Position numbers and translations under genes: made by a program
The notes under the pieces: generated by a model
Told to the model about the DNA's origin: nothing
The model's database searches: none
The model's input: the letters and a program-made list of their open reading frames with translations, nothing else
In this document: positions 1 through 64,000 of the stretch, one piece after another
Position numbering within the stretch: position 1 is the first letter of the stretch
Layout of the letters: the number at the start of each line of letters is the position of its first letter
From: Glaciimonas sp. PCH181
GTDB taxonomy: Bacteria > Pseudomonadota > Gammaproteobacteria > Burkholderiales > Burkholderiaceae_D
Length of the DNA stretch: 64,000 nt
Reading direction: 5' to 3'
Assembly (NCBI RefSeq): GCF_003056055.1
Contig: NZ_PYFP01000002.1
Location: 1,240,001 to 1,304,000 of the forward strand

Positions 1-122
1 CCATCACATCAGCAGCAAAAAATCGGCGCGTAGTGGCCGATATGGATTCGTTGCTATTGCTCGGTTTTGGTCCGCGTATGCCAGAAGCACTGACGAAATT
101 ATCTGCGCAATTGCATGCCTGA
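1..122 (+). CDS. hmuT: Haemin ABC transporter substrate-binding protein, C-terminal end (partial)
   Basis: The window opens inside a reading frame that ends with TGA at 120-122. The last 39 residues include a D-x-LLLLGFGPR-x-P segment near the C-terminus, which is typical of periplasmic haemin-binding proteins of the HmuT/BtuF-like fold. It lies 39 bp before a FecCD-type permease and an HmuV-like ATPase, the usual hmuTUV order. The protein would bind haem in the periplasm and hand it to HmuU. Only the end is visible, so the assignment rests on the short motif and the neighbours. Confidence 0.75.
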   Translation, partial: ITSAAKNRRVVADMDSLLLLGFGPRMPEALTKLSAQLHA

Positions 123-161
123 ATAATGTTCTCCTGACCTCCACATCGCCAATAAAACTTC

Positions 162-1262
162 ATGTCTTCTTCGCTCTCTCACGCCAGCATGCAACCGCCA
201 GCAACGATGCCGCTGCTGGCCGTATATCGACCACGCGGCCGTTTGATTTTGATCGGTCTCGTGCTATTGCTGGGCATCACCGCGCTGCTCTGTGCAGCGC
301 TTGGCGCATATCGGATTGATCCTTTACAGATTCCACGATTACTGTGGCCGGATGCCGAACTGAGCGATGCAGAAATGCAGGCCCGCGCCGTATTACGCGA
401 TATTCGTTTGCCACGCGTACTGCTGGCGATACTGGTGGGCTGCGGTTTTGGGGCGGCGGGAAGCGCGATGCAAGCCTTGTTTCGCAATCCGTTAGCAGAC
501 CCCGGCCTTATCGGCGTATCCAGCGGTGCAGCGCTTGGCGCAGCGCTGACGATTGTGTTGGGTGCCACGTTCTGGCCTGCAGCTTTGGCATTCAGCGGCA
601 TGTATGCGCCGATGCTGGCAGCGTTTATCGGCGCATTGGCGGTCGCCACATTAGTTTACAAAATCGCCGCCAATCATGGCCGTCTGGCGTTGCCGCTTTT
701 GCTATTGGCAGGCATCGCGATTAATGCCGTAACCGGCGCTGCCATCGGCTTGCTGACCTACATCGCCAGCGACAACCAATTACGCACATTAACGTTCTGG
801 AATCTGGGCAGTCTGGCCGGTGCGCAATGGTCGTTGCTGACCATCGCTGTGCCGGTCGTGGTGATCAGCATCGGGGTACTGGCACGTCATTCTGCCGCGC
901 TCAACGTGATGCTGCTAGGCGAGGCCGAAGCGCAACATCTGGGCGTCTCGGTACTCGCTATCAAACGCACGGTATTGATTGCCAGCGCGCTGTGCATCGG
1001 TGCGCTGGTTGCCTGCACCGGCACCATCGGTTTTATCGGCCTGGTCGCGCCGCATTGCATCCGGCTTGCTTGCGGCCCGGATCAACGCATTGTGCTGCCC
1101 GGCGCGATGTTATTTGGCGCGATCCTGACGTTGCTGGCCGATCTGGTCGCCCGCACCATTGTCGCCCCGGCAGAGATGCCGTTAGGCATATTGACAGCGC
1201 TCTTAGGCGGCCCTTTCTTTCTTGCCCTGCTATGGCGTCGTCGCGGCCAGCTTGGTTTGTAA
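162..1262 (+). CDS. hmuU: Haemin ABC transporter permease HmuU (FecCD family)
   Basis: This 366-residue, strongly hydrophobic protein has about nine to ten membrane segments and reads as a FecCD/BtuC-type permease. Visible family features are R-DIRLPRVL-A near residue 80, the PLADPGLIGVSSGAALGA segment near 110-130, and GTIGFIGLVAPH near 285-297, which is the coupling-helix region facing the ATPase. It should form the inner-membrane channel for haem delivered by HmuT. It sits between hmuT and hmuV on the same strand. The ATG at 162 has no clear Shine-Dalgarno site and the first ~28 residues are poorly typical, so the exact start is uncertain. Vitamin B12 or siderophore transport are alternatives; the HmuV-type partner favours haem. 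Confidence 0.88.
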   Translation: MSSSLSHASMQPPATMPLLAVYRPRGRLILIGLVLLLGITALLCAALGAYRIDPLQIPRLLWPDAELSDAEMQARAVLRDIRLPRVLLAILVGCGFGAAGSAMQALFRNPLADPGLIGVSSGAALGAALTIVLGATFWPAALAFSGMYAPMLAAFIGALAVATLVYKIAANHGRLALPLLLLAGIAINAVTGAAIGLLTYIASDNQLRTLTFWNLGSLAGAQWSLLTIAVPVVVISIGVLARHSAALNVMLLGEAEAQHLGVSVLAIKRTVLIASALCIGALVACTGTIGFIGLVAPHCIRLACGPDQRIVLPGAMLFGAILTLLADLVARTIVAPAEMPLGILTALLGGPFFLALLWRRRGQLGL

Positions 1263-1292
1263 TAACACCCGCAAAAAAGGATTAACGGCATC

Positions 1293-2102
1293 ATGCTCAT
1301 CGCCCATCAATTATCGGTACGCCGCGGCAATCAAACCATTTTGCGCGATCTGACATTGCGTATCGCGCCCGGCCAGATCGTCGCCTTGCTAGGACGAAAT
1401 GGCGCAGGTAAAAGTACGCTGCTGAAAGCGCTGTCAGGCGAATTTCATCCATCGCAAATAAAACATGGCGCGCAGGTCGATGGCGCGATTACGTTCAATG
1501 CAACTCCACTGCATGCCATGTCGCCACAAACGTTGGCACTAACCCGCGCCGTCTTACCGCAAAGCGTGCAATTCGCCTTTCCATTTACGGGCAAAGAAAT
1601 TGCGCTGCTAGGACGCTATCCGCACGGCGGTGGCAACAGTAGCGCCAACCGCAGCATTGCGATGGATGCGTTGTCTTTGGCCGATGCCAGCGCACTGGCA
1701 GAGCGCGATGTCACGACGCTATCCGGCGGTGAGTTAGCCCGCGTTCAGTTTGCACGTGTATTGGCCCAACTGCGGCCAGCAGAAACATCGACGCCGGTAG
1801 CGCGATATTTATTGCTCGATGAACCTACCGCGGCTTTAGATCTGGCACATCAACATCAGATGCTGACCACACTAAGACGCCTGGCTAGCGCGTGGAATAT
1901 TGGTGTGCTGGCGATCATGCATGACCCGAATCTGGCAGCGCGTTATGCCGATCAACTGGCATGGCTGGCCAACGGCACGCTATTGGCGCAGGACACACCG
2001 GCAGCGACGATGACAACGCAACTATTTAAAACCTGTCTGGGGATCGACGTTGACATCACCAGACAAGCCGGCAAACCGCCTTTTGCGATGGCTTCCCACT
2101 AA
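1293..2102 (+). CDS. hmuV: Haemin import ATP-binding protein HmuV
   Basis: This 269-residue ABC ATPase powers HmuU. Walker A is GRNGAGKST at residues 34-42. The signature LSGGELARVQ lies near 145 and Walker B LLLDEPTAALD near 172-182, followed by the switch histidine in IMHDPN. The insert between Walker A and the Q-loop (the FHPSQIKHGAQVDG region) and the ending resemble HmuV-type proteins rather than FecE/BtuD. It begins 30 bp after hmuU with an AAGGAT ribosome-binding site, so it is co-transcribed. A strong hairpin follows the stop at 2156-2180. The iron-responsive promoter of the operon would lie upstream of the window. Confidence 0.9.
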   Translation: MLIAHQLSVRRGNQTILRDLTLRIAPGQIVALLGRNGAGKSTLLKALSGEFHPSQIKHGAQVDGAITFNATPLHAMSPQTLALTRAVLPQSVQFAFPFTGKEIALLGRYPHGGGNSSANRSIAMDALSLADASALAERDVTTLSGGELARVQFARVLAQLRPAETSTPVARYLLLDEPTAALDLAHQHQMLTTLRRLASAWNIGVLAIMHDPNLAARYADQLAWLANGTLLAQDTPAATMTTQLFKTCLGIDVDITRQAGKPPFAMASH

Positions 2103-2149
2103 GATTTTAGCGATCATTACGCGGCATAAAAACGAATAAAACGGCTATA

Positions 2150-2182
2150 AAAAAAGCCCGACCAGTCAAACCGGTCGGGCTT
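2150..2182 (-). terminator. Rho-independent terminator between hmuV and livM
   Basis: A perfect 8-bp stem GCCCGACC (2156-2163) pairs with GGTCGGGC (2173-2180) around a 9-nt loop. On the minus strand it is followed by a run of T (the A-run at 2149-2155), so it best ends the liv operon. It may also stop hmuV transcripts coming the other way, although that side has only a short T stretch. Confidence 0.85.
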
Positions 2183-2219
2183 CAATCGCAGCAAAAATCC
2201 TTATCGGCAGATAATCCCC

Positions 2220-3194
2220 TTAGCTACCCGCCACGCGTCGCTTAAATAGCGCGCCAATCTCCCCTACTATTCCACGCCTGAACGCCAACACACACACAAT
2301 AAAAATAAAGCCGGTAACGATGGTCACCGATTCGCCTAAACCGCTAAACCATTCAATGTGCGTCACCGCAGCCAGCCAGCTACCGATATCGCCCAATTTA
2401 TTTTCTAGCACGATAATAATGACCGCCCCTACAATCGGCCCTGTGAGCGTGCCAAGACCACCAACCAGCGTCATCAATATCACCAGCCCAGACATGGTCC
2501 AATGCGCGTCTGTGAGCGTCTCAAAGCCTAATACCAGCGTCTTGGTGGCGCCTGCCAGACCAGTCAGGCCTGCCGACAACACAAACGCCAGCAATTTATA
2601 GCGATCAACGTCGTAACCGAGCGAAATCGCGCGCGGTTCATTTTCTTTAATCGCCTTCAGGACTTGTCCGAACGGGGAATTAATCGTGCGCACAATCAAT
2701 GCAAACGCCAGCACGGCAATCGCCAATACAACGTAGTACAAGGTCAGATCGTTTTCAAGGCTAATCATTCCTAACAACTTGCCACGTGGAACACCTTGCA
2801 GACCGTCTTCGCCGCCTGTAAATGGCGCTTGCAGACATACGAAAAATACCATTTGCGCCAGCGCCAGCGTGATCATCGTGAAATAAATCCCCTGCCGCCG
2901 AATCGCCAGACTGCCCATCACCAAACCGATCAGTGCACCTGCCAGCGTGCCGAGGATTAAACCGACTTCAGTCGGCAAGCCCAGTTTGGTCAAGGCATAA
3001 CCGGCAACATAACCGGCACCGCCAAAAAAGGCGGCATGGCCGAACGATAACAAGCCGGTGAAACCAATCAGTAAATTAAAAGCACATGCAAATAATGCAA
3101 AGCACAATATTTTCATCAGAAATACCGGGTAAATACCGAACGGTGCGGCCAGCGCCGCGATCAGTATTACGCCGTACAGAATTTTTTTATTCAT
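2220..3194 (-). CDS. livM: Branched-chain amino acid-type ABC transporter permease LivM
   Basis: This 324-residue permease has about nine membrane segments and belongs to the LivM half of the HAAT (hydrophobic amino-acid) import family. Typical stretches are FNLLIGFTGLLSFGHAAFFG near residue 40-60, R-QGIYFTMITLALAQM near 105-120, and the EAA-like loop SPFGQVLKAIKENE-RA near 170-190. It pairs with LivH to form the inner-membrane channel. It is the last gene of the minus-strand series GMC-livG-livF-livK-livH-livM and ends at a strong terminator. An AAGGA ribosome site lies eight bases before the ATG. The real substrate could be an amide, urea-like or aromatic acid; the permease sequence does not decide this. 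Confidence 0.9.
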   Translation of the reverse strand: MNKKILYGVILIAALAAPFGIYPVFLMKILCFALFACAFNLLIGFTGLLSFGHAAFFGGAGYVAGYALTKLGLPTEVGLILGTLAGALIGLVMGSLAIRRQGIYFTMITLALAQMVFFVCLQAPFTGGEDGLQGVPRGKLLGMISLENDLTLYYVVLAIAVLAFALIVRTINSPFGQVLKAIKENEPRAISLGYDVDRYKLLAFVLSAGLTGLAGATKTLVLGFETLTDAHWTMSGLVILMTLVGGLGTLTGPIVGAVIIIVLENKLGDIGSWLAAVTHIEWFSGLGESVTIVTGFIFIVCVLAFRRGIVGEIGALFKRRVAGS

Positions 3195-3278
3195 GCTGCT
3201 TATCCTTGCGTCTCAATAAATCACGCGCGTCGTTAGGTTGTCAGGTTATTACTGGGCACTAAAGCGCTGCAGTCTTTT

Positions 3279-4163
3279 CTATTTTTCTTTACCAAATAAA
3301 CCGGCAGGACGAATCATCAAGACAATTGCCATCACGATGAAGACCACGGTCGCCGATGCTTCCGGGTAAAACACCCGGGTCAATCCCTCGATCACGCCTA
3401 AGGCCAGACCGGTCAGGATTGATCCCATAATCGATCCCATGCCACCGATCACCACAACCGCGAAGACGACGATAATCAGGTTCGAGCCCATCAGTGGTGA
3501 GACCTGGATCACCGGGGCCGCCAGCACCCCGGCAAAGGCCGCCAAAGCGACACCGAAGCCATACGTCAGGGTAACCATCAGCGGCACGTTAATACCAAAG
3601 GCTTCAACCAGTTTGGGATTCTCGGTGCCAGCACGCAAATACGCGCCGAGTTTGGTCTTCTCGATCACAAACCAGGTCGCAAAGCACACCACCAACGATG
3701 CAAACACGACCCAGGCGCGATAATTCGGCAACATCATGAAGCCAACATCCGTCGCGCCGCTTAACGCATCCGGCACCGAAAACGGCTGACCTGACACACC
3801 ATAAAAGGAGCGAAAAACACCTTCCACCATCAGCGTGATACCAAAGGTCAGCAGCAAACCGTATAAATGATCGAGTTTGTATAACCAGCGCAGCATGGTT
3901 TTTTCAATGATGATGCCGAACACGCCCACAATCAGCGGTGCCAGAATCAACATGACCCAATAATTCAGATTGAAATACGTTAACCCGATCCAGGCCAGAA
4001 ACGCGCCCATCATGTACAACGCACCATGTGCGAAATTAATCACGTTGAGCAGACCGAAGATGACCGCAAGGCCCAGCGACAACATGGCGTAAAACGAGCC
4101 ATTGACCAGACCGAGCAAAAGCTGGCTCATCAAGGCTTGAAGGGGGATGCCGAACAATTCCAT
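3279..4163 (-). CDS. livH: Branched-chain amino acid-type ABC transporter permease LivH
   Basis: This 294-residue membrane protein is the LivH half of the importer. The hallmark N-terminal GLVNGSFYAMLSLGLAVIFG and the following NFAHGALYMMGAF are both present, as is the conserved R-AG-EN-(K)-AFGIN cytoplasmic loop near residue 178-193 that docks to the ATPases. About eight membrane helices are visible. It lies 84 bp upstream of livM and 230 bp downstream of the binding-protein gene. No strong ribosome site precedes the ATG, so translation may depend on coupling or a weak site. Confidence 0.9.
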   Translation of the reverse strand: MELFGIPLQALMSQLLLGLVNGSFYAMLSLGLAVIFGLLNVINFAHGALYMMGAFLAWIGLTYFNLNYWVMLILAPLIVGVFGIIIEKTMLRWLYKLDHLYGLLLTFGITLMVEGVFRSFYGVSGQPFSVPDALSGATDVGFMMLPNYRAWVVFASLVVCFATWFVIEKTKLGAYLRAGTENPKLVEAFGINVPLMVTLTYGFGVALAAFAGVLAAPVIQVSPLMGSNLIIVVFAVVVIGGMGSIMGSILTGLALGVIEGLTRVFYPEASATVVFIVMAIVLMIRPAGLFGKEK

Positions 4164-4393
4164 GGCAATGTCATCATAAAAACACTTTTAATCTTGTCCC
4201 CGCTTCTATCGGTATCAAAGCCACAGTATTTGTCGGCTTAAACTACGCAAAGAAAATTTTTTGGCGGATATTTAAAAGTGATGAAGCATTAAAAAGCACA
4301 GCGATGCCTACGACGTATTACCCGCAACGTACTACGCACCACTGTGCCAGACTAAGTTAACTATGCAGTAAAGCAAACTTTAATGGCGACAGT

Positions 4394-5608
4394 TTATTTC
4401 CAGGCCGCACATTTAGAATCTGCTTTAGCCATAAATGCTTTTTCCGCAGGAATCGTTTGAATTTTGTTCAAATAATCCCAAGGGTATTTGGATTCGGCCG
4501 GTGTCTTTACCTGATACAACGTCATGTCATGCACCACCCGACCATCAGGACGCAAATACGCGTTCTTCGTGTACATGTCGTTGAATTTTACTTTCCGCAA
4601 TTGCGCCATAACTTTGTCGCCATCATCAGTACCGATAGCCTTCACCGCAGTCAGATATTGCATAGCGGCCGAATAGTCAGCAGCTTGCAAACTCGACGGT
4701 TCTTTTTTCATTTTTGAAAAATAACGTTTCGCCCAAGTACGTGATGCATCGTCCTGATCCCAATACCAGCTATCGGTCAAATACATACCTTGGGTCTGCT
4801 TCAATGTCAGCGAATGAATATCGTTAATAAAGACTAGCAAACCAGCCAACTTGGCGGTCTTAGTAATGCCGAATTCGTTCGCTGCTTTTACCGCATTAAT
4901 GGTATCGCCGCCAGCGTTTGCCAGACCAATAATTTGCGCTTTAGAAGCTTGCGCCTGCAACAGGAAAGAAGAGAAATCCGATGCATTCAGAGGATGCTTT
5001 ACTGCGCCCAACACAGTACCGCCAGAAGCCTTTACAACCGCTGTCGTATCTTTTTCCAGCGAGTTACCGAACGCGTAATCAGCTGTCAGGAAATACCAGC
5101 TTTTACCGCCCTGCTTTACTACCGCTGAACCAGTGCCGTTCGCCAAGGCGTACGTGTCATACGCATAATGCACGGTGTATGGCGTGCACTCTTCGTTGGT
5201 TAAACGCGTACTGCCCGCGCCGATTTCAAAGAAAGGTTTTTTCTTCTCGGAAGCAATTTTTGCCATCGCCAATGCCGTGCCGGAATTGGTGCCGCCGATC
5301 AGCATATCCAAGCCTTGTTGATCGAACCATTCACGCGCTTTGCTAGAAGCAATGTCGGCTTTATTCTGATGATCCGCCACTATTAATTCAATTTTTTTGC
5401 CATTGATACTGCCACCCATATCGGCGATGGCCATTTTGATCGCCTCAGCGCCGCCAGGACCATCGATATCGGAATAGACGCTCGACATATCGGTGATAAA
5501 GCCAATTTTAATGACGTCGCCGGATATTTGCGCCGCTGCTGGTCCGGCGATGCCGAAAGCGACTGTGCTGGCGACTGCTAGTGTCAATGCTTTGAATTTG
5601 ATGTTCAA
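4394..5608 (-). CDS. Periplasmic binding protein of the Liv-type ABC transporter
   Basis: This exported ligand-binding protein (about 404 residues) has a cleavable signal peptide ending near AGPAAAQ. It has the type-I periplasmic fold of Leu/Ile/Val-binding proteins: an IKIGF-TDMSSVYSDIDGPGG start, GG-INGKKIELIVADHQNK, and a hinge region around LTADYAFG-S. Start choice: an ATG lies at 5620, but GGAGAAG falls just before an in-frame TTG at 5608, and nothing resembles a ribosome site before the ATG. TTG giving M-N-I-K-F-K is therefore preferred, with the ATG as alternative. Its position between livF and livH fits a dedicated receptor. Divergence from classical LivK and the GMC oxidoreductase upstream leave the ligand open. 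Confidence 0.85.
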   Translation of the reverse strand: MNIKFKALTLAVASTVAFGIAGPAAAQISGDVIKIGFITDMSSVYSDIDGPGGAEAIKMAIADMGGSINGKKIELIVADHQNKADIASSKAREWFDQQGLDMLIGGTNSGTALAMAKIASEKKKPFFEIGAGSTRLTNEECTPYTVHYAYDTYALANGTGSAVVKQGGKSWYFLTADYAFGNSLEKDTTAVVKASGGTVLGAVKHPLNASDFSSFLLQAQASKAQIIGLANAGGDTINAVKAANEFGITKTAKLAGLLVFINDIHSLTLKQTQGMYLTDSWYWDQDDASRTWAKRYFSKMKKEPSSLQAADYSAAMQYLTAVKAIGTDDGDKVMAQLRKVKFNDMYTKNAYLRPDGRVVHDMTLYQVKTPAESKYPWDYLNKIQTIPAEKAFMAKADSKCAAWK

Positions 5609-5743
5609 TGTCTTCTCCATTTTTTACTATTTATGCGTTATTAAATGTTGATCTCAGCGTTGTCTCAGACGTTGTACCCACCGCCATTCAATCAATGCCA
5701 TTCGAAAGGATTAAAGCTGTCCTTTCCTCACTTCTACCCTGCC

Positions 5744-6520
5744 CTACACACCTAATAATGTATTCAATACCGGCATTTTTTCCTGTAACTGCGAGGCACC
5801 GAAAGTCTCAACAATCTGACCGTGTTCCATGACATAAAAACGGTCAGCCAACGGCGCTGCAAAACGGAAATTCTGCTCGACCATCACGATCGTATAACCT
5901 TTTGATTTCAGCAGCAAAATCATACGTGCCAACGCTTGCACAATCACTGGCGCAAGCCCTTCTGAAATCTCATCGAGCAACAATAAACGCGCACCGGTAC
6001 GTAAAATCCGCGCCACCGCAAGCATCTGCTGTTCACCACCCGACAGGCGTGTTCCCTGACTATTTTTGCGCTCTTCCAGATTCGGAAACATCGCATAAAT
6101 TTCCGCTATCGACATGCCTTTATCCGTCTTCGAAACAGACGGTGGCAGGAGTAAATTTTCCTCAGTTGAAAGCGACGAAAATATACCGCGTTCTTCAGGA
6201 CAATAACCAACACCGAGATGCGCAATTTTATGCGTAGGCAAGTCGATTGTTTCGACTCCACCGATACGAATTGCGCCTTTGCGTGTGCCGGTCAACCCCA
6301 TGATGGCACGCATCGTTGTGGTACGGCCCGCACCATTGCGGCCGAGTAATGTCACGACTTCACCTGCGTTTACCGTCAAATTAACGTTGTGCAAAATATG
6401 TGATTCGCCATACCAGGCTTGCAGATTGCTGATGCTTAATGCCGGTGGTGTACCGCTAACATTAGAGGTAGTTGCAGAAGTCCCTGCATCCGGAGAAATA
6501 ACAGACGACGTTGACGACAT
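5744..6520 (-). CDS. livF: Liv-type ABC transporter ATP-binding protein LivF
   Basis: This 258-residue ABC ATPase of the LivF type carries an N-terminal extension of ~25 residues rich in Ser/Thr. Signature LSGGEQQMLAVARIL and Walker B LLLLDEISEGLAP are normal; the E-I-SEGLAP form is diagnostic of LivF. Walker A reads GRNGAGRTTT, so the usual lysine is arginine (codon CGT). LivF-type proteins with this change may exist, but it is worth noting for ATP binding. The ATG overlaps the livG stop by one base (TAATG), so the two ATPases are translationally coupled. It pairs with LivG to energise LivH/LivM. Confidence 0.88.
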   Translation of the reverse strand: MSSTSSVISPDAGTSATTSNVSGTPPALSISNLQAWYGESHILHNVNLTVNAGEVVTLLGRNGAGRTTTMRAIMGLTGTRKGAIRIGGVETIDLPTHKIAHLGVGYCPEERGIFSSLSTEENLLLPPSVSKTDKGMSIAEIYAMFPNLEERKNSQGTRLSGGEQQMLAVARILRTGARLLLLDEISEGLAPVIVQALARMILLLKSKGYTIVMVEQNFRFAAPLADRFYVMEHGQIVETFGASQLQEKMPVLNTLLGV

Positions 6521-7290
6521 TAATGCGCTCCTTCAAGTGCGGCAGCTTCGGTGCCCATATAGGCTTCCATGACCAGCGGATTGGTCGACACTTCCTGATA
6601 GCGTCCTTCGGCCAACACCGCGCCACGTTGCAGCACGCTGATTTTGTCGCAAATTCCGGAGACCACGCCCATGTTATGTTCCACCATTAAAATGGTGCGG
6701 CCTACCGATACTTTTTTGATCAGCGCTGTGACGCGATCAACGTCTTCGTGGCCCATGCCTTGCGTCGGTTCGTCAAGCAGCATCAGCTCTGGTCCCATAC
6801 TCAGCGTCGTTGCAATTTCCAACGCGCGCTTACGGCCATACGGCAAATCCACGGTTAATGTGTCGGCAAATTCGGTCAGATCAACCTCCGCCAATAACGC
6901 CATTGCGCGATCTCTTAACTGGGATAAGGTATTACCGCTTTTCCAAAAATGAAAAGAAGTTCCCAGCGTGCGCTGCAAGCCTATTCGCACATTTTCCATC
7001 ACAGTTAAATGCGGAAACACGGCAGAAATTTGAAACGACCGAATAATTCCCTGACGCGCAATCTGCGCTGGTGCAGCGGAAGTAATGTCGCGATTGTTAA
7101 ATAAAATTTGGCCGGAAGTCGGCACCAGAAATTTAGTCAGCAAATTAAAACAAGTTGTTTTGCCCGCGCCGTTAGGCCCGATTAATGCATGGATATGACC
7201 ACGCTCAACTTGTAAGTTAACGTTATTTACCGCTGTAAAACCCTTGAATTCTTTCGTCAGGTTTTTTGTTTCCAAGATGATGTCGCTCAT
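6520..7290 (-). CDS. livG: Liv-type ABC transporter ATP-binding protein LivG
   Basis: This 256-residue ABC ATPase shows Walker A GPNGAGKTT near residues 38-46 and the LivG-type text FLVPTSGQILFNNRDIT. The signature region LPYGRKRALEIATTL replaces the common LSYG form, followed by Walker B LMLLDEPTQGMG and VEHNMGVV. The Walker A lysine is intact, unlike in its partner LivF. An AAGGAGACC ribosome site precedes the ATG. The 259-bp gap upstream, before the GMC oxidoreductase, may hold the promoter of the five transporter genes. Confidence 0.9.
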   Translation of the reverse strand: MSDIILETKNLTKEFKGFTAVNNVNLQVERGHIHALIGPNGAGKTTCFNLLTKFLVPTSGQILFNNRDITSAAPAQIARQGIIRSFQISAVFPHLTVMENVRIGLQRTLGTSFHFWKSGNTLSQLRDRAMALLAEVDLTEFADTLTVDLPYGRKRALEIATTLSMGPELMLLDEPTQGMGHEDVDRVTALIKKVSVGRTILMVEHNMGVVSGICDKISVLQRGAVLAEGRYQEVSTNPLVMEAYMGTEAAALEGAH

Positions 7291-7549
7291 CCGGTCTCCT
7301 TATGATTTTTCTATGTGCCAGGATATGTTAGGAATACTTTTATACTGCGTTTTAATAACGCGTTTTAAGCCCGACCATACTGCAACTTATTGCGCAATTG
7401 TTATTCAACCTAGCGCCTTTTTCACGCATATTACAGAGATGTATCCAACGCAGCAATACGTAAAAGTACCGTATTAAGTGCACATAATTAGTATCTTTAA
7501 ATAAAATGTCGACGCACTCTGGCGGTGGCATATTAATGCTGCATCAAAA

Positions 7550-9178
7550 CTATTTATCAGTTTTTTCTAAAATAAATTTAGCGGCCATTTCTGCAATCAT
7601 CACCGTCGGCGAATTGGTATTGCCAGAGGTAATCGTCGGCATAATAGAAGCATCCACCACACGCAACTTATTTACGCCAATTACACGTAATTTACTATCA
7701 ACTACGGCTAATTTATCGCCAACTTTACCCATCATGCAAGTGCCAACAGGATGAAAAATGGTCGTTCCGACGTCACCGGCAGCGCGAATTAATTCGGCTT
7801 CAGTTTGAAATTTCAGGCCCGGCAGAAACTCTTCCGGTGCATATTTTTGCAATGCTGGTGCAGCAGCAATTTTCCGTGTCAGCAACACAGATGCTGCTGC
7901 GACTTTACGATCAGCTTCGGTCGCGAGGTAATTTAAGGTAATTTTTGGGGCTGCCAAAGGATCACCTGAAGCCAGCCGAATATGTCCCCGGGAAGTCGGG
8001 CGTAAGTTGCATACGCTGGCAGTAAACGCCGGAAAATTATGCAACGGATCGCCGAATTTTTCTAACGATAATGGCTGGACGTGATACTCAAGATTAGCCG
8101 TTTTCTGGCTAGCATCTGACTTGGCAAATGCGCCTAATTGCGACGGTGCCATCGACATCGGACCGCTGCGAGACCACATATATTCCAGGCCGATTTTCAT
8201 TTTCCCCAGCCAGGTGCTGGTCATCATGTTTAATGTTTTGACGCCCTTGACCTTGAAGCCCATCCGTATTTGTAAATGATCCTGCAAATTTTCGCCGACC
8301 CCTGGTGCATCTACCAATACCGGTATTTGGTGTTGCTGTAACAGCGCTGCCGGACCAATCCCTGAAAACTGCAATATATGCGGCGATCCCACCGCGCCAG
8401 CACATAATAAAACTTCTTTTGTCGCTTCAGCCGACCATTCTTTGCCACCGCCGGTGAATTCAACACCGTTGCATTCTTTACCTTGCGCGCCATCATTAAT
8501 CTGAAGACGTTTTACGTGGCAACCAGTCATGATTTCCAGATTTCCGCGTCGTACGGCTGTGCGCAAAAATGCCTTTGACGCGTTCCATCGGATGCCGCGT
8601 TTTTGATTAACATCAAAATAGCCCACCCCTTCGTTATCCCCCTGATTGAAATCGTCAACTTTGGGAATCCCGGTTTCGGCTGCTGCATCGCGGAAAGCAT
8701 CCAGAATTTGCCATGACAAACGCTGTTTTTCTACACGCCATTCGCCACCAGCACCATGAAATGCGGTCGCGCCGTTGTAGTGATCTTCACTTTTCTTAAA
8801 AACCGGCAAGACATTTTCCCAGCGCCAGTGATCATCGCCGGTGAGCGCTGCCCATTGATCGTAATCGCGGGCCTGGCCACGCATATAAATCATGCCGTTA
8901 ATTGAAGAAGATCCGCCCAGTACTTTTCCACGCGGATAAATCAAGCTGCGATTATTCAGACCGATATCTGCTTCGGTGCGATATAACCAATCAGTACGAG
9001 GATTATTGATGCAATACAGATAGCCGACCGGGATATGGATCCATATGTAGTCGTCTTTGGCCCCAGCTTCGATCAACAACACGCTTACGTTGGGATCACG
9101 GGTCAATCTATTAGCTAATACACAACCTGCCGTTCCTGCGCCCACGATGACGTAGTCGTATTTACCCGCAACTTCCAT
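7550..9178 (-). CDS. GMC-family FAD-dependent oxidoreductase (choline/alcohol dehydrogenase-like)
   Basis: This 542-residue flavoenzyme of the glucose-methanol-choline family has the FAD-binding VIVGAGTAGCVLANRL near residues 9-24. The GMC signature GKVLGGSSSINGMIYMRG lies near 84-101. The C-terminal FHPVGTCMMG and NTNSPTVMIAEMAA blocks supply the catalytic His and flavin contacts. There is no signal peptide, so it acts in the cytoplasm. It would oxidise an alcohol to an aldehyde, as choline or long-chain/polyethylene-glycol alcohol dehydrogenases do; the substrate cannot be told from sequence. It is upstream and co-directional with the Liv-type transporter, which may import its substrate. 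AAGGA sits eight bases before the ATG. Confidence 0.85.
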   Translation of the reverse strand: MEVAGKYDYVIVGAGTAGCVLANRLTRDPNVSVLLIEAGAKDDYIWIHIPVGYLYCINNPRTDWLYRTEADIGLNNRSLIYPRGKVLGGSSSINGMIYMRGQARDYDQWAALTGDDHWRWENVLPVFKKSEDHYNGATAFHGAGGEWRVEKQRLSWQILDAFRDAAAETGIPKVDDFNQGDNEGVGYFDVNQKRGIRWNASKAFLRTAVRRGNLEIMTGCHVKRLQINDGAQGKECNGVEFTGGGKEWSAEATKEVLLCAGAVGSPHILQFSGIGPAALLQQHQIPVLVDAPGVGENLQDHLQIRMGFKVKGVKTLNMMTSTWLGKMKIGLEYMWSRSGPMSMAPSQLGAFAKSDASQKTANLEYHVQPLSLEKFGDPLHNFPAFTASVCNLRPTSRGHIRLASGDPLAAPKITLNYLATEADRKVAAASVLLTRKIAAAPALQKYAPEEFLPGLKFQTEAELIRAAGDVGTTIFHPVGTCMMGKVGDKLAVVDSKLRVIGVNKLRVVDASIMPTITSGNTNSPTVMIAEMAAKFILEKTDK

Positions 9179-9595
9179 TTGTCGTCCTTTTTTCCAGCCT
9201 TGAATTGGCTGTTTTTATAAATCGTCGTGAAATATTGTTTTGTTAACACTATTTCAATGCACCTGGTTCACACTGTTTTTGTCATCTTCAGGCAATTCTT
9301 ACGGTATTCGCAAAAGTAGCACCGATTCTGCAATTTTGCGATCGATACACACTTTTGTAGCAACACATGTACCTAGCTTAAATCTTCACGACCATATTTA
9401 TCCGTGATCTTACTTACTGGGAGCTTACCGACTGCGTATTTCGAAGGAAAAATCTCTATTTTGATGGACTGACCACATTTCTTCTCTTAAAGATGATTTT
9501 TAACAACTTTTTAGCGTAGCAAGTGTTCGTTTTTTTACAATTTATATGCTTAAACAATGGGCTTTTGGGGTGTTTTTCTGTTTTTGTATTTAATT
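9179..9595. other. AT-rich gene-free stretch upstream of the GMC gene
   Basis: No convincing reading frame was found. The stretch becomes steadily richer in A and T towards 9595 and should contain the minus-strand promoter of the GMC oxidoreductase gene in its left part. Its right part merges into the repeated DnaA-box modules. Confidence 0.6.
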
Positions 9596-9600
9596 TAAAG

Positions 9601-9810
9601 ATTTATATATATAAATAGTAGTAATAGTTAACACCCTCTTTTTCTGTGGATAACAGCTTAATAGTCTTTAAAAACAAGTACTTAAGAAAAGGATAAATAA
9701 GATTTAATGACTGTATTTGTTAACCATAATTGGTGGATAAAAAAAAGAAAATATTTAATGGATGCGTTATTCCCAAATTATGAACAGGGATATCCCTCGA
9801 CTTATCCACA
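9601..9810. repeat. DnaA module 1
   Basis: Left to right: AT-rich run 9601-9615; triplets TAG TAG TAA TAG TTA at 9616-9630; 14 bp; TGTGGATAA at 9645-9653; a one-mismatch box GGTGGATAA at 9732-9740; GATATC at 9789-9794; 7 bp; TTATCCACA at 9802-9810. Confidence 0.8.
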
Positions 9811-9997
9811 GACAAAGTAGCAGTTGCGTGCAGATGTTGTTTGCATGTTGTCTCGTTTGTATTTTTCATATGTTTTTTGGTATGAGATGGTAATTTTTTT
9901 ATGCATTTTGAAGTAGATGAACTCAGATTTTTTTTATTTGTATTTGTCGAACTACTTTGCGATTTTCACAGAACTTCGTTTCTGTTTTGTTTACTTG

Positions 9998-10206
9998 TTC
10001 ATATATATGAATAGTAATAATAGTAAACAACCTTCTTTTCTGTGGATAACACGAGATTCCTTTTTGTAAACAGGCGGTTACTACTTGGATAACAACCCAG
10101 ACAAGACTGTACTAAAAGCGGATAGCTGTTGAATAGAAAATTTAAAATCAAGTTATTCGCCAATTGCCCACATTTAGATCACAGGATATCAACAGAGTTA
10201 TCCACA
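9998..10206. repeat. DnaA module 2
   Basis: Left to right: AT-rich run to 10011; triplets TAG TAA TAA TAG TAA at 10012-10026; 14 bp; TGTGGATAA at 10041-10049; GATATC at 10185-10190; 7 bp; TTATCCACA at 10198-10206. It shares TTTGTAAACA-GCG just inside the first box with module 3. Confidence 0.8.
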
Positions 10207-10510
10207 AAATGATCAATTTCATATTAAAAACAGTCGCTTTTAGCCGATATTAAATGCTGACTAACGTTTTCTGGGTGATACATCGCTTGATAGGACGGCT
10301 GTAAAGCTGCTTGTCGTTTTTAATCCTCGCGTCTGTAGGGTGGTCAAACGTAATTTAACGCAAGAAATGCGGTAAAGAATCCGCAAAACGACGGTCTTTA
10401 GTCGTCGCTGTAGGCTAGTGAACAGTGCTTTTCTCTCTATCTTCGATGTAAACGCGCTCTGTTTCGGCATCATTTTTTCAAAAAATCCGGTTTTACGTCT
10501 TTTAGTTAAC

Positions 10511-10720
10511 GATTTATAGATATAAATAGTAATAATAGTTAACGACTGTTCTTTCTGTGGATAACAGCAAAAAACTATTTGTAAACAAGCGTTTGTAAAT
10601 TGAATAACGTTTGAGTAAACGCTGTATGAGAAATGAATAGTTGTTGAACAAAAAAATAAATTATCAAAAGTCATGAGATATCCCCACTTCAAGTAATAGA
10701 TATCCACAGGTTTATCCACA
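10511..10720. repeat. DnaA module 3
   Basis: Left to right: AT-rich run to 10526; triplets TAG TAA TAA TAG TTA at 10527-10541; 14 bp; TGTGGATAA at 10556-10564; GATATC at 10699-10704, itself part of a one-mismatch box at 10700-10708; 7 bp; TTATCCACA at 10712-10720. Confidence 0.8.
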
Positions 10721-10725
10721 TTTTG

Positions 10726-11028
10726 TCTTTTTTTAACGTGAAATTGCGTCAGACAAATGTGCTTATTCGCCATTGAACAAATGCAATAGAGGCTTCGAAG
10801 GAGGCCCGCAAAAGCAAAATTTGTAAGGAACTCAGAAGATAAAAAAGCGCATAAAACGTGATTTTTGGCACTACGGCGCCTATGAAATCGCTATGGATGA
10901 GGAATGAACGCTCTCAAAAGCAGATTGGAACGTTGCCGTAGTGAGATAACGATAATGTGGTGGGAAAGTTGTGTCGTTGGCTGCAAAACCGCACAGTTCC
11001 GGTTTTGCAGTCAGACAGCTAAGACAGC
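10726..11028. other. Gene-free stretch between DnaA modules and the AsmA gene
   Basis: No credible gene. Two structures are visible. One is a widely spaced inverted repeat, CACTACGGC at 10869-10877 and GCCGTAGTG at 10935-10943. The other is a perfect hairpin at 10981-11010, annotated separately. Confidence 0.6.
10981..11010 (-). terminator. Perfect 11-bp hairpin downstream of the AsmA-family gene
   Basis: CTGCAAAACCG (10981-10991) and CGGTTTTGCAG (11000-11010) form an uninterrupted 11-bp stem with an 8-nt loop, 19 bp after the stop of the minus-strand AsmA gene. There is no T-run after it on either strand. It could stabilise the 3' end or terminate weakly, and it would shield the DnaA-box region from transcription. 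Confidence 0.5.
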
Positions 11029-13059
11029 TTAATGCGCAGAGACAGCTGGTGGTGGAGGTGTAGAGGTCAGTTTTGGCGCAGAAGGTTTCAATTTGACCGT
11101 CCCAAGCAAACTGGCGCAATCGGTTTGCTGTTCGGAACCAAGATTAATCAACGGCACCAACGCGGCGACGGGGGCCAGAATACCGAGCGCAATCGCGCCA
11201 CCAGCCTTTAACGCCAGTACCCCTTTGTCTACCCCTACGTCAGGATTTTTAAAGGTGCCAGCGATGTATAGAGGCGATCTGAGCGAAATTATCCGTAGTC
11301 CTTTGCTTTTTGGCCGGATATTTAACGCCAGAGTCTCATTCGCCAGATTAATTTGACCGCTGATATCAATAATCGCGTCATCGGTATCCAGCAAGAACGT
11401 GCGGGTCTGCATCAGGCCATGCGTGATCGAAAAATCGCTGGCAAGACAATTCAATTTCACCTGCTTGTCGCCGAAAAGCTTGCTCAGCACCACGTTACCG
11501 ATGTTCAGACCTGCGGCTTCGAGGATGAATTTGCTCATCGTGCCTTGGTTGATTAAGGTTTTCAGCTCACCGTTAGAGGTCGCCAGCAGGCTCGCTACGG
11601 AGTTCCCGGTGCCCGACAGTGCTGCATCGCCATTTATCTCGCCAAGGCTGGCACGGGTCGATTCCAGCTTCGGAAACAGCTGTTTGATCTTGAGATGGCG
11701 TGCCGACAGCGCGATATCGGCTTTAATCGTCTTGTTGCTGCCATCGAGCTTGATCGTGGAGACCAGATTGCCACCCGCCACACCAAAGTTCAGTGGCGTC
11801 AAAGACAGCAAACTGTTGTTCAGATGGATATCGGCCTTGAGATTCTGAATCGGCAGCTCTTCGCTGCGGATGATTTTGTGTCCAACAAAATTTACATCCG
11901 CATCGATACTGCCCCAGCGTTCGGTATTGAATTCTTCTGTGGGCAATACTTTGTTGGCGGGCTGCATTTTGGTTGCACCACGGTTGGCTTTGCTGGCATT
12001 CGAATCGGCTCCGATCAGCGGTCCTAAATCTTGCAGTCGTAATTGGTTCGAGACCAGATTACCTTGCAGCAAAGGACGGGGTTTTTTCGCGATATAGGTC
12101 AGCGTGCCTCCTAAATCGCTTTCGCCGACGTGTCCGCTAAATTTTTCGTAGGTCCAGCTGCTATTTGCACCTTGCAGTTTTCCGATTAAGCGCCCTTCTG
12201 TCGAAAACGGTGGCGTGGCTGGCAACACAATTCCGGTGAGCGGATATAAGGCATCCATGCTGGCACCAGAAACTTTGAGCCGCAGGTCAAGCGCTGCCAG
12301 ATCGCTAGGTTTAGTTAAATTACCCTGGATATCGATTGCCGTTTTACCGACGCGCACGCTGGCTTGCAGCGGATACGGCGTGCTGCTGTTTTGCAGCGAT
12401 AACACCGCGCCAGCTTTACCACTGCCGGTCATTGGGGCTTTATTGAAATTGCCAGCGACGTTCCAACCGATGCCGTAACCTTCTTTACTCGTTATTGGTA
12501 GCGTGTCGATATTGGCTTTGATATCGATTTTCTGTAACGGATCAAGCAAACGTACTGTGCCTTTTGCGAGCACTAATTTTTGTAAATCCACTTCCCATTT
12601 GCTAGGCGCGCTAGGTGGAAAGGTCCAGTTATTTTTGCCATCGGCGGCGCGTTCCAGCATGACCAGCGGCGTATCCAATTGCAGTTCTGGCAGGACGATT
12701 TTCTTTTCTAATAAGGGCAGCAGACGCAACGAAAAAGTGACCTGCGCGACTTCGATCATATGCTGGCCGGTTTTGGCCCAATCCGTGTTATCCAGCACAA
12801 TATCTTTGGCGGTCAGTTGCGGCCATGGAATCCAGGCATGCCAGCCCTGCTCTTCCTGTGGTCGCAGCCAGTGCAGCGATAAGTCACCGCGAATGGCGAA
12901 AGGACGACCAGCCGCTTCACTCACGCGCTGGTTGAGCCAGGGTCTGGCCCGATTCCAGTCGAAAGTCAGCATTACCACGATGCAAATCGCGAGTATTACG
13001 AGCAAAATAGCAGCGCACCATCCAAGAATTTTGAATCCACGAAATCGGGTAGTAGTCAT
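11029..13059 (-). CDS. AsmA-family inner-membrane-anchored protein
   Basis: This 676-residue protein starts with one membrane anchor (about residues 9-31), followed by the AsmA N-terminal text DWNRARPWLNQRVSEAAGRPFAIRGDL. The rest is periplasmic and rich in beta repeats. The C-terminal AsmA block includes GELKTLINQGTMSKFILEAAGLNIGN and LFGDKQVKLNCLASDF. AsmA-like proteins of the VPS13/Chorein-like repeating-groove type are linked to phospholipid transport and outer-membrane homeostasis. It appears monocistronic: putA lies 364 bp upstream with its own terminator in between. A proline/Ala-rich tail (KLTSTPPPPAVSAH) ends the protein. Confidence 0.85.
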   Translation of the reverse strand: MTTTRFRGFKILGWCAAILLVILAICIVVMLTFDWNRARPWLNQRVSEAAGRPFAIRGDLSLHWLRPQEEQGWHAWIPWPQLTAKDIVLDNTDWAKTGQHMIEVAQVTFSLRLLPLLEKKIVLPELQLDTPLVMLERAADGKNNWTFPPSAPSKWEVDLQKLVLAKGTVRLLDPLQKIDIKANIDTLPITSKEGYGIGWNVAGNFNKAPMTGSGKAGAVLSLQNSSTPYPLQASVRVGKTAIDIQGNLTKPSDLAALDLRLKVSGASMDALYPLTGIVLPATPPFSTEGRLIGKLQGANSSWTYEKFSGHVGESDLGGTLTYIAKKPRPLLQGNLVSNQLRLQDLGPLIGADSNASKANRGATKMQPANKVLPTEEFNTERWGSIDADVNFVGHKIIRSEELPIQNLKADIHLNNSLLSLTPLNFGVAGGNLVSTIKLDGSNKTIKADIALSARHLKIKQLFPKLESTRASLGEINGDAALSGTGNSVASLLATSNGELKTLINQGTMSKFILEAAGLNIGNVVLSKLFGDKQVKLNCLASDFSITHGLMQTRTFLLDTDDAIIDISGQINLANETLALNIRPKSKGLRIISLRSPLYIAGTFKNPDVGVDKGVLALKAGGAIALGILAPVAALVPLINLGSEQQTDCASLLGTVKLKPSAPKLTSTPPPPAVSAH

Positions 13060-13423
13060 AGACGTTTATGAAGTTAGACATTAACGCGTAAGGCTATTTG
13101 ATGCCGTTGAACATTGCGCATGCGTTCAACGTATGTCACGGAAGGTTTTGTTTAATATGAGGCTGAATGTGTAGCTTACGTCGACCACAGTTTTTGCATC
13201 TGTGGATATAGACTTAAATGCCTGCTGTTTTCCAGCGTACATGGATTTAGGGTTAACGACAACTTGTAGTCTTTCAGCACAACCAGATTTGCCCGGTTAC
13301 AGCCATTTTTTATGTTGTAAACGAAAAAAGCCATCGTCAATTACGATGGCTTTTTAACGATGCAACAGACGGCCAGCAATGGCAGCCAAATTGCGTGAGA
13401 TAAAACTTTCTTCCGGCTAGATT
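13060..13423. other. Intergenic region between the AsmA gene and putA
   Basis: It contains the putA terminator (13324-13356) and, nearer 13060, the presumed minus-strand promoter of the AsmA gene. One single-mismatch DnaA-like 9-mer (TGTGGATAT) lies at 13201-13209. Nothing else was recognised. Confidence 0.55.
13324..13356 (-). terminator. Rho-independent terminator of putA
   Basis: GCCATCGT (13330-13337) pairs with ACGATGGC (13343-13350) around CAATT. It has an A-run before and a T-run after, so it works in both directions. It lies 74 bp after the putA stop on the minus strand. Confidence 0.9.
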
Positions 13424-16400
13424 TTACGCTTCCAATGTCATCAAACTAGCGTTACCACCAGCGGCAGTGGTGTTCACGCATAAAGCACGTTCAGCGACGA
13501 GTCGCCAAAGCGGAATCGGTGCGAATTCAGAGGTTTCCAGCACCGGCACCAACGCCCCATCGCGCGCCGCCAGTAAAGGATGCAAACGCGCCAGCTCGGC
13601 GTTATCGACTAACGCCAGATTGAGTGAAATCCCCTCCGCATCGCTGCTATTGACGACGTTGTTAATAGTTACAATCGCCTCGCGAACGGGTTTAGGCAAG
13701 CCATTTGGGATGAATGCCGATGCAGATGCTTCAATCACCGGCGTATTGCCCGTGGCAAGGACAGCCGCGAGCTGATTCAACATCACGGCAACGCTTTGCG
13801 CGCTGCATAACACTGCGCCGCGGGGCGCAAATGACAAGGTATTGCGCTCTCCGGTAGGGCCGGGCAAGATCATCGAGGTACCGAGCCAGCTATCGTGAAT
13901 ATATTCCTGACCCAGCGCTGCGATACGTTCATGGCCGTGGGTTTTGGCCCATGCCAATAATGCTTGCAATGTCGACGTGCCTTTTCTGACCGTGGCGGTG
14001 GTCTCATGGATGGTGTGTGCGCCCAGATTCACCGTTGGATGACGTTGCAAACGTTTTAGATAAAGCGGACCACCAGCTTTAGGGCCAGTGCCGGATTTGC
14101 CTTCGCCACCGAATGGCTGCACGCCAACTACTGCGCCGACGATATTCCGATTGACATAGATGTTGCCGACATGCGCACTGCGTGAAATGAAATCGATCGT
14201 CTCGTCGATACGCGAATGCACGCCTAGCGTTAAGCCATAACCGCTGGCGTTAATCGCAGCGATCAGTTGCGGCAATTGTTCACGCGTATAACGCAACACA
14301 TGCAACACCGGACCAAATACTTCGCGCTGCAATTCATCTAGCGAGCCGATTTCAATCAGCGTCGGCGGCACAAACGTACCGTGATCTTCTTCAGCAGAAA
14401 GTGATAGCTGGAAAAAGTCTTTTGCCGTGGCTTTCATTTTCTCGATATGCGCCAGTAATTGTGTCTGCGCTTCGGCATCAATGACCGGACCGATATCGGT
14501 GACTAACCGATCGGGATTGCCGATGCGCAATTCCTGCATCGCGCCTTTTAACATGTGAATAGTGCGAGTCGCGATATCGTTTTGCAGACATAACACGCGC
14601 AGTGCAGAACAACGCTGACCAGCACTATCGAAGGCCGAACTCAGCACATCCACCACGACTTGTTCCGGCAGCGCGCTGGAATCCATAATCAATACATTTT
14701 GACCGCCGGTTTCGGCAATAAATGGCAGATCGATTTTTTCTTTGATTGCGCGTTGCGCCAGCGTACGATTGATCAGCTGGGCTACTTCGGTGGAACCGGT
14801 AAAGATCACGCCTTTTACCCGTGCATCCGCTGTCAGCGCCGCGCCGACAGTATCACCGCGACCCGGCAGCAATTGCAGCGCCGCAGCGGGAATGCCAGCC
14901 TGATGCAGCAACTGCACCGCACGCGTGGCAATCAACGGTGTTTGTTCAGCAGGTTTAGCAAGTACGACGTTACCTGCTGCAAGCGAGGCGCTAATCTCGC
15001 CGACAAAAATTGCCAGCGGAAAATTCCATGGGCTGATGCAGACCACTGGTCCCAGCGCCAATGCATTTTGTGCGCGAGAAATTTGCGCGGCGTAGTAACG
15101 TAAAAAGTCGACCGCTTCACGTACTTCAGCAATGCCATTAGGGAACGATTTTCCGGCTTCGCGGATCGCCAGCGCGATGAGTTCTAATTGATTTTCTTCG
15201 AACAAATCGGCAGCGCGCATCAGCATTTCGGCGCGGTCGGCTGTGGCGGTGGTCTGCCAGTCGATTGCATACGAAGTTGCGGCTTGCAAAGCCTGTTCCA
15301 CGTCATCCGCATTAGCTTCAATAACGGTACCAACGACATCGCGATGATCGGCAGGATTCAGAATTTGCAGTGCTTCACCCTCCCCGCTATGGGACTTTTC
15401 TGCAAGCAAAGGCATGGCTTGCCATTTGCGTCCGCCAAACTGCTGAAATGCCACATCGATTTCGCGTAATACTTCTTCGTTGCTGAGATCCAGACCTGCA
15501 GAATTTTTGCGCTCGGCACCATACAGCGCGCGCGGCAAAGCGATATTCGCGTGAGGTTCACCACCAAGTTTGCGTGCAGCATCAAGCGGATCTGCAATTA
15601 GCATATCGATGGAAACATTTTCATCGACGATTTGATTTACGAAGGATGAATTCGCGCCGTTTTCTAACAGTCGTCGTACCAGATAAGCCAGCAAAGTTTG
15701 ATGTGAGCCGACTGGTGCATAAATCCGGCACGGCTTATCCAAATTATCTTTTCCGACTACTTGATCGTAGAGTGTTTCGCCCATGCCGTGCAGACATTGA
15801 AACTCATAATCGGTGATGCCTTTTTCTTGCGCCCAACTATAAATAGTCGCCAAAGTATGCGCGTTATGCGTCGCAAATTGCGGATAAATGACATCGGTTG
15901 CCGCCAGCAATTTTTGCGCACAGGCAAGGTAAGAAACATCAGTGTAAATCTTGCGGGTATATACCGGATAACCGGGCATGCCATCGACTTGCGCACGTTT
16001 GATTTCAGCATCCCAATACGCACCCTTCACCAACCGGACCATAAATTTTTGACCGCTGCGACGCGCCAGATCGGCCAGATAATCAATCACGAAAGGACAG
16101 CGCTTTTGATAGCCCTGGACAACGTAGCCGAGCCCCTGAAAACCGGCCAGATCAGGATCAAATGCCAGCGCTTCCATCAGATCGAGCGACAGTTCCAGCC
16201 GATCGGCTTCTTCCGCATCGATATTCAGGCCGATATCGTACTGTTTAGCCAGTAATAACAGCTGTTTTAAACGCGGCAATAATTCGCTCAGCGTGCGTTG
16301 TTGTTGAGCGCGTGAATAGCGCGGATGCAGCGCCGATAATTTGACTGAAATGCCCGGACCGTCTTTAATGCCGCGCCCTGCCGAGGCTTTGCCGATGGCG

Positions 16401-17134
16401 TGAATTGCGGTTTCATACGACTGGTAATACGCCTGCGCATCTTCTTCGGTCAGCGCCGCTTCGCCCAGCATGTCGTAAGAGTAGCGATAACCGCGTTTCT
16501 CATTTTCACGACTATTTTTAAGTGCCTCGTCGATGGTTTGTCCGGTGACGAATTGATTTCCCAGCATACGCATCGCGACATCCACGCCTTTGCGGATCAA
16601 TGGCTCGCCGCCCTTGCTGATCAGTTTAGTCAGCGCCGAACCCAAACCGCGCTCGCTATTCGTACTCACCAGTTTGCCGGTGATCAATAATCCCCAAGTT
16701 GCCGCATTGACGAACATCGATGGCGATTCGCCCAGATGACGACGCCAGTCGCCTTTACTGATTTTGTCAGCGATCAATCGATCCGCCGTCTGATAATCGG
16801 GAATCCGCAACAATGCCTCGGCCAGACACATCAGCGCCACGCCCTCTTCCGATGAAAGCGAGAATTCATGCATCAGCGCATCGACGCCAGAGGCGCGGGT
16901 ACGTTTTTCGCGTACTGATTGCACCAACTTACGTGCCAATTGCTGGCTGGCAGCGTGTGCTTGCGGCGTATCTTCCACCTGCCCCAGCAACCATTGCACA
17001 GCCAGCGATTCATCGCGGCGATAGGCGGCAGTAATGGCTGCGCGCAATGGCGACGGGTTGCGCGTCACTTCTGCGTGAAATGCGGTGAATGGAAGCGTGC
17101 TCAGAGGGGAAGTCGGCGTTGCGTGCGTCGGCAT
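13424..17134 (-). CDS. putA: Bifunctional proline dehydrogenase / pyrroline-5-carboxylate dehydrogenase PutA
   Basis: This is a long trifunctional-length PutA (1236 residues from the ATG at 17134; an in-frame TTG at 17167 would add 11). The FAD proline dehydrogenase barrel spans roughly residues 170-480, including GRGIKDGPGISVKLSALHPRY and FMVRLVKGAYWD. The aldehyde dehydrogenase domain (about 530-1000) has FTGSTEVA for NAD, catalytic Glu808 in FIAETGGQN and nucleophile Cys842 in SAGQRCSAL. A C-terminal ALDH-like extension follows. The enzyme converts proline to glutamate and feeds electrons to quinone. The N-terminus starts directly with the alpha-domain (FTAFHAEV) and lacks the ribbon-helix-helix DNA-binding domain of E. 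coli PutA, so it should not repress itself. The divergent Lrp-type gene is the likely regulator. Confidence 0.95.
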   Translation of the reverse strand: MPTHATPTSPLSTLPFTAFHAEVTRNPSPLRAAITAAYRRDESLAVQWLLGQVEDTPQAHAASQQLARKLVQSVREKRTRASGVDALMHEFSLSSEEGVALMCLAEALLRIPDYQTADRLIADKISKGDWRRHLGESPSMFVNAATWGLLITGKLVSTNSERGLGSALTKLISKGGEPLIRKGVDVAMRMLGNQFVTGQTIDEALKNSRENEKRGYRYSYDMLGEAALTEEDAQAYYQSYETAIHAIGKASAGRGIKDGPGISVKLSALHPRYSRAQQQRTLSELLPRLKQLLLLAKQYDIGLNIDAEEADRLELSLDLMEALAFDPDLAGFQGLGYVVQGYQKRCPFVIDYLADLARRSGQKFMVRLVKGAYWDAEIKRAQVDGMPGYPVYTRKIYTDVSYLACAQKLLAATDVIYPQFATHNAHTLATIYSWAQEKGITDYEFQCLHGMGETLYDQVVGKDNLDKPCRIYAPVGSHQTLLAYLVRRLLENGANSSFVNQIVDENVSIDMLIADPLDAARKLGGEPHANIALPRALYGAERKNSAGLDLSNEEVLREIDVAFQQFGGRKWQAMPLLAEKSHSGEGEALQILNPADHRDVVGTVIEANADDVEQALQAATSYAIDWQTTATADRAEMLMRAADLFEENQLELIALAIREAGKSFPNGIAEVREAVDFLRYYAAQISRAQNALALGPVVCISPWNFPLAIFVGEISASLAAGNVVLAKPAEQTPLIATRAVQLLHQAGIPAAALQLLPGRGDTVGAALTADARVKGVIFTGSTEVAQLINRTLAQRAIKEKIDLPFIAETGGQNVLIMDSSALPEQVVVDVLSSAFDSAGQRCSALRVLCLQNDIATRTIHMLKGAMQELRIGNPDRLVTDIGPVIDAEAQTQLLAHIEKMKATAKDFFQLSLSAEEDHGTFVPPTLIEIGSLDELQREVFGPVLHVLRYTREQLPQLIAAINASGYGLTLGVHSRIDETIDFISRSAHVGNIYVNRNIVGAVVGVQPFGGEGKSGTGPKAGGPLYLKRLQRHPTVNLGAHTIHETTATVRKGTSTLQALLAWAKTHGHERIAALGQEYIHDSWLGTSMILPGPTGERNTLSFAPRGAVLCSAQSVAVMLNQLAAVLATGNTPVIEASASAFIPNGLPKPVREAIVTINNVVNSSDAEGISLNLALVDNAELARLHPLLAARDGALVPVLETSEFAPIPLWRLVAERALCVNTTAAGGNASLMTLEA

Positions 17135-17323
17135 GGTGGTTGTCTCGGAATAAGTAAAAAGCAACAAAAGGAAAGGAAACTAGTAGAATTGCGGAATATT
17201 GCAGAATGTTTGCGAATCGATCGATTGTAGGCGTCATTACGATGGATTTATTCTGGTAATTGGGGCGTCTATCAGAATTTTCTTATCAATGAGGAAATTT
17301 GACCGAATAAAATTTTTCTGGAA
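17135..17323. promoter_or_regulatory. Divergent putA / lrp control region
   Basis: This 189-bp intergenic stretch between oppositely transcribed putA and the Lrp-type gene must hold both promoters. The centre contains AT-rich text with CGATCGATCG-like symmetry near 17216-17226 and should contain the Lrp-type binding sites, although no single operator can be fixed by eye. Confidence 0.5.
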
Positions 17324-17791
17324 ATGGCCAATATGCTCGACAAAATCAGTAAAAGAATTCTTTCCGAGTTGCAAAATGACGGGCGCATCAGCAATGTCGA
17401 TCTATCCGCACGGGTAAATCTGTCGCCTGCCGCTTGCCTGGAACGGGTCCGCAAATTACAGGATGCGGGCTATATCATGCATTACACGGCGCAACTCAAC
17501 CCGCAACTGCTGGATGTGGCGCTGCTGGTGTTTATTGAAGTAGTGCTGGATCGCACCACGCCGGAAGTGTTTGATGCCTTTAGCAAGAGCGTACAGGTCA
17601 TCCCGGAAGTGCTGGAATGCCATATGGTGGCAGGGGGCTTTGATTATCTGGTGAAGGCGCGTGTGAAAGACATGAACGCGTACCGTGAATTTTTGGGCAA
17701 ATCGTTGTTGCAATTGAAGGGTGTGCGTGAGACCCATACTTACGCGGTGATGGAAGAGGTGAAGCACACCACGCGGCTGCCTATTCGGTAG
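17324..17791 (+). CDS. Lrp/AsnC-family regulator, probable proline-responsive activator of putA
   Basis: This 155-residue protein has an N-terminal helix-turn-helix (LDKISKRILSELQNDGRISNVDLSARVNLSPAACLERVRKLQDAGYI) and a C-terminal RAM ligand-binding domain containing ECHMVAGGFDYLVKARVKDM. Length and domain order are those of Lrp/AsnC regulators. It is transcribed divergently from putA across 189 bp. In alpha- and some other proteobacteria, PutR, an Lrp-type protein in this arrangement, activates putA in response to proline; the same role is inferred here, supported by the missing repressor domain in PutA. ATG codons at 17324 and 17333 are both possible starts. Confidence 0.88.
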   Translation: MANMLDKISKRILSELQNDGRISNVDLSARVNLSPAACLERVRKLQDAGYIMHYTAQLNPQLLDVALLVFIEVVLDRTTPEVFDAFSKSVQVIPEVLECHMVAGGFDYLVKARVKDMNAYREFLGKSLLQLKGVRETHTYAVMEEVKHTTRLPIR

Positions 17792-18004
17792 TGTTTTGCA
17801 AGGTTTAAAGAAGGTTTTCGGCGCTTCCATCCAGCCTGACTTCGGCGGGCTAATTGCGGCGGTTGAAAAAAGGAAAAGTATCTGTATTTGATGTAAAAAC
17901 GGCAGATAAATTTGGATCACGGGAGAGATCCAAATTTCTGAAATTAATATAAAAAGCCCGTTGAAAAACTCGTTGGAAATCCCCGCAAAGAACCGCTGAA
18001 TTGG

Positions 18005-19078
18005 TTAAGTACTTGCCCGTATCGCCAGCTCAAATCCTAAATCGATACGTGATTTTTCTATCGGCTGACCTTTCAGCGTTTTCAGCAGGAGTTCAGCGGC
18101 GATATAGCCAATATCGTAGCGTGGCGTCACGATCGTCGTGATGGCAGGATTCGACTGCGCCGCCCACGGCAAATCGTTAAAACCAGCGATTGCCATCTGC
18201 GTTGGCACAGCAATACCGCGCCGCTGACATTCAAACAGCACTCCCAGTGCCAAATCATCATTACAGCAAAATACGGCGTCGCAATCCGGTGTTTGTTCGA
18301 GGATTTTGGCCAGCAATTGCGCGCCGAGTTCTATCGTCGATGGCACTGGCAATAACACTTCAGCGCTAGGATCAAGGCCAGCTTCAACCAATCCTTTGCG
18401 AAATCCTTCGCGCCGTTTCATCGCGCGCGGATCAAGCTGGGCCGCGATAAAAGCAGGGCGCTTGTAGCCGCGTTCGATAAAGTGTCGGGCCACGCTATAG
18501 CCAGCCTTGACTTGCGAAAAACCGACCGTCAGATCGTTGCTGTTTTTACTCAAATCGTACATCCGCACGGCAGGAATATTATTGCTCGCTAATTGCATCC
18601 GCAGCGACTCTTGCTGCTCAATACCTGTCAGCAAAAATCCATCCGGCGCATGCGCCATATAGGTGGCGATCAACTCTCTTTCTTTGTCCGGGGAATAACT
18701 ACTTTCGCCTATCAAAAAATGATAACCGGCCTGACTCAGGCAATCACGGATGCCGCTCAGCGTATCGATAAAAACGGCGTTGGTCAGCGACGGGACAATT
18801 ACGCCGATTACCCGCGATTTCGCGGATGCCAGCGTGCTTGCTGCCTGATTTGGCACATAACCGAGTTTTTGGATAACGGCGGTAATTTTGTCGCGTGATT
18901 TTTGTTGTACCAGGGCAGGGGAGGTGAGCGCGCGCGATACCGTCATCGGGCTGACGTTTGCCGCCCTGGCGACATCGGTAATAGTGACTCTGCCAGTGCC
19001 TCGACCACGACGCACGACTTTTTGTGTGTCAGATGGGGGCGAATATTTGATCTTTTGTGGCGTTTTTTTTGCGCTCAT
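18005..19078 (-). CDS. LacI-family transcriptional regulator, probable gluconate regulator (GntR-like)
   Basis: This 357-residue protein carries a LacI-type helix-turn-helix at about residues 29-48 (VTITDVARAANVSPMTVSRA), the hinge QAASTLAS, and a periplasmic-binding-protein-like sensor domain ending with IDLGFELAIR. A basic, lysine/arginine-rich N-terminal extension of ~27 residues precedes the HTH. It is divergent from an FGGY-type gluconokinase, and a perfect TGTTAGCGCTAACA palindrome lies between them. Both support a role as gluconate-responsive repressor of the kinase. Substrate identity is inferred from the neighbour. Confidence 0.87.
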   Translation of the reverse strand: MSAKKTPQKIKYSPPSDTQKVVRRGRGTGRVTITDVARAANVSPMTVSRALTSPALVQQKSRDKITAVIQKLGYVPNQAASTLASAKSRVIGVIVPSLTNAVFIDTLSGIRDCLSQAGYHFLIGESSYSPDKERELIATYMAHAPDGFLLTGIEQQESLRMQLASNNIPAVRMYDLSKNSNDLTVGFSQVKAGYSVARHFIERGYKRPAFIAAQLDPRAMKRREGFRKGLVEAGLDPSAEVLLPVPSTIELGAQLLAKILEQTPDCDAVFCCNDDLALGVLFECQRRGIAVPTQMAIAGFNDLPWAAQSNPAITTIVTPRYDIGYIAAELLLKTLKGQPIEKSRIDLGFELAIRAST

Positions 19079-19588
19079 GTTGTTATTTTCCTCGGTTGCA
19101 TACGCTCTCGGGATCTCATTTAGTTTTTCAGAAGGTTATTGGGGAAAAAGTTGCTGATTTTCGTATGCCGGCACTGTTTTTTGATTCAATCGTGATATTA
19201 CGCTGTAAGCCAGCATAGGAAAGCGGTTTTTGCGTAAATTTTAGGCTTTTTCCTTCGGTAAAGGGTCTGATATGCAGTCAAAATGACTATACGATTTAGG
19301 CTCCCCTTATTGCTGTTTAAATGACGATATTTCATGAAATTAGCCATTGCTGGATATTTCTTGTTGTGGTGCATCTTTTTCCCTTGCGACATACCGCCAA
19401 TATCCTGGAAAAAAATCCAGATTTAACTGATAATGTTAGCGCTAACAAATCTACTATTGCCAGCGGTTTACGGAGTGCCACTTTATGGGCTCATCAGAGC
19501 TAGAATGACCTGCTAATATGAGCGATTAACAGCGTCTTCGGGCGTGCCCGCTTGTTTTGAGTGATGTATATAAATGCAAGGAAGTTAA
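19079..19588. other. Divergent control region of the LacI-type regulator and gluconokinase
   Basis: A 510-bp gene-free stretch, AT-rich in the middle. It holds both promoters and the operator at 19434-19447. Two short frames inside it have no support. Confidence 0.6.
19434..19447. promoter_or_regulatory. LacI-family operator palindrome
   Basis: TGTTAGCGCTAACA is a perfect 14-bp palindrome with the central CG and the TGTTA/TAACA arms typical of LacI/GalR/GntR-family operators. It lies about 140 bp upstream of the gluconokinase ATG and 356 bp from the regulator's start, so it fits control of the kinase promoter. Confidence 0.8.
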
Positions 19589-21199
19589 ATGTCAGTTCAG
19601 TTGCCGCAGGATCACACGCAAACGCCGCCCCAAGTCTGGTCGCAAGTTCCCCCACAGCCCTCGCTGGAATCGCAGGAATATATGCTGGGCGTGGATATTG
19701 GGACTACTAGCACCAAGGCGGTATTGTTCACGATTGCCGGGCAAGTTGTCGCGCAACATGCGGTTGAATATCCATTGATCAGTACGATAGCGGATATGGC
19801 CGAGCAAGATCCTGCCCAGATTTATGCTGCCGTTTTGAGCAGCATTGAAAACGCTGTTCAGCAAGCGCAAGCGCGTCCAGAGCAAGTTGTTTTGGTATCT
19901 TTTAGCGCCGCCATGCATAGCTTGATTGCGATGGATGAAAACGATCGGCCACTGACAAATAGCATTACATGGGCCGATAATCGCGCTGGCGAGTGGGCAA
20001 ATAAAATTCGCAGCGAGATGGATGGACATGCCATTTATTTACGCACTGGCACACCAATTCATCCGATGTCGCCGTTATGTAAATTAATGTGGTTACGTCA
20101 CGATCATCCCGACATTTTCTCGCGCAGCGCCCGGTTTGTGGGCATCAAAGAATACGTATTTCACCGCATGTTCGGACAGTGGCTGGTGGATCATTCGATT
20201 GCTTCCGCCACCGGCATGTTCAATCTGCGCGAACTGAACTGGGATAGTGGCGCACTGGCGCTGGTTGGTGTTACCGAAGCGCAATTATCAGCCTTGGTGC
20301 CAACTACCTATCAGGTCAGCGACATGGCACCAGCGTTAGCGCAGCAGTTGGGCTTGTTGACGACGACGCCATTTGTTATCGGTGCGAATGATGGCGTCTT
20401 GTCCAACTTGGGTGTTAACGCGATTGCGCCGGGTCAGGTCGCGGTCACGATCGGCACCTCCGGCGCGATGCGCACCGTCGTGGCCGAGCCGGTTACCGAT
20501 CCGGCAGGGCGCACGTTTTGTTACGCGCTGACTGAAAATCATTGGGTCGTGGGTGGGCCGATTAACAACGGCGGCAGTATCTTGCGGTGGGTACGCGACG
20601 AACTGGCGACGGCAGAGTCAGCACAGGCAAGGCAGGACGGTCAGGATCCTTATGAGGCATTAATGGCGATTGCCGGGCAGGTCGGCGCCGGTGCCAACGG
20701 CTTGCTGTTTCATCCCTATCTGGCGGGAGAACGCGCACCGTTATGGAACGCCGACGCGCGCGGTTCGTTCTTTGGACTGGCGCTGCATCATGGTAAACCG
20801 CAAATGATAAGGGCGGCGTTGGAGGGCGTGATTTTTAGTTTGTACAGCATCTTGCCAGCGGTCGAAGAGTTGATCGGCCCGACCCGGCGCATGATGGCGA
20901 CTGGCGGCTTTGCCCGTTCCGCGCTGTGGCGGCAAATGATGGCGGATATTTTTGATCGAGAAGTGGTGGTGCCGGAAAGCGTTGAATCGTCCTGCCTTGG
21001 CGCGGCGGTATTGGGCTTGTACGCGTTAGGGAGGATAGCATCGCTGGATGCCATCGCAGCAATGGTTGGCTCGACCCATCAGCATCAACCAAATGCGGAA
21101 AACGTGGCGATCTATCAACAGTTATGGCCTATTTATGCGGCGATTCCAAAGCAATTAGAGCAGCAATATCGGGAGTTGGCAGCGTTTCAGCGGCAATAA
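19589..21199 (+). CDS. gntK: FGGY-family gluconokinase
   Basis: This 536-residue sugar kinase has an N-terminal ATPase-fold phosphate motif, GVDIGTTSTKAVLF, after a ~30-residue extension. It has the gluconate-kinase-type segment GTPIHPMSPLCKLMWLR near residue 153, and the second-domain GANDGVLSNLG, TIGTSGAMR and TGGFARSALWRQMMAD blocks. It should phosphorylate D-gluconate to 6-phosphogluconate, feeding the Entner-Doudoroff or pentose phosphate routes. The divergent LacI-type regulator and its operator support this. No gluconate permease is adjacent. AAGGAAG provides a good ribosome site. Another FGGY substrate such as xylulose is less likely. Confidence 0.82.
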   Translation: MSVQLPQDHTQTPPQVWSQVPPQPSLESQEYMLGVDIGTTSTKAVLFTIAGQVVAQHAVEYPLISTIADMAEQDPAQIYAAVLSSIENAVQQAQARPEQVVLVSFSAAMHSLIAMDENDRPLTNSITWADNRAGEWANKIRSEMDGHAIYLRTGTPIHPMSPLCKLMWLRHDHPDIFSRSARFVGIKEYVFHRMFGQWLVDHSIASATGMFNLRELNWDSGALALVGVTEAQLSALVPTTYQVSDMAPALAQQLGLLTTTPFVIGANDGVLSNLGVNAIAPGQVAVTIGTSGAMRTVVAEPVTDPAGRTFCYALTENHWVVGGPINNGGSILRWVRDELATAESAQARQDGQDPYEALMAIAGQVGAGANGLLFHPYLAGERAPLWNADARGSFFGLALHHGKPQMIRAALEGVIFSLYSILPAVEELIGPTRRMMATGGFARSALWRQMMADIFDREVVVPESVESSCLGAAVLGLYALGRIASLDAIAAMVGSTHQHQPNAENVAIYQQLWPIYAAIPKQLEQQYRELAAFQRQ

Positions 21200-21220
21200 A
21201 GCGACGACTGAAATACCCTC

Positions 21221-21261
21221 AAAATGATCGCATGTAGCAGTAGCATGCGATCATTTTTTTA
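21221..21261. terminator. Bidirectional terminator between gntK and the LysR gene
   Basis: ATGATCGCATG (21224-21234) pairs perfectly with CATGCGATCAT (21244-21254). The loop is 9 nt and a run of seven T follows on the plus strand. It ends gntK; on the minus side it lies just inside the end of the LysR reading frame. Confidence 0.9.
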
Positions 21262-22212
21262 TGCAACGTCTATCGTAAATTTGGCATGTGCAGTCGCTGC
21301 CAGATGCGCACGCAGCCATTTATGCGCAGGATTACGCACGTCGCGCTCGTGCCACAGCATATCCACGTCAACGGCAGGCGTCGCAAACGGCAACTCGCGT
21401 GCGACTAAAACGTCAGTCATACCGGTGGCACCAATTAAATGGCGTGGCAATACGGTAATCAAGTCGGAACTGGCGACAACTTGTCCGGCGGTAAAGAACT
21501 GATTCACCGTCAGCAAGATGCGCCGTTTACGATTCATGCCAACCAAAATTTCTTCGATCAAACCATGCGCACGACCGGAAAAGCTGACCAGTAAATGGTG
21601 CGCCTCGCAATAGCTATCGAGCGTCAGCGGGGCGTTTGCTAGCGGATGGTCTTTGCGCATCACGCAGACATAATGCCCGGTGTATAAGCGCTCATGATGG
21701 ACGGGCGAAGCCGAGGTAGTCTGACTGCCTGCTAATTGCGCGGTCACTCCGGGGAAAAATCCCACTGCTAAATCAACATCGCCGCGCAGCAACATTTGCC
21801 GTGGATCACGCGTGGTTAACGGCACCATGCGGATATTCAATTGCGGCGCTTCGCGCTCAATGGTGCGTACTAACGACGGCAGCCAGAGTACCGCAGTGGC
21901 GTCGGCCATTGCCATCTGAAACGTGGTGTGGGCGCGCGAAACGTCGAACGTTTCCGGCGTAATCGCGGTTTCCAGATCGGTCAGCGCACGGCGTACCGAC
22001 GGCCATAATTCCTCCGCGTATTGCGTCGGCTTGACCCCGTGCGCGGTGCGTATCAGCAATTCATCATTGAGCGAATAGCGCAAGCGCTTTAACGCGTTGG
22101 AGACCGCCGGCTGGGTCATCGCCAGGCGACTGGCGGCTCGCGTGAGATTTTGCTCGGTCATTATTGCGTCGAATACGCGCAGTAAATTCAAATCAAGCGT
22201 CAGAAAACTCAT
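21259..22212 (-). CDS. LysR-family transcriptional regulator
   Basis: This 317-residue protein has a typical LysR helix-turn-helix (LDLNLLRVFDAIMTEQNLTRAASRLAMTQPAVSNALKRLR) and a substrate-binding C-terminal half. Start: the ATG at 22212 gives M-S-F-L-T and fits the family; a TTG at 22260 would add 16 residues. It resembles the NodD/NahR-like group that begins DLNLL-VFDA. No divergent partner lies within 400 bp, so its target cannot be inferred. The last bases of the gene overlap the terminator arm shared with gntK. Confidence 0.9.
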   Translation of the reverse strand: MSFLTLDLNLLRVFDAIMTEQNLTRAASRLAMTQPAVSNALKRLRYSLNDELLIRTAHGVKPTQYAEELWPSVRRALTDLETAITPETFDVSRAHTTFQMAMADATAVLWLPSLVRTIEREAPQLNIRMVPLTTRDPRQMLLRGDVDLAVGFFPGVTAQLAGSQTTSASPVHHERLYTGHYVCVMRKDHPLANAPLTLDSYCEAHHLLVSFSGRAHGLIEEILVGMNRKRRILLTVNQFFTAGQVVASSDLITVLPRHLIGATGMTDVLVARELPFATPAVDVDMLWHERDVRNPAHKWLRAHLAATAHAKFTIDVA

Positions 22213-22611
22213 GTTCAGACCATCGTGTGTTGTGTGATTTATTGGGCAAGCAGCTGGCAACTACATTACTGCATGATAAAAGTTGCTCCATCGCAATATG
22301 CCAGCATTCACCAAGTTTATAACTGTTATATGAAAAGACGTTAATACATTTTTCAGTTGGTTCTTATATTGCACCGCAATAATGAATCAATAGTCGCCTA
22401 TTATTTATACATTAATGCGATTTTTTGCTGTTGGTTATAGAGATAATACCCTTTGAAAGGAGAGTATTCCGGCCATTACTGACCGCAATTAAAGGTATAC
22501 GTTGATGACATAACAGTTATCCGAATTGCCCATTGGATCGGCTTGCATAGACATAATATACTGCGCTGCAACAGAGTAATAATAGTCGTTAGCAGCATAT
22601 TTAAAAATATC
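22213..22611. other. AT-rich intergenic region upstream of the LysR gene
   Basis: No gene recognised. The stretch is AT-rich, with a short TATAAC-TG-TTATA inverted repeat around 22318-22332, and should contain the LysR gene promoter on the minus strand and a promoter for the small membrane genes on the plus strand. Confidence 0.5.
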
Positions 22612-22926
22612 ATGTCACTTTTTACCTTCGCCTCCTCTGCAGACACAGCTTCGCTGCTGCAATCCATCGTTTCAATCGCCACTGCGTTAGCGTGGCCTGT
22701 ATTGGGCGTGAGCATTATTGCGGTCTTGGGGTTTCTTTTTAAACCGTTGTTGCGTGGCGTCTGGCGCGTGATGTTATTGCAAGTTAAGCCGCGCAGGACG
22801 TTGGAACAGCGGATCGCAGACAACAAGGTATTGGGCCGCGAGCAGGTGCGTCGTTTTGCGAGTGATCATGAAGGCAGCCATCCAAATCTTGCTGCTGAAT
22901 TGCGTTTGTTGGCTGGCAGCAATTAA
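22612..22926 (+). CDS. Small membrane protein of unknown function
   Basis: This 104-residue frame starts at an ATG at 22612; a longer frame from 22543 has an atypical leader. It has one long hydrophobic segment (about residues 18-48, containing WPVLGVSIIAVLGFLFKPLL) and a charged, helical C-terminal tail. I do not recognise a family. It precedes a DUF2798-type gene by 13 bp on the same strand, so the two may be co-expressed. There is no clear ribosome site, which lowers confidence in the start. Confidence 0.55.
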   Translation: MSLFTFASSADTASLLQSIVSIATALAWPVLGVSIIAVLGFLFKPLLRGVWRVMLLQVKPRRTLEQRIADNKVLGREQVRRFASDHEGSHPNLAAELRLLAGSN

Positions 22927-22939
22927 TCGCGAGGTTGGC

Positions 22940-23227
22940 ATGCACCAATATCTGTATTCGGATCAGCCGCAACAGTCTGCCGCGATGCACAGACGCAAGC
23001 TGTTGCCGCGCTCACGCAGTCTGGCGTCGATGTTGCCTTCTTTTGTATTGTCCGGTGTTGTCACCTGTTTGATGACGGCGTTGATGTGCTTTATGTGGCT
23101 GACGCCTGAAGGGCATTTTCTCAGGACATGGATGGAAAGCTGGCTGACACTCTGGCCGATTGCTTTCCCCGTCATGTATTTATTGAGTACGCCGTTACGC
23201 AAATTGGCCGCGCATATCTCACCTTAA
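22940..23227 (+). CDS. DUF2798-family small inner-membrane protein
   Basis: This 95-residue protein has two membrane helices (about residues 31-53 and 66-84). The signatures of DUF2798 proteins are present: SGVVTCLMTALM in the first helix, then a linker ending in FLRTWMESWLTLWPIAFPVMYLL. Function is unknown. The start at 22940 has GAGG six bases upstream and removes an unlikely leader. A rho-independent terminator follows at 23282-23316. Confidence 0.75.
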   Translation: MHQYLYSDQPQQSAAMHRRKLLPRSRSLASMLPSFVLSGVVTCLMTALMCFMWLTPEGHFLRTWMESWLTLWPIAFPVMYLLSTPLRKLAAHISP

Positions 23228-23281
23228 TGCCCGATTGGCAGTACTACCGAATGTCTCCTCCGCCCTTCTCGGGTGGATTCT

Positions 23282-23316
23282 CCCCACCGGCGCCACGCGC
23301 TAGTGGGGTTTTTTTT
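23282..23316 (+). terminator. Rho-independent terminator after the DUF2798 gene
   Basis: CCCCAC (23282-23287) and GTGGGG (23303-23308) form a stem with an internal GC-rich loop, followed by eight T. Orientation fits the plus-strand gene upstream. Confidence 0.85.
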
Positions 23317-23352
23317 ATCCTCGAAAAAGTGATCCAAATGTGATCTAACAAT

Positions 23353-23388
23353 AAAAAAGCGCAACCGATACAACGATTGCGCTTTTTT
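23353..23388 (-). terminator. Terminator of pckA
   Basis: AAAAAAGCGCAA (23353-23364) pairs with TTGCGCTTTTTT (23377-23388). It has A- and T-runs on both sides, is bidirectional, and is placed 46 bp after the pckA stop on the minus strand. Confidence 0.9.
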
Positions 23389-23434
23389 GCATAGGATTAG
23401 TCTGCTGACTAACCCTGATATTGCTTAACCTGGA

Positions 23435-25300
23435 TTATTTTGCCAGACGCTTTTCCAGAGCGACTTTGACCTCTTGCAATTCTTTTGGCAAATGGTGTTT
23501 CAGTTTCTCGAATAACTCGGTGTGCAGCGCCGTTTCTGCTTGCCACGCGGCTGTATCAATCGAGGTTATTTGCTTAAATTGCTGCTCGGTAAAATCAAGG
23601 CCATCCCATTGCAGATCGCTAAACTGTGGCGTAGTGCCAAATAAATGTTCGACGCCACCAGCGTTATTTTCCAGGCGATCCAGCATCCATTTCAAGACGC
23701 GCATGTTATCGCCAAAACCGGGCCAGACAAATTTGCCATCGGCATCGGTACGGAACCAGTTGACGCAGAAAATCTTTGGAATTTCTGCCGGTGAGGCAGC
23801 AATCTTACGGCCCATATTCAGCCAATGCTGGAAATAGTCGCTCATGTTGTAGCCAATGAACGGCAGCATCGCAAACGGATCGCGGCGTACGATGCCCTGC
23901 TGACCAGCGGCAGCGGCGGTGGTCTCCGAACCCATGGTCGCGGCCATATACACGCCCTCGACCCAATTGCGGGCTTCTGTCACCAGTGGCACAGTGGTTG
24001 AACGACGGCCACCGAAAATGAAGGCAGAAATCGGCACACCGGCAGGATCGTCCCAGGCTGAATCGATGACCGGATTTTGCGTTGCTGCGACGGTGAAGCG
24101 GGCATTTGGATGCGCTGCTTTGGCGCCGGTTTCCTTGGCGCTGGCAGGGGTCCAGTCTTTACCTTGCCAGTCGATTAAGTGCGCTGGCGCTTCTTTGGTC
24201 ATGCCTTCCCACCAGACATCGCCATCGTCGGTCAACGCGACGTTGGTGAAGATGGTGTTATCGCGCATTGACGCCATGCAATTAAAGTTGGTTTTTTCGT
24301 TCGTGCCCGGTGCCACGCCAAAATAACCGGCTTCTGGATTGATGGCGTATAAACGGCCATCTTCGCCCGGTTTGATCCAGGCGATATCGTCGCCGATGGT
24401 GGTGACTTTCCAACCCTCAAAACTGGCTGGCGGAATCAGCATCGCAAAGTTGGTTTTACCGCAGGCCGACGGGAAAGCGGCGGCGACGTAATGCTTTTTA
24501 CCGGCTGGCGATTCAACACCCAGAATCAGCATATGTTCGGCTAGCCAGCCGCCGTCGCGGCCCATGGTTGAGGCGATGCGCAGGGCGAAGCATTTTTTGC
24601 CCAGCAACGCATTACCGCCATAGCCAGAACCGAAGGACCAGATTTCGCGAGTTTCAGGATAATGGACGATATATTTGGTCGCGTTGCATGGCCATGCCAC
24701 GTCTTTTTCACCCGCGCTGAGCGGTGCGCCAACGGAGTGTACGCATGGGACAAAGTCACCATCCGCGCCCAGTACGTCGTACACCGCATTGCCCATGCGC
24801 GTCATGATGCGCATGTTGACCGCGACGTAAGGCGAGTCCGATAGTTCGACGCCGATATGGGCAATCGAAGAACCCAGCGGCCCCATCGAAAAAGGCACGA
24901 CATACATCGTGCGACCTTGCATGCAGCCATCGAATAAACCGGTCAGCGTGGTGCGCATTTCGGCAGGTTCTGTCCAATTATTGGTTGGACCGGCATCTTC
25001 TTTTTTAGCTGAGCAGATAAAGGTCCGATCTTCTACGCGCGCGACGTCAGATGGATCGGAGCATGCCAGATAACTGTTCGGACGCTTCGCTTGATTCAGC
25101 TTTTTCATTGTTCCCGCAGCCACCATTTCAGCGCACAGACGATCGTATTCTTCCTGCGATCCATCGCACCAATGAATATTCGCAGGTTTGGTCAATGCCG
25201 CGATTTCGCTGACCCAGTTAATCAGTTTTTGCTGTTTGACATAGCTCGGTGGATTGAGGGCAGCGACGCTATCTGCTTGGGCGAAGTGAGGATGGTTCAT
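23435..25300 (-). CDS. pckA: Phosphoenolpyruvate carboxykinase (GTP)
   Basis: This 621-residue enzyme converts oxaloacetate plus GTP to PEP, the first committed step of gluconeogenesis. Diagnostic parts are the kinase-1a loop [16 protein letters not shown] near residue 285 with its reactive cysteine, the metal/substrate region [13 protein letters not shown], the [23 protein letters not shown] block, and the guanine-site text near [14 protein letters not shown]. Length matches GTP-type PEPCK; the ATP-type is ~540 residues and lacks these motifs. GGAG lies upstream of the ATG. It is monocistronic, with a long upstream leader. Confidence 0.96.
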
Positions 25301-25888
25301 GACGCGATCTCCAATAATAAAATTTTGTTGTGCAATGTGTAATCTTCGCTTGATAGTGATGCACCAATGGCGTTACCGATAGCGGCATTGGCTGTTCGTA
25401 TCTTGCTTAACATCGATTGCGGTAATAAATAAGCGGTAACAAATAAGCTTTAATAAGAAGCTTTAATCCATAAGAAGTAACAAAGCAGTGCAAGTAAGTA
25501 CGGCGCAAGCACAGTGTCAAATAGGGTGACAAATACATAGGCGACAAAACCGCAGACAAAATTCTCTGGCGCATGTCCTGATCAGCAGAAAATGGAATAA
25601 TGCTGAACGAACATTGCGGTGTGCCAGACAACCAGTCGGCATCCCATTAACATCCTTCAGCGTGATCCAGTTTCTGGCGCGAAGAGGGAGTTTTGTTGCC
25701 TCTGGGCATGCCGTTTCTAACGCAGTTGTTCTGATGTTAGTAGCAAGAAAACACCGATTGTACACTCGCTTTGTAGTAAAAATGACCAACTAATGTAGTA
25801 AGGTATTTATGGTTTTACGTATGTCGTTGCTTTATTACGTGATCGTCTGATTAACCGCTTTTTGCCACATTTTTCCGCAGGAAATACT
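25301..25888. other. Intergenic region upstream of pckA and the dehydrogenase gene
   Basis: A 588-bp divergent control region. The segment 25420-25500 has several loosely repeated AATAAG(C/A)-type units. Short frames inside it read as low-complexity translations and have no support. Promoters for pckA (minus) and the dehydrogenase (plus) are expected here but could not be pinpointed. Confidence 0.5.
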
Positions 25889-26881
25889 ATGAAAATTGCC
25901 ATACTCGATGACTACCAGGATGCTGTTCGACAACTTGATAGCTTCGCATTATTAAAAGATCACGAGGTCAAGGTATTCACCAATTCCGCGCGCGGCAATG
26001 GTCAGCTGGCGATCAGACTGGCAAGTTTTGAGGCGCTGGTACTGATTCGCGAACGGACTGTTTTATCTAAAGCTTTATTGTATAAATTACCACATTTACG
26101 CTTGATTTCACAGACTGGTAAAGTAAGTGGTCACATTGACGTAGAAGCCGCTACGGCAATGAATATTGCCATTGTGGAAGGTTCTGGAGATCCTACTGCG
26201 CCAGCTGAATTAACTTGGGCATTGATCATGGCGGCGGCGAGAAAAATTCCGCAGTATGCGCATAATTTGCAGCAAGGTTTGTGGCAAACGGCATCGTCGC
26301 AGCCGCAGTTCAACGGCGTGGGGATTGCGTTAAAAGGGCGCACGCTGGCGATATGGGGTTACGGCAAAATTGGGCGCATGGTTGCCGGTTACGGAAAAGC
26401 ATTCGGCATGCGGGTAATGATTTGGGGTCGGGAGGCAAGTCGTGCTGCCGCGTTGCAGGACGGGCATCTGGTGGCGGAGTCAAAAGAACAATTTTTTGCC
26501 GAGGCCGATGTGCTGTCACTACATTTACGATTGAATGACGCGACGCGCGGCATCGTCGCAGCGGAAGATCTTGGCCGCATGAAGCCGAGCGCGATTTTTG
26601 TGAATACCAGTCGGGCAGAATTGGTGGCAACGGATGCGTTGTTACCAGCTTTACAGCAAGGGCATCCGGGTTTTGCCGCGTTGGATGTGTATGAAACGGA
26701 ACCGTTGACGCTGGATAGCCCATTGCTGAAGATGGAGAATGTGCTGGCCTCGCCGCATTTGGGCTATGTCGAAAAAGATGGCTACGAATTATATTTCCGG
26801 ACGGCTTTTCAAAACATCGTGGATTTTGCCAATGGCACGCCAAAAAATGTATTGAATCCTGAAGTATTATCCAAGCCTTAA
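25889..26881 (+). CDS. D-isomer-specific 2-hydroxyacid dehydrogenase
   Basis: This 330-residue NAD(P)-dependent enzyme has the Rossmann motif GYGKIGRMVAGYGKAFG near residue 154. The catalytic set is spread over LHLRLND-TRG (Arg), YETEPL (Glu) and SPHLGYVEKDGYE (His). The ATG at 25889 is preceded by GCAGGAAA and gives the classic MKIAILDDYQ start; a longer frame from 25862 is unlikely. The family reduces 2-oxo acids (glyoxylate, hydroxypyruvate, 2-ketogluconate) or oxidises 3-phosphoglycerate. The substrate is not decided by sequence. The downstream gluconate-dehydrogenase cluster makes a ketogluconate reductase conceivable, but that is inference only. Confidence 0.87.
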   Translation: MKIAILDDYQDAVRQLDSFALLKDHEVKVFTNSARGNGQLAIRLASFEALVLIRERTVLSKALLYKLPHLRLISQTGKVSGHIDVEAATAMNIAIVEGSGDPTAPAELTWALIMAAARKIPQYAHNLQQGLWQTASSQPQFNGVGIALKGRTLAIWGYGKIGRMVAGYGKAFGMRVMIWGREASRAAALQDGHLVAESKEQFFAEADVLSLHLRLNDATRGIVAAEDLGRMKPSAIFVNTSRAELVATDALLPALQQGHPGFAALDVYETEPLTLDSPLLKMENVLASPHLGYVEKDGYELYFRTAFQNIVDFANGTPKNVLNPEVLSKP

Positions 26882-26886
26882 CGTTG

Positions 26887-26939
26887 TTGCAAGCCCGGCT
26901 TTAAAACATTCAGGCCGGGCTAATTGCAAACTTAACAGA
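26887..26939. terminator. Hairpin between convergent dehydrogenase and unknown gene
   Basis: AGCCCGGC (26892-26899) and GCCGGGCT (26924-26931) pair, with outer TTGCAA arms at 26887-26892 and 26934-26939. There is no T-run. Position between convergent genes suggests termination or 3'-end protection. Confidence 0.6.
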
Positions 26940-26949
26940 CTCAGCAAAC

Positions 26950-27723
26950 TCAATCTTCAGCGCTGGCAGGCAAGATAAGTTTCATTACTTTAGTTGGCTG
27001 AATCGCCAGACTGCCGCTATGCCATAAACCGGCCCAACCCGGTGGCCACGGCAAAGGCGGCCCGTCATATTCAGGCACGCCTGCCCGCACCGGAATCACC
27101 GGCAAGCTGCCAGGCATGGTCGCACTTTTATCTGCGCTGCCGCTGCTGGCATCCCAGCCAAGACTAAACGCGTAATTTGGCAATAAGGCATCGCAGACAG
27201 CGGCAAACCACGCGCTGTGATCTTCGTCGCGACCCAGCGCCTGCGCAAAACCTTGCGGATCGAACTTCGCCAGCGCGCTTGCCAATTCGCTGGAGGACGC
27301 ACCCGGACAATCGCCCCAGCCAAGTATCGGATTGAAGTTGTAATCCGCACCAGAGCCATACCAACCCTCGCGACGCGGACGTTCCAGCCAGTTGTGGCGA
27401 CCGCAAAACAAATGCCAGCGCCAATGCATGCCGGAAGGCTTGGGCCAGCTGTACAAATACAGGCGCTGATAACCGGCGCGATGCAGATCTCGCACCATTG
27501 CCATCAGACGCGCATGCGGCATGCGGTCGGGCGGGGAGCGGCGAAACAGAATCGGGTCGCCGTCGGCATGTTGCAACTCATCGGAAGACAAATTTAAATC
27601 AAGCGTGCGGATTTCGCTGCCAAAGCGCGCAGAAATCCAGCCGGTTAGCAGATTGACGGTGACGATCACGCCATAACCGCGATAGCGATGAAAAATGACG
27701 GTGCCTGGGGCGATAGGTTTCAT
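26950..27723 (-). CDS. Conserved-looking protein of unknown function
   Basis: This 257-residue frame begins MKPIAPGTVIFHRYRGYGVIVTVN, resembling the small beta-barrel start of CarD/Tudor-like or RyR-type domains. It is followed by a Trp/Arg-rich middle (YLYSWPKPSGMHWRWHLFCG, residues ~90-110) and a Pro/Trp-rich end. No signal peptide or membrane segment is seen. Residues 70-190 look like a compact, aromatic-rich domain with two cysteines. I do not recognise the family. Its good codon structure across the full length and isolated position argue that it is a real gene. Possible relatives are NTF-like or phage-derived proteins, but nothing supports a function. Confidence 0.6.
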   Translation of the reverse strand: MKPIAPGTVIFHRYRGYGVIVTVNLLTGWISARFGSEIRTLDLNLSSDELQHADGDPILFRRSPPDRMPHARLMAMVRDLHRAGYQRLYLYSWPKPSGMHWRWHLFCGRHNWLERPRREGWYGSGADYNFNPILGWGDCPGASSSELASALAKFDPQGFAQALGRDEDHSAWFAAVCDALLPNYAFSLGWDASSGSADKSATMPGSLPVIPVRAGVPEYDGPPLPWPPGWAGLWHSGSLAIQPTKVMKLILPASAED

Positions 27724-27859
27724 GAACTAAATGAGATGACGCGAAGTCAGAGAAATTGTGAAAGAAATAAGGGAATAAGAGATTTAGGTAAAAGTGCCGT
27801 GTTTAAAACATTTCCGTCAGTATAATCAGTTCACCCACAAGGCAGAAAGGACTCGCATC

Positions 27860-28603
27860 ATGACGCAACGTCCACACCCAGTACGCGACCCGCGGTTATA
27901 TCTGAATGGCAGTCAAGACAGTTCAGATAATCAGGACCAACCTCAAGATCAACCTTCTCAGCCTAACCTCCCTGACCGTACTAACGCAACCCCGCAAGCG
28001 ATTTCTTCTGCAGTATTCGCACCCTCAGCATCTCCCCATCTTTTAAAGCGACGCAATTTACTCTTGCTGGCGGGCGCAAGTTTTGCCGTATTGAGCATGC
28101 CGCGTTGGTTGCAACAGGCTTCCGCGCAATCCACGACCGTCATTACTCCCAAAATTCCCGCGGCAGATAGTCAGCAACAGCGTGATTTTTTGGCACTCTC
28201 GGTCCTGCTGACAGCCAGGCCAAAACTCAATTCCCGCACCAGCGCTCGCACTTACGCCGCCTTGAGTGCGCAATTGGTCGAGTTTGAAAAGCAATCTGCC
28301 GATCTCTGGCAATTCGCTCAGACCCAGCAAATTAAAGACGTTGACGCGTTGGTCGCCGCCGTTGAGAGCAATGCCGATCTGAGTAAGGTTCTGCATCAAA
28401 TCGTCAGCGCCTGGTATCTGGGCGTGGTCGGAAACGGTGCGCAAGGTCAGGTAATCGCTTTTGAGCAAGCCTTGATGTTTGATCCAGTGCGCGATGCTGT
28501 GGTAGTGCCGACGTACTGTCGCGCCGCTCCCGGCTATTGGGTGAAACAGGTGATACCGGTCAATCAGGTAGGGCAAACAGCAGTGTCGAAAGTGGGAGCA
28601 TAA
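27860..28603 (+). CDS. Gluconate 2-dehydrogenase-type small subunit (Tat-exported)
   Basis: This 247-residue small subunit of a three-part flavocytochrome dehydrogenase carries a long Gln/Asp/Pro-rich leader, then a twin-arginine-like signal (LKRRNLLLLAGASFAVLSMP, around residues 56-75) and a helical mature part. Motifs are LSVLLTARPKLNSRTSARTYAALS and WYLGVVGNGAQGQVIAFEQALMFDPV...TYCRAAPGYW. In this family (sorbitol/fructose/gluconate dehydrogenases) the small subunit carries the Tat signal and escorts the FAD subunit to the periplasm. Start at 27860 is chosen because AAAGGAC precedes it. The FAD-subunit start lies 3 bp after its stop. Confidence 0.85.
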   Translation: MTQRPHPVRDPRLYLNGSQDSSDNQDQPQDQPSQPNLPDRTNATPQAISSAVFAPSASPHLLKRRNLLLLAGASFAVLSMPRWLQQASAQSTTVITPKIPAADSQQQRDFLALSVLLTARPKLNSRTSARTYAALSAQLVEFEKQSADLWQFAQTQQIKDVDALVAAVESNADLSKVLHQIVSAWYLGVVGNGAQGQVIAFEQALMFDPVRDAVVVPTYCRAAPGYWVKQVIPVNQVGQTAVSKVGA

Positions 28604-28605
28604 GG

Positions 28606-30207
28606 ATGGCTGATAACTTATCTGCAGATGTTGTTATTGTCGGTTCCGGCGTTGCTGGCGCGTTGGTCGCCCATCAATTGGCGAAGGCTGGCGTTTCTGT
28701 GTTGGTGCTGGAAGCGGGGCCACGGATGGAGCGTTGGCGGATAGTCGAAAACTATCGCAATACGGCCAGCAAAGATGATTTTATGACGCCGTATCCGTCG
28801 ACCAAACACGCGCCGCATCCGGAATACACGCCAGAAAATAATTATCTGATTCAAAAGGGATCGCAAAAATATAATTCCCAATATATCCGTGCAGTCGGTG
28901 GCACGACCTGGCATTGGGCTGCCGCTGCCTGGCGATTTTTGCCCAACGATTTCAAGCTAAAAGACGTCTATGGCGTAGGGCGGAATTGGCCGATTAGCTA
29001 TGACGAACTGGAGCCCTACTATTATCGTGCCGAAGTTGAGCTGGGTGTATCCGGCCCCAACGATGGCACCGATCTTGGCTCGCCCCGCAAGCAACCTTAT
29101 CCGATGGATCATTTGCCGCTGTCGTGGAATGACCAGCGCTTCAGCGCCGTCGTGAATGGTAATGGACACAAAGTAGTCTCCGAGCCGGTGGCCCGCAATA
29201 GCCGCGCCTACGATGCGCGCCCAAATTGTTGCGGTAACAATAATTGCATGCCGATTTGCCCGATTGCGGCGATGTACAGCGGCATTATTCATGTCGAGAA
29301 AGCCGAAAAAGCCGGTGCCAAAGTGCTGCCGAACGCCGTCGTGTATCGGATTGAAGTCGATAGCGCAAATCGGGTCAGCGCCGTGCATTACAAAGATCCT
29401 GACGGTGTTACACATCGCGTTACCGGCAAATATTTTGTATTAGCAGCGAACGGAATTGAGATTCCTAAACTGATGCTGATTTCGACGGATGACAAACATC
29501 CTAACGGCGTCGGCAACAGCTCTGATCAGGTCGGTCGAAATTTGATGGATCATCCTGGGACAAGTGTCACTTTTCTGGCGAATGAGGATATGTGGCCGGG
29601 CCGTGGATCGATAGAAATGACTTCCATAGTCGATATGCGCGATGGCCCTTTCCGGGCAGAATATGCGGGTAAAAAGCTGCATCTGAACAATATGGCGCAG
29701 ACCAATCACGCAGCACAAACGGCGTTGAAGCAGGGCTTGGTGGGCACTAAACTGGATGCCGAAATTCGTCATCGCGCAGCGCGTACCGTGAATATCAACA
29801 GTTTCCACGATATTCTGGCAAATCCGGAAAACCGTATCCGCGCCAGCACCGAGAAACGCGATGCGCTGGGTATTCCGCAGCCAGAAATCACCTACGCAAT
29901 CGATGATTATGTGAAAAAAAGCGCGGTCCTGACGCATGAAACTTATGCCAGCATCGCCGCGATGTTTGGCGGCACCGAAGTTGTATTCGACGATAATTTC
30001 GCGCCAAATAACCACATCATGGGCGCCACCATCATGGGCGGTGATCCACGCGATTCGGTGGTAGATGCGCATTGTCGCTCGCACGATCATGAGAATTTAT
30101 TCATTGCCAGCAGCGCGGTCATGCCGGTAGCCGGGACCGTCAATTGCACGCTGACCATCGCGGCGCTGTCATTGCGCATCGCCGATACATTGAGGACAGT
30201 GCTATGA
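28606..30207 (+). CDS. Gluconate 2-dehydrogenase-type FAD subunit (GMC family)
   Basis: This 533-residue flavoprotein has the FAD dinucleotide motif VIVGSGVAGALVAHQL near residues 10-25, and the RAVGGTTWHWAAAAWRFLP segment used by gluconate/ketogluconate/sorbitol dehydrogenases. A CCGNNNCMPICPIAAMYSG cluster near residue 206 may bind an iron-sulfur centre, as in fructose dehydrogenase. The C-terminal NHIMGATIMGG and AGTVNCTLTIAALSLR complete the GMC fold. It has no signal of its own and should ride with the Tat-bearing small subunit. It would oxidise a sugar acid or polyol in the periplasm and pass electrons to the cytochrome. The start overlaps nothing; its stop overlaps the cytochrome ATG (ATGA). 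Confidence 0.87.
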   Translation: MADNLSADVVIVGSGVAGALVAHQLAKAGVSVLVLEAGPRMERWRIVENYRNTASKDDFMTPYPSTKHAPHPEYTPENNYLIQKGSQKYNSQYIRAVGGTTWHWAAAAWRFLPNDFKLKDVYGVGRNWPISYDELEPYYYRAEVELGVSGPNDGTDLGSPRKQPYPMDHLPLSWNDQRFSAVVNGNGHKVVSEPVARNSRAYDARPNCCGNNNCMPICPIAAMYSGIIHVEKAEKAGAKVLPNAVVYRIEVDSANRVSAVHYKDPDGVTHRVTGKYFVLAANGIEIPKLMLISTDDKHPNGVGNSSDQVGRNLMDHPGTSVTFLANEDMWPGRGSIEMTSIVDMRDGPFRAEYAGKKLHLNNMAQTNHAAQTALKQGLVGTKLDAEIRHRAARTVNINSFHDILANPENRIRASTEKRDALGIPQPEITYAIDDYVKKSAVLTHETYASIAAMFGGTEVVFDDNFAPNNHIMGATIMGGDPRDSVVDAHCRSHDHENLFIASSAVMPVAGTVNCTLTIAALSLRIADTLRTVL

Positions 30208-31727
30208 AGCCCGCGCACTTTTTACGCTCTTTGCAGGCCATCGCGATCATCGTTGGCGCGGCGTTGACGTTGCCAACCATGGTGTTTGCTGCCGATGTGC
30301 CTGCGGCGACTGCAGATGTGGCCGCAGATGCCAGCAGCACAGGCGCGATTCCCGATCAAATTAAACGTGGCGAATATCTGGCGCGGGCGGCGGATTGTAT
30401 CGCTTGCCATACGGTCGACAAAGCCAAGCCGTTCGCAGGTGGCTATCCGTTAGCGACGCCGTTCGGGACGATTTATGGGCCGAATATCACACCAGATAAA
30501 GAGACCGGCATCGGTAATTGGACCGATGATGATTTCATCCGCGCGCTGCATCTGGGAATTGGCAAGCACGGCGAGCATTTATACCCGGCTTTTCCCTACA
30601 CCGCGTTCACCAAATTATCGCGTGATGACGTGCTGGCGATCAAAGCCTATTTGTTTAGTCTGCCAGCAATTAATCAAAAGACCCCCGAAAATAAATTGCC
30701 ATTTCCGCTGAATCAGCGCCCGATTCTGGCTGGCTGGAAGCTATTTAACTTTACGCCGGGACGTTGGCAAGCTGATCCTGCCCAAAGCGTGGAATGGAAT
30801 CGCGGCGTGTATTTGGTAGAGGGTTTGGCACATTGTCAGGAATGCCACACACCGCGCAATATCACGATGGGCGTGAACAAAAAGCTGGCCTTTAGCGGCG
30901 CGCAATTGGGCGGATGGACTGCCTATAACATCACGCCAGACAAAATCAGTGGCGTTGGCGGTTGGAGCGATGCAGAATTGACGCAATATCTGCAAACCGG
31001 TCTGGTGCCCGGTAAAGCCGCTGCTGGCGGTGGTATGGCCGAAGCGATTGAGCATAGTTTGCAATATCTGACAGATCCCGATGTGAAGGCGATTGTCACT
31101 TATTTGCGCAGCGTTCCGGCGATTCATGCAGAGGGCGATACCAAGGCGCGCTACGCATGGGGTGCAGCGTCTGACGATGACGCCGATTTACGCGGCATGT
31201 CGCCGGTGTCCATCAGTTCGGTGGCGTCGGGCGGGGCAGAGTTGTTCAGCGGCAATTGCGCAAGTTGCCACGCGGCCAGCGGCAGTGGCGTGGTGGACGG
31301 TGTCTATCCATCGTTATTCCACAACAGCGTGGTCGGCGCGTCGGACCCTGGCAATTTATTAATGGTGATTCTTAACGGCGTGCAACGCAACGTCAAGACA
31401 GGTGAAGCGTTTATGCCCGGTTTTGCGGATCATCTGAGCGACGCCCAGATTGCGACGTTGAGTAACTACGTCCTGAAGCAATATGGCAATACAAGCGTAG
31501 CAACGATCACCCCGGAGCACGTTAAAATACAACGCAGGGGGGCACCCAGGTCACCGATAGTGGTTTTGTTGCCGTGGGGCATGGGAGCGGCGGTGGCCGT
31601 ACTCCTTTTGTTGATTTACCTGTTTTCGCGGCGAAGCAGACGTAAAGTCGCACGGCGTGGGTTACGACCTCATCACAATACCGACATTAATAGCTCTAAC
31701 GACCAGAACATCAAGAAGGGAAATTGA
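30204..31727 (+). CDS. Gluconate 2-dehydrogenase-type triheme cytochrome c subunit
   Basis: This 507-residue cytochrome has a Sec signal (first ~30 residues), three haem-attachment sites CIACH (65-69), CQECH (211-215) and CASCH (352-356), and a C-terminal membrane anchor LPWGMGAAVAVLLLLIYLF followed by basic residues. This is the layout of the membrane-anchored triheme subunit that passes electrons from the FAD subunit to ubiquinone. It overlaps the FAD-subunit gene by 4 bp, so the three subunits are co-translated. Together they oxidise gluconate (or a related substrate) at the periplasmic face. Confidence 0.9.
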   Translation: MKPAHFLRSLQAIAIIVGAALTLPTMVFAADVPAATADVAADASSTGAIPDQIKRGEYLARAADCIACHTVDKAKPFAGGYPLATPFGTIYGPNITPDKETGIGNWTDDDFIRALHLGIGKHGEHLYPAFPYTAFTKLSRDDVLAIKAYLFSLPAINQKTPENKLPFPLNQRPILAGWKLFNFTPGRWQADPAQSVEWNRGVYLVEGLAHCQECHTPRNITMGVNKKLAFSGAQLGGWTAYNITPDKISGVGGWSDAELTQYLQTGLVPGKAAAGGGMAEAIEHSLQYLTDPDVKAIVTYLRSVPAIHAEGDTKARYAWGAASDDDADLRGMSPVSISSVASGGAELFSGNCASCHAASGSGVVDGVYPSLFHNSVVGASDPGNLLMVILNGVQRNVKTGEAFMPGFADHLSDAQIATLSNYVLKQYGNTSVATITPEHVKIQRRGAPRSPIVVLLPWGMGAAVAVLLLLIYLFSRRSRRKVARRGLRPHHNTDINSSNDQNIKKGN

Positions 31728-31732
31728 ATCGT

Positions 31733-32227
31733 ATGACTCTCCGGACATTACGTGTTATCGCCACTGGCGGCACATTTGACAAGCATTACGATGAAATCGC
31801 TGGCAAGCTGACGTTTGCCGCCAGCCATTTGCAGAAAGTAATCACGCGTTCGCGCATCACGGCACCCATCGAGCTGGAGGAGTTGCCGCTGCTGGATTCC
31901 CTCGACATGCAAGATATTGATCGGCGCCGGGTGCTGGCGTCTTGCACGCATGCTGAGGAAGAGGGGATTATTATTATTCACGGCACGGATACGATGCAGG
32001 AAACGGCGGCGGTGTTGGGTGCGGCGAATCTGGCGCGGACGATTGTGGTGACGGGGGCGATGATTCCGTATGAGATCGCAAATTCAGATGCGCTGTTCAA
32101 TTTTGGTTTTGCATGCGGTGTGGCGCAGTGTTTGCCGCATGGCGTGTATGTGGCGATGAATGGGAAGGTATTTGGTTGGGACAAGGTCCAAAAAAATCGT
32201 GTTGCGGGGGTGTTTGAGTCGGTTTAA
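31733..32227 (+). CDS. Short asparaginase-domain protein
   Basis: This 164-residue protein corresponds only to the N-terminal domain of L-asparaginases: VIATGGTFDKHYDE at the start (with the nucleophile Thr in GGTFD) and IIIHGTDTMQETAAVLG with the second catalytic Thr-Asp pair. Classical enzymes have ~320 residues with a second domain; single-domain proteins of ~160 residues do exist in proteobacteria, so this need not be a truncation. It lies 5 bp after the cytochrome gene and shares its transcript; an in-frame TTG at 31724 overlaps the cytochrome stop. Why it travels with a sugar-acid dehydrogenase is unclear. A terminator follows. Confidence 0.78.
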   Translation: MTLRTLRVIATGGTFDKHYDEIAGKLTFAASHLQKVITRSRITAPIELEELPLLDSLDMQDIDRRRVLASCTHAEEEGIIIIHGTDTMQETAAVLGAANLARTIVVTGAMIPYEIANSDALFNFGFACGVAQCLPHGVYVAMNGKVFGWDKVQKNRVAGVFESV

Positions 32228-32248
32228 ATGGTACTTGGTATAGGTTGC

Positions 32249-32272
32249 AAAGGGGACGTGATGTCCCCTTTT
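32249..32272 (+). terminator. Rho-independent terminator after the asparaginase-domain gene
   Basis: AAAGGGGAC (32249-32257) pairs with GTCCCCTTT (32263-32271) around a 5-nt loop, followed by TTACTTT. It ends the gluconate-dehydrogenase transcript. Confidence 0.85.
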
Positions 32273-32395
32273 ACTTTACATCCGGCCATCTTAATTCGCT
32301 GATTGTGACAAATTTTTCTGAGTAGTTTTGCGTTCCATTCAATCGCGTGATTTGCGCGTATTTATTTTCGTATTTTTTTATTGAACCCATATTAG

Positions 32396-32776
32396 ATGAC
32401 TCATCCTTGCTTGCGTTGCGGTGCCTGTTGCGCCCACTTTCGTGTTGCCTTCCATTGGATGGAGGCTGACGCGGAGGGTGGGGGTGTTGTGCCGTCGGAG
32501 TTCACCGTGAAGCTTGATCCGCATCGGGTTGCTATGCATGGGACTGAGGGCGCTAAGCCGCGGTGTTTGTCATTGCTGGGCGAGGTGGGGAAGGATGCGT
32601 CTTGTGGGATTTATTTGCAGAGGCCATCGCCTTGTCATGATTTACAGCCAGCTTGGGAAAATGGAGAGGCTAGCCCGCAGTGTGATCGGGCGCGGATTGC
32701 ACATGGGTTGGAGCCTTTGACTGTTGGGGATTGGGGGGCGGTTATTAAACAACAATCCCAACCCATCAAAATCTAA
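32396..32776 (+). CDS. YkgJ-family cysteine cluster protein
   Basis: This 126-residue protein starts MTHPCLRCGACCAHF, with cysteines 5, 8, 11 and 12 in the CxxCxxCC pattern typical of YkgJ/UPF0153-type zinc- or iron-sulfur-binding proteins. Further cysteines lie at C-GIYLQRPSPCHDLQPAW and PQCDRAR, completing the usual set of eight. Function in the family is unknown. There is no clear ribosome site before the ATG. It stands alone between a terminator and a convergent porin gene. Confidence 0.85.
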   Translation: MTHPCLRCGACCAHFRVAFHWMEADAEGGGVVPSEFTVKLDPHRVAMHGTEGAKPRCLSLLGEVGKDASCGIYLQRPSPCHDLQPAWENGEASPQCDRARIAHGLEPLTVGDWGAVIKQQSQPIKI

Positions 32777-32836
32777 TACACCAAAAATATATCAGACAAA
32801 TTCTAAGTAATAACGACGTACCAAAATAAATACCGA

Positions 32837-32879
32837 TTGTCATCCAGAAGAACAAAAATACTGTTCCTCCGGATGACAA
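32837..32879 (-). terminator. Long hairpin downstream of the porin gene
   Basis: TTGTCATCC (32837-32845) and GGATGACAA (32871-32879) are outer arms. On the minus-strand RNA the pairing continues inward through G-U pairs to AACA/TGTT, giving about 18 bp around a 7-nt loop. It lies 92 bp after the porin stop. There is no strong T-run, so it may protect the highly expressed porin mRNA as well as terminate. Confidence 0.65.
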
Positions 32880-32970
32880 ATCATCCATCAAAACAACGTT
32901 AATACACCGCCAGAACGATCAATGAATCAATTAACTAAATGACCATCCGATCGATCAGCAGCAGACCCCA

Positions 32971-34035
32971 TTAGAAGCGATGTTGAATCCCGCCAATAAC
33001 CCCGGTCTGACTAGTACCAAACCCAACATCATCCCGCGAAACCCCGACTAACTGGTTGTTTTTAGCCTTCGCATAAGCACCGCTCAAATACAAATCGGTA
33101 CGTTTAGAAAGCGCATACTTAGCCCGCACCGAATACATAATCGGATCCGCATCTTTGCCAGCCGCGACATTTTTTATATTCTGATAGTAAATCTGCCCAA
33201 TCAACGTCACAACCGGCGTAACGCGATAACTCGCCCCACCCCAAAACAAATCACTCCGCAAATCCGCTGCGTGACTGGCCAACGTCTTTTTATAATTGCG
33301 ATAACCCAGATTGAATTTCCAATCTTCCCCAAATTGATACAAACCAGCTAAATGCACCGATGTCGCCTTATCATAGCCACCGCCAGCAATCGCAGCAGTC
33401 CCGTTCGACCGATCAAACGCCGTTGCAACGCTGAACGGACCAGCACCATAAGATCCCGCAACGCTGAATTTAGCAGTATCGCCAGTACTGCCAGCAACCT
33501 CACCAAAACCATACGTCGCACCGACTTTGAAACTACCAAAACTACCCAAATATTTAATCATATTCGGCACAGTAGTAATCATCCCGTCTTTACGACCACC
33601 CGTAGCATTACCCGAAGTAACCCACGAATATTGACCCGAATAACCCATCAAATCGAATGGCAAAATAAAGTCATACGTCGTCGAAAATGAACGTCCTGCG
33701 ACGATTCTGCCGAAGCTGCCCTCCAGCCCCACGTTAGCCTGGCGATTGAATAGCAGCCCTGCGCTATCGAACTCACCGGTATCAAGCTTAAAGCCGTTTT
33801 CCAGTTGAAATACCGCCTTTAAACCGCCGCCCAGATCTTCCGTACCGCGAAAGCCGATGCGCGAAGTATTCATCGCACCCGAACTCAGACGCACGACGCC
33901 GTCCTTTTTCACATTCGCGTGATTCACGTACTCCACGCCAGCATCTAACAAACCGTAGATCGTGACATTGCTTTGGGCATAGCTGCTGACAGCGAATGTG
34001 CTGAGCGCGGCCAAGGCCAGTAAATTTTTCTTCAT
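32971..34035 (-). CDS. Gram-negative outer-membrane porin (Burkholderiales type)
   Basis: This 354-residue porin has a signal peptide MKKNLLALAALSTFAVSSYAQ and the family opening SNVTIYGLLDAGVEYVN. It has the SSGAMNTSRIGFRGTEDLGGGLKAVFQLENGF motif region and LFNRQANVGLEGSFGRIVAGR, and ends in the required C-terminal phenylalanine (GVIGGIQHRF) for BAM-dependent insertion. It forms a trimeric 16-strand general diffusion pore. A strong GAGGAAGAGGG ribosome site precedes the ATG. A 19-nt palindrome (34068-34086) lies 33 bp upstream of the start. Confidence 0.93.
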   Translation of the reverse strand: MKKNLLALAALSTFAVSSYAQSNVTIYGLLDAGVEYVNHANVKKDGVVRLSSGAMNTSRIGFRGTEDLGGGLKAVFQLENGFKLDTGEFDSAGLLFNRQANVGLEGSFGRIVAGRSFSTTYDFILPFDLMGYSGQYSWVTSGNATGGRKDGMITTVPNMIKYLGSFGSFKVGATYGFGEVAGSTGDTAKFSVAGSYGAGPFSVATAFDRSNGTAAIAGGGYDKATSVHLAGLYQFGEDWKFNLGYRNYKKTLASHAADLRSDLFWGGASYRVTPVVTLIGQIYYQNIKNVAAGKDADPIMYSVRAKYALSKRTDLYLSGAYAKAKNNQLVGVSRDDVGFGTSQTGVIGGIQHRF

Positions 34036-34067
34036 ATCCCTCTTCCTCTGTGATTAAACTATTTTTC

Positions 34068-34086
34068 TTGCCGCTTTAAGCGGCAA
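34068..34086. promoter_or_regulatory. Palindrome upstream of the porin gene
   Basis: TTGCCGCTT and AAGCGGCAA flank a single T, a perfect 9-bp inverted repeat. It sits in the porin 5' region and 90 bp after the stop of the ABC ATPase gene. It could end the upstream operon or act in porin control; no T-run is present. Confidence 0.5.
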
Positions 34087-34175
34087 TGATGGAACGTCAA
34101 CAACGGTGCAACATCGGACAATTGAACACGCCGCATCGGGGATTTCGGTGCGCGCGTGCTCAACAGATTCTTGGA

Positions 34176-35252
34176 TTAAAAGGCCCAGAGCGACTCTTGC
34201 GGCAAGTGCAACCAGTATTCGCCGGGAGCCAGACGATGGGTGGCGTAAGCACGTAAACCAATCGTGTCGACCGAGTCGCCATTTTTAAACAGACACTCCC
34301 AGCGATCCCCCAGATACATGCAAGTTGATAACGGCAACTTGATCGCGTTATCGACTTGCGTACTTGAAATGCGAACCTGCTCAAGGCGAATAATTCCAAT
34401 CGCCTCGGTACCGGTATTGGCCCCGCGCGCAGTCGCTTTTACCGTGCCGCCTTCCACCTCCAGCAGTGCTTGATCGCCATCGCGTTGCAGGACTTTTGCC
34501 GGCAGCCGGTTATTGCTGCCCATAAACTCTGCGACGAATAGCGTTTCCGGGGTTTGATACATGCATTGCGGCGTGCCTTGCTGTTCAATCTTGCCGTTAT
34601 TCAGCAGCAAAATACGGTCGGAAATCGCCATCGCTTCGGCTTGATCATGCGTCACCATCAGCGCCGATAAACCGAGGCGGACGATTAATTCGCGTAGAAA
34701 TGCACGCGCTTCTTCGCGCAGTTTTGCATCCAGATTAGATAGCGGTTCATCCAGCAAAATCACCGGCGGGTTATAGACCAGCGCACGGGCAATCGCCACG
34801 CGCTGTTGCTGACCGCCAGAAAGTTGATGCGGAAAACGCTCGCCCAAATGGCCCAGACCCAATTGCGTCAATGTGCTGTTGACGCGTTCAGCGATCTCAC
34901 TTTTACCCATTTTTCGCAGCTGCAAACCATACGCAACGTTGTTAAATACGGTTTTGTGCGGCCACAACGCATAGGATTGAAACACCAGTCCCAGATTGCG
35001 TTCTTCGGCAGGTATTTCAAACTTGCGTTCGCCATCAAATACAGTGCGTTCGCCAATTTGAATCGTGCCCGCTTTAGGGGATTCAAGTCCCGCAACAGCA
35101 CGTAGCAGGGTGGTTTTTCCACTGCCTGACGGTCCGAGCAATGCCACGACTTCGCCGCGTTGCAACTCCATCGATACGCCTTTCAGAATCTGATTGGCGG
35201 TCGCACCGGTGCCGTAGTCGAGGTAAAGATTGTTGACGCTTAATTCGCTCAT
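34176..35252 (-). CDS. ABC transporter ATP-binding protein (AfuC/FbpC/PotA type)
   Basis: This 358-residue ATPase has Walker A GPSGSGKTT near residues 40-48, Q-loop LVFQSYALWPHKTV, signature LSGGQQQRVAIARAL and Walker B VILLDEPLSNLD, followed by THDQAEAMA. A C-terminal TOBE-type regulatory domain (from ~240) resembles those of iron(III)/sugar-phosphate/polyamine importers. It energises the fused permease encoded just upstream in the same operon. CAGGAA precedes the ATG. The substrate is not identifiable; see the binding protein. Confidence 0.9.
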   Translation of the reverse strand: MSELSVNNLYLDYGTGATANQILKGVSMELQRGEVVALLGPSGSGKTTLLRAVAGLESPKAGTIQIGERTVFDGERKFEIPAEERNLGLVFQSYALWPHKTVFNNVAYGLQLRKMGKSEIAERVNSTLTQLGLGHLGERFPHQLSGGQQQRVAIARALVYNPPVILLDEPLSNLDAKLREEARAFLRELIVRLGLSALMVTHDQAEAMAISDRILLLNNGKIEQQGTPQCMYQTPETLFVAEFMGSNNRLPAKVLQRDGDQALLEVEGGTVKATARGANTGTEAIGIIRLEQVRISSTQVDNAIKLPLSTCMYLGDRWECLFKNGDSVDTIGLRAYATHRLAPGEYWLHLPQESLWAF

Positions 35253-35294
35253 AATTATTTCCTGATAATTCTTGAATGGGTCTGGATGTGACGA

Positions 35295-37109
35295 TTAGTC
35301 GTGCAACTTGACGCCGAATCGCAGCGCAATGCCGAGGCCGATCGCTACTAAAAATATATTGATAAAGGACAGTGTCGCCACCAGATCGACCGCGCCGGAA
35401 CCCCATAGCGAGACGATCAACGCGCCGATAACTTCCGTCCCCGGCGACAGCAGATACACCGCAGTCGAGTACTCACGTTCGAAGATCAGGAACACCATTA
35501 GCCATGCGCCCAGCAAGCCGTAACGTACTAATGGCAGCGTGATGTGACGCGTAACCTGACCACGTCGTGCGCCGACCGCACGCGCAGCCTCTTCCAGTTC
35601 GGGACCGACTTGCAGCAGCGCAGTCGTAATCAGGCGCATGCCGTAAGCCAGCCACACTACCGAGTACGCCAGCCACACCGAGAAGATGGTCGAACGCAGT
35701 TCACGCATGACGGGAATGACGCTGTTGACCATCCAGACCGCAAAGAAATTGTCATGCTCTTTGAATACATCGTTGAGCGCCGAAGGCACAAACAAAAATA
35801 CCCACAAGAACGCCAGACCGGCTAGCAGACCCGGCACCGCACGCGGGACCAGCACGCTGTAATCGAGAAAGCGCGTAATGCCGTCGGGTTTGCGATGCAT
35901 GGCTAACGCGATACAGCAATAGCAGGCTACGGTAATGCCGCCGCCAATCACGCCGATCAAGACGGTATTGAGAATCCCGCGCATCAGCGACGGTTGATCG
36001 AATACGTCAATAAAATGCTGCACCGTGAACGCATCAATCAGCGATACGCCGAAACCCCAGTGGGAAACGAAAGCACGCAACGCAATGCCTGATAGCGGCA
36101 CCACAATCGTGAATATCAACCACAGCGCAAGCAGTGCAAAAGCAGGCCATTTCCATTTGCCCAGCGGCAGCGCTTTTTGACGTGCGCCTTTGCCTTTGAT
36201 CGAGACATATTTATTCGCCGAACGCAATAACCAGCGCTGCATCATCACCAGCGGAAAGGTCACGGCAACCAGACAGACGGCGACCGCTGCCATCAAATGA
36301 TAGGACGGCGTTCCGAGTTTGTTGGTCAGTTTGTATAAATACGTTGGCAGCACTAAATGGCCTTCCGGATCGCCCAATACCAGCACTAATCCGAACACTT
36401 CAAAGCCAAGGAAAAACACCAATACACCGGCATACGCCAGCGCTGGCGTGATCATCGGCAAAGAGACATTCAGCGCGACTTGCAGTGGCGATGCACCGGC
36501 TACGCGAGCGGCTTCTTCGACATCTGCGCCCAGACTTTTTAGGGCTGCTGCGGCGTAAAGATAAACGTGCGGTACGTGGGTCAGGCCTGCGATGATGACG
36601 ATGCTGGGAAACGCGTAAACATTCCAGGGATCGCCATCAAAGCCGACATACTGCAACAGGTTTTTAACCCAGACCGTATAGAAGCCGACCGGCCCCATCG
36701 ATACCACGTAACCGAAGCCGATCACCATTGGCGAAACAAACACCGGCACCAGCAATAAAGGCGCGATCCAGCTACGACCGGGAAGATCGGTGCGGATCAT
36801 CAAAAACGCCAGCATGCCGCCTAACGGCACGGCGATAAATGTTAAACCGGCGGCTAGAAACAGTCCGTTGGAAAACGCCTGACGGAAATCAGGATCGTCG
36901 AAGATAAAACGATACGGCTCCAGGCTTAATACTTTGATCGGCGCGAAGAACGGCGCGGATAAAAAACTTTGATAAAAAATGAGTGTCAATGGCACGAAGA
37001 CGGCCAGCGCGGTCAGGATCACTACCAATCCACGCGGCCAGTTCAGGCGGAACAGCCACGCACCCGGCGAACGCGGACCGAGTGGATTAGACGAAGAAAT
37101 AGTTTGCAT
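35295..37109 (-). CDS. ABC transporter permease with two fused membrane domains (AfuB/FbpB type)
   Basis: This 604-residue permease has about 12 membrane helices in two repeated halves. Each half has an EAA loop: LGADVEEAARVAGASPLQVALNV in the first and GPELEEAARAVGARRGQVTRHIT in the second. Such fused permeases work with AfuA/FbpA-type periplasmic receptors. The start at 37109 (MQTISSS) is preferred; a TTG at 37130 would add 7 residues. It lies between the binding protein and the ATPase, all on the minus strand with short gaps. Confidence 0.9.
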   Translation of the reverse strand: MQTISSSNPLGPRSPGAWLFRLNWPRGLVVILTALAVFVPLTLIFYQSFLSAPFFAPIKVLSLEPYRFIFDDPDFRQAFSNGLFLAAGLTFIAVPLGGMLAFLMIRTDLPGRSWIAPLLLVPVFVSPMVIGFGYVVSMGPVGFYTVWVKNLLQYVGFDGDPWNVYAFPSIVIIAGLTHVPHVYLYAAAALKSLGADVEEAARVAGASPLQVALNVSLPMITPALAYAGVLVFFLGFEVFGLVLVLGDPEGHLVLPTYLYKLTNKLGTPSYHLMAAVAVCLVAVTFPLVMMQRWLLRSANKYVSIKGKGARQKALPLGKWKWPAFALLALWLIFTIVVPLSGIALRAFVSHWGFGVSLIDAFTVQHFIDVFDQPSLMRGILNTVLIGVIGGGITVACYCCIALAMHRKPDGITRFLDYSVLVPRAVPGLLAGLAFLWVFLFVPSALNDVFKEHDNFFAVWMVNSVIPVMRELRSTIFSVWLAYSVVWLAYGMRLITTALLQVGPELEEAARAVGARRGQVTRHITLPLVRYGLLGAWLMVFLIFEREYSTAVYLLSPGTEVIGALIVSLWGSGAVDLVATLSFINIFLVAIGLGIALRFGVKLHD

Positions 37110-37306
37110 AGCGGGCACAATCCAGATCAAAAAACAGATAAAAATGCGTTGTCCGGCGATCGATTGTCAGAATCCGGACGTAGGGAGATCCACTGTCGTG
37201 GGCCATCCGGCAGCACGGCAGTGATCAAATTTCAGAAATCAGTTAAACATTTGCGTGAGGATCGGGCGCGCTATTAAGCAGCGCGCCCGAGGTATTTATC
37301 GCAGAA

Positions 37307-38416
37307 TTACTTCTTGCCCGCGGCGGCTTTCCATTGCTTCAAAAAGGCCAGACGCTTGGTTTGATCCAGGTATTCCAACAGCGATGCGCTAACTGGAATA
37401 GGCTTTAGTGCGCTACCAAGTTGTTTGGTCAATTCTGACAGCGTAGAAGGGCCGGTAACGTCGCTGCGAATGGCGAATAATTGTGCTTCGTTAGCGATGA
37501 TATTTTGACCGCGTTTGGACAACAGATAATCGACCCACAATTTGGCGGCGTTGCTATGTTTGGCAGACTTGTTGATGAACGCGACCCGTGACATCACAAG
37601 GTTGTAATCCTTAGTAAAAACGACGCCCAAAGAAGGATCTTTTTTGGCGCGGGTAAGTGCATACGAACCAAGCACGTTATAGCCGATCAGATTTTCACCC
37701 GACGAGATACGTTCCAGCATGGTGCCGGTGGAAGATTGCACCCGTACCGCAACGTTGCCCAGTGCAGTCGCCAGTTCCCAGAATTTCGGATTATCGTGTG
37801 CATCTTGCGTGATGAACGAGAAACCAACGCCGGATTTTTCGATATCGTAGGTGGTGACTTTATTTCGATATTTATCGGTTTTTGAGCTCAGTAATGCGGT
37901 GAATTCCGCATGGGTAGAAGGCACTTCATCGGCTGGCACCAGACGCTTGTTATAGACGATAGCGACAGGCTCAAAAGTCGTGCCGTAAGCCGTATCTTTA
38001 TAGTTGGCCCAGGCTGGAATAGCGGCCGCTTCCGGCGATTTATACACTGCGCCATAACCTTCGGAAACCAGCTTGACTTGCAGATCCATCGACGACGACC
38101 AGAGTACATCCGCGGTCGTGCCGCCAGCAGCTGCTTCGGAGATAAAGCGATTATATATTTCGGTCGAATTCATGTCGTTATATTCGACCAGGACGCCCGG
38201 ATAAAGCGCGCTGAAATCCTTGATCAATGGCTCTACCGCTTTAGAATCGGTTGCGCTATAAATGACGACTTTGCCCTCTTTTTTTGCGCTGTCGATGATT
38301 TTGTTGTAGTCCGCCGGATAGCCTGCGGGTGTTTGTGCAAATGCACTTCCAGCGGCAGCCAGTGCGAGTGCGAGTGTCGTAGCGAGGAAGGGCAAAGATT
38401 TTTTCTGCGTGAACAT
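37307..38416 (-). CDS. Periplasmic binding protein of AfuA/FbpA type
   Basis: This 369-residue exported protein has a signal peptide ending ALAAAGSAFAQ and the family-1 solute-binding fold: GKVVIYSATDSKAVEPLIKDFSALYPGV, TADVLWSSSMDLQVKL, GTTFEPVAIVYNKRLV and FTKDYNLVMSRVAFINKSAKHSNAAKLWVDYLLS. Relatives were first called iron(III)-binding (FbpA/AfuA), but AfuA of Actinobacillus is now known to bind hexose phosphates. The tyrosine pair used by FbpA for iron is not evident near the C-terminus, so an organic ligand is likelier. AGGAGA precedes the ATG. It heads the ABC operon. Confidence 0.88.
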   Translation of the reverse strand: MFTQKKSLPFLATTLALALAAAGSAFAQTPAGYPADYNKIIDSAKKEGKVVIYSATDSKAVEPLIKDFSALYPGVLVEYNDMNSTEIYNRFISEAAAGGTTADVLWSSSMDLQVKLVSEGYGAVYKSPEAAAIPAWANYKDTAYGTTFEPVAIVYNKRLVPADEVPSTHAEFTALLSSKTDKYRNKVTTYDIEKSGVGFSFITQDAHDNPKFWELATALGNVAVRVQSSTGTMLERISSGENLIGYNVLGSYALTRAKKDPSLGVVFTKDYNLVMSRVAFINKSAKHSNAAKLWVDYLLSKRGQNIIANEAQLFAIRSDVTGPSTLSELTKQLGSALKPIPVSASLLEYLDQTKRLAFLKQWKAAAGKK

Positions 38417-38554
38417 GCGTGATGTCTCCTGACGGTGGTGTGTTTATTGGTAAGGTACTGCTCGCAAATAGCGATAAAAGAGGTGCTATAGGCGTGTGTT
38501 ATCCGCGCCTGATCGGCGCAAATCATTTTTATGCATCTATGGAGTCTTACTGCA

Positions 38555-39583
38555 TCAACGCACCAACCCCAGCGTGCGTGCCTGTTGCCCGTATTGATCG
38601 ACTGTTTTCTTGACGTAATCGGTAAGCGTTTTGCCGCTCATCGAAAACGGATATAGCCCGCCTTCTGCGCGTAAGCGCGGGAACTCGGCAGAGGCCATCA
38701 TCTGGTCGAAGGCCGCGACCCAACGCTTGTAATCGGCGTCCGATACTTGCGGCCCCATATAAATGCCGCGAATGATCGGCCAGCTGACATCGATACCCTG
38801 TTCGCGTGCGGTCGGCACGTTTGCCAGTGCGCCGGGCAAACGCTGGTCTGACAAAACGGCGAGAATGCGCGTATTGCCATCCAGCGCATGCAGTTTGGCT
38901 TCGGAAGCATCGCCAGAGACGACTTGCACATGGCCTGCGCGCAAGGCCGTAAACGCTTCGCCACCGCCTTCAAGTGCGACAAAGCGTAATGTTTTAGGAT
39001 CGATGCGGCTTTGCGTGGCAAGTAACGACATTTTGATCCAGTCCTGACTGCCGACCGTGCCGGAAGCGCCGATGGTGACCTCGGATGGATGATCTCTCAA
39101 CGCCTGCATCAGATCGCGCAGGCTTTTATACGGCGAGTCGCTGCGGACTGCGATCATGCCGTAGTCGGCACCAATCGCGGCCACCCAGCGCACATCGCTC
39201 ACTTCAGCGCGACCGTATTTTCCTTGCGCCAGATTCATCAGCGAACCGCCAGAAAACACCACCAGTGTTTGTGCTTCTGCGTTGCGTTGGGTGGTGATTG
39301 CGTTCCACGCAACCGCGCCGACGCCGCCGGGCATATAGCTGATCCGCACAGGTGCATCCTGCTGTTTGTCGTTGGCGGCCTTAGCGTGCAAGCCTTTTTG
39401 TATGATTTTGCAGGTCAGATCCATGCCGCCGCCAGGTTTGGCCGGTGCCAGACATTGCAGACCTGGCGCTGGGTTGGCGGTATTGCTTGTATTAGTTGCG
39501 GCAGCGCTGTTGGCCGACGCGCTGATAGCGGCCAGTGCCAGACAGGCTGCGATGGCGTATGCCAACGGTTTTCGGAATGTCAT
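38555..39583 (-). CDS. Bug/TctC-family tripartite tricarboxylate-type binding protein
   Basis: This 342-residue periplasmic receptor has a signal peptide (about residues 1-30). Bug-family features are KPGGGMDLTCKII, RISYMPGGVGAVAWN, FSGGSLMNLAQG and DHPSEVTIGASGTVGSQDWI-MS. It ends with TDYVKKTVDQYGQQARTLGLVR. Such proteins bind carboxylates (citrate and others) for TctAB membrane partners, but no tctA or tctB is present. It is divergent from a TctD/TctE-like regulator pair and upstream of the ABC operon. In Bordetella the related BctC also signals to its sensor kinase, so a sensing role is plausible. TGGAGA precedes the ATG at 39583. Confidence 0.87.
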   Translation of the reverse strand: MTFRKPLAYAIAACLALAAISASANSAAATNTSNTANPAPGLQCLAPAKPGGGMDLTCKIIQKGLHAKAANDKQQDAPVRISYMPGGVGAVAWNAITTQRNAEAQTLVVFSGGSLMNLAQGKYGRAEVSDVRWVAAIGADYGMIAVRSDSPYKSLRDLMQALRDHPSEVTIGASGTVGSQDWIKMSLLATQSRIDPKTLRFVALEGGGEAFTALRAGHVQVVSGDASEAKLHALDGNTRILAVLSDQRLPGALANVPTAREQGIDVSWPIIRGIYMGPQVSDADYKRWVAAFDQMMASAEFPRLRAEGGLYPFSMSGKTLTDYVKKTVDQYGQQARTLGLVR

Positions 39584-40062
39584 TGTCTCCACCCACAATC
39601 TATAGTTGTTATCGCATTTCTGTTGCAGTCACCACGTCACTTAATTACTAAATCACCATGATCGTGGCGTTAATGCTGCCGAGTCGGCAACGCGCTGAAT
39701 GCGGTTACGGGTCGGTTCAATCAGAAATGGAACAGGGGTTTTTATAATTGAATGCATCATAGCTGGTCGAATCTTTCAATTTCCTTTCAGCATTCGCTTG
39801 CCGGGGAAGTGTTGTATTTTTATTCCCTATGCTGAGAAAGGCAAGATGGCATTAGCCATGACGCCATATCCTCCGTCAGCGTATGACCAGCGGTGGCCCG
39901 CGCTATAGGAGCGATAATTTTTTGATAATTAATCTAACTATTTTTTATCAATACGAATTTTGCAAAACCCAACCTTCTATGTGAGTATTGCCGCTAAAAT
40001 CGCCGGTTATGGTGGATTATTACCCATCCATCTCGACGTGCGAACATGTTTTGACCAGAATT
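39584..40062. promoter_or_regulatory. Divergent control region of tctC-like gene and the two-component genes
   Basis: This 479-bp gene-free stretch holds both divergent promoters. It includes an inverted repeat TTGATAA (39922-39928) and TTATCAA (39945-39951) in an AT-rich block upstream of the response-regulator gene, a possible regulator site. Nothing else was recognised. Confidence 0.5.
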
Positions 40063-40743
40063 ATGCGAATTTTATTGATTGAAGATCACGTTGAGTTATC
40101 CCGCTGGCTGGCCAAGGCATTGCGGGATGCGCACTGGACCGTTGAATGCGCGATGAACGGCGCGGATGCGGATAGCCTGCTACACACGCAGCAATACGCG
40201 TTGGCGATTTTGGATTTGACGTTGCCGAAGATGGATGGGCTGGAAGTCTTGAAACGTTTGCGCGCCCGTGGCAGCAAAATGCCGGTGCTGATTTTGACAG
40301 CGCGCGGCGGTGTGCAGGATCGCGTACAGGGCTTGAATCTGGGCGCGGACGATTACCTTGCCAAGCCATTTGAATTAGCTGAATTGGAAGCCAGAGTGAA
40401 AGCCTTGCTGCGCCGGGCCCAAGGTAGCGAAGAACTCATCTATAGTTGCGCCGCCTTACGTTTCGATACGGTATCGCGGATGTTTACGTATGGCGGTACG
40501 GTGCTGGCGCTGACGCCGCGTGAGCATGCGGTACTGGAAGTCTTGATTACCCGCGCTGGTCGGGTGGTGTCGAAAGAAAAATTGTTCGATGAAGTGTTCT
40601 CTTTGGCCGACGATGCCAATCCCGATGCGATTGAAATTTATATTCATCGTTTGCGCAAAAAACTAGCAAACGGGCAGGCTGGGCATGTGGCGATTACGAC
40701 CTTGCGTGGCCTCGGTTATTTGCTAGAAGCGCAGGCTGCCTAA
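40063..40743 (+). CDS. OmpR-family response regulator (TctD-like)
   Basis: This 226-residue protein has a receiver domain (MRILLIEDH, acidic pocket E7-D8, phosphoacceptor Asp51 in AILDLTLPKMDG, conserved Lys in DDYLAKPFE) and a winged-helix DNA-binding domain (LTPREHAVLEVLITRAGRVVSKEKLFDEVF...IEIYIHRLRKKL). Start chosen at 40063; a longer frame from 39988 has an atypical leader. It pairs with the sensor kinase downstream. By similarity to TctD/BctD it should activate the divergent Bug/TctC gene, and perhaps the ABC importer, in response to an external carboxylate-like compound. Confidence 0.9.
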   Translation: MRILLIEDHVELSRWLAKALRDAHWTVECAMNGADADSLLHTQQYALAILDLTLPKMDGLEVLKRLRARGSKMPVLILTARGGVQDRVQGLNLGADDYLAKPFELAELEARVKALLRRAQGSEELIYSCAALRFDTVSRMFTYGGTVLALTPREHAVLEVLITRAGRVVSKEKLFDEVFSLADDANPDAIEIYIHRLRKKLANGQAGHVAITTLRGLGYLLEAQAA

Positions 40744-40826
40744 TGTCAGGATTCCTGCGCTATCGCCCAGTGTTGTCAGCGCTTCTAGACAAGCACGCAG
40801 CGCTAGTAACGCTGCGGAAATCCTGA
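40744..40826 (+). repeat. Imperfect hairpin between response regulator and kinase genes
   Basis: The 83-bp gap begins with TCAGGATTCCTGCG (40746-40759) and ends with GCGGAAATCCTGA (40814-40826), imperfectly complementary arms around a GC-rich core with more inverted CAGCGCT/AGCGCTA text. It ends exactly at the kinase ATG and could reduce kinase translation relative to the regulator. Confidence 0.5.
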
Positions 40827-42332
40827 ATGTTTCCGTTCACATCCTCAGCGACGGACACGCAACGCGCCAAAAAACCGCTGGGAAATTTACGCGGCCAGTT
40901 ATTGCGCTGGTTGCTGATTCCGATGCTGTTGCTGGTCGCGGTGGATGCGCTGACGGTATATCGGAGCGCATTGGATGTGGCCGATCTGGCCTATGACCGG
41001 TCGTTGTTGGCATCGACCCGTGCGCTGGCAGAACGGGTCTCGATTGTCGACGGCAATGTGGTGGCCGATGTGCCGTATGTTGCGCTGGATAGTTTTGAAA
41101 CCGATACGCTCGGACGTATTTATTACAAAGTGACGGGGACTAAAGGCGAATTTGTCTCTGGCTATGAAGACTTGCCGGCGCTGCCGCCCAATGTGCCGCG
41201 TTCGGAAATCTATCCGGCGCTGGTTCGCTTTTATACCGATACTTATCGCGATAAGCCGATCCGGATTGCGGCGTTGCATCAACCGATGTATGACGATTCA
41301 ATGCGCGGCATCGCCATGATTCAAGTCGGCGAGACGATGGATGCGCGCAACGTCCTGTCACGAAAAATTTTATTCAGTACGTTGTGGCGTCAGGGATTAT
41401 TGGTCAGCATGGCCGCGCTATTGGTCTGGTTTGCCATGCGTATAGTGCTGCGGCCGTTGATGCAATTGACACGAGCCGTAGAAGCGCGCGCACCGACCGA
41501 TCTGGCGGATTTCGATGCCGATCAGGTGCACACGGAAGTGCGGCCGTTGGTTGCGGCGATGAATGGCTATATGGGCCGCCTGCAAATTTTGATTACCGGT
41601 CAGCGCCGCTTTATTGCCGATGCTTCGCACCAGTTACGCACCCCGCTGACAGTGCTGAAAACGCAGGCAGAATTGGCGTTGCGTAATCTGGAACGCGATC
41701 CCCAAAATACCCAGGATAATCCGGCGACGCAGCAATCGATACGTGATCTGCGTGAGATCGTGGATAGCATCGTCTCCACTACCGATTCCACCGTGCATCT
41801 GGCAAATCGATTGCTGACATTGGCGCGCGCCGAGCACGGCGTGGTAGAGGGCGGCATGCTACCGATGTCGCTGACCGCTGCGGCGCGGCAGGTTGGTCTG
41901 GAACTGGCACCGCAAGCAGTCAAAAAGCAACTTGATTTATCGTTCGATGCGGATGAAGACGTGCTGGTTACCGGCAATTCTTTACTGCTGCATGAATTGA
42001 TGACTAATCTGCTGGATAACGCTATTCGCTATACGCCGCCGAATGGCAAAATTACGTTGCGCGTGCGACGCGATGATCCGTTTCAGCGCGGTGTTTTTGA
42101 AATCGAAGACAGTGGCAGTGGCATCCCTGAAGAAGATCGCGAACGGGTTTTTTCTGCTTTTTACCGTGCACCGTCAACCCAACAATTAAATCCAAGCGGG
42201 GCCGGACTAGGATTATCGATCGTGCGCGATATCGCCGCCGCGCATCATGCGCCGATCATGCTTTCAGCGCCATCAAAAGGCGCTGGTTTAAAAGTCGTCA
42301 TCACTTTTCCATTGCGTCTTCCTGCAAAATGA
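40827..42332 (+). CDS. Sensor histidine kinase (TctE-like)
   Basis: This 501-residue membrane kinase has transmembrane helix 1 near residues 30-50, a periplasmic sensor of ~130 residues of the 2CSK_N type, and transmembrane helix 2 near 190-208, followed by a HAMP-like linker (MRIVLRPLMQLTRAVEAR). The kinase core has the phosphoacceptor His in FIADASHQLRTPLTVLKTQAE, N-box MTNLLDNAIRYTPP, and G-boxes EDSGSGIPEEDRERVF and GAGLGLSIVRDI. It is the partner of the TctD-like regulator. The Bug receptor encoded divergently may present the ligand to it. Confidence 0.9.
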   Translation: MFPFTSSATDTQRAKKPLGNLRGQLLRWLLIPMLLLVAVDALTVYRSALDVADLAYDRSLLASTRALAERVSIVDGNVVADVPYVALDSFETDTLGRIYYKVTGTKGEFVSGYEDLPALPPNVPRSEIYPALVRFYTDTYRDKPIRIAALHQPMYDDSMRGIAMIQVGETMDARNVLSRKILFSTLWRQGLLVSMAALLVWFAMRIVLRPLMQLTRAVEARAPTDLADFDADQVHTEVRPLVAAMNGYMGRLQILITGQRRFIADASHQLRTPLTVLKTQAELALRNLERDPQNTQDNPATQQSIRDLREIVDSIVSTTDSTVHLANRLLTLARAEHGVVEGGMLPMSLTAAARQVGLELAPQAVKKQLDLSFDADEDVLVTGNSLLLHELMTNLLDNAIRYTPPNGKITLRVRRDDPFQRGVFEIEDSGSGIPEEDRERVFSAFYRAPSTQQLNPSGAGLGLSIVRDIAAAHHAPIMLSAPSKGAGLKVVITFPLRLPAK

Positions 42333-42536
42333 ATAGCGCATCCGTTTTGGATGCCGATAATTATTTAAGTATTTTCCGGATTGTTGCAAAGCCTTCCTGT
42401 GACTATAATTTTTAACTATTGATTTAAAGGTTAAAACAATGGTCAGCTGTTTCATTCCCCACTATTTTTGTGCATCTATATTTCTCGTGGCATTGCTACG
42501 AAGGCCGGGCCTAAGGTCGCATTCGTGTTTTTGTTG

Positions 42537-43067
42537 ATGCTGAAACATGACAAACAACACGGTTTCGGCATGGTCGAAGTGCTGATCACCATGGTGATTA
42601 CGGCCTTCGCTTTGCTTGGTCTGGCCGCCTTGCAATTATCGGCATTGCGCTATCAAAAAATAGCGCACTTTCGCGGGATAGCAACCATCTACAGCGTCAA
42701 CATAGCAGAACGAGTACGCGCAAATATCGCTGGTGCCAAAGCTGGCTATTACAGTTCTTCTATCGGTGCTTATCCGGCCACTTTCAGCAAAGTGCCAGAA
42801 GGTTTAGCTTGTGCGGATGGTCTGTGCACGGCTGCTGAAATTGCAGCAACTGATATTCAAGAATGGCGTAGCGGGTTAAGTCAGGCAATGACGGGCGGAT
42901 GGGGTGAAATATCCGGTTCGATGCGCAGAGGCTTTGTGATCAGAGTGTATTTTAAAGAACCCGGAAAAAAGAATAACGCGGCGGGTAAAAATCAGTGTCG
43001 CGAGGGTGCTCTGCAAGGGAGTAACAGTAAGGACGTGCGTTGTTTCTCAACCGTGTTCGTGCCCTGA
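42537..43067 (+). CDS. pilV: Type IV pilus minor pilin PilV
   Basis: This 176-residue pre-pilin has a short basic leader (MLKHDKQHG), a prepilin-peptidase site G9/F10 and the required Glu at mature position 5 (FGMVEVLITMVITAFALLGLAALQLSALRYQ), then the typical PilV text HFRGIATIYSVNIAERVRAN. It would sit in the pilus tip/priming complex. The longer frame from 42468 is rejected because the leader would not fit. pilX begins one base after the stop. Confidence 0.88.
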   Translation: MLKHDKQHGFGMVEVLITMVITAFALLGLAALQLSALRYQKIAHFRGIATIYSVNIAERVRANIAGAKAGYYSSSIGAYPATFSKVPEGLACADGLCTAAEIAATDIQEWRSGLSQAMTGGWGEISGSMRRGFVIRVYFKEPGKKNNAAGKNQCREGALQGSNSKDVRCFSTVFVP

Positions 43068-43068
43068 T

Positions 43069-43674
43069 ATGCAGAATATTTTGCGTAAGAAAATAAGCGG
43101 TATATGTGGGATAAAAATGCTGTACTCGCAAAGTGGAATTGCGTTGCCAGTGGTACTGATTTTTCTGATTGTGATGTCGATGATGGGCGTTGTGGCGATC
43201 CGCAATGTCACGCTGGAAGAAAAAATCGCAGGAAATTTGCGCAGTCATCAACTAGCCTTTGAAGCAGCGGAGCAAGTGCTGCGTTATTGCGAAAGTGAAG
43301 CCGCAAAAAAACGTGTTTATCCCGGCGATACGCCAAGAAAAGATCGGCCGCCACAACTTGCCGCCGGTCCAATCGTCGAGGGCAAAAATAGCGGTAAACA
43401 TTATTGGGAAGTGGAGGGCAGCTGGACCGATCAGGCAGTTTCTTTTCCTTTGCCCAAGTATCTTCCTGTTAGCCACGATCTGGCGTTGCGGCCAAGCTGC
43501 ATTATCGAACAACTGACGCATGTCAGCGACTATGAATTTGAACTTCATCCCCGCGAATTAATGCGCACTTTCCGGATTACCGCGCGCGGCGTTGGTACTA
43601 ACCCGAATGTTGCGGTATTCCTGCAAAGCTATTACGGCCGCTATGAGCCGGAAACTTATAAGACTTCTGAATGA
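43069..43674 (+). CDS. pilX: Type IV pilus assembly protein PilX
   Basis: This 201-residue protein has the PilX N-terminus: SGIALPVVLIFLIVMSMMGVVAIRN, then EEKIAGNLRSHQLAFEAAEQVLRYCE. It lacks the Glu5 of major pilins, as PilX proteins often do. Start at 43069 follows the pilV stop directly; MLYSQSG at 43117 is an alternative that would shorten the leader. The usual pilW between pilV and pilX is absent. The stop overlaps the pilY1 ATG (ATGA). Confidence 0.87.
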   Translation: MQNILRKKISGICGIKMLYSQSGIALPVVLIFLIVMSMMGVVAIRNVTLEEKIAGNLRSHQLAFEAAEQVLRYCESEAAKKRVYPGDTPRKDRPPQLAAGPIVEGKNSGKHYWEVEGSWTDQAVSFPLPKYLPVSHDLALRPSCIIEQLTHVSDYEFELHPRELMRTFRITARGVGTNPNVAVFLQSYYGRYEPETYKTSE

Positions 43675-45602
43675 ACGCAATTAATACGATAAAAAAATGG
43701 CTGTATGGCGCTGTTTTTGGAATGGTGCTGATCGCGCCCGCGTGCGGCGAAATAGCGCAATCGCCTTTGCATCCTGCAGCATTATCTTCGTCGCTGATTT
43801 ATTACCAGTCTTCAACCAGTCAACTTATCGAGGCCTATCGCACCAGTTATACGGTGAAGAATTGGGCGGGTGAATTGACCGCCTATAAAGTTGCTGCGGA
43901 TGGGAAGCTTGGAAAAATAATGTGGACGGCGGCGGAAAAGATTCAACCCCTATTAAACCGAAAAATGGTGATGTGGGCGCCAGAAATCGGACGTGCTAAA
44001 GAATTTAAATGGGCCGCGCTCACAGCCGCAGAGAGAGAAATCATAGGCGGCGAAGCAGGTCTGCGCTATCTCAGGGGCGAGGCCTCCTTAGAACAGAAGC
44101 ACGGTGGCCTTTTCCGCAACCGCAGCAGCACATTGGGCGACATTGTTAACTCCACGTTACTACAAGTAGCAGACGGTCATTTTGGCTATCACTTATTATC
44201 CGCACGGCAGGGAGGCGGCAAAATATACGACGATTATGCAGCTATGAAGGAGTACCGCGGCAGCGAGCTGTTTGTGGGCGCAAACGATGGCATGTTGCAT
44301 GTGTTTTCCAATTACGGGGATGAGGTATTTACCTTTATTCCACATGCAGTCTTTGCCAATTTGCACTTACTCAGCGATCCCGACTATGTGCATCGCTATT
44401 TCGTGGATGGACAACTGACCTTAGGCGATGCTTTTCTGATGCAGGGAAGCGCCGGACGGAGATGGAAAACGATTGTCCTGGGCACAACCGGCGCAGGCGC
44501 AAAAAGTATTTTCGCGCTCGACCTTCCAGCTAGGATCGATGGCGCTGTCAGATGGGGCGCAGAGAATGTTTTATGGGAGCGTAGCGACGTTGCGCCAGAT
44601 GGCACGATTGATGAAGATATGGGGCATATTCTGGGTGAAGCGGCAGTCGTCAAATTGCGTAACGGAAAGTGGGCGGCATTGTATGGCAATGGCTACGACA
44701 GTGTCAGTAAAAAAGCCACGCTGTATTTGGTCGACGTGGCAACCGGCGCGCTCATCAAGAAAATTGCTACCGGGCATGGCGGGAAAGAGGCGAAAAACGG
44801 GCTATCAACACCCGCGCTGTTGTTTAATGCAAAGAGAGAGGTGATTGCCGCCTATGCTGGCGATTTGCGCGGAAATCTCTGGAAATTTGATCTTGACGAT
44901 AACAACCCGGGTAACTGGAAAGTTGCTTATAGCGGCAAGCCTTTATTTGTCACGATGATGGCTTTTGGTGGGATTACGCAACCGATTATTCAACAACCGG
45001 TGATGGCGCGTCATCCAAAAGGTGGGCGGATGCTGATGTTCGGGACGGGGAAGTTATTCGAAACCCGTGATCCGCAAAATTTGCAGGACCAGACCATTTA
45101 TGGCGTCTGGGAGCAGGCGGCTGCATTGGCCCCGGCAGTCGTTCTCGGGCCGTCCCAACTACAAATGCAAAAACTCACGCCTATCCCCGGCGGTCGTACT
45201 ATCAGCAAAACAGCCATCGACTGGACCACCCAACGCGGCTGGTTTGTTGATTTGCCCAGTGCGGGCGAACGCGCAATGGGCAAATTACAACTGCTCAATG
45301 GCTTTCTCGTGGCATTGACGTACACGCCGAACGCAGGCGCGACTTTGCCATCTTCTCAATTGATTCTTGTAGATTATCTGTCAGGCTCTTATGCGCCGCA
45401 GCCGACATTTCCGGGTCTGCCAGTTGAGCAAGTCGGGATGCGGGTGCCAGCATCGATATCTACTCCGACGGCGCTGATTTTGCCCGATGGCAGTCGTCAT
45501 ATCGCCATCCATGGGCGGGAAGGGGAAACAAAAATTGTCCCTATCGTATTGCCGCCGCGATTACCTTTTAGAAGCTGGCATGAACTTTCTGCGCCGGACT
45601 AA
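43671..45602 (+). CDS. pilY1: Short PilY1-type pilus tip protein (C-terminal beta-propeller only)
   Basis: This 643-residue exported protein (signal near residues 1-27) matches the C-terminal half of PilY1/Pil[66 protein letters not shown] and [14 protein letters not shown] (Tyr395 onward). Classical PilY1 has ~1000-1200 residues with a vWA-like N-terminal half; that is missing. The calcium-binding loop (Asp-rich, just before YAGD) is replaced by [12 protein letters not shown] without acidic ligands. PilY1 acts at the pilus tip in priming, adhesion and calcium-controlled retraction, so this version may be calcium-independent. Confidence 0.85.
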
Positions 45603-45655
45603 TGCACGTTGCATTGTCGTTGTCATCCATTAAGAAAATCACTATAGAAAGTCAC

Positions 45656-46090
45656 ATGCGCAGCAAAAATTTCTCAATATCAGCAGGATTTACGTTAATG
45701 GAACTGATGATCACAGTGGCCATCGTCGGCATTCTAGCTGCCATTGCGTTACCGAATTACAGCGAATATATTCGGCGCAGCGACCGTTTAGAGGCGCGCA
45801 CAACTTTGTTCGAGGCAGCAAGCTGGATGGAGCGAAATTTCTCGGTAGGAAACAGTTATTTGGCCGCCGGAAATCTACCTGAATTACCCGAAGGCTTAAA
45901 CCGCTCACCCAAAACCGGACCGTCAAAATATGTTATTAGTCTGGCCGTTGCTACTGCTAGCACTTATAGTTTACAAGCAGAACCCCAGGCAACTCCCACG
46001 GACAAATGTGGCACGTTTTTGCTGGATGAAACTGGTGCGCGTAGTGTGGGAGAGGATGCGCAGGCTAGCGTTACAGAATGTTGGCGCTAG
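45656..46090 (+). CDS. pilE: Type IV pilin-like protein PilE
   Basis: This 144-residue pre-pilin has leader [11 protein letters not shown], cleavage G11/F12 and mature start [24 protein letters not shown] with Glu at position 5. A short globular domain follows with two cysteines ([14 protein letters not shown]...TECWR) forming the C-terminal D-loop disulfide. It is the last gene of the pilV-pilX-pilY1-pilE set and fits the PilE minor pilin rather than the major PilA subunit. The longer frame from 45602 would give an unusable leader. No T-run hairpin follows at once. Confidence 0.88.
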
Positions 46091-46112
46091 CAAGAAAATA
46101 TCGCGTAACTCT

Positions 46113-46406
46113 CTATTTTTTCTGCAAAATCTCGTTGACTTCAGTTTCCAGCATATCCAAATTCTCGTAGACACTTTCAAGACTACTTTTTAGCACATTC
46201 AATTGCGCCTTCGAAAATCCTGCAACTGCCATATCTTCAAAATGAGCAGCAATCGGTAACAATTTTTGCACCAGAGTTTTACCTTTTTGCGTCAAATTGA
46301 TTGACACCGTCCGTGCATTTCCCGGTAACCGCTTTCGTTCTATGAAGTCTAGTTTCTCCATACTGCCGACTAACCGCGACAGGGTGGATATTTCAATCGA
46401 TGTCAT
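46113..46406 (-). pseudogene. MarR-family regulator, 5'-truncated
   Basis: The 97-residue frame holds only the last two thirds of a MarR regulator: the recognition helix IEISTLSRLVGSMEKLDFIERKR, the beta-wing GNARTVSINLTQKGKTL and the C-terminal dimerisation helices. The first ~50 residues, including the N-terminal dimer helix, are absent. An in-frame stop (TAA) lies shortly upstream, and the adjacent DNA reads on the other strand as the end of an unrelated enzyme. It was almost certainly a ~150-residue regulator, divergent from that enzyme gene, that lost its 5' end by deletion. Confidence 0.75.
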
Positions 46407-46407
46407 C

Positions 46408-46569
46408 GCACTCAGACCTTATCTTGATTCCGACGTGGTGTTTGGGGTCAAAGATGGTTTAATTCGCAAACTCGAACATCAGGCAAGCGGTTTGACCTTG
46501 CGCGGAAATACGATTGATCGACCGATGGCAGCGCTGCGTTATGATTTTGTGCTATCCAAAAGTCGATGA
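46408..46569 (+). pseudogene. Intradiol ring-cleavage dioxygenase, C-terminal remnant
   Basis: In the plus frame ending with TGA at 46567-46569, the text RPYLDSDVVFGVKDGLIRKLEHQ resembles the C-terminal end of hydroxyquinol/catechol 1,2-dioxygenases (family form PYLDSDAVFGVK). It is followed by a degenerate tail ending DRPMAALRYDFVLSKSR. Everything upstream, including the iron ligands, is missing; the reading frame runs directly into the MarR remnant. It marks a lost aromatic-degradation locus. The family call rests on a short stretch. Confidence 0.6.
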
Positions 46570-46995
46570 TTGTTTTACTAGTGTAGTGCGTTGAGCGGTG
46601 AGTGTCATTTGCCTGCGGAATGCGCACTCTTTGATTGATTCAGTGGGCAGTGCCGGGCAATGATTGCCGCTCGGTCAATCCGTGATTTCACGTTGGAAGA
46701 GTTCAACCGCCTTGGGAACGTGTGCGTTCAGACAAAGTGCTGCTGATGAAGATGCCACCACGTGCCATCGTTGATCCGACGGCAGCAGTTCAAATTTCCA
46801 CTTCGGATTTTGTATTAGATGTTTTACTTGTGCCGAAAAGCATAATCTGCCAATGCGCGTCTGTCATTGCAGTTCGCCACGTTTGCGAAATGATGCCATA
46901 TAACTACACTTTCCAATAAAATGCTGGCTAGGCAAATTCGGGACAATCATTCAATTTTAGATAACTGAAAATCAGGCGGAGAGCCTTGATTCTAT
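46570..46995. other. Gene-poor stretch before tRNA-Arg
   Basis: No intact gene. A 65-codon frame at 46722-46919 and the preceding text (RDFTLEEFNRLG in one frame) look like decayed coding sequence, possibly more of the lost aromatic-degradation cluster, but they cannot be assigned. Confidence 0.45.
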
Positions 46996-47071
46996 TGGTG
47001 CGGCTGGCTGGAATCGAACCAGCGACCCTTGGCTTCGGAGGCCAATACTCTATCCACTGAGCTACAGCCGC
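46996..47071 (-). tRNA. tRNA-Arg (anticodon CCG)
   Basis: A 76-nt cloverleaf on the minus strand with encoded CCA. The acceptor stem is GCGGCTG/CAGCCGC, the D-arm AGCTCAGTGGATAGAG, the anticodon stem TTGGC/GCCAA with loop CT-CCG-AA, and the T-arm GCTGGTTCGATTCCAGC. CCG reads CGG arginine codons. Confidence 0.97.
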
Positions 47072-47255
47072 ACATTAAGAGTTACGAAGGATACCGTTTT
47101 TCTGTGCGCACGTCCATGAAATGCGTTGCTTTATCGTTCCAAACAGTGATTAATACGACTATAATCAAGGGTTTGGCGAGGGACCGTGCGTTGTTCTGAT
47201 ATTTTACGCGCGTCTACATCTGCCCACCGGTTTTGAAAATTGTACTGAGGGAATC

Positions 47256-47858
47256 ATGAGCGACGCACATAACGAAGAACAATCCGCAATCAAGACGCCA
47301 AAGCAACTAATCGTCGCTATCCTGGCAGGCTTTTTAGTCCCGATTATCTGTATCGTATTGCTGGTGCAATTTGTCACTAATACACAGAAACCCGGAGCCG
47401 GTTCAGAGGGACAGACACCTGAAGCCATTGCCGCCCGCTTAAAACCGGTTGCCGATGAAGGTTTTACTTTTAAAGACGTCAATGCGCCACGCGTATTTTT
47501 GACCGGTGAAGAAGTTTACAAATCGACTTGTGCAGCTTGCCATGCTACCGGTGCTGCCGGTGCGCCTAAATTCGGCGATGCAGGGGCTTGGGGTCCTCGC
47601 CTTGGTGTCGGTGAAGAAAAAGTCATCGGTTATGCGATCAGTGGCTTACGTGCAATGCCAGCTAAGGGGGGTAATCCTGATCTGGATGATGTGGAAGTGG
47701 CGCGCGCGGTGGTGTTCATGGTGAATGCATCGGGTGGTAAATTCAAGGAACCAGCAGTTCCTGCGGCGCCAGTAGCTGCTGCTGCAGATGCTTCAGTTAG
47801 CGCTGCTGCTGTTGCGGCTTCCTCCGCTCCTGCTGCTCCTGCTACTGCCGCTAAGTAA
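47256..47858 (+). CDS. Membrane-anchored cytochrome c (c5-like)
   Basis: This 200-residue protein has an N-terminal membrane anchor (residues ~17-40, LIVAILAGFLVPIICIVLLVQF) and one class-I cytochrome c domain with haem site CAACH at 92-96 and axial Met in RAMPAKGG. It ends in a long Ala/Pro-rich flexible tail. The c5-type CAACHATGAAGAPKFGD and ISGLRAMPAKGGNPDLDD features are clear. It would carry electrons at the periplasmic face of the inner membrane. GAGGG precedes the ATG. A bidirectional terminator follows. Confidence 0.9.
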   Translation: MSDAHNEEQSAIKTPKQLIVAILAGFLVPIICIVLLVQFVTNTQKPGAGSEGQTPEAIAARLKPVADEGFTFKDVNAPRVFLTGEEVYKSTCAACHATGAAGAPKFGDAGAWGPRLGVGEEKVIGYAISGLRAMPAKGGNPDLDDVEVARAVVFMVNASGGKFKEPAVPAAPVAAAADASVSAAAVAASSAPAAPATAAK

Positions 47859-47920
47859 GATCAGCAAAAATGGTGGTGTTAGCGCGGAAGTAAGCCTGAT
47901 ACTGCTATTAAAATCGATAT

Positions 47921-47952
47921 AAAAAAGCCGACTCATTGAGTCGGCTTTTTTT
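47921..47952. terminator. Bidirectional terminator between cytochrome c and lipoprotein genes
   Basis: GCCGACTC (47927-47934) pairs with GAGTCGGC (47938-47945) around a 3-nt loop, flanked by six A on the left and seven T on the right. It serves both convergent genes. Confidence 0.92.
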
Positions 47953-47993
47953 GCGTCAGCGCAATGCACTGGCTGCATTAAATGCTTTGATTA

Positions 47994-48653
47994 TTAGCGT
48001 TGCGGTTCAGCGACATAAATTTCAACGCGACGGTTTTTGGCGCGATTGAAATTGGTATCGTTGGAGGCGATTGGTTCATGTGAGCCACGGCCTTCGATGC
48101 CAAAACGGTTCGGCGAAATGCCGCGTGATGTCAGGAAGTTGCGTGTGCTTGCAGCGCGCTGTAATGACAATGGATCATTGATTGCATCGCTGCCTGTGCT
48201 GTCGGTATGACCGATGATGGTAACCGTGGTTGCCGTATTTTCTCCGAGTGTCGATGCAAATCGTTCAAGAATCGGACGGAAGTCAGGCGTGATATCGGCG
48301 CGGCCAGTAGCAAACGAAATATCGCTAGGGATTGCTAATTTAAGACGATTATCGGCGGTTTGGCTAACTTCTACACCAGTACCCTGGGTAGCTTGCTGCA
48401 TTGCCTGCTTTTGCTTTTCCATCTTGTTGGACCAGATATTGCCAGCGACTGCGCCGATCGCGCCGCCGATGGCTGCACCGCCAAGTGCGCGACCGCCGCC
48501 ACCTGGACCGGTTACCGCGCCAAGCAGCGCGCCGATACCAGCGCCAACGCCTGCACCCGTTGCGGTACCGCGTTGTGTGTCGGACATATTAGCGCAACCG
48601 GCAGTGGCCAATGTTACGGCCAGTGCGATACTACCTAGCTTGAATGTATTCAT
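47994..48653 (-). CDS. OmpA-domain outer-membrane lipoprotein (glycine-zipper type)
   Basis: This 219-residue lipoprotein has a signal peptide with lipobox TAGC (Cys20), then a glycine-zipper stretch (GAGVGAGIGALLGAV...ALGGAAIGGAIGAVAG) and an OmpA-like peptidoglycan-binding domain: ISFATGRADITPDF, TVTIIGHTDSTGSDAIND, LSLQRAASTRNFL and NRAKNRRVEIYV. It resembles YiaD/Pal-type proteins that tie the outer membrane to peptidoglycan. Start at the ATG 48653 gives a standard lipoprotein signal; a TTG at 48665 would add four residues. Monocistronic. Confidence 0.9.
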   Translation of the reverse strand: MNTFKLGSIALAVTLATAGCANMSDTQRGTATGAGVGAGIGALLGAVTGPGGGGRALGGAAIGGAIGAVAGNIWSNKMEKQKQAMQQATQGTGVEVSQTADNRLKLAIPSDISFATGRADITPDFRPILERFASTLGENTATTVTIIGHTDSTGSDAINDPLSLQRAASTRNFLTSRGISPNRFGIEGRGSHEPIASNDTNFNRAKNRRVEIYVAEPQR

Positions 48654-48721
48654 TTTTTCTCTCAAAAAGTTAAGGCCTTAATAAACGGTGAAGCACCATC
48701 TCCCTTTGCTACGGTATGCGA

Positions 48722-49099
48722 TTATTCTTCGTCCGCAGCTTTATTATTTCTGTTACTTAAGTAGGTAACCGCGCCTATCCCGGCAATCAGAACACTGCCA
48801 ACGATAAGCGATTTGCGGATATAACGCTTGGATAGCAGCGAAACGCCGGTAACTAAAATGGGCGCTAGCGACTTCAAACGTGCCGCTGAGAAAAGACCGG
48901 ATTGTTTAGACGCTATTGAATAGGCTATGTTGGCAAAGCGTCCAAATAGGTTTTTGGAGAGGGAACCGCCGGTCATTCTGGATCGAACGATACCGCGGCA
49001 GGCAATAATTTCTGCGCGAAATATTGCCCCTTCTTCTAGCAGATAGCGCTTACGTTCGGCGAGGGAACGTTTTCGCTCGGCAAGGGATTGATTGGTCAT
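48722..49099 (-). CDS. YqjK-like small protein
   Basis: This 125-residue basic protein starts with a tandem LAERKRS-LAERKRY repeat and ends with a membrane-proximal helix (LIVGSVLIAGIGAVTYLS). It is third in the YqjD-YqjE-YqjK order found in many proteobacteria; YqjD/ElaB-type proteins are inner-membrane, ribosome-binding proteins of stationary phase. The function of YqjK is unknown. Start at 49099 is chosen because GAGG lies eight bases upstream; the longer TTG start at 49117 would overlap the yqjE stop. Codon quality is normal. Confidence 0.72.
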   Translation of the reverse strand: MTNQSLAERKRSLAERKRYLLEEGAIFRAEIIACRGIVRSRMTGGSLSKNLFGRFANIAYSIASKQSGLFSAARLKSLAPILVTGVSLLSKRYIRKSLIVGSVLIAGIGAVTYLSNRNNKAADEE

Positions 49100-49113
49100 G
49101 TCTGGCCTCGTAG

Positions 49114-49524
49114 TCAAAGTAACGCATCCCGATCTTTACGCAGTTCGCTCATGGTCTGAGGAAGGCCGATCCGGCCTTGCCCTAAAATGGATCGCACATA
49201 CATCGCCATCGCGATAGCGACCAGCGTAAATAGTGTCGCCAAAATCAGCAATATTTTCCAGCCCAGACTATCCCAGGCCAACACCACTATTAGTCCGCTC
49301 CAAAATGCCAGAGCAAATAATAACGCCAGAATGCCTAGCGAAAACACTAAAAGTAATTTGACGACATGCGAGCCGATTTCAGAGAACTCCAGTGCGGCGA
49401 GTTCAATCCGGCTGATCAGCAGTGCGAACATATTTTTGGCCGTGCCAACCAGCCCGGTGATCAGACTGGGCTGCTCATGCGCAGGATGTTTCGCGCTGGA
49501 ATGCTTGGATTGTGGATGGTCCAT
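49114..49524 (-). CDS. YqjE-type phage-holin-family membrane protein
   Basis: This 136-residue protein has two membrane helices (about residues 54-82 and 86-112) in the middle and a polar, His/Ser-rich N-terminus. The ISRIELAALEFSEIGSHV segment is typical of the YqjE/Phage_holin_3_6 group. The name reflects hydropathy only; a phage role is not implied. It lies between the YqjD- and YqjK-like genes, with AGGCGAG before the ATG. Confidence 0.82.
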   Translation of the reverse strand: MDHPQSKHSSAKHPAHEQPSLITGLVGTAKNMFALLISRIELAALEFSEIGSHVVKLLLVFSLGILALLFALAFWSGLIVVLAWDSLGWKILLILATLFTLVAIAMAMYVRSILGQGRIGLPQTMSELRKDRDALL

Positions 49525-49549
49525 GCTCGCCTGAAGGTTGTACTACAAT

Positions 49550-49855
49550 TTATTTACGAGAGATGATCAGGCCCAGTAATAAGCCTATCGTGGCCGATAC
49601 AGCGACCGCTCCCCAAGGATTTTCATGTACGTAATCATCAGTTGTCGCCGCAATTTCCTTACCGGTTTCAAGCGCCGCCGTCTGGACATTTTGCGCTTTT
49701 ACGACCGCAGTATCGAGTAATTCCGATCCTTTGTGACGCAGTACTTCTGCTTTTTCACCGGTAGTGGCGGCTGCCTCGTGGAACAGGTCTTGTGCATCTT
49801 TTATCAATGTTCTGATATCGCCGCGGGTGGTTCTAAAGCTCGATTTATGCATCAT
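49550..49855 (-). CDS. ElaB/YqjD/DUF883-family protein
   Basis: This 101-residue protein has an amphipathic N-terminal helix region rich in Ala/Glu/Lys (TLIKDAQDLFHEAAATTGEKAEVLRHKGSELLDTAV). It has the diagnostic C-terminal TDDYVHENPWGAVAVSATIGLLLGLIISRK membrane anchor. E. coli YqjD and ElaB tether ribosomes to the inner membrane in stationary phase; the same is inferred. AAGGAG precedes tandem ATG codons (49855, 49852). It is the first gene of the trio. Confidence 0.9.
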   Translation of the reverse strand: MMHKSSFRTTRGDIRTLIKDAQDLFHEAAATTGEKAEVLRHKGSELLDTAVVKAQNVQTAALETGKEIAATTDDYVHENPWGAVAVSATIGLLLGLIISRK

Positions 49856-50050
49856 TTGGCTCCTTGCTAATAAAGTACCAGTATAACGAATAGACTTCTG
49901 AAAAACTGCGTGAGGCGTGCTTACCTTTTACTAATAATCCTGCGACATTGGCAAATTGGATTGGCATAAAGACATTTAGTTGCACTGTTTATGCACGAAT
50001 GCGCAAATTTCTCTGAGTGCAAAAATAATCCCTCGCCCGGCAAACTCAAT

Positions 50051-50554
50051 TTACACACCCGTTTTGTGTTTTAGTTCGGCAATGCCTTCGATATTCCCAA
50101 TTTGAATCACGATCGGACGTAACGTCATTGTTGGCTGCATTGGCCGCCACGCAAATAACCATTCTTTTTGAGACGCATTGCGTGCATTTTTGGTGAAAGC
50201 AGCGCCAAGCGGATTTTGTTTGCCATACGAAATGGCACCATCAATCCCCGCCCAACTTGGCAGCATACGTTGCGCTGCCCGGTGTATGCGTTCGCCGAAT
50301 TCCTCTGGATTATTGATCACCAGACAGCAATCGCTGGGAGAAAATTCGTCATATAGCGCATCCTCGCAGACGCAGCTCATGCTTAAGGTGAGCAACTGCG
50401 GCGCGGCGCGAGATGCGGTATGCAGATGCGTAATTTGCAAACTTTCGACAGGAGGGCGGAGGCGGAATTCTCCGAGTGTAAGTGCACGCTCTATCCATTG
50501 GCGTTCGGAGTAACGGTAAAGCTTGGAGGGGCGCTGGTAATCGGCGGTTGACAT
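50051..50554 (-). CDS. Protein of unknown function
   Basis: This 167-residue frame begins with KLYRYSERQWIERALTLGEFRLRP, a pattern reminiscent of the DUF2971-type YRY-x(n)-L-FR opening, but the rest is not familiar. It is soluble, with a cluster of cysteines (SCVCEDALYDEFSPSDCCLV) near residues 60-80. It stands alone, with gaps of 195 and 240 bp on either side. Good length and codon structure suggest a real gene; function cannot be stated. Confidence 0.6.
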   Translation of the reverse strand: MSTADYQRPSKLYRYSERQWIERALTLGEFRLRPPVESLQITHLHTASRAAPQLLTLSMSCVCEDALYDEFSPSDCCLVINNPEEFGERIHRAAQRMLPSWAGIDGAISYGKQNPLGAAFTKNARNASQKEWLFAWRPMQPTMTLRPIVIQIGNIEGIAELKHKTGV

Positions 50555-50795
50555 GGTGACCTATTGCGATGTTGAGAGATGTTCTGTGCAGCAAAAGCGC
50601 GCTGCAATATTCCCATTCACGCGCGCTAATGATGCAAGAAAGAAGCAAAAAAAGATAACAGCTGAAATTGTTGCAGACTTAGGACGCGAAGACTTACTTT
50701 TTCGTAAAAATAAGCGGATAACGTGCTGAATCAATGAAATGTGCTGGCACCCAAATGTTTCCAGCTAAGCGTTTGGCCCATGAGATGGCTGTTCG

Positions 50796-51299
50796 TTATT
50801 CATCCATTTGCGCATCGGCAACCGAGCGTAACTGAAAGCGCCCATCATTATTAAACAACCAACTTTCAGAAATTTCTACCTCCCCTCTGCGTAGTAGCTG
50901 ACTTTCTGGCTTAGGGAAGGGCGCCGCCTTTTTGACGGATGATAACGCAACGGCTTCTGCGACACGATCCTGATTGGTTCGCATGATTTCGGTGCGCAGC
51001 AATTTGCCGTCAGCGTCGATATAAAATTTTAATACGATCACCGCCCGCAGCAAAGCTTGTGGCCTGCCAATATAGACGTTGGTGGAGTTGACTGCAACGA
51101 TGCGTTGCGCCAGATTACGTTTATAGCCGTCCAGTGTCGCGGTGCTGGTGGGGCGCTCAGGAACGATAATCGGCGGCGTGGGTTTGTTAAGGCTAAGACG
51201 ATCCATCAGTCCGCCGACACAACCGCTTAATCCAGTCGATAAAAGTGTACCTACAAGTACACTCACGCACAGTTTACATGCCACTGCCTGGATTTTCAT
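50796..51299 (-). CDS. Lipoprotein with TonB C-terminal-like domain
   Basis: This 167-residue protein has a lipoprotein signal (LSGC, Cys27), a proline-rich linker (KPTPPIIVPERPTS) and a C-terminal alpha/beta domain: LLRAVIVLKFYIDADGKLLRTEIMRT followed by SVKKAAPFPKPES. This matches the TonB/TolA C-terminal fold (the form V-L-F-I---G-----I--SSG----D-A---V---PFP-P). It lacks the N-terminal membrane anchor of real TonB, so it is probably an envelope protein, not an energy transducer. GGGG precedes the ATG. Monocistronic. Confidence 0.78.
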   Translation of the reverse strand: MKIQAVACKLCVSVLVGTLLSTGLSGCVGGLMDRLSLNKPTPPIIVPERPTSTATLDGYKRNLAQRIVAVNSTNVYIGRPQALLRAVIVLKFYIDADGKLLRTEIMRTNQDRVAEAVALSSVKKAAPFPKPESQLLRRGEVEISESWLFNNDGRFQLRSVADAQMDE

Positions 51300-51377
51300 A
51301 GCGCACCCCGAGATCGAAATTGTCGAACAGGTTACGACTAAATATTAGCACTTTATTACTATTATGCGACGCTTAAG

Positions 51378-51845
51378 TTATTCGGCGCGCATGGTTAAAC
51401 GTCGACGGGCGACGTCATAGACCCAGTTAAAGCAAAACGCGTACAACATGAAAAATACGGAAAACACCAGGTCCAGCATCAGCGCGTCGATGACGCTGAT
51501 ATTCATCCACCAGGCTGTAATGGGCAGCGCCACGGCCATGAAGCAGACTTCAAAACCAAGCGTATGTCCGATCCTGACAGGAACTGTGCGAATCCAGCCA
51601 TAGCGCGTTTCAAACCATTCAAATACATGGTTGTAAAACATATTGCAGCCCATTGCACAGAGGGCGAGGATCAGGGCCAGCGCCCCAAAGTGAAATAGAT
51701 CCATCCCAAATCCATACGACATAAGCGGCACCAAAATGACGAGGGCACCTACTTCAAACAGAATGGCATGGAGGATGCGGCGCAATAAGGTAGAGATAAT
51801 AATTTCCTGTAGATTGAATTCGGTGACAAGGCGGCAGTATAGCAA
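51378..51845 (-). CDS. PACE-family (AceI-like) multidrug efflux transporter
   Basis: This ~155-residue, four-helix membrane protein consists of two tandem BTP domains. The first has RRILHAILFEVGALVILVPL and FYNHVFEWFETRYG; the second has RIGHTLGFEVCFMAVALPITAW and FNWVYDVARRR. Both carry the paired Glu/Asn signatures of PACE transporters such as the chlorhexidine exporter AceI. They export biguanides, acriflavine or short polyamines using proton motive force. The start is a TTG at 51845 with GAGG just upstream; no ATG is near the conserved beginning (RRILHA). Confidence 0.85.
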   Translation of the reverse strand: MLYCRLVTEFNLQEIIISTLLRRILHAILFEVGALVILVPLMSYGFGMDLFHFGALALILALCAMGCNMFYNHVFEWFETRYGWIRTVPVRIGHTLGFEVCFMAVALPITAWWMNISVIDALMLDLVFSVFFMLYAFCFNWVYDVARRRLTMRAE

Positions 51846-52228
51846 TTGCCTCGCGTTAAGGTGTTATGGCAGCGTTATACCCGGTATTCGCACTTTATCG
51901 GGTGAGTAGGGGATGGACCTGAATAGGCGCTTATTTTGCCCTTCGATCCACTCGCGATTTGCTGCGGCGATGTGTTTTTAGAAAGCTGCTTATTTGCTTG
52001 CAGAGATACATTTGATTTAATTTTTGCGGTGATTTTTAGCAGAGTTGCCACTAAGAACGGGCCTATGGAAGCCGTGTAATCTGTCTTTTTTCAGCCTGCA
52101 AAAACCACGTTTTAAGATTTTTTAAGAAATTTCAACGAAATTGTAGACGAACAAAAAATCTCATGTATAATTCGGCCTCTCTTAGGCGTTGTGACAAACG
52201 CCACGGAAGTTCGGCTGAATAAGCATTT
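51846..52228. promoter_or_regulatory. Gene-free stretch with the tRNA-Val/tRNA-Asp promoter
   Basis: No gene. A TATAAT box lies at 52166-52171, with an AT-rich, A/T-tract upstream region and a GC-rich discriminator (GGCCTCTC) just after it, as in stringently controlled stable-RNA promoters. The matching -35 element is weak (around 52141-52148). Confidence 0.7.
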
Positions 52229-52304
52229 GGGTGCTTAGCTCAGTTGGTAGAGCGGCGCCCTTACAAGGCGTAGGTCGGGAGTTCGAGCCTCTCAGCACCC
52301 ACCA
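52229..52304 (+). tRNA. tRNA-Val (anticodon TAC)
   Basis: A 76-nt cloverleaf with encoded CCA. The acceptor is GGGTGCT/AGCACCC, the D-arm TAGCTCAGTTGGTAGAG, the anticodon stem GCGCC/GGCGT with CT-TAC-AA loop, and a normal T-arm. It is first in a two-tRNA transcript with tRNA-Asp. Confidence 0.97.
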
Positions 52305-52338
52305 GTTAGCCGAATAGACGTAAAGAAGTGCAGTATCA

Positions 52339-52415
52339 GGAGTGGTAGTTCAGTTGGTTAGAATACCGGCCTGTCACGCCGGGGGTCGCGGGTTCGAGTC
52401 CCGTCCGCTCCGCCA
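52339..52415 (+). tRNA. tRNA-Asp (anticodon GTC)
   Basis: A 77-nt cloverleaf with encoded CCA. The acceptor is GGAGTGG/CCGCTCC with one G-T pair, the anticodon stem CCGGC/GCCGG with CT-GTC-AC loop, and the T-arm GCGGGTTCGAGTCCCGT. It follows tRNA-Val by 34 bp. Confidence 0.97.
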
Positions 52416-52422
52416 AGAATAT

Positions 52423-52453
52423 AAAAAGACACACGAAAGTGTGTCTTTTTTTT
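52423..52453 (+). terminator. Terminator of the tRNA-Val-Asp transcript
   Basis: GACACAC (52428-52434), GAAA tetraloop, GTGTGTC (52439-52445), then eight T. A classic strong terminator. Confidence 0.95.
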
Positions 52454-52454
52454 C

Positions 52455-52775
52455 GTCTGATGTTTGTATAGTTGAGATGCAATACCCTCAGTTATAGCCT
52501 CCTTTCATAGTTTTATTGATCCCGGTAGTTTGGTGCGCCGTGTCGCATTCAATAAACTTCATGGTGTGTTTTCCTATCCCTGAAAAGGGGGTTTGCGCCA
52601 AGTAACCATCGGAAGATTTTTATCTTGTCTTACTTGCCAATTTCGCAACACCACGCTATTGTTGATCCTGAAAATACTTGGCATTTGTTTACTTTCTTTT
52701 CGGCAATGAATCACCCGTCATTTGGGCATCGCTCATCCCTGACGAATTCAACAAGACCATAAAAGCGATCGTCAG
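52455..52775. other. Gene-free stretch upstream of the diguanylate cyclase gene
   Basis: No gene or clear element. A plus-strand promoter for the cyclase gene is expected but could not be located with confidence. Confidence 0.4.
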
Positions 52776-53903
52776 ATGATGGAACCGCGACGACTACACA
52801 AAATTAATGCGCTAACCCGCCGTATGCTGCGCTGGGTAATGCTGAGCTATGCGCTGGACACGTTCCTGCTCGCCGCCTTCGCTTACATCGGTCTCGTGCC
52901 TGGCAGCGTCGTGCTGCTGTATGGCGTTATCGCGCTGGTGATGAACGGCTGCTTTTATTGGATGATCCAGAGCGGCTACAACCGCAGATTCAAAGATCCC
53001 AGCATGACCTTCGCGCAAGTGTTGGTCTCCGTTATTGGTCAAATTGGCTTTGTGATACTGGCGCCAGAAGTTGGTTATCTGTTTTTGATCAATCTTTTCA
53101 CGGTTTACGCGTCTGGTGTCGCTTCGCTTCCTAGCGTGCGCTACTTTATTTCCTGGTTGATCGGCGCGTTAGGGCTGGCGGTCGCGTTTTATCTGGTTGG
53201 GGCGCGCTTGGGCTTGCCCGTTGATAGTGCATATGGCCGTGTGCTGGTGTACCTGTCGTTTGCGCTGACGTTGGGGCGTTGTGTGTTTATGGCCGACTTT
53301 TTGGACCGCGTGCGTAAGCGGATGTCGACAAAAAATCGCACCTTGTTATTGGCGATGCGAAGGGTCAGAGAACTGGCAACCCGCGATGAATTGACGAATA
53401 CCGAAAACCGTCGCTCGTTGACGGAAATTCTCGCGGTGGAACAAAAACGCTTTCAGCGCGGCGGTACGCCATTTTGTATCGCGATGCTCGATCTGGATGG
53501 CTTTAAGAGCGTCAACGATCGTTTTGGGCATCTGGTGGGCGATGAAGTCCTGAAAGCCTTTGTCCAGATCGTGCGTAACGAAATGCGCCTAAGCGACCAT
53601 TTTGCCCGCTATGGCGGTGACGAATTCGTCTTAGTTCTGACCGGGACGACAGTAAAAGACGGGATGGTCCCGCTGGAGCGAATTTGCGATCAGACGGCAG
53701 GATTTAACTGGCATCAATTTGGGGTAGGTATCGAACTGACGACATCGATTGGGGTAACCGATTTTCGTCCCGGTGAGACGGTCGCAGCGGCTTTTCAGCG
53801 ATCTGATATTGCGTTATATGCAGCCAAATCCGCTGGCCGTAATCGCGTGATGGCCAGCAACGAAGTCGATGGAGACAGCGCCATTGACGTCGTTGCTGCT
53901 TAG
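52776..53903 (+). CDS. Diguanylate cyclase (membrane sensor plus GGDEF)
   Basis: This 375-residue protein has an N-terminal membrane domain with six helices (about residues 15-185), a short helical linker, and a GGDEF domain. The active site is GGDEF at 280-284. An inhibitory I-site R271-L-S-D274 lies exactly five residues before it, so product feedback by c-di-GMP is expected. The RDELTNTENRRSL start and the DLDGFKSVNDRFGH metal site are intact. It makes c-di-GMP, controlling motility and biofilm formation. The membrane domain resembles the MASE-like six-helix type, but the signal is unknown. Confidence 0.92.
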   Translation: MMEPRRLHKINALTRRMLRWVMLSYALDTFLLAAFAYIGLVPGSVVLLYGVIALVMNGCFYWMIQSGYNRRFKDPSMTFAQVLVSVIGQIGFVILAPEVGYLFLINLFTVYASGVASLPSVRYFISWLIGALGLAVAFYLVGARLGLPVDSAYGRVLVYLSFALTLGRCVFMADFLDRVRKRMSTKNRTLLLAMRRVRELATRDELTNTENRRSLTEILAVEQKRFQRGGTPFCIAMLDLDGFKSVNDRFGHLVGDEVLKAFVQIVRNEMRLSDHFARYGGDEFVLVLTGTTVKDGMVPLERICDQTAGFNWHQFGVGIELTTSIGVTDFRPGETVAAAFQRSDIALYAAKSAGRNRVMASNEVDGDSAIDVVAA

Positions 53904-53952
53904 CGAGGCTAAGTTTAGGAGAGGTTGAGGCTTAAGGCTTAGGCTTTAAAGC

Positions 53953-54855
53953 TCAGGCAGCTACCGGCTCGCCACCCAATGAAAACACCAAATCATTGAG
54001 CATCTTATTCAGTTCACCGGTCATCAGCGCCAGATCTGAATCAAAACGTTCATCGTCGCTTTTGCTCGTCACATCGTTTTCTTCCTTGATCACGTCAAGG
54101 GGGGCGATGCGTTTGATGGCGAGACCTTCCGTCAATACAAATGAAATCCGGTCGGCCCACGTCATTGCCAGGCGGGTGCATTGTTTGCCAGCCGCAATGT
54201 GACGTCGAACATCGTCGGCTTCCAGCGTGTGACGAACGTAACGCACGGTAGCCTTGCCTTCGCCGTTAGCCCGTAATTCGGTGTCCTGATCGACGGTAAA
54301 GCCACTAGGCGCTTCGTCAGCGACCAGCCAGTCGGTCATGGAGGTCAGCGGCGAATGCACCGTGCGCAACCCTGACACTTGCAATTTATCGACCGAGCCG
54401 AGCAGTAATTTCAACACTTCTTCAGCTTTAGCCGGGCTGGATGCATCCACCACCAACCAGCCGTTGAGCGGATCAATCCAGACCCAAGTCGTGCGGCGAA
54501 TACTGAACGCACGCGGAAGTAATTCGTCCGTGATCTGTTCTTTTAGGTCTTTAAGTTGTTTGCGACCGGGCGCGAAGCCTTGTTGCTCTTCGATTTCAGC
54601 GGCGCGGGCTTTGGTGACCTGATTGATGACGGTCGCCGGCAGCAATTTTTTCTCCGTGCCCAGCGCCAGGATTATCTGACGATTCACCGTATGCACCAGC
54701 ATGCCGTTGTCACGCGGTGACACCCAGCCCTGACTTTGCATTTCCAGGCTGCTGCATTCAGCAAATGCCTGCTTGGACAAAAAGCCTTCCAGCTGCTCGG
54801 ATGAGATCGCCCAAGGTGCGGGAATGCGATAAATTTGTAGATTTTTAAACCACAT
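53953..54855 (-). CDS. rdgC: Recombination-associated protein RdgC
   Basis: This 300-residue protein matches RdgC along its whole length: [10 protein letters not shown] at the start, then [50 protein letters not shown] and [29 protein letters not shown]. RdgC forms DNA-encircling dimers and modulates RecA during recombination and replication repair. Start at 54855 (ATG-TGG) is decided by ACGGAA upstream; the longer frame is not conserved-looking. It lies near the rep helicase gene, another replication-repair factor. Confidence 0.96.
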
Positions 54856-55121
54856 GGTATTCCGTAAAAAAGTGCGCCGTTCAATACCTGGCAACGGTGA
54901 GCAAACCCGTTACTGAGCACGTTGGCATAGGAGCGTTAGGGGAAAAAGCGTGGGCTTTGATCAGAACTTATTCGATCAAAGCCACGGCAAAAGTTGGATC
55001 GACGAGATGAATGCGGTGCAATATGCAGCTCAAAAAAGGATTGCGATAAAACATGCGTTCGTCGGCCCGAATCTTGAAAGTAAGTGAAAAAAATAACTAA
55101 AAATAAGCCAGTTTCGGCCTA

Positions 55122-55412
55122 TTAAATACCCATCTTAGTCAGCGTATCGGCGATTTCGCGAAATACCGGTTCCAGATGCGGATGGCGTACTGCCAGACGG
55201 GCAGAGATTTTCTGCGCTTGCTGGACCAGATCGCTGCTGGCTTCATTGTCGTCGGTCGTTTCTACTACCGGGCTACTATTTTTGGCCAGCACTTTTTGGA
55301 TATCGGTATCCAGCGTTTGCAACAGCGCTTGGATTTCAGGATCGACAGGCGCGCCGCTTTCTAGCGTAGCGTGCAGTTTTTGCAGTGATTCTTTAAGGTT
55401 GTCGATGGTCAT
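55122..55412 (-). CDS. DUF4404-family protein
   Basis: This 96-residue helical, acidic protein has the DUF4404 pattern: an amphipathic start DNLKESLQKLHATLESG-PVDPEIQALLQTLDTDIQKVL, a variable linker, and the end ARLAVRHPHLEPVFREIADTLTKMGI. The family is of unknown function and common in Beta/Gammaproteobacteria. It is downstream of rep on the same strand with its own AAGAGA ribosome site. Confidence 0.82.
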   Translation of the reverse strand: MTIDNLKESLQKLHATLESGAPVDPEIQALLQTLDTDIQKVLAKNSSPVVETTDDNEASSDLVQQAQKISARLAVRHPHLEPVFREIADTLTKMGI

Positions 55413-55577
55413 GATGATTTCTCTTATTTACTGAAATGTTATTAATTCGAAAAATGCGCCGCCACTATCGCAGCGGTCGATCGCATCTTCATCGTCTGCA
55501 TTTTCTGACACGCCAGATAAACCGCCGGCGTCCATGAAGTCATCCGAGTCTAGTCGAGACTATTCGAAGTCATCATC

Positions 55578-57641
55578 TCACGCCGCTCGGGGCTTTTGCA
55601 ATAATGCTTTCAAACTCGCTAATCGGTTTTGCGGCGTGATCTGTTCTGCCTCGGTTGGGACGGCATCGCCTTCATCAAGTTTCATTTCCTTGATGAAGCG
55701 CGACATATCGCAATGCACGCTTTCGCCAGCCCGTTTGCGTTTTTTGCACCAGCTAACATGCAAACTACGCTGCGCCCGCGTGATACCGACGTACATCAGA
55801 CGCCGTTCTTCTTCGATACGTGCTGCCACGATCTCAGGCGGCGCATCGGGATCGCCCTTGTGCGGCAAAATGCCTTCTTCTACGCCGATCAGAAATACGT
55901 GTGGATATTCCAGCCCTTTGGAGGCATGTAAAGTTGACATCCTGACAGCGTCAGGCTCTTCATCGCGCCCATCCAGCATCGACATCAGCGCGACCATCTG
56001 CGTCAGTTCCAGCAAATTCTTTTCTTCGCCCGCGCCATCTTTGCCGCCCGTTCCCTTTTCCTTCAGCCAATTAGTGAAGTCGAGCACGTTTTGCCATTTG
56101 CTCTGAGCTTGTCGATCATCGAAGTTGTCGTATAAATACGCTTCATAGTTGATTTCGGTCATCATATCGTCGAGCACAGATGCAGCGTTTTCGCCACTGC
56201 CAGCCGGGCCGATACGGCTGGCGCGCGCCTCTAATTGATTGATGAAATTACCGAATTGTCGCAATGGATATAACTGCCGATCGGTCAGTTTAACGTCAAT
56301 GCCGCCCTTAAAGACCGCTTCAAATAGCGAACATTGCCATTGCCCGGCGACGGTGCCCAGCACTTCCAGCGTGGCTTGGCCGACGCCGCGTTTAGGTGTC
56401 GTGATGGCCCGAATAAAGGCCGGATCGTCGTCTTCGTTAGCGATCAGCCGTAAATAACTGATGATGTCTTTGATCTCCGCCTTGTCAAAAAAGCTTTGAC
56501 CGCCAGACATGACATACGGAATACGTTCACGTCGCAGCGCTTTTTCAAAAATACGGGCCTGATGATTGCCGCGATACAAAATCGCATAGTCGGCAAATTT
56601 GGCGCGCCGTTCAAAGCGATGCGCCGATAGCATGATGGCGACCTGTTCGGCCTCTTTCTCATCGTCTTCCATGCCCATGACTTTGATGGGATCGCCTAAA
56701 CCATGCTCGGACCAGAGCGATTTCTCAAACAGTTTGGGGTTATTGCCGATCACTGCATTGGCAGCTTGCAGAATGCGCGTGGAAGAGCGGTAATTTTGCT
56801 CCAGCTTGATCACTTTCAGGTCGGGGAAATCGACCTGCAAGGTTTTCAGATTCTCAATTGTCGCACCCCGCCATGCATAAATTGCCTGATCGTCATCGCC
56901 CACCGCCGTGAACATTGGTTTTTTGCCTACGCCGGTGACTAGTAATTTGACCAGCTCATACTGGCAAGTGTTGGTATCTTGATATTCATCGACCAATAAA
57001 TAGCGCAAACGGCGCTGCCATTTATCGCGCACAACCTCATTGGTGCGGAACAATTCGACCGGAAACCGGATCAAGTCATCGAAATCCACCGCTTGATAGG
57101 CTTTTAGCGTGGCGACATAACTCAAATAAATCCGCGCTGCCTGCGCTTCGTCCTCTGTGACGGCCTCTTTTAGCGCCTGCTCGGGATCGATCAAACCGTT
57201 TTTCCACAATGACATTGCGGTTTGAATCCGACGTATCAATTGCTTATCGGTTGTAATCGCCAAATCTTGCACAATGGAAAAACAATCATCACTGTCCATG
57301 ATCGAAAACCGATCTTTCAGTCCCAATTCGCGTGCTTCCTGCCGCAAAATCTTTACGCCTAACGAGTGAAATGTACTGACAGTAATATGTTTGGCTTGTT
57401 TCGGCTCTTTCAGCAACTTAGCGATCCGCTCTTGCATCTCGGTCGCCGCTTTGTTGGTAAACGTCAGCGCCGCGATATGCCGGGGTTCATAGCCGCAATC
57501 CTCGATCAGATGGGCGATTTTTTGCGTAATGACGCGCGTCTTGCCTGAGCCAGCACCGGCCAGCACCAGGCAGGGGCCGTCCATATATTTGACGGCTTCC
57601 CGTTGCGGGGCGTTAAGACCAAAATTGGGAGTGGACGACAT
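55578..57641 (-). CDS. rep: ATP-dependent DNA helicase Rep
   Basis: This 687-residue superfamily-1A helicase has Walker A AGAGSGKT at 28-35, HIAALTFTNKAATEMQER (motif Ia), LLVDEYQDTNTCQYEL (motif II), VGDDDQAIYAWRGA (motif III), KLEQNYRSSTRIL (motif IV), MSTLHASKGLEYPHVF (motif V) and EEERRLMYVGITRAQ (motif VI). The protein is closer to Rep than to UvrD: CGYEPRHIAALTFTNKAA, QNYRSS and EIKDIISYLRLIAN. It moves 3' to 5' and helps replication forks pass bound proteins. Length fits Rep. Confidence 0.93.
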   Translation of the reverse strand: MSSTPNFGLNAPQREAVKYMDGPCLVLAGAGSGKTRVITQKIAHLIEDCGYEPRHIAALTFTNKAATEMQERIAKLLKEPKQAKHITVSTFHSLGVKILRQEARELGLKDRFSIMDSDDCFSIVQDLAITTDKQLIRRIQTAMSLWKNGLIDPEQALKEAVTEDEAQAARIYLSYVATLKAYQAVDFDDLIRFPVELFRTNEVVRDKWQRRLRYLLVDEYQDTNTCQYELVKLLVTGVGKKPMFTAVGDDDQAIYAWRGATIENLKTLQVDFPDLKVIKLEQNYRSSTRILQAANAVIGNNPKLFEKSLWSEHGLGDPIKVMGMEDDEKEAEQVAIMLSAHRFERRAKFADYAILYRGNHQARIFEKALRRERIPYVMSGGQSFFDKAEIKDIISYLRLIANEDDDPAFIRAITTPKRGVGQATLEVLGTVAGQWQCSLFEAVFKGGIDVKLTDRQLYPLRQFGNFINQLEARASRIGPAGSGENAASVLDDMMTEINYEAYLYDNFDDRQAQSKWQNVLDFTNWLKEKGTGGKDGAGEEKNLLELTQMVALMSMLDGRDEEPDAVRMSTLHASKGLEYPHVFLIGVEEGILPHKGDPDAPPEIVAARIEEERRLMYVGITRAQRSLHVSWCKKRKRAGESVHCDMSRFIKEMKLDEGDAVPTEAEQITPQNRLASLKALLQKPRAA

Positions 57642-57813
57642 GCGGCGAGCCAGATAGAAGCAAAGCGGATCATTTTAACAGTCTGGCTCCGGCGCAACCA
57701 AGTCAGTGGAAACTGCTGTTATCTGTACCAATGTGCGCCTCTGCCACATTAGCGCTTGCGTTCTATGGGAGAATTCGGTTATCGCCTTGGCTTTCACTTT
57801 TACTGAGTTATTT

Positions 57814-58293
57814 ATGAAATTTACCCACCTGATCGAAATCAATGATCCCCTCAATCCGCTGATCGAACCATTGACTTCTGAGCAACTATGGCGCGGATTG
57901 GTCTTGCGCGCAGAGCAGCCGATGCTATTCGTCCCCCATCTGGACGAATGCCAGATTTTAGAAAAATCCATGGAGTGTGTGACACGGGAATTGCGCTACG
58001 GCAAAGTCGTGATTCGCGATATTGTGAGTTATTTGCCACAATTACAGGTGCGTTACCAAGTGCCCGCACAAGAAGATATCGTCGGCTCAAGCCTCACCAT
58101 GACCATCGAGCAGCCTCAGCCCGATGCCTTATTCGTGCGTTTTTCTTATGCCGATGACGGCGTTGAAACAGAAGCCGATATTGATGCCGAAGAAAAAATG
58201 TACGTCGAATTTCGTCGATCCGCGTATCTGCAATCCGATATCGACACGGTCCGCATCATTCGCGAGTTGGCCGACGCTGGCAAGCTGGACTAG
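57814..58293 (+). CDS. DUF1857/SRPBCC-family protein
   Basis: This 159-residue protein of the SRPBCC (START-like) fold starts MKFTHLIEINDPLNPLIEPLTSEQLWRGLVLRAEQP, the typical opening of the DUF1857/AtaL-like group, and ends with a long C-terminal helix (IDTVRIIRELADAGKLD). The fold binds hydrophobic ligands; role unknown. The frame extends to 57706 upstream, but the start at 57814 fits the family. Confidence 0.85.
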   Translation: MKFTHLIEINDPLNPLIEPLTSEQLWRGLVLRAEQPMLFVPHLDECQILEKSMECVTRELRYGKVVIRDIVSYLPQLQVRYQVPAQEDIVGSSLTMTIEQPQPDALFVRFSYADDGVETEADIDAEEKMYVEFRRSAYLQSDIDTVRIIRELADAGKLD

Positions 58294-58363
58294 GCGCCGT
58301 TCTGCGTATTTGCCCTTCTGCGCCGTTTACAAATAACAGTTTTTAAAAAATATGAGAGCCGTC

Positions 58364-58648
58364 ATGTCCGATACAAAAATCAACCCGCAATTGCTACAGT
58401 TACGCGATCAAATCGATGTCGTCGATGCACAGTTGGTAAATTTGCTAGGCCAGCGCTTTGGCCTGACTGCTCAGGTTGGCGTCCTCAAAAAGGAAAACGG
58501 CCTGGAAGCCAGAGACGCCGAGCGCGAACGCCTGCAAATCGTAAAAGTACGGAAACTGGCGACCGATGCTGGCGTGGACCCGGATTTTATCGAGAATCTG
58601 TTTCAGTCGTTGCTGAAAACAGTGGTGAAGAATCACCAAGAGATTTAA
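58364..58648 (+). CDS. Chorismate mutase (AroQ type)
   Basis: This 94-residue all-helical protein has LLQLRDQIDVVDAQLVNLLGQRFGLTAQVGVLKKENG, with the Arg of RDQID, the Arg/Lys of RFG and VLKKE as active-site residues. It ends FIENLFQSLLKTVVKNHQEI. It converts chorismate to prephenate for Phe/Tyr synthesis. It is a stand-alone monofunctional enzyme with no signal peptide, hence cytoplasmic. Start at 58364 has GAGAG eight bases upstream; an ATG at 58352 is the alternative. Confidence 0.88.
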   Translation: MSDTKINPQLLQLRDQIDVVDAQLVNLLGQRFGLTAQVGVLKKENGLEARDAERERLQIVKVRKLATDAGVDPDFIENLFQSLLKTVVKNHQEI

Positions 58649-58655
58649 GTCGGGT

Positions 58656-59180
58656 TTATTTGTGCACGCGCAATGATGTAGAGGCATCGCGCCTGGTGTC
58701 GAGTGGTCGGGGCCGACGCTCTGCTAACCACAGCAGCAGTAACGCAACCGATGAAAATAGCCAGTAATCCACCGGCACCGGCCCCAGCCAATGTTTGTGC
58801 CACGGCACATCAATCGGATTGAAGCGGCCCAGGCCGAAGGCGGGGTTAATCAAGAACCACAGCCAGTCTTCCGAGATCCAAAACACCATGATCGAGGCCA
58901 GAATGCGCCCTTCGTCACGCCAGTTCCAACGCCCGTTGAACCAGATCGGATAATGAAACGCTAGCGCGATAAAGGGAAATACCCAGGCGTGGTAGCCGGT
59001 CATCGCGCGGCCGCCCCAGAAAATATCCAGCAGCCAGTGATGTTCAATGCGCCAGGTGGGTAAATTAGCGGCCCAGCCCGCGCCGCCTTCGATCTGGATT
59101 TCTACATTGGCAAAAAAATACGCCAGAAGCACGGCCCATAGCAGCATACCGACTAAGCGGCGGGAGGAAGTCAGTTGCAT
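58656..59180 (-). CDS. Multi-pass membrane protein of unknown function
   Basis: This 174-residue protein has four to five membrane helices and many tryptophans (TWRIEHHWLLDIFWGGRAMTGYH, ISEDWLWFLINPAFG). Conserved-looking polar His/Trp/Glu residues lie at helix ends. I do not recognise the family. Its stop lies 8 bp from the end of the convergent chorismate mutase gene, and it is followed upstream by the GT28 gene on the same strand after 36 bp, so the two may form an operon and the protein may act in lipid or glycolipid metabolism. Confidence 0.68.
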   Translation of the reverse strand: MQLTSSRRLVGMLLWAVLLAYFFANVEIQIEGGAGWAANLPTWRIEHHWLLDIFWGGRAMTGYHAWVFPFIALAFHYPIWFNGRWNWRDEGRILASIMVFWISEDWLWFLINPAFGLGRFNPIDVPWHKHWLGPVPVDYWLFSSVALLLLWLAERRPRPLDTRRDASTSLRVHK

Positions 59181-59216
59181 CGTGATTACGCCTAAGAAAG
59201 CCTGAAAAAAGGGCGG

Positions 59217-60506
59217 TTAACTAGCTTGGAGGGATTCGATAGCGTGCATCGGGTGGGCGGTCTTGGCGTTAAGATGGGACAACACGATTTTTAGCACATC
59301 GCGCCCAGCGTGCGGACGCCCCAGCGCTTGACTGCGTTCGCGTAATTTGGCGAGTAATGGCGGATGTTGCAGCAGAATTTGCAGACGATAGTTGAGGGCG
59401 GTCAGATCGACTGCCTTTAGTGCCGCGCCTTGCTCGAGCAAATAATCGGCGTTGCGTTCTTCTTGTCCGGGAATCGGCGAATGGATGATCATTGGCACGC
59501 CCATCGCCAGACATTCAGAGGTCGTCAGGCCGCCGGGTTTGGTGATCACCAGATCGGCGCAGGCCATTAATTGCTCGACCTGATGGGAAAATCCAAACGC
59601 TTTCAGGCGTGTCGGATGCTTTGCCGCTAATTGCTGGAGATTATTCAGCAATTCAGGATTCTTGCCCGCCAGCGCCACCAATTGAAAGTCGCTGGTCGTG
59701 TCTTTACCGCTCTCTATCGCTAGCAAACTCTGCACGGTCTTATCCAGACCGCCTATCCCGGCACCGCCCGACATCAGCAAAATAATCGGTCGTTGCGGGT
59801 CTAGTCCAAAGGTCGCCGCGCAATGCGCCCGCTGCAAGGTTTGCGTAAAGGCCGGCAAGACGGGGATGCCAGTGACGTGGGCGCAAGCCGCTGCAACGCC
59901 GCGATGTCGCATGCGGAAAGCGATTTCTTCGCTCGCCGCAAAATAGCCTTGCATTTGCGGTTGCAGCCACATGCTATGCAGGTCGAAATCGGTGACTTGT
60001 ACCCATACCGGACACGACAAGCGTTGCTGACTGATTTCTCGGCCTAGCATTTCGGCGGGTAAAAAATGCGTGCAAATGATCGCATCTGGCGCGTAGGCGT
60101 TGATGGCTATGCGTAATTTGCGTGTGCTGAGACGCTCCATTGCACGCCGTAGTTTTTGCATCGTGGCGTCGGGGTCGGCGTTGTCGCTTTTCTGGTAAAC
60201 GTAGCCCCACACGGCCGGGTGACGATTCACCAGATGCAGGTAAAGATCGGTATATATCGCCCGGAAGCCGGCGGGAACATAGGCCATTGCATCCCAATGC
60301 ACGACATCGGTTTCGGGGCATTCTGTCGCATAGGCTTTGAGTGCTTCGGCAGCGCGCATGTGACCGGCACCGGCAGAAACGCTTAATAACAATATTTTGC
60401 GTCGTTTCGGGGTGTGGGTGATGCTATTTATAGTTAACTCCGGATGACGATAATATGACGATGATGGGCTTGCATAGGCGCCTGGCAGCTTGCGAGAGCG
60501 CCGCAA
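59217..60506 (-). CDS. Glycosyltransferase family 28, diacylglycerol glycosyltransferase-like
   Basis: This protein of about 400-429 residues has the MGDG-synthase/UgtP layout: ILLLSVSAGAGHMRAAEALK at the N-terminus, DAMAYVPAGFRAIYTDLYLHLVNRHPAVWGYVYQ, the linker ICTHFLPAEM, and the C-terminal nucleotide-sugar site ADLVITKPGGLTTSECLAMGVPMIIHSPIPGQEERNADYLLEQGAAL. It should transfer a sugar from a UDP-sugar to diacylglycerol at the membrane. The start is unclear: the frame opens with TTG at 60506 without a ribosome site, and no ATG or GTG lies before the conserved ILLLSVSAGAGH. CGGAG precedes an ATA codon near 60428. Confidence 0.85.
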   Translation of the reverse strand: MRRSRKLPGAYASPSSSYYRHPELTINSITHTPKRRKILLLSVSAGAGHMRAAEALKAYATECPETDVVHWDAMAYVPAGFRAIYTDLYLHLVNRHPAVWGYVYQKSDNADPDATMQKLRRAMERLSTRKLRIAINAYAPDAIICTHFLPAEMLGREISQQRLSCPVWVQVTDFDLHSMWLQPQMQGYFAASEEIAFRMRHRGVAAACAHVTGIPVLPAFTQTLQRAHCAATFGLDPQRPIILLMSGGAGIGGLDKTVQSLLAIESGKDTTSDFQLVALAGKNPELLNNLQQLAAKHPTRLKAFGFSHQVEQLMACADLVITKPGGLTTSECLAMGVPMIIHSPIPGQEERNADYLLEQGAALKAVDLTALNYRLQILLQHPPLLAKLRERSQALGRPHAGRDVLKIVLSHLNAKTAHPMHAIESLQAS

Positions 60507-60604
60507 TTTTGTGCAGCTTACCTATCGTATATGTCAGGAATGTGAAATCGACATATCGAGCGACCTATCCCGCTTCTAAAAAAGTCGTATTTTTATTCAC
60601 CTGT

Positions 60605-60642
60605 AAAAAAACCACTGCCCAGAAAATGGCAGTGGTTTTTTG
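60605..60642. terminator. Bidirectional terminator after the nitroreductase gene
   Basis: ACCACTGCC (60611-60619) pairs perfectly with GGCAGTGGT (60628-60636). The loop is 8 nt, with A-run and T-run on either side. It lies 45 bp after the nitroreductase stop on the minus strand. Confidence 0.92.
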
Positions 60643-60680
60643 TTTTGCGCTGGCCGTCTACGGGCCACAGAATAGTTGCT

Positions 60681-61277
60681 TTAGGCTTGGAAGACGCCTT
60701 CTGACACCAACGCGCTTAATGGCAAGCGTGGGCTTGGCGCTTCTCTGCCCTGCAAACCGGCAGGTAGCGTTGTTTTATCGCCGATCTTGCCAATGGCAAT
60801 CGCGGCTTCGATGGCAAAATCTGCCGGAATAGCCAGATCGTGGCGGGTTTTTTCTTTATCGAATCCGGCCATGCCATGGGTGTGCCAGCCAGATAACGTG
60901 GCTTGCAACGCCAGATAGCCCCAGGCGGAACCGGCGTCAAATGAGTGCGTCGGGAAAGGTTTTTCTTCTGTAGTGCCGGGCGCTGCAAACGTGGTTTTGG
61001 ACAAAACGATGACCAACGCCGACGCATTTTCTGCCCAGCTACGGTTAAAGTCGTTCAGCAAACCTAGCAATGTCGTCCATTGCGGTGTGCCGCGACGTGC
61101 AAATACAAAGCGCCAAGGCTGCGCGTTGTAGGCAGACGGCGCCCAGCGAGCGGCTTCCAGAATCGCTAATAACGCCGGTTCGGTGATTTCCTCGCTGGTG
61201 AATGCGCGCGGCGACCAGCGGCTGATAAATTGCGGATCGATAGGATGTTCGGCAACGCGAGGGCTAGAATCGGACAT
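60681..61277 (-). CDS. Nitroreductase-family FMN protein
   Basis: This 198-residue protein has the nitroreductase start RRSPRAFTSEEITEPALLAILEAARWAPSAYNAQPWRFVF (family form: R-S-R-F------L-A-RWAPS--N-QPW). It also has DAGSAWGYLALQATLSGWHTHGMAGFD and IAIGKIGD, which build the FMN pocket. It reduces nitro compounds, quinones or enones with NAD(P)H; substrate unknown. Start at 61277 has a near-perfect AGGAG site; the longer frame is rejected. It resembles stress-induced nitroreductases of the YdjA/HBN1-like group. Confidence 0.9.
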   Translation of the reverse strand: MSDSSPRVAEHPIDPQFISRWSPRAFTSEEITEPALLAILEAARWAPSAYNAQPWRFVFARRGTPQWTTLLGLLNDFNRSWAENASALVIVLSKTTFAAPGTTEEKPFPTHSFDAGSAWGYLALQATLSGWHTHGMAGFDKEKTRHDLAIPADFAIEAAIAIGKIGDKTTLPAGLQGREAPSPRLPLSALVSEGVFQA

Positions 61278-61645
61278 GGATACTCCTGTTTGAGGTGAAA
61301 TGTATGAGGGAGAACGGCAATCGTATTGGATCAATGTCGAGCCTGCTCCAAAGCAGTGCAACTGCGCGTTTCACGCTAATGATCGGTAATTAGCAGCAGT
61401 TAGCACAGCGTGCCAGTTGGCAAAGTATCTTAGCAGCAGTTTTTAATGCTTGCAGACAATCCCCGGTTTAGTCTGCGTGCGCGTATTTTGCATGGTGCGG
61501 TAGCCCGATGGCGCGCACGCAGCGGTTAGTGTCGGGCGCTAAGCCGGTATAATCATTCGCCTTAGGTGTTGAGTTAATTGAAGTTGATTCACAAACATAA
61601 TCCACATTATTTGGACGGCTAGCCGTCCCACTGGACGGACATTTC
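61278..61645. promoter_or_regulatory. Divergent region between nitroreductase and argS, with two exclusive leader hairpins
   Basis: The argS leader contains GGACGGCTAGCCGTCC (61613-61628), a perfect 16-bp palindrome. Directly after it, GGACGG at 61633-61638 can pair with the same CCGTCC (61623-61628), giving two mutually exclusive 6-bp hairpins. The second would cover the GGACGGA ribosome-site region eight bases before the argS ATG. An 11-bp direct repeat TAGCAGCAGTT is at 61391 and 61431. Confidence 0.5.
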
Positions 61646-63413
61646 ATGCTTGCGCAACAAAAACAACAGATTATTGCCATTTTTAATGCTGCATTGCAGC
61701 CAATTATTGCCGGGACAGACCTGCAACCGACTGTCACGCTAGAGCGTCCGCGTGACCCCGCGCATGGCGATATCGCTTGCAATATCGCCATGCAACTGGC
61801 AAAAGCGCTGAAAAAAAAATCCGCGTGAACTGGCGCAAACGCTGGTCGCGGCCGTATTGGCAAACAGCGCGAGTGGCGATTTGATCGCTGCCGCTGAAAT
61901 TGCTGGACCGGGCTTTATCAATCTCCGCCTGACAGCCGCTGCCAAGCAGGAAGTGGTCAAAGTAGTGCTGCAACAGGGTGCTGAATTCGGTAAAAGCACT
62001 GCCGGTGCGGGTAAAAAAGTGTTGGTCGAGTTTGTCTCGGCCAATCCAACCGGACCGTTGCATGTGGGTCATGGTCGCCAAGGTGCTTTGGGCGACGCGA
62101 TGTCGTCGCTGTTCCAAACCCAGGGTTACGATGTCACGCGTGAGTTTTATTACAACGATGCCGGGGTGCAGATTGCCACGCTGGCAACATCCGTTCAGGC
62201 GCGCGCGAAAGGACTTAAACCCGGCGATGCAGGATGGCCGGAATCAGCCTATAACGGCGATTACATCAGCGACATCGCGCTCGATTTCTTAGCCAAAAAA
62301 ACTGTCGAAGCCAGCGATGGTGATCCGGCCACTGCCAGCGGCGATCTGAACGATATTGAATCCATCCGCAAGTTTGCGGTCACTTACTTACGCCGTGAGC
62401 AAGATCTGGATTTGCTAGCCTTTGGCGTGAAGTTCGATAACTATTATCTTGAATCATCGTTGTACAAGGACGGCAAGGTCAATCACGCGGTCGAGACATT
62501 GATCGCTGCGGGCAAAACGTATGAGCTGGACGGCGCGCTATGGTTACGCACCACTGACTATGGTGATGACAAAGACCGCGTGATGAAAAAGTCGGACGGC
62601 ACTTATACCTATTTCGTCCCCGATGTCGCCTATCACATCGTCAAATGGCAGCGCGGGTTTGGCAAAGTCATCAACGTTCAGGGCAGCGATCACCACGGCA
62701 CCATCGCCCGAGTACGGGCTGGTTTGCAGGCGGTCAACGTCGGCATCCCGCAAGGTTATCCGGATTACGTGCTACACAAGATGGTCACCGTCATGAAGAA
62801 TGGCGAGGAAGTAAAAATTTCCAAACGGGCGGGATCGTATGTCACCGTGCGCGATCTGATCGAATGGTCGGCTGGCGATGCAGTGGCAGAAGATGGCAGC
62901 CGGGATTTGACGCGGGGCCGCGACGCCGTCCGTTTCTTCCTGATTTCACGCAAAGCCGATACCGAATTCGTATTCGACGTCGATCTGGCATTGGCGCAAT
63001 CGGATGAAAATCCGGTGTATTACGTACAAATGGCGCATGCACGGATTTGCTCAGTGATGGCGCAATGGGTCGGCGATGAGGCGACGTTAAGCGAAGTTGA
63101 CCTGAGTTTGCTGACCGCCCCGCGTGAGGCCTTATTAATGGCAAAGTTGGCGGCATATCCGGATATGCTGGAACACGCATTGGAAGAACTCGGCCCGCAT
63201 CAGGTTGCCTTTTATCTGCGCGATCTGGCCGGTGAACTGCATAGCTACTACAATGCTGAACGCGTGTTGGTGGACGATAATGCGTTAAAGTTGGCGCGGT
63301 TGGCGTTAATGATGGCAACGCGACAAGTTTTGCGTAACGGCTTGGGGTTGATCGGTGTATCGGCACCAAACCGGATGCGGCGTGATCCGATTGAGGTTGA
63401 AGCTGAGGCTTAA
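61646..63413 (+). CDS. argS: Arginyl-tRNA synthetase, interrupted by a +1 frameshift in an A9 run
   Basis: The essential enzyme that charges tRNA-Arg is split into two frames here. The N-terminal 60 codons end [12 protein letters not shown] at 61828; the rest runs in another frame to 63413. The join is in nine A (61811-61819). With eight A the reading is [25 protein letters not shown], the normal ArgS text, and the whole gene becomes exactly 589 codons. Class-I features follow: the HIGH-like HVGH in [14 protein letters not shown] and the KMSK-like KISKR loop, with the C-terminal anticodon-binding domain. Alternatives are a homopolymer sequencing error, a real mutation, or rescue by slippage on the A9 run. 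Confidence 0.93.
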
Positions 63414-63570
63414 TGCGGCGTCAATTGATGTAGTAACGAGTGCCATAACGATATTGCCCTAGCTTGGCGATGTCGTTCGGTGGTGTAATTCTGACGTGGA
63501 TCTGCGTTGAGTTGTGCTTGGAACGGTTTTGGTTTTTGTACCGCGTGTGTAATCAGGGGAACTTGGAAGT

Positions 63571-64000
63571 ATGAGCAAATTAGGCAAACGTCAAAAAAAG
63601 CAATCCGGTGGTACGTTATTGGGCCTCATTCTTGGTCTGATTGTTGGCCTGGCGATTGCAGTCGTGGTCGCGATCATGATTACCAAAACGCCGACGCCGT
63701 TCACCAATAAGGCCGCCAAGGGCGAAAAAGCGCCTGAAGCAATCACGACGCCGGAGCAACTTTCCGATCCTAATAAGCCGCTATACGGCAACCGTCAGAC
63801 CAACCCAATCACGCCGCTCCCAGCGACCCCGCCTGCGCCAACTGCGCCCGCTGTTGCTACAGCTCCTCCGGTAGTGCCGGAGCATGCGGTGAATCCATTG
63901 GCTGTGCCGCCAAAATCGGCTGATCCGATCGGCCAGAAGATTCAAGAGAAGCAGCAGGAAGCCAAAGCCCCCATCATTGATAAATCGACCTCGGATAAGG
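63571..64000 (+). CDS. SPOR-domain (FtsN-like) protein, start only
   Basis: The frame begins at ATG 63571 after a GGGGAACTTGGAAG leader and runs open to the window edge (143 codons seen). It has a short basic cytoplasmic start (MSKLGKRQKKQSGG), one membrane helix (TLLGLILGLIVGLAIAVVVAIMI, residues ~15-37) and a Pro/Ala-rich periplasmic linker. In Betaproteobacteria this position directly after argS is usually taken by a SPOR-domain cell-division protein, with dsbA often next. The SPOR domain itself would lie beyond the window, so that part is inference from position and N-terminal layout. Confidence 0.8.
   Translation, partial: MSKLGKRQKKQSGGTLLGLILGLIVGLAIAVVVAIMITKTPTPFTNKAAKGEKAPEAITTPEQLSDPNKPLYGNRQTNPITPLPATPPAPTAPAVATAPPVVPEHAVNPLAVPPKSADPIGQKIQEKQQEAKAPIIDKSTSDK

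Follow-up and report, generated by a model that had tools for sequence, protein, structure and literature searches.

The window, i.e. the whole 64-kb stretch of DNA that was analysed, corresponds to positions 1240001-1304000 of contig C2 of genome G000, and positions are given below within it unless a contig is named. A cluster of DnaA boxes occupies 9596-10723. It is bordered on the left by the gene of a GMC oxidoreductase (7550..9178, minus strand; Pfam PF00732/PF05199), beside which the genes at 3279-7290 were taken, from their translations, to resemble those of liv branched-chain amino acid transport, and on the right by the genes of an AsmA family protein (11029..13059, minus strand; PF05170) and of the proline utilization protein PutA (13424..17167, minus strand; Pfam PF01619/PF00171/PF14850). 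An open reading frame of 170 aa over the third repeat of the cluster (10261-10773, minus strand) was rejected as spurious, since it has no Pfam match and runs through conserved, putative origin DNA. Rfam detected three tRNAs in the window, none of them at the cluster, and a blastn search of 9500-10800 against PLSDB returned no plasmid match, thus giving no sign of a plasmid origin.

The cluster holds six perfect DnaA boxes (TTATCCACA, both strands), at 9645, 10041 and 10556 on the minus strand and at 9802, 10198 and 10712 on the plus strand. These are the only perfect boxes in the window, where 0.34 would be expected, and none of 100 dinucleotide shuffles contained six or more, which places the clustering beyond chance; the whole 5.3-Mb genome has 44. 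The preliminary description of this DNA had read the six boxes as three modules in about 1.1 kb, and this arrangement was confirmed to the base. On recheck, the box-pair spans (166, 166 and 165 bp for m1, m2 and m3) and the R1-to-R1 distances (396 and 515 bp) were identical to those first given, and each module does contain the reported five triplets exactly 14 bp from TGTGGATAA and the GATATC exactly 7 bp from TTATCCACA (repeat families D1 and D2). From left to right, every module comprises AT-rich DNA, five DnaA-trios, 14 bp, an R1-type box (TGTGGATAA on the plus strand), an IHF-like 13-mer, conserved weak boxes, and GATATC-N7 leading into an R4-type box. The IHF-like site at a fixed +28, the extra conserved weak boxes and the recurrence of the array through the family go beyond that first account.

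In module m1 (9596..9813, plus strand; 112.9 bits against module model R1), the AT-rich stretch GATTTATATATATAAA (9600..9615, plus strand), a putative unwinding site with a similar AT-rich stretch across alignment A1, is followed by the trios TAG TAG TAA TAG TTA (9616..9630, plus strand), a perfect R1-type box (9645..9653, minus strand), the IHF-like site AAACAAGTACTTA at +28 from R1 (9672..9684, plus strand; 8 of 9 specified consensus positions, or 12 of 13 when the four N positions that always count are included) and a GATATC-N7-R4 element with a perfect box (9789..9810, plus strand). Module m2 (9993..10209, plus strand; 114.8 bits) has the trios TAG TAA TAA TAG TAA (10012..10026, plus strand), a perfect R1-type box (10041..10049, minus strand), the IHF-like site AAACAGGCGGTTA at +28 (10068..10080, plus strand; 7 of 9 specified positions) and its GATATC-N7-R4 element, again with a perfect box (10185..10206, plus strand). 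The same elements return in m3 (10507..10723, plus strand; 118.9 bits), with the trios TAG TAA TAA TAG TTA (10527..10541, plus strand), a perfect R1-type box (10556..10564, minus strand), the IHF-like site AAACAAGCGTTTG at +28 (10583..10595, plus strand; 8 of 9) and a GATATC-N7-R4 element with a perfect box (10699..10720, plus strand).

Each module thus has the layout of an E. coli-type core, with R1 and R4 inverted and the unwinding side outside R1. The 245-bp E. coli oriC (DUE, R1, IHF site, weak boxes, R4) shares the order and orientation of these elements, with R4 facing left at the right end. Module model R1, derived from 48 of 58 well-formed modules, aligns colinearly with the K-12 sequence over a stretch that begins before R1 and reaches R4, scoring 21.1 bits; the E value is 3.1e-7 when only 1.8 kb are searched and 7.8e-5 in a search of 463 kb. 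The IHF-like site lies, by its sequence, between R1 and the next boxes, as in E. coli, whose best IHF match is also at +28 with 7 of 9 specified positions, compared with 7-8 of 9 for the putative sites of the window. When offsets from +21 to +36 were scanned in 21 genomes, the best match fell at +28 in all 42 modules with a perfect R1, with scores of 10-13 of 13, four positions being free. The geometry is nearly constant as well: R1 and R4 span 165-169 bp in 55 of 58 modules and 153-154 bp in the other three, as against 189 bp in E. coli. In those 21 genomes R1 is perfect in 42 of 46 modules and the last R4-type box in 40 of 46, the degraded copies (4 and 6 of 46, respectively) lying outside the window.

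The unwinding side also resembles the basal unwinding system of B. subtilis, where repeated TAG-like trios likewise adjoin a box. The rule for such a system, as worded in the relevant part of PMC8287927, asks for at least three NAN trios beside a DnaA box with a spacer of at most 16 bp. In all three modules the five triplets stand 14 bp from the box, and the central base is A in four or five of them (TTA has T), while the bacterial spacers given in that part peak at 10-13 bp with a maximum of 16 (Pelliciari 2021, PMC8287927). In the portion of PMC12342881 that deals with the in vitro evolution of E. coli oriC, trio-like KAK motifs rose from three to five or seven, against the five trios per module observed here. 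Compared with E. coli, the family modules have cleaner trios in place of 13-mers. Moreover, the GATC-rich DNA and SeqA sequestration of E. coli, which form a regulatory layer and not part of the core, have no counterpart here, with only two GATC sites in the 1128 bp of the cluster and no SeqA match in the genome. The genome does encode DnaA, IHF alpha, IHF beta and a second Bac_DnaA-domain protein of 250 aa, presumably Hda-like given its size. As a side observation, contigs C1 and C2 of G002 contain many extra Bac_DnaA-domain matches, six with identical E-value, match span and frame length; our guess is that these are probably the ATPases of an insertion sequence.

The preliminary description had placed the modules away from dnaA, and the dnaA domain match indeed lies 71 kb to the left of the array (C2:1178362-1178841). 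It had also reported, from hand counts, a hint of a change in GC skew, which proved real in the cumulative skew of 424 kb (C2:1040001-1464000) of the 1.67-Mb contig. The curve drops through dnaA (-1321) and flattens at the array, with values of -3983 and -3957 at its two edges; the exact minimum (-4021) is at 1257014, 6.3 kb to the right of the array. A minimum at dnaA had been set beforehand as a possible refutation of an origin at this place, and the minimum was found near the array instead. In the closed genome G004, of the same genus, skew was sampled 42 times, and all 21 values of the left arm are negative while 19 of the 21 values of the right arm are positive; the left arm is negative on both sides of dnaA (1.979 Mb), and the best split, at 2.045 Mb, is next to the modules at 2.0403-2.0414 Mb. 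The sign change is noisier, yet near the modules, in G051 (dnaA 363 kb away; 6 of 9 left samples negative and 10 of 10 right positive, a straddling sample being omitted) and in G005 (where about 719 kb lie between dnaA and the modules; all 8 left samples negative and 8 of 12 right positive, the straddling sample being counted left). Local skew over 8.5 kb on each side of the array rises in 18 of 21 genomes, failing in G018, G026 and G029. Since the resolution of skew is in kilobases, it cannot tell which module fires.

These data bear directly on the alternative that the cluster is no origin but a DnaA titration or regulatory locus, the true origin being at the nearby dnaA. DnaA-box clusters of that kind exist, another is found in the same genome at C3:308074-309698, and dnaA is also flanked by perfect boxes. 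Nevertheless, we hold this alternative to be very improbable: dnaA is within the negative-skew arm, while the minimum on the own contig and the sign change of G004 are at or near the array; module model R1 has no match, at E up to 0.01, in locus L012, which holds dnaA; and every module has trios and an AT-rich stretch at a fixed place, whereas datA- or DARS-type loci lack an unwinding element and lie away from the origin. Of the three options first offered (chromosomal oriC, second origin or titration locus), the first is therefore strongly favoured by skew, synteny and the completeness of the cores, and the cluster is very probably the chromosomal oriC.

Two further DnaA-box loci of this genome deserve a description of their own. 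At C3:308000-309800 (L029:9000-10800) there is an array of box pairs TTATCCACA-N5-TGTGGATAA, 14 bp start to start, in which six pairs have at most one mismatch per box and five are then followed by an exact reversed IHF consensus at exactly +38. A strict pattern for this array was present in 5 of 100 genomes, namely G058 and four from the genus of the window (its own among them), and by analogy the locus looks like a datA- or DARS-type regulatory locus of the kind treated in part of PMC5742627. The second locus, C2:1196928-1197343 (L013:16928-17343), has three perfect boxes between two open reading frames, 52 kb from the array and off the skew minimum; the flanking frames look like priA and hemE. 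A putative second oriC beside hemE has been listed for Ralstonia pickettii (Gao 2015, PMC4403523).

The age of the copies could be read from their relationships within the genus. In G000, G001, G002 and G004 the modules group by position and not by genome, forming the clades m1 (which includes a copy of G003), m2 and m3, with supports of 96/96, 99/93 and 96/87, respectively. When each copy was compared with those of the other genomes of this group, its closest match had the same position in 34 of 36 comparisons; identities were 60-78% between same-position copies, 55-65% between different positions of different genomes and 54-64% between copies within one genome. This grouping across species means that the copies predate the species, evolve separately and have all been kept. 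Over four species, m1, m2 and m3 have identities of 0.73, 0.70 and 0.72, compared with 0.53-0.55 in shuffles, while spacer 1 (9814..9992) and spacer 2 (10210..10506) are barely conserved, with mean identities of 0.53 and 0.52 near their shuffled background (0.50 and 0.49). As the three modules are about equally conserved and the spacers are near background, selection seems to keep all three. G003 holds m1 and a second copy closest to m3 of G000, so that, on the evidence of these sequences, m2 was probably lost there. A recent duplication or an assembly artefact without function, such as slippage or misassembly can produce as adjacent direct repeats, is accordingly a reading to which we attach practically no weight: the copies of one genome are only 54-64% identical and still group by position across species, the spacers have diverged and the modules have not, and the array also occurs in the single-contig genomes G004 and G051. 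In the genus of the window, the three-copy architecture is real and old, and multiple copies are found family-wide.

Outside this genus, descent is less orderly. One common ancestor each for m1, m2 and m3 throughout the family was tested and found no support, since the position labels do not form three clades (13, 16 and 3 changes, respectively). In G016, G031 and G036, from other genera, the own copies cluster together, positional clades holding within the genus of the window. Copies must thus have been gained, lost or homogenised repeatedly.

As to the distribution, poor conservation of the spacing in relatives would have spoken against the first interpretation, and the box-pair pattern was found to recur family-wide. 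The strict pattern is present in 33 of 100 genomes, the own one included, all of them among the 60 of the own family, with none among 40 from other families; the reversed pattern, used as a control over the same 100 genomes, gave none. Module model R1 matched 371 of 392 Oxalobacteraceae genomes (338 of 346 of good quality), leaving 21 of 392 without a match at threshold. Among the 371, one copy was counted in 60, two in 205 and three in 106, so a single copy per chromosome is not the usual state: at least two matches were found in 311, and three copies are present here. Such counts give the number of model matches in a genome after stricter filtering, five candidates having been scored, and may be low or include off-array matches; for instance, G008 has one by the family count and two by closer search, and in G006 one of three adjoins dnaA. 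Genera have typical counts among their matched genomes, namely three in g6 (38 of 39) and g18 (51 of 56), two in g40 (47 of 54) and g26 (31 of 33), and one in g5 (17 of 18) and g7 (9 of 9), and copy number rises with genome size over 41 genera (Spearman 0.66, kinship being ignored). The 60 matched genomes with one copy and the 21 without a match indicate that multiplicity is not essential to the family.

Among the matches listed, named records with modules came from Herbaspirillum, Janthinobacterium, Duganella, Massilia and Undibacterium, of which Herbaspirillum, Massilia and Undibacterium are all Oxalobacteraceae. A loose box-pair scan of named genomes gave many matches in unrelated phyla, probably by chance, and only seven Oxalobacteraceae loci among the matches listed were used, as a basis for naming the family. 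The neighbourhood is also shared: at least one of the liv genes, the GMC oxidoreductase and PutA was found at the ori locus of 20 out of 20 relatives (GMC oxidoreductase in 17, liv in 17, PutA with more than 60% identity in 15), and the AsmA family protein had a match in 7 of the 20.

The arrangement of the copies varies. Within the 20-kb loci of 21 genomes, start-to-start distances range from 314 to 2258 bp, most repeated cores being 0.3-0.9 kb apart and those of G043 2.3 kb; closeness was checked in these 21 genomes, in 35 further-searched ones and in the listed rows of the family count. In the 20 relatives for which a 20-kb locus was analysed, the array is tandem in 17 and an inverted pair in G018, while G025 and G028 have a single copy. 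The 35 genomes were chosen by hand among genera that had few copies or had already shown an inverted pair, and comprised 13 with opposed pairs, 6 with tandem pairs, 14 with one match, one with a partial second match and one with matches on different contigs. The inverted pairs (G006, G018, G020, G034, G057, G119, G137, G166, G179, G200, G211, G222 and G233; genera g3, g15, g17, g22 and g31) have their unwinding sides facing inward in 13 of 13 cases, none being tail to tail; six are from one genus, so these are not 13 independent events. The direction of the array relative to the liv genes also varies between genera.

Both proximity and the inward-facing unwinding sides could suggest that the modules cooperate as one multipartite orisome, in which DnaA would loop the DNA from one cluster to another, in the manner of the bipartite origins known from B. 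subtilis and H. pylori. Such cooperation appears unlikely to us. The start-to-start distances are variable, the orientation relative to the neighbours flips between genera, each copy has a full DUE-like stretch and a two-sided box set, and one matched copy suffices in 60 of 371 genomes; the differing orientations fit independent units better than one rigid complex. A bipartite oriC consists of non-identical box clusters sharing one unwinding site. That of B. subtilis is arranged around dnaA and that of H. pylori has two unlike parts flanking dnaA, with one unwinding side, while every module copy here owns an AT-rich stretch and trios as an unwinding-type site of its own. The H. pylori origin is likewise described with more than one DnaA-box cluster (in part of PMC8235120; also in Gao 2015, PMC4403523), but the units here are complete, repeated and away from dnaA.

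In other Burkholderiales families, two ori-like matches near each other were noticed (L280, L274, L271-L273, L275-L278). G507 (L280) has an inward-facing pair about 3 kb apart and G521 (L274) a tandem pair, in both cases with trios, and the remaining loci hold mostly partial ori-like pairs about 260-610 bp apart. Multi-unit origins may reach beyond the family. Weaker ori-like matches in other families are either beside dnaA (e.g. G089, G542, G433, G517) or 14-132 kb off (e.g. G085, G543, G637, G668), so oriC seems to have been separated from dnaA on more than one occasion.

Within the family, the distance between modules and dnaA is from about 7 to about 719 kb in the 20 of 25 genomes that have both on one contig (G005, G029 and G031 being treated as circular). 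Related cases have been published. In Cupriavidus metallidurans CH34, from another family of the order, the skew of chromosome 1 switches next to three perfect DnaA boxes, at a distance of about 90 kb from dnaA, and the part of the report on this origin describes no repeated complete core (PMC2864759). For Herbaspirillum seropedicae SmR1, of the same family, the origin was sought by skew and DnaA sequences and the probable origin was put in or next to dnaA-dnaN, the corresponding section mentioning no modules (PMC3093359). In G029 (genus g26, taken as Herbaspirillum solely because it shares a stretch with L072), about 7 kb separate the modules from dnaA, and the array and the dnaA-dnaN region thus lie close together. 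As stated in parts of the respective papers, Collimonas chromosomes were rotated to start at dnaA, and the exact place of the origin of chromosome 1 was called unclear in a B. cenocepacia study. In this family, prediction of oriC at dnaA, or numbering from dnaA, may err by up to hundreds of kb.

Gao (2015, PMC4403523) collected a few putative double origins per bacterial chromosome, none shown in use; they belong to few single species and are 150-882 kb apart or in duplicated dnaA regions, unlike the present modules, which recur in a whole family and, in one genus, are orthologous by position. The preliminary description had considered a triplicated core to be new, which is consistent with the open-licence full-text literature, where no description of tandem complete oriC cores was found.

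Taken together, the skew minimum near the cluster, the sign change in a closed relative, the syntenic conservation and the complete core in each copy identify the cluster as the probable chromosomal oriC, and we consider it highly likely that 9596-10723 is the chromosomal replication origin, composed of three complete E. coli-type cores in a row, each of them maintained by selection. By analogy with E. coli and B. subtilis, DnaA would bind the two strong boxes of each core, R1 and R4, and IHF would introduce a bend at +28, in the stretch that separates R1 from the boxes following it; the weak boxes between R1 and R4 would be filled by DnaA. A DnaA-ATP filament would extend from R1 onto the five trios, opening the AT-rich stretch, which would admit two DnaB helicases. 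The three cores would be alternative start sites about 0.4-0.5 kb apart, of which the first to assemble would fire, its forks passively replicating the others. Because of this passive replication, the array would behave as a single origin whose probability of firing is raised or made more robust. The sequences show the location and anatomy of the array, its skew, its distribution in the family and the age and conservation of every copy; binding by DnaA and IHF, the unwinding, and the identity and number of the copies that fire are predicted from better-known origins.

A different division of labour, in which one master module is the sole start site and the others are accessory DnaA-loading or titration platforms tuning the timing, datA-like within the origin, is possible, if doubtful. 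Extra complete cores bring extra high-affinity boxes, perfect R1 or R4 boxes have been lost in some copies, and in P. aeruginosa one of two autonomously replicating origins is the essential one in the laboratory (Gao 2015, PMC4403523). Against it, the three copies are about equally conserved in the genus of the window, each retains an AT-rich stretch and trios that titration does not need, and no copy of the window stands out by its model score. That every copy is able to fire is, from the sequences, plausible, with the balance about even.

The wider claim, that Oxalobacteraceae chromosomes naturally carry two or three adjacent, separately competent oriC cores, each self-sufficient to start replication, is one to which we would give an even chance. 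Bacterial chromosomes are, as a working rule, taken to have one oriC each. Most of the relatives examined have two or three copies, as against the single oriC of E. coli, and such a natural multiplication of complete cores throughout a family calls into question the textbook view that a chromosome has one such unit. If the claim is true, the origin of this family would consist of clustered, redundant initiators under joint control that does without SeqA, their copy number being fixed by selection in each genus. The reason for the multiplication of cores and their firing once per cycle without SeqA become testable in this family, as do the essential parts of an origin, thanks to the many natural sequences with a fixed geometry of R1, IHF site and R4.
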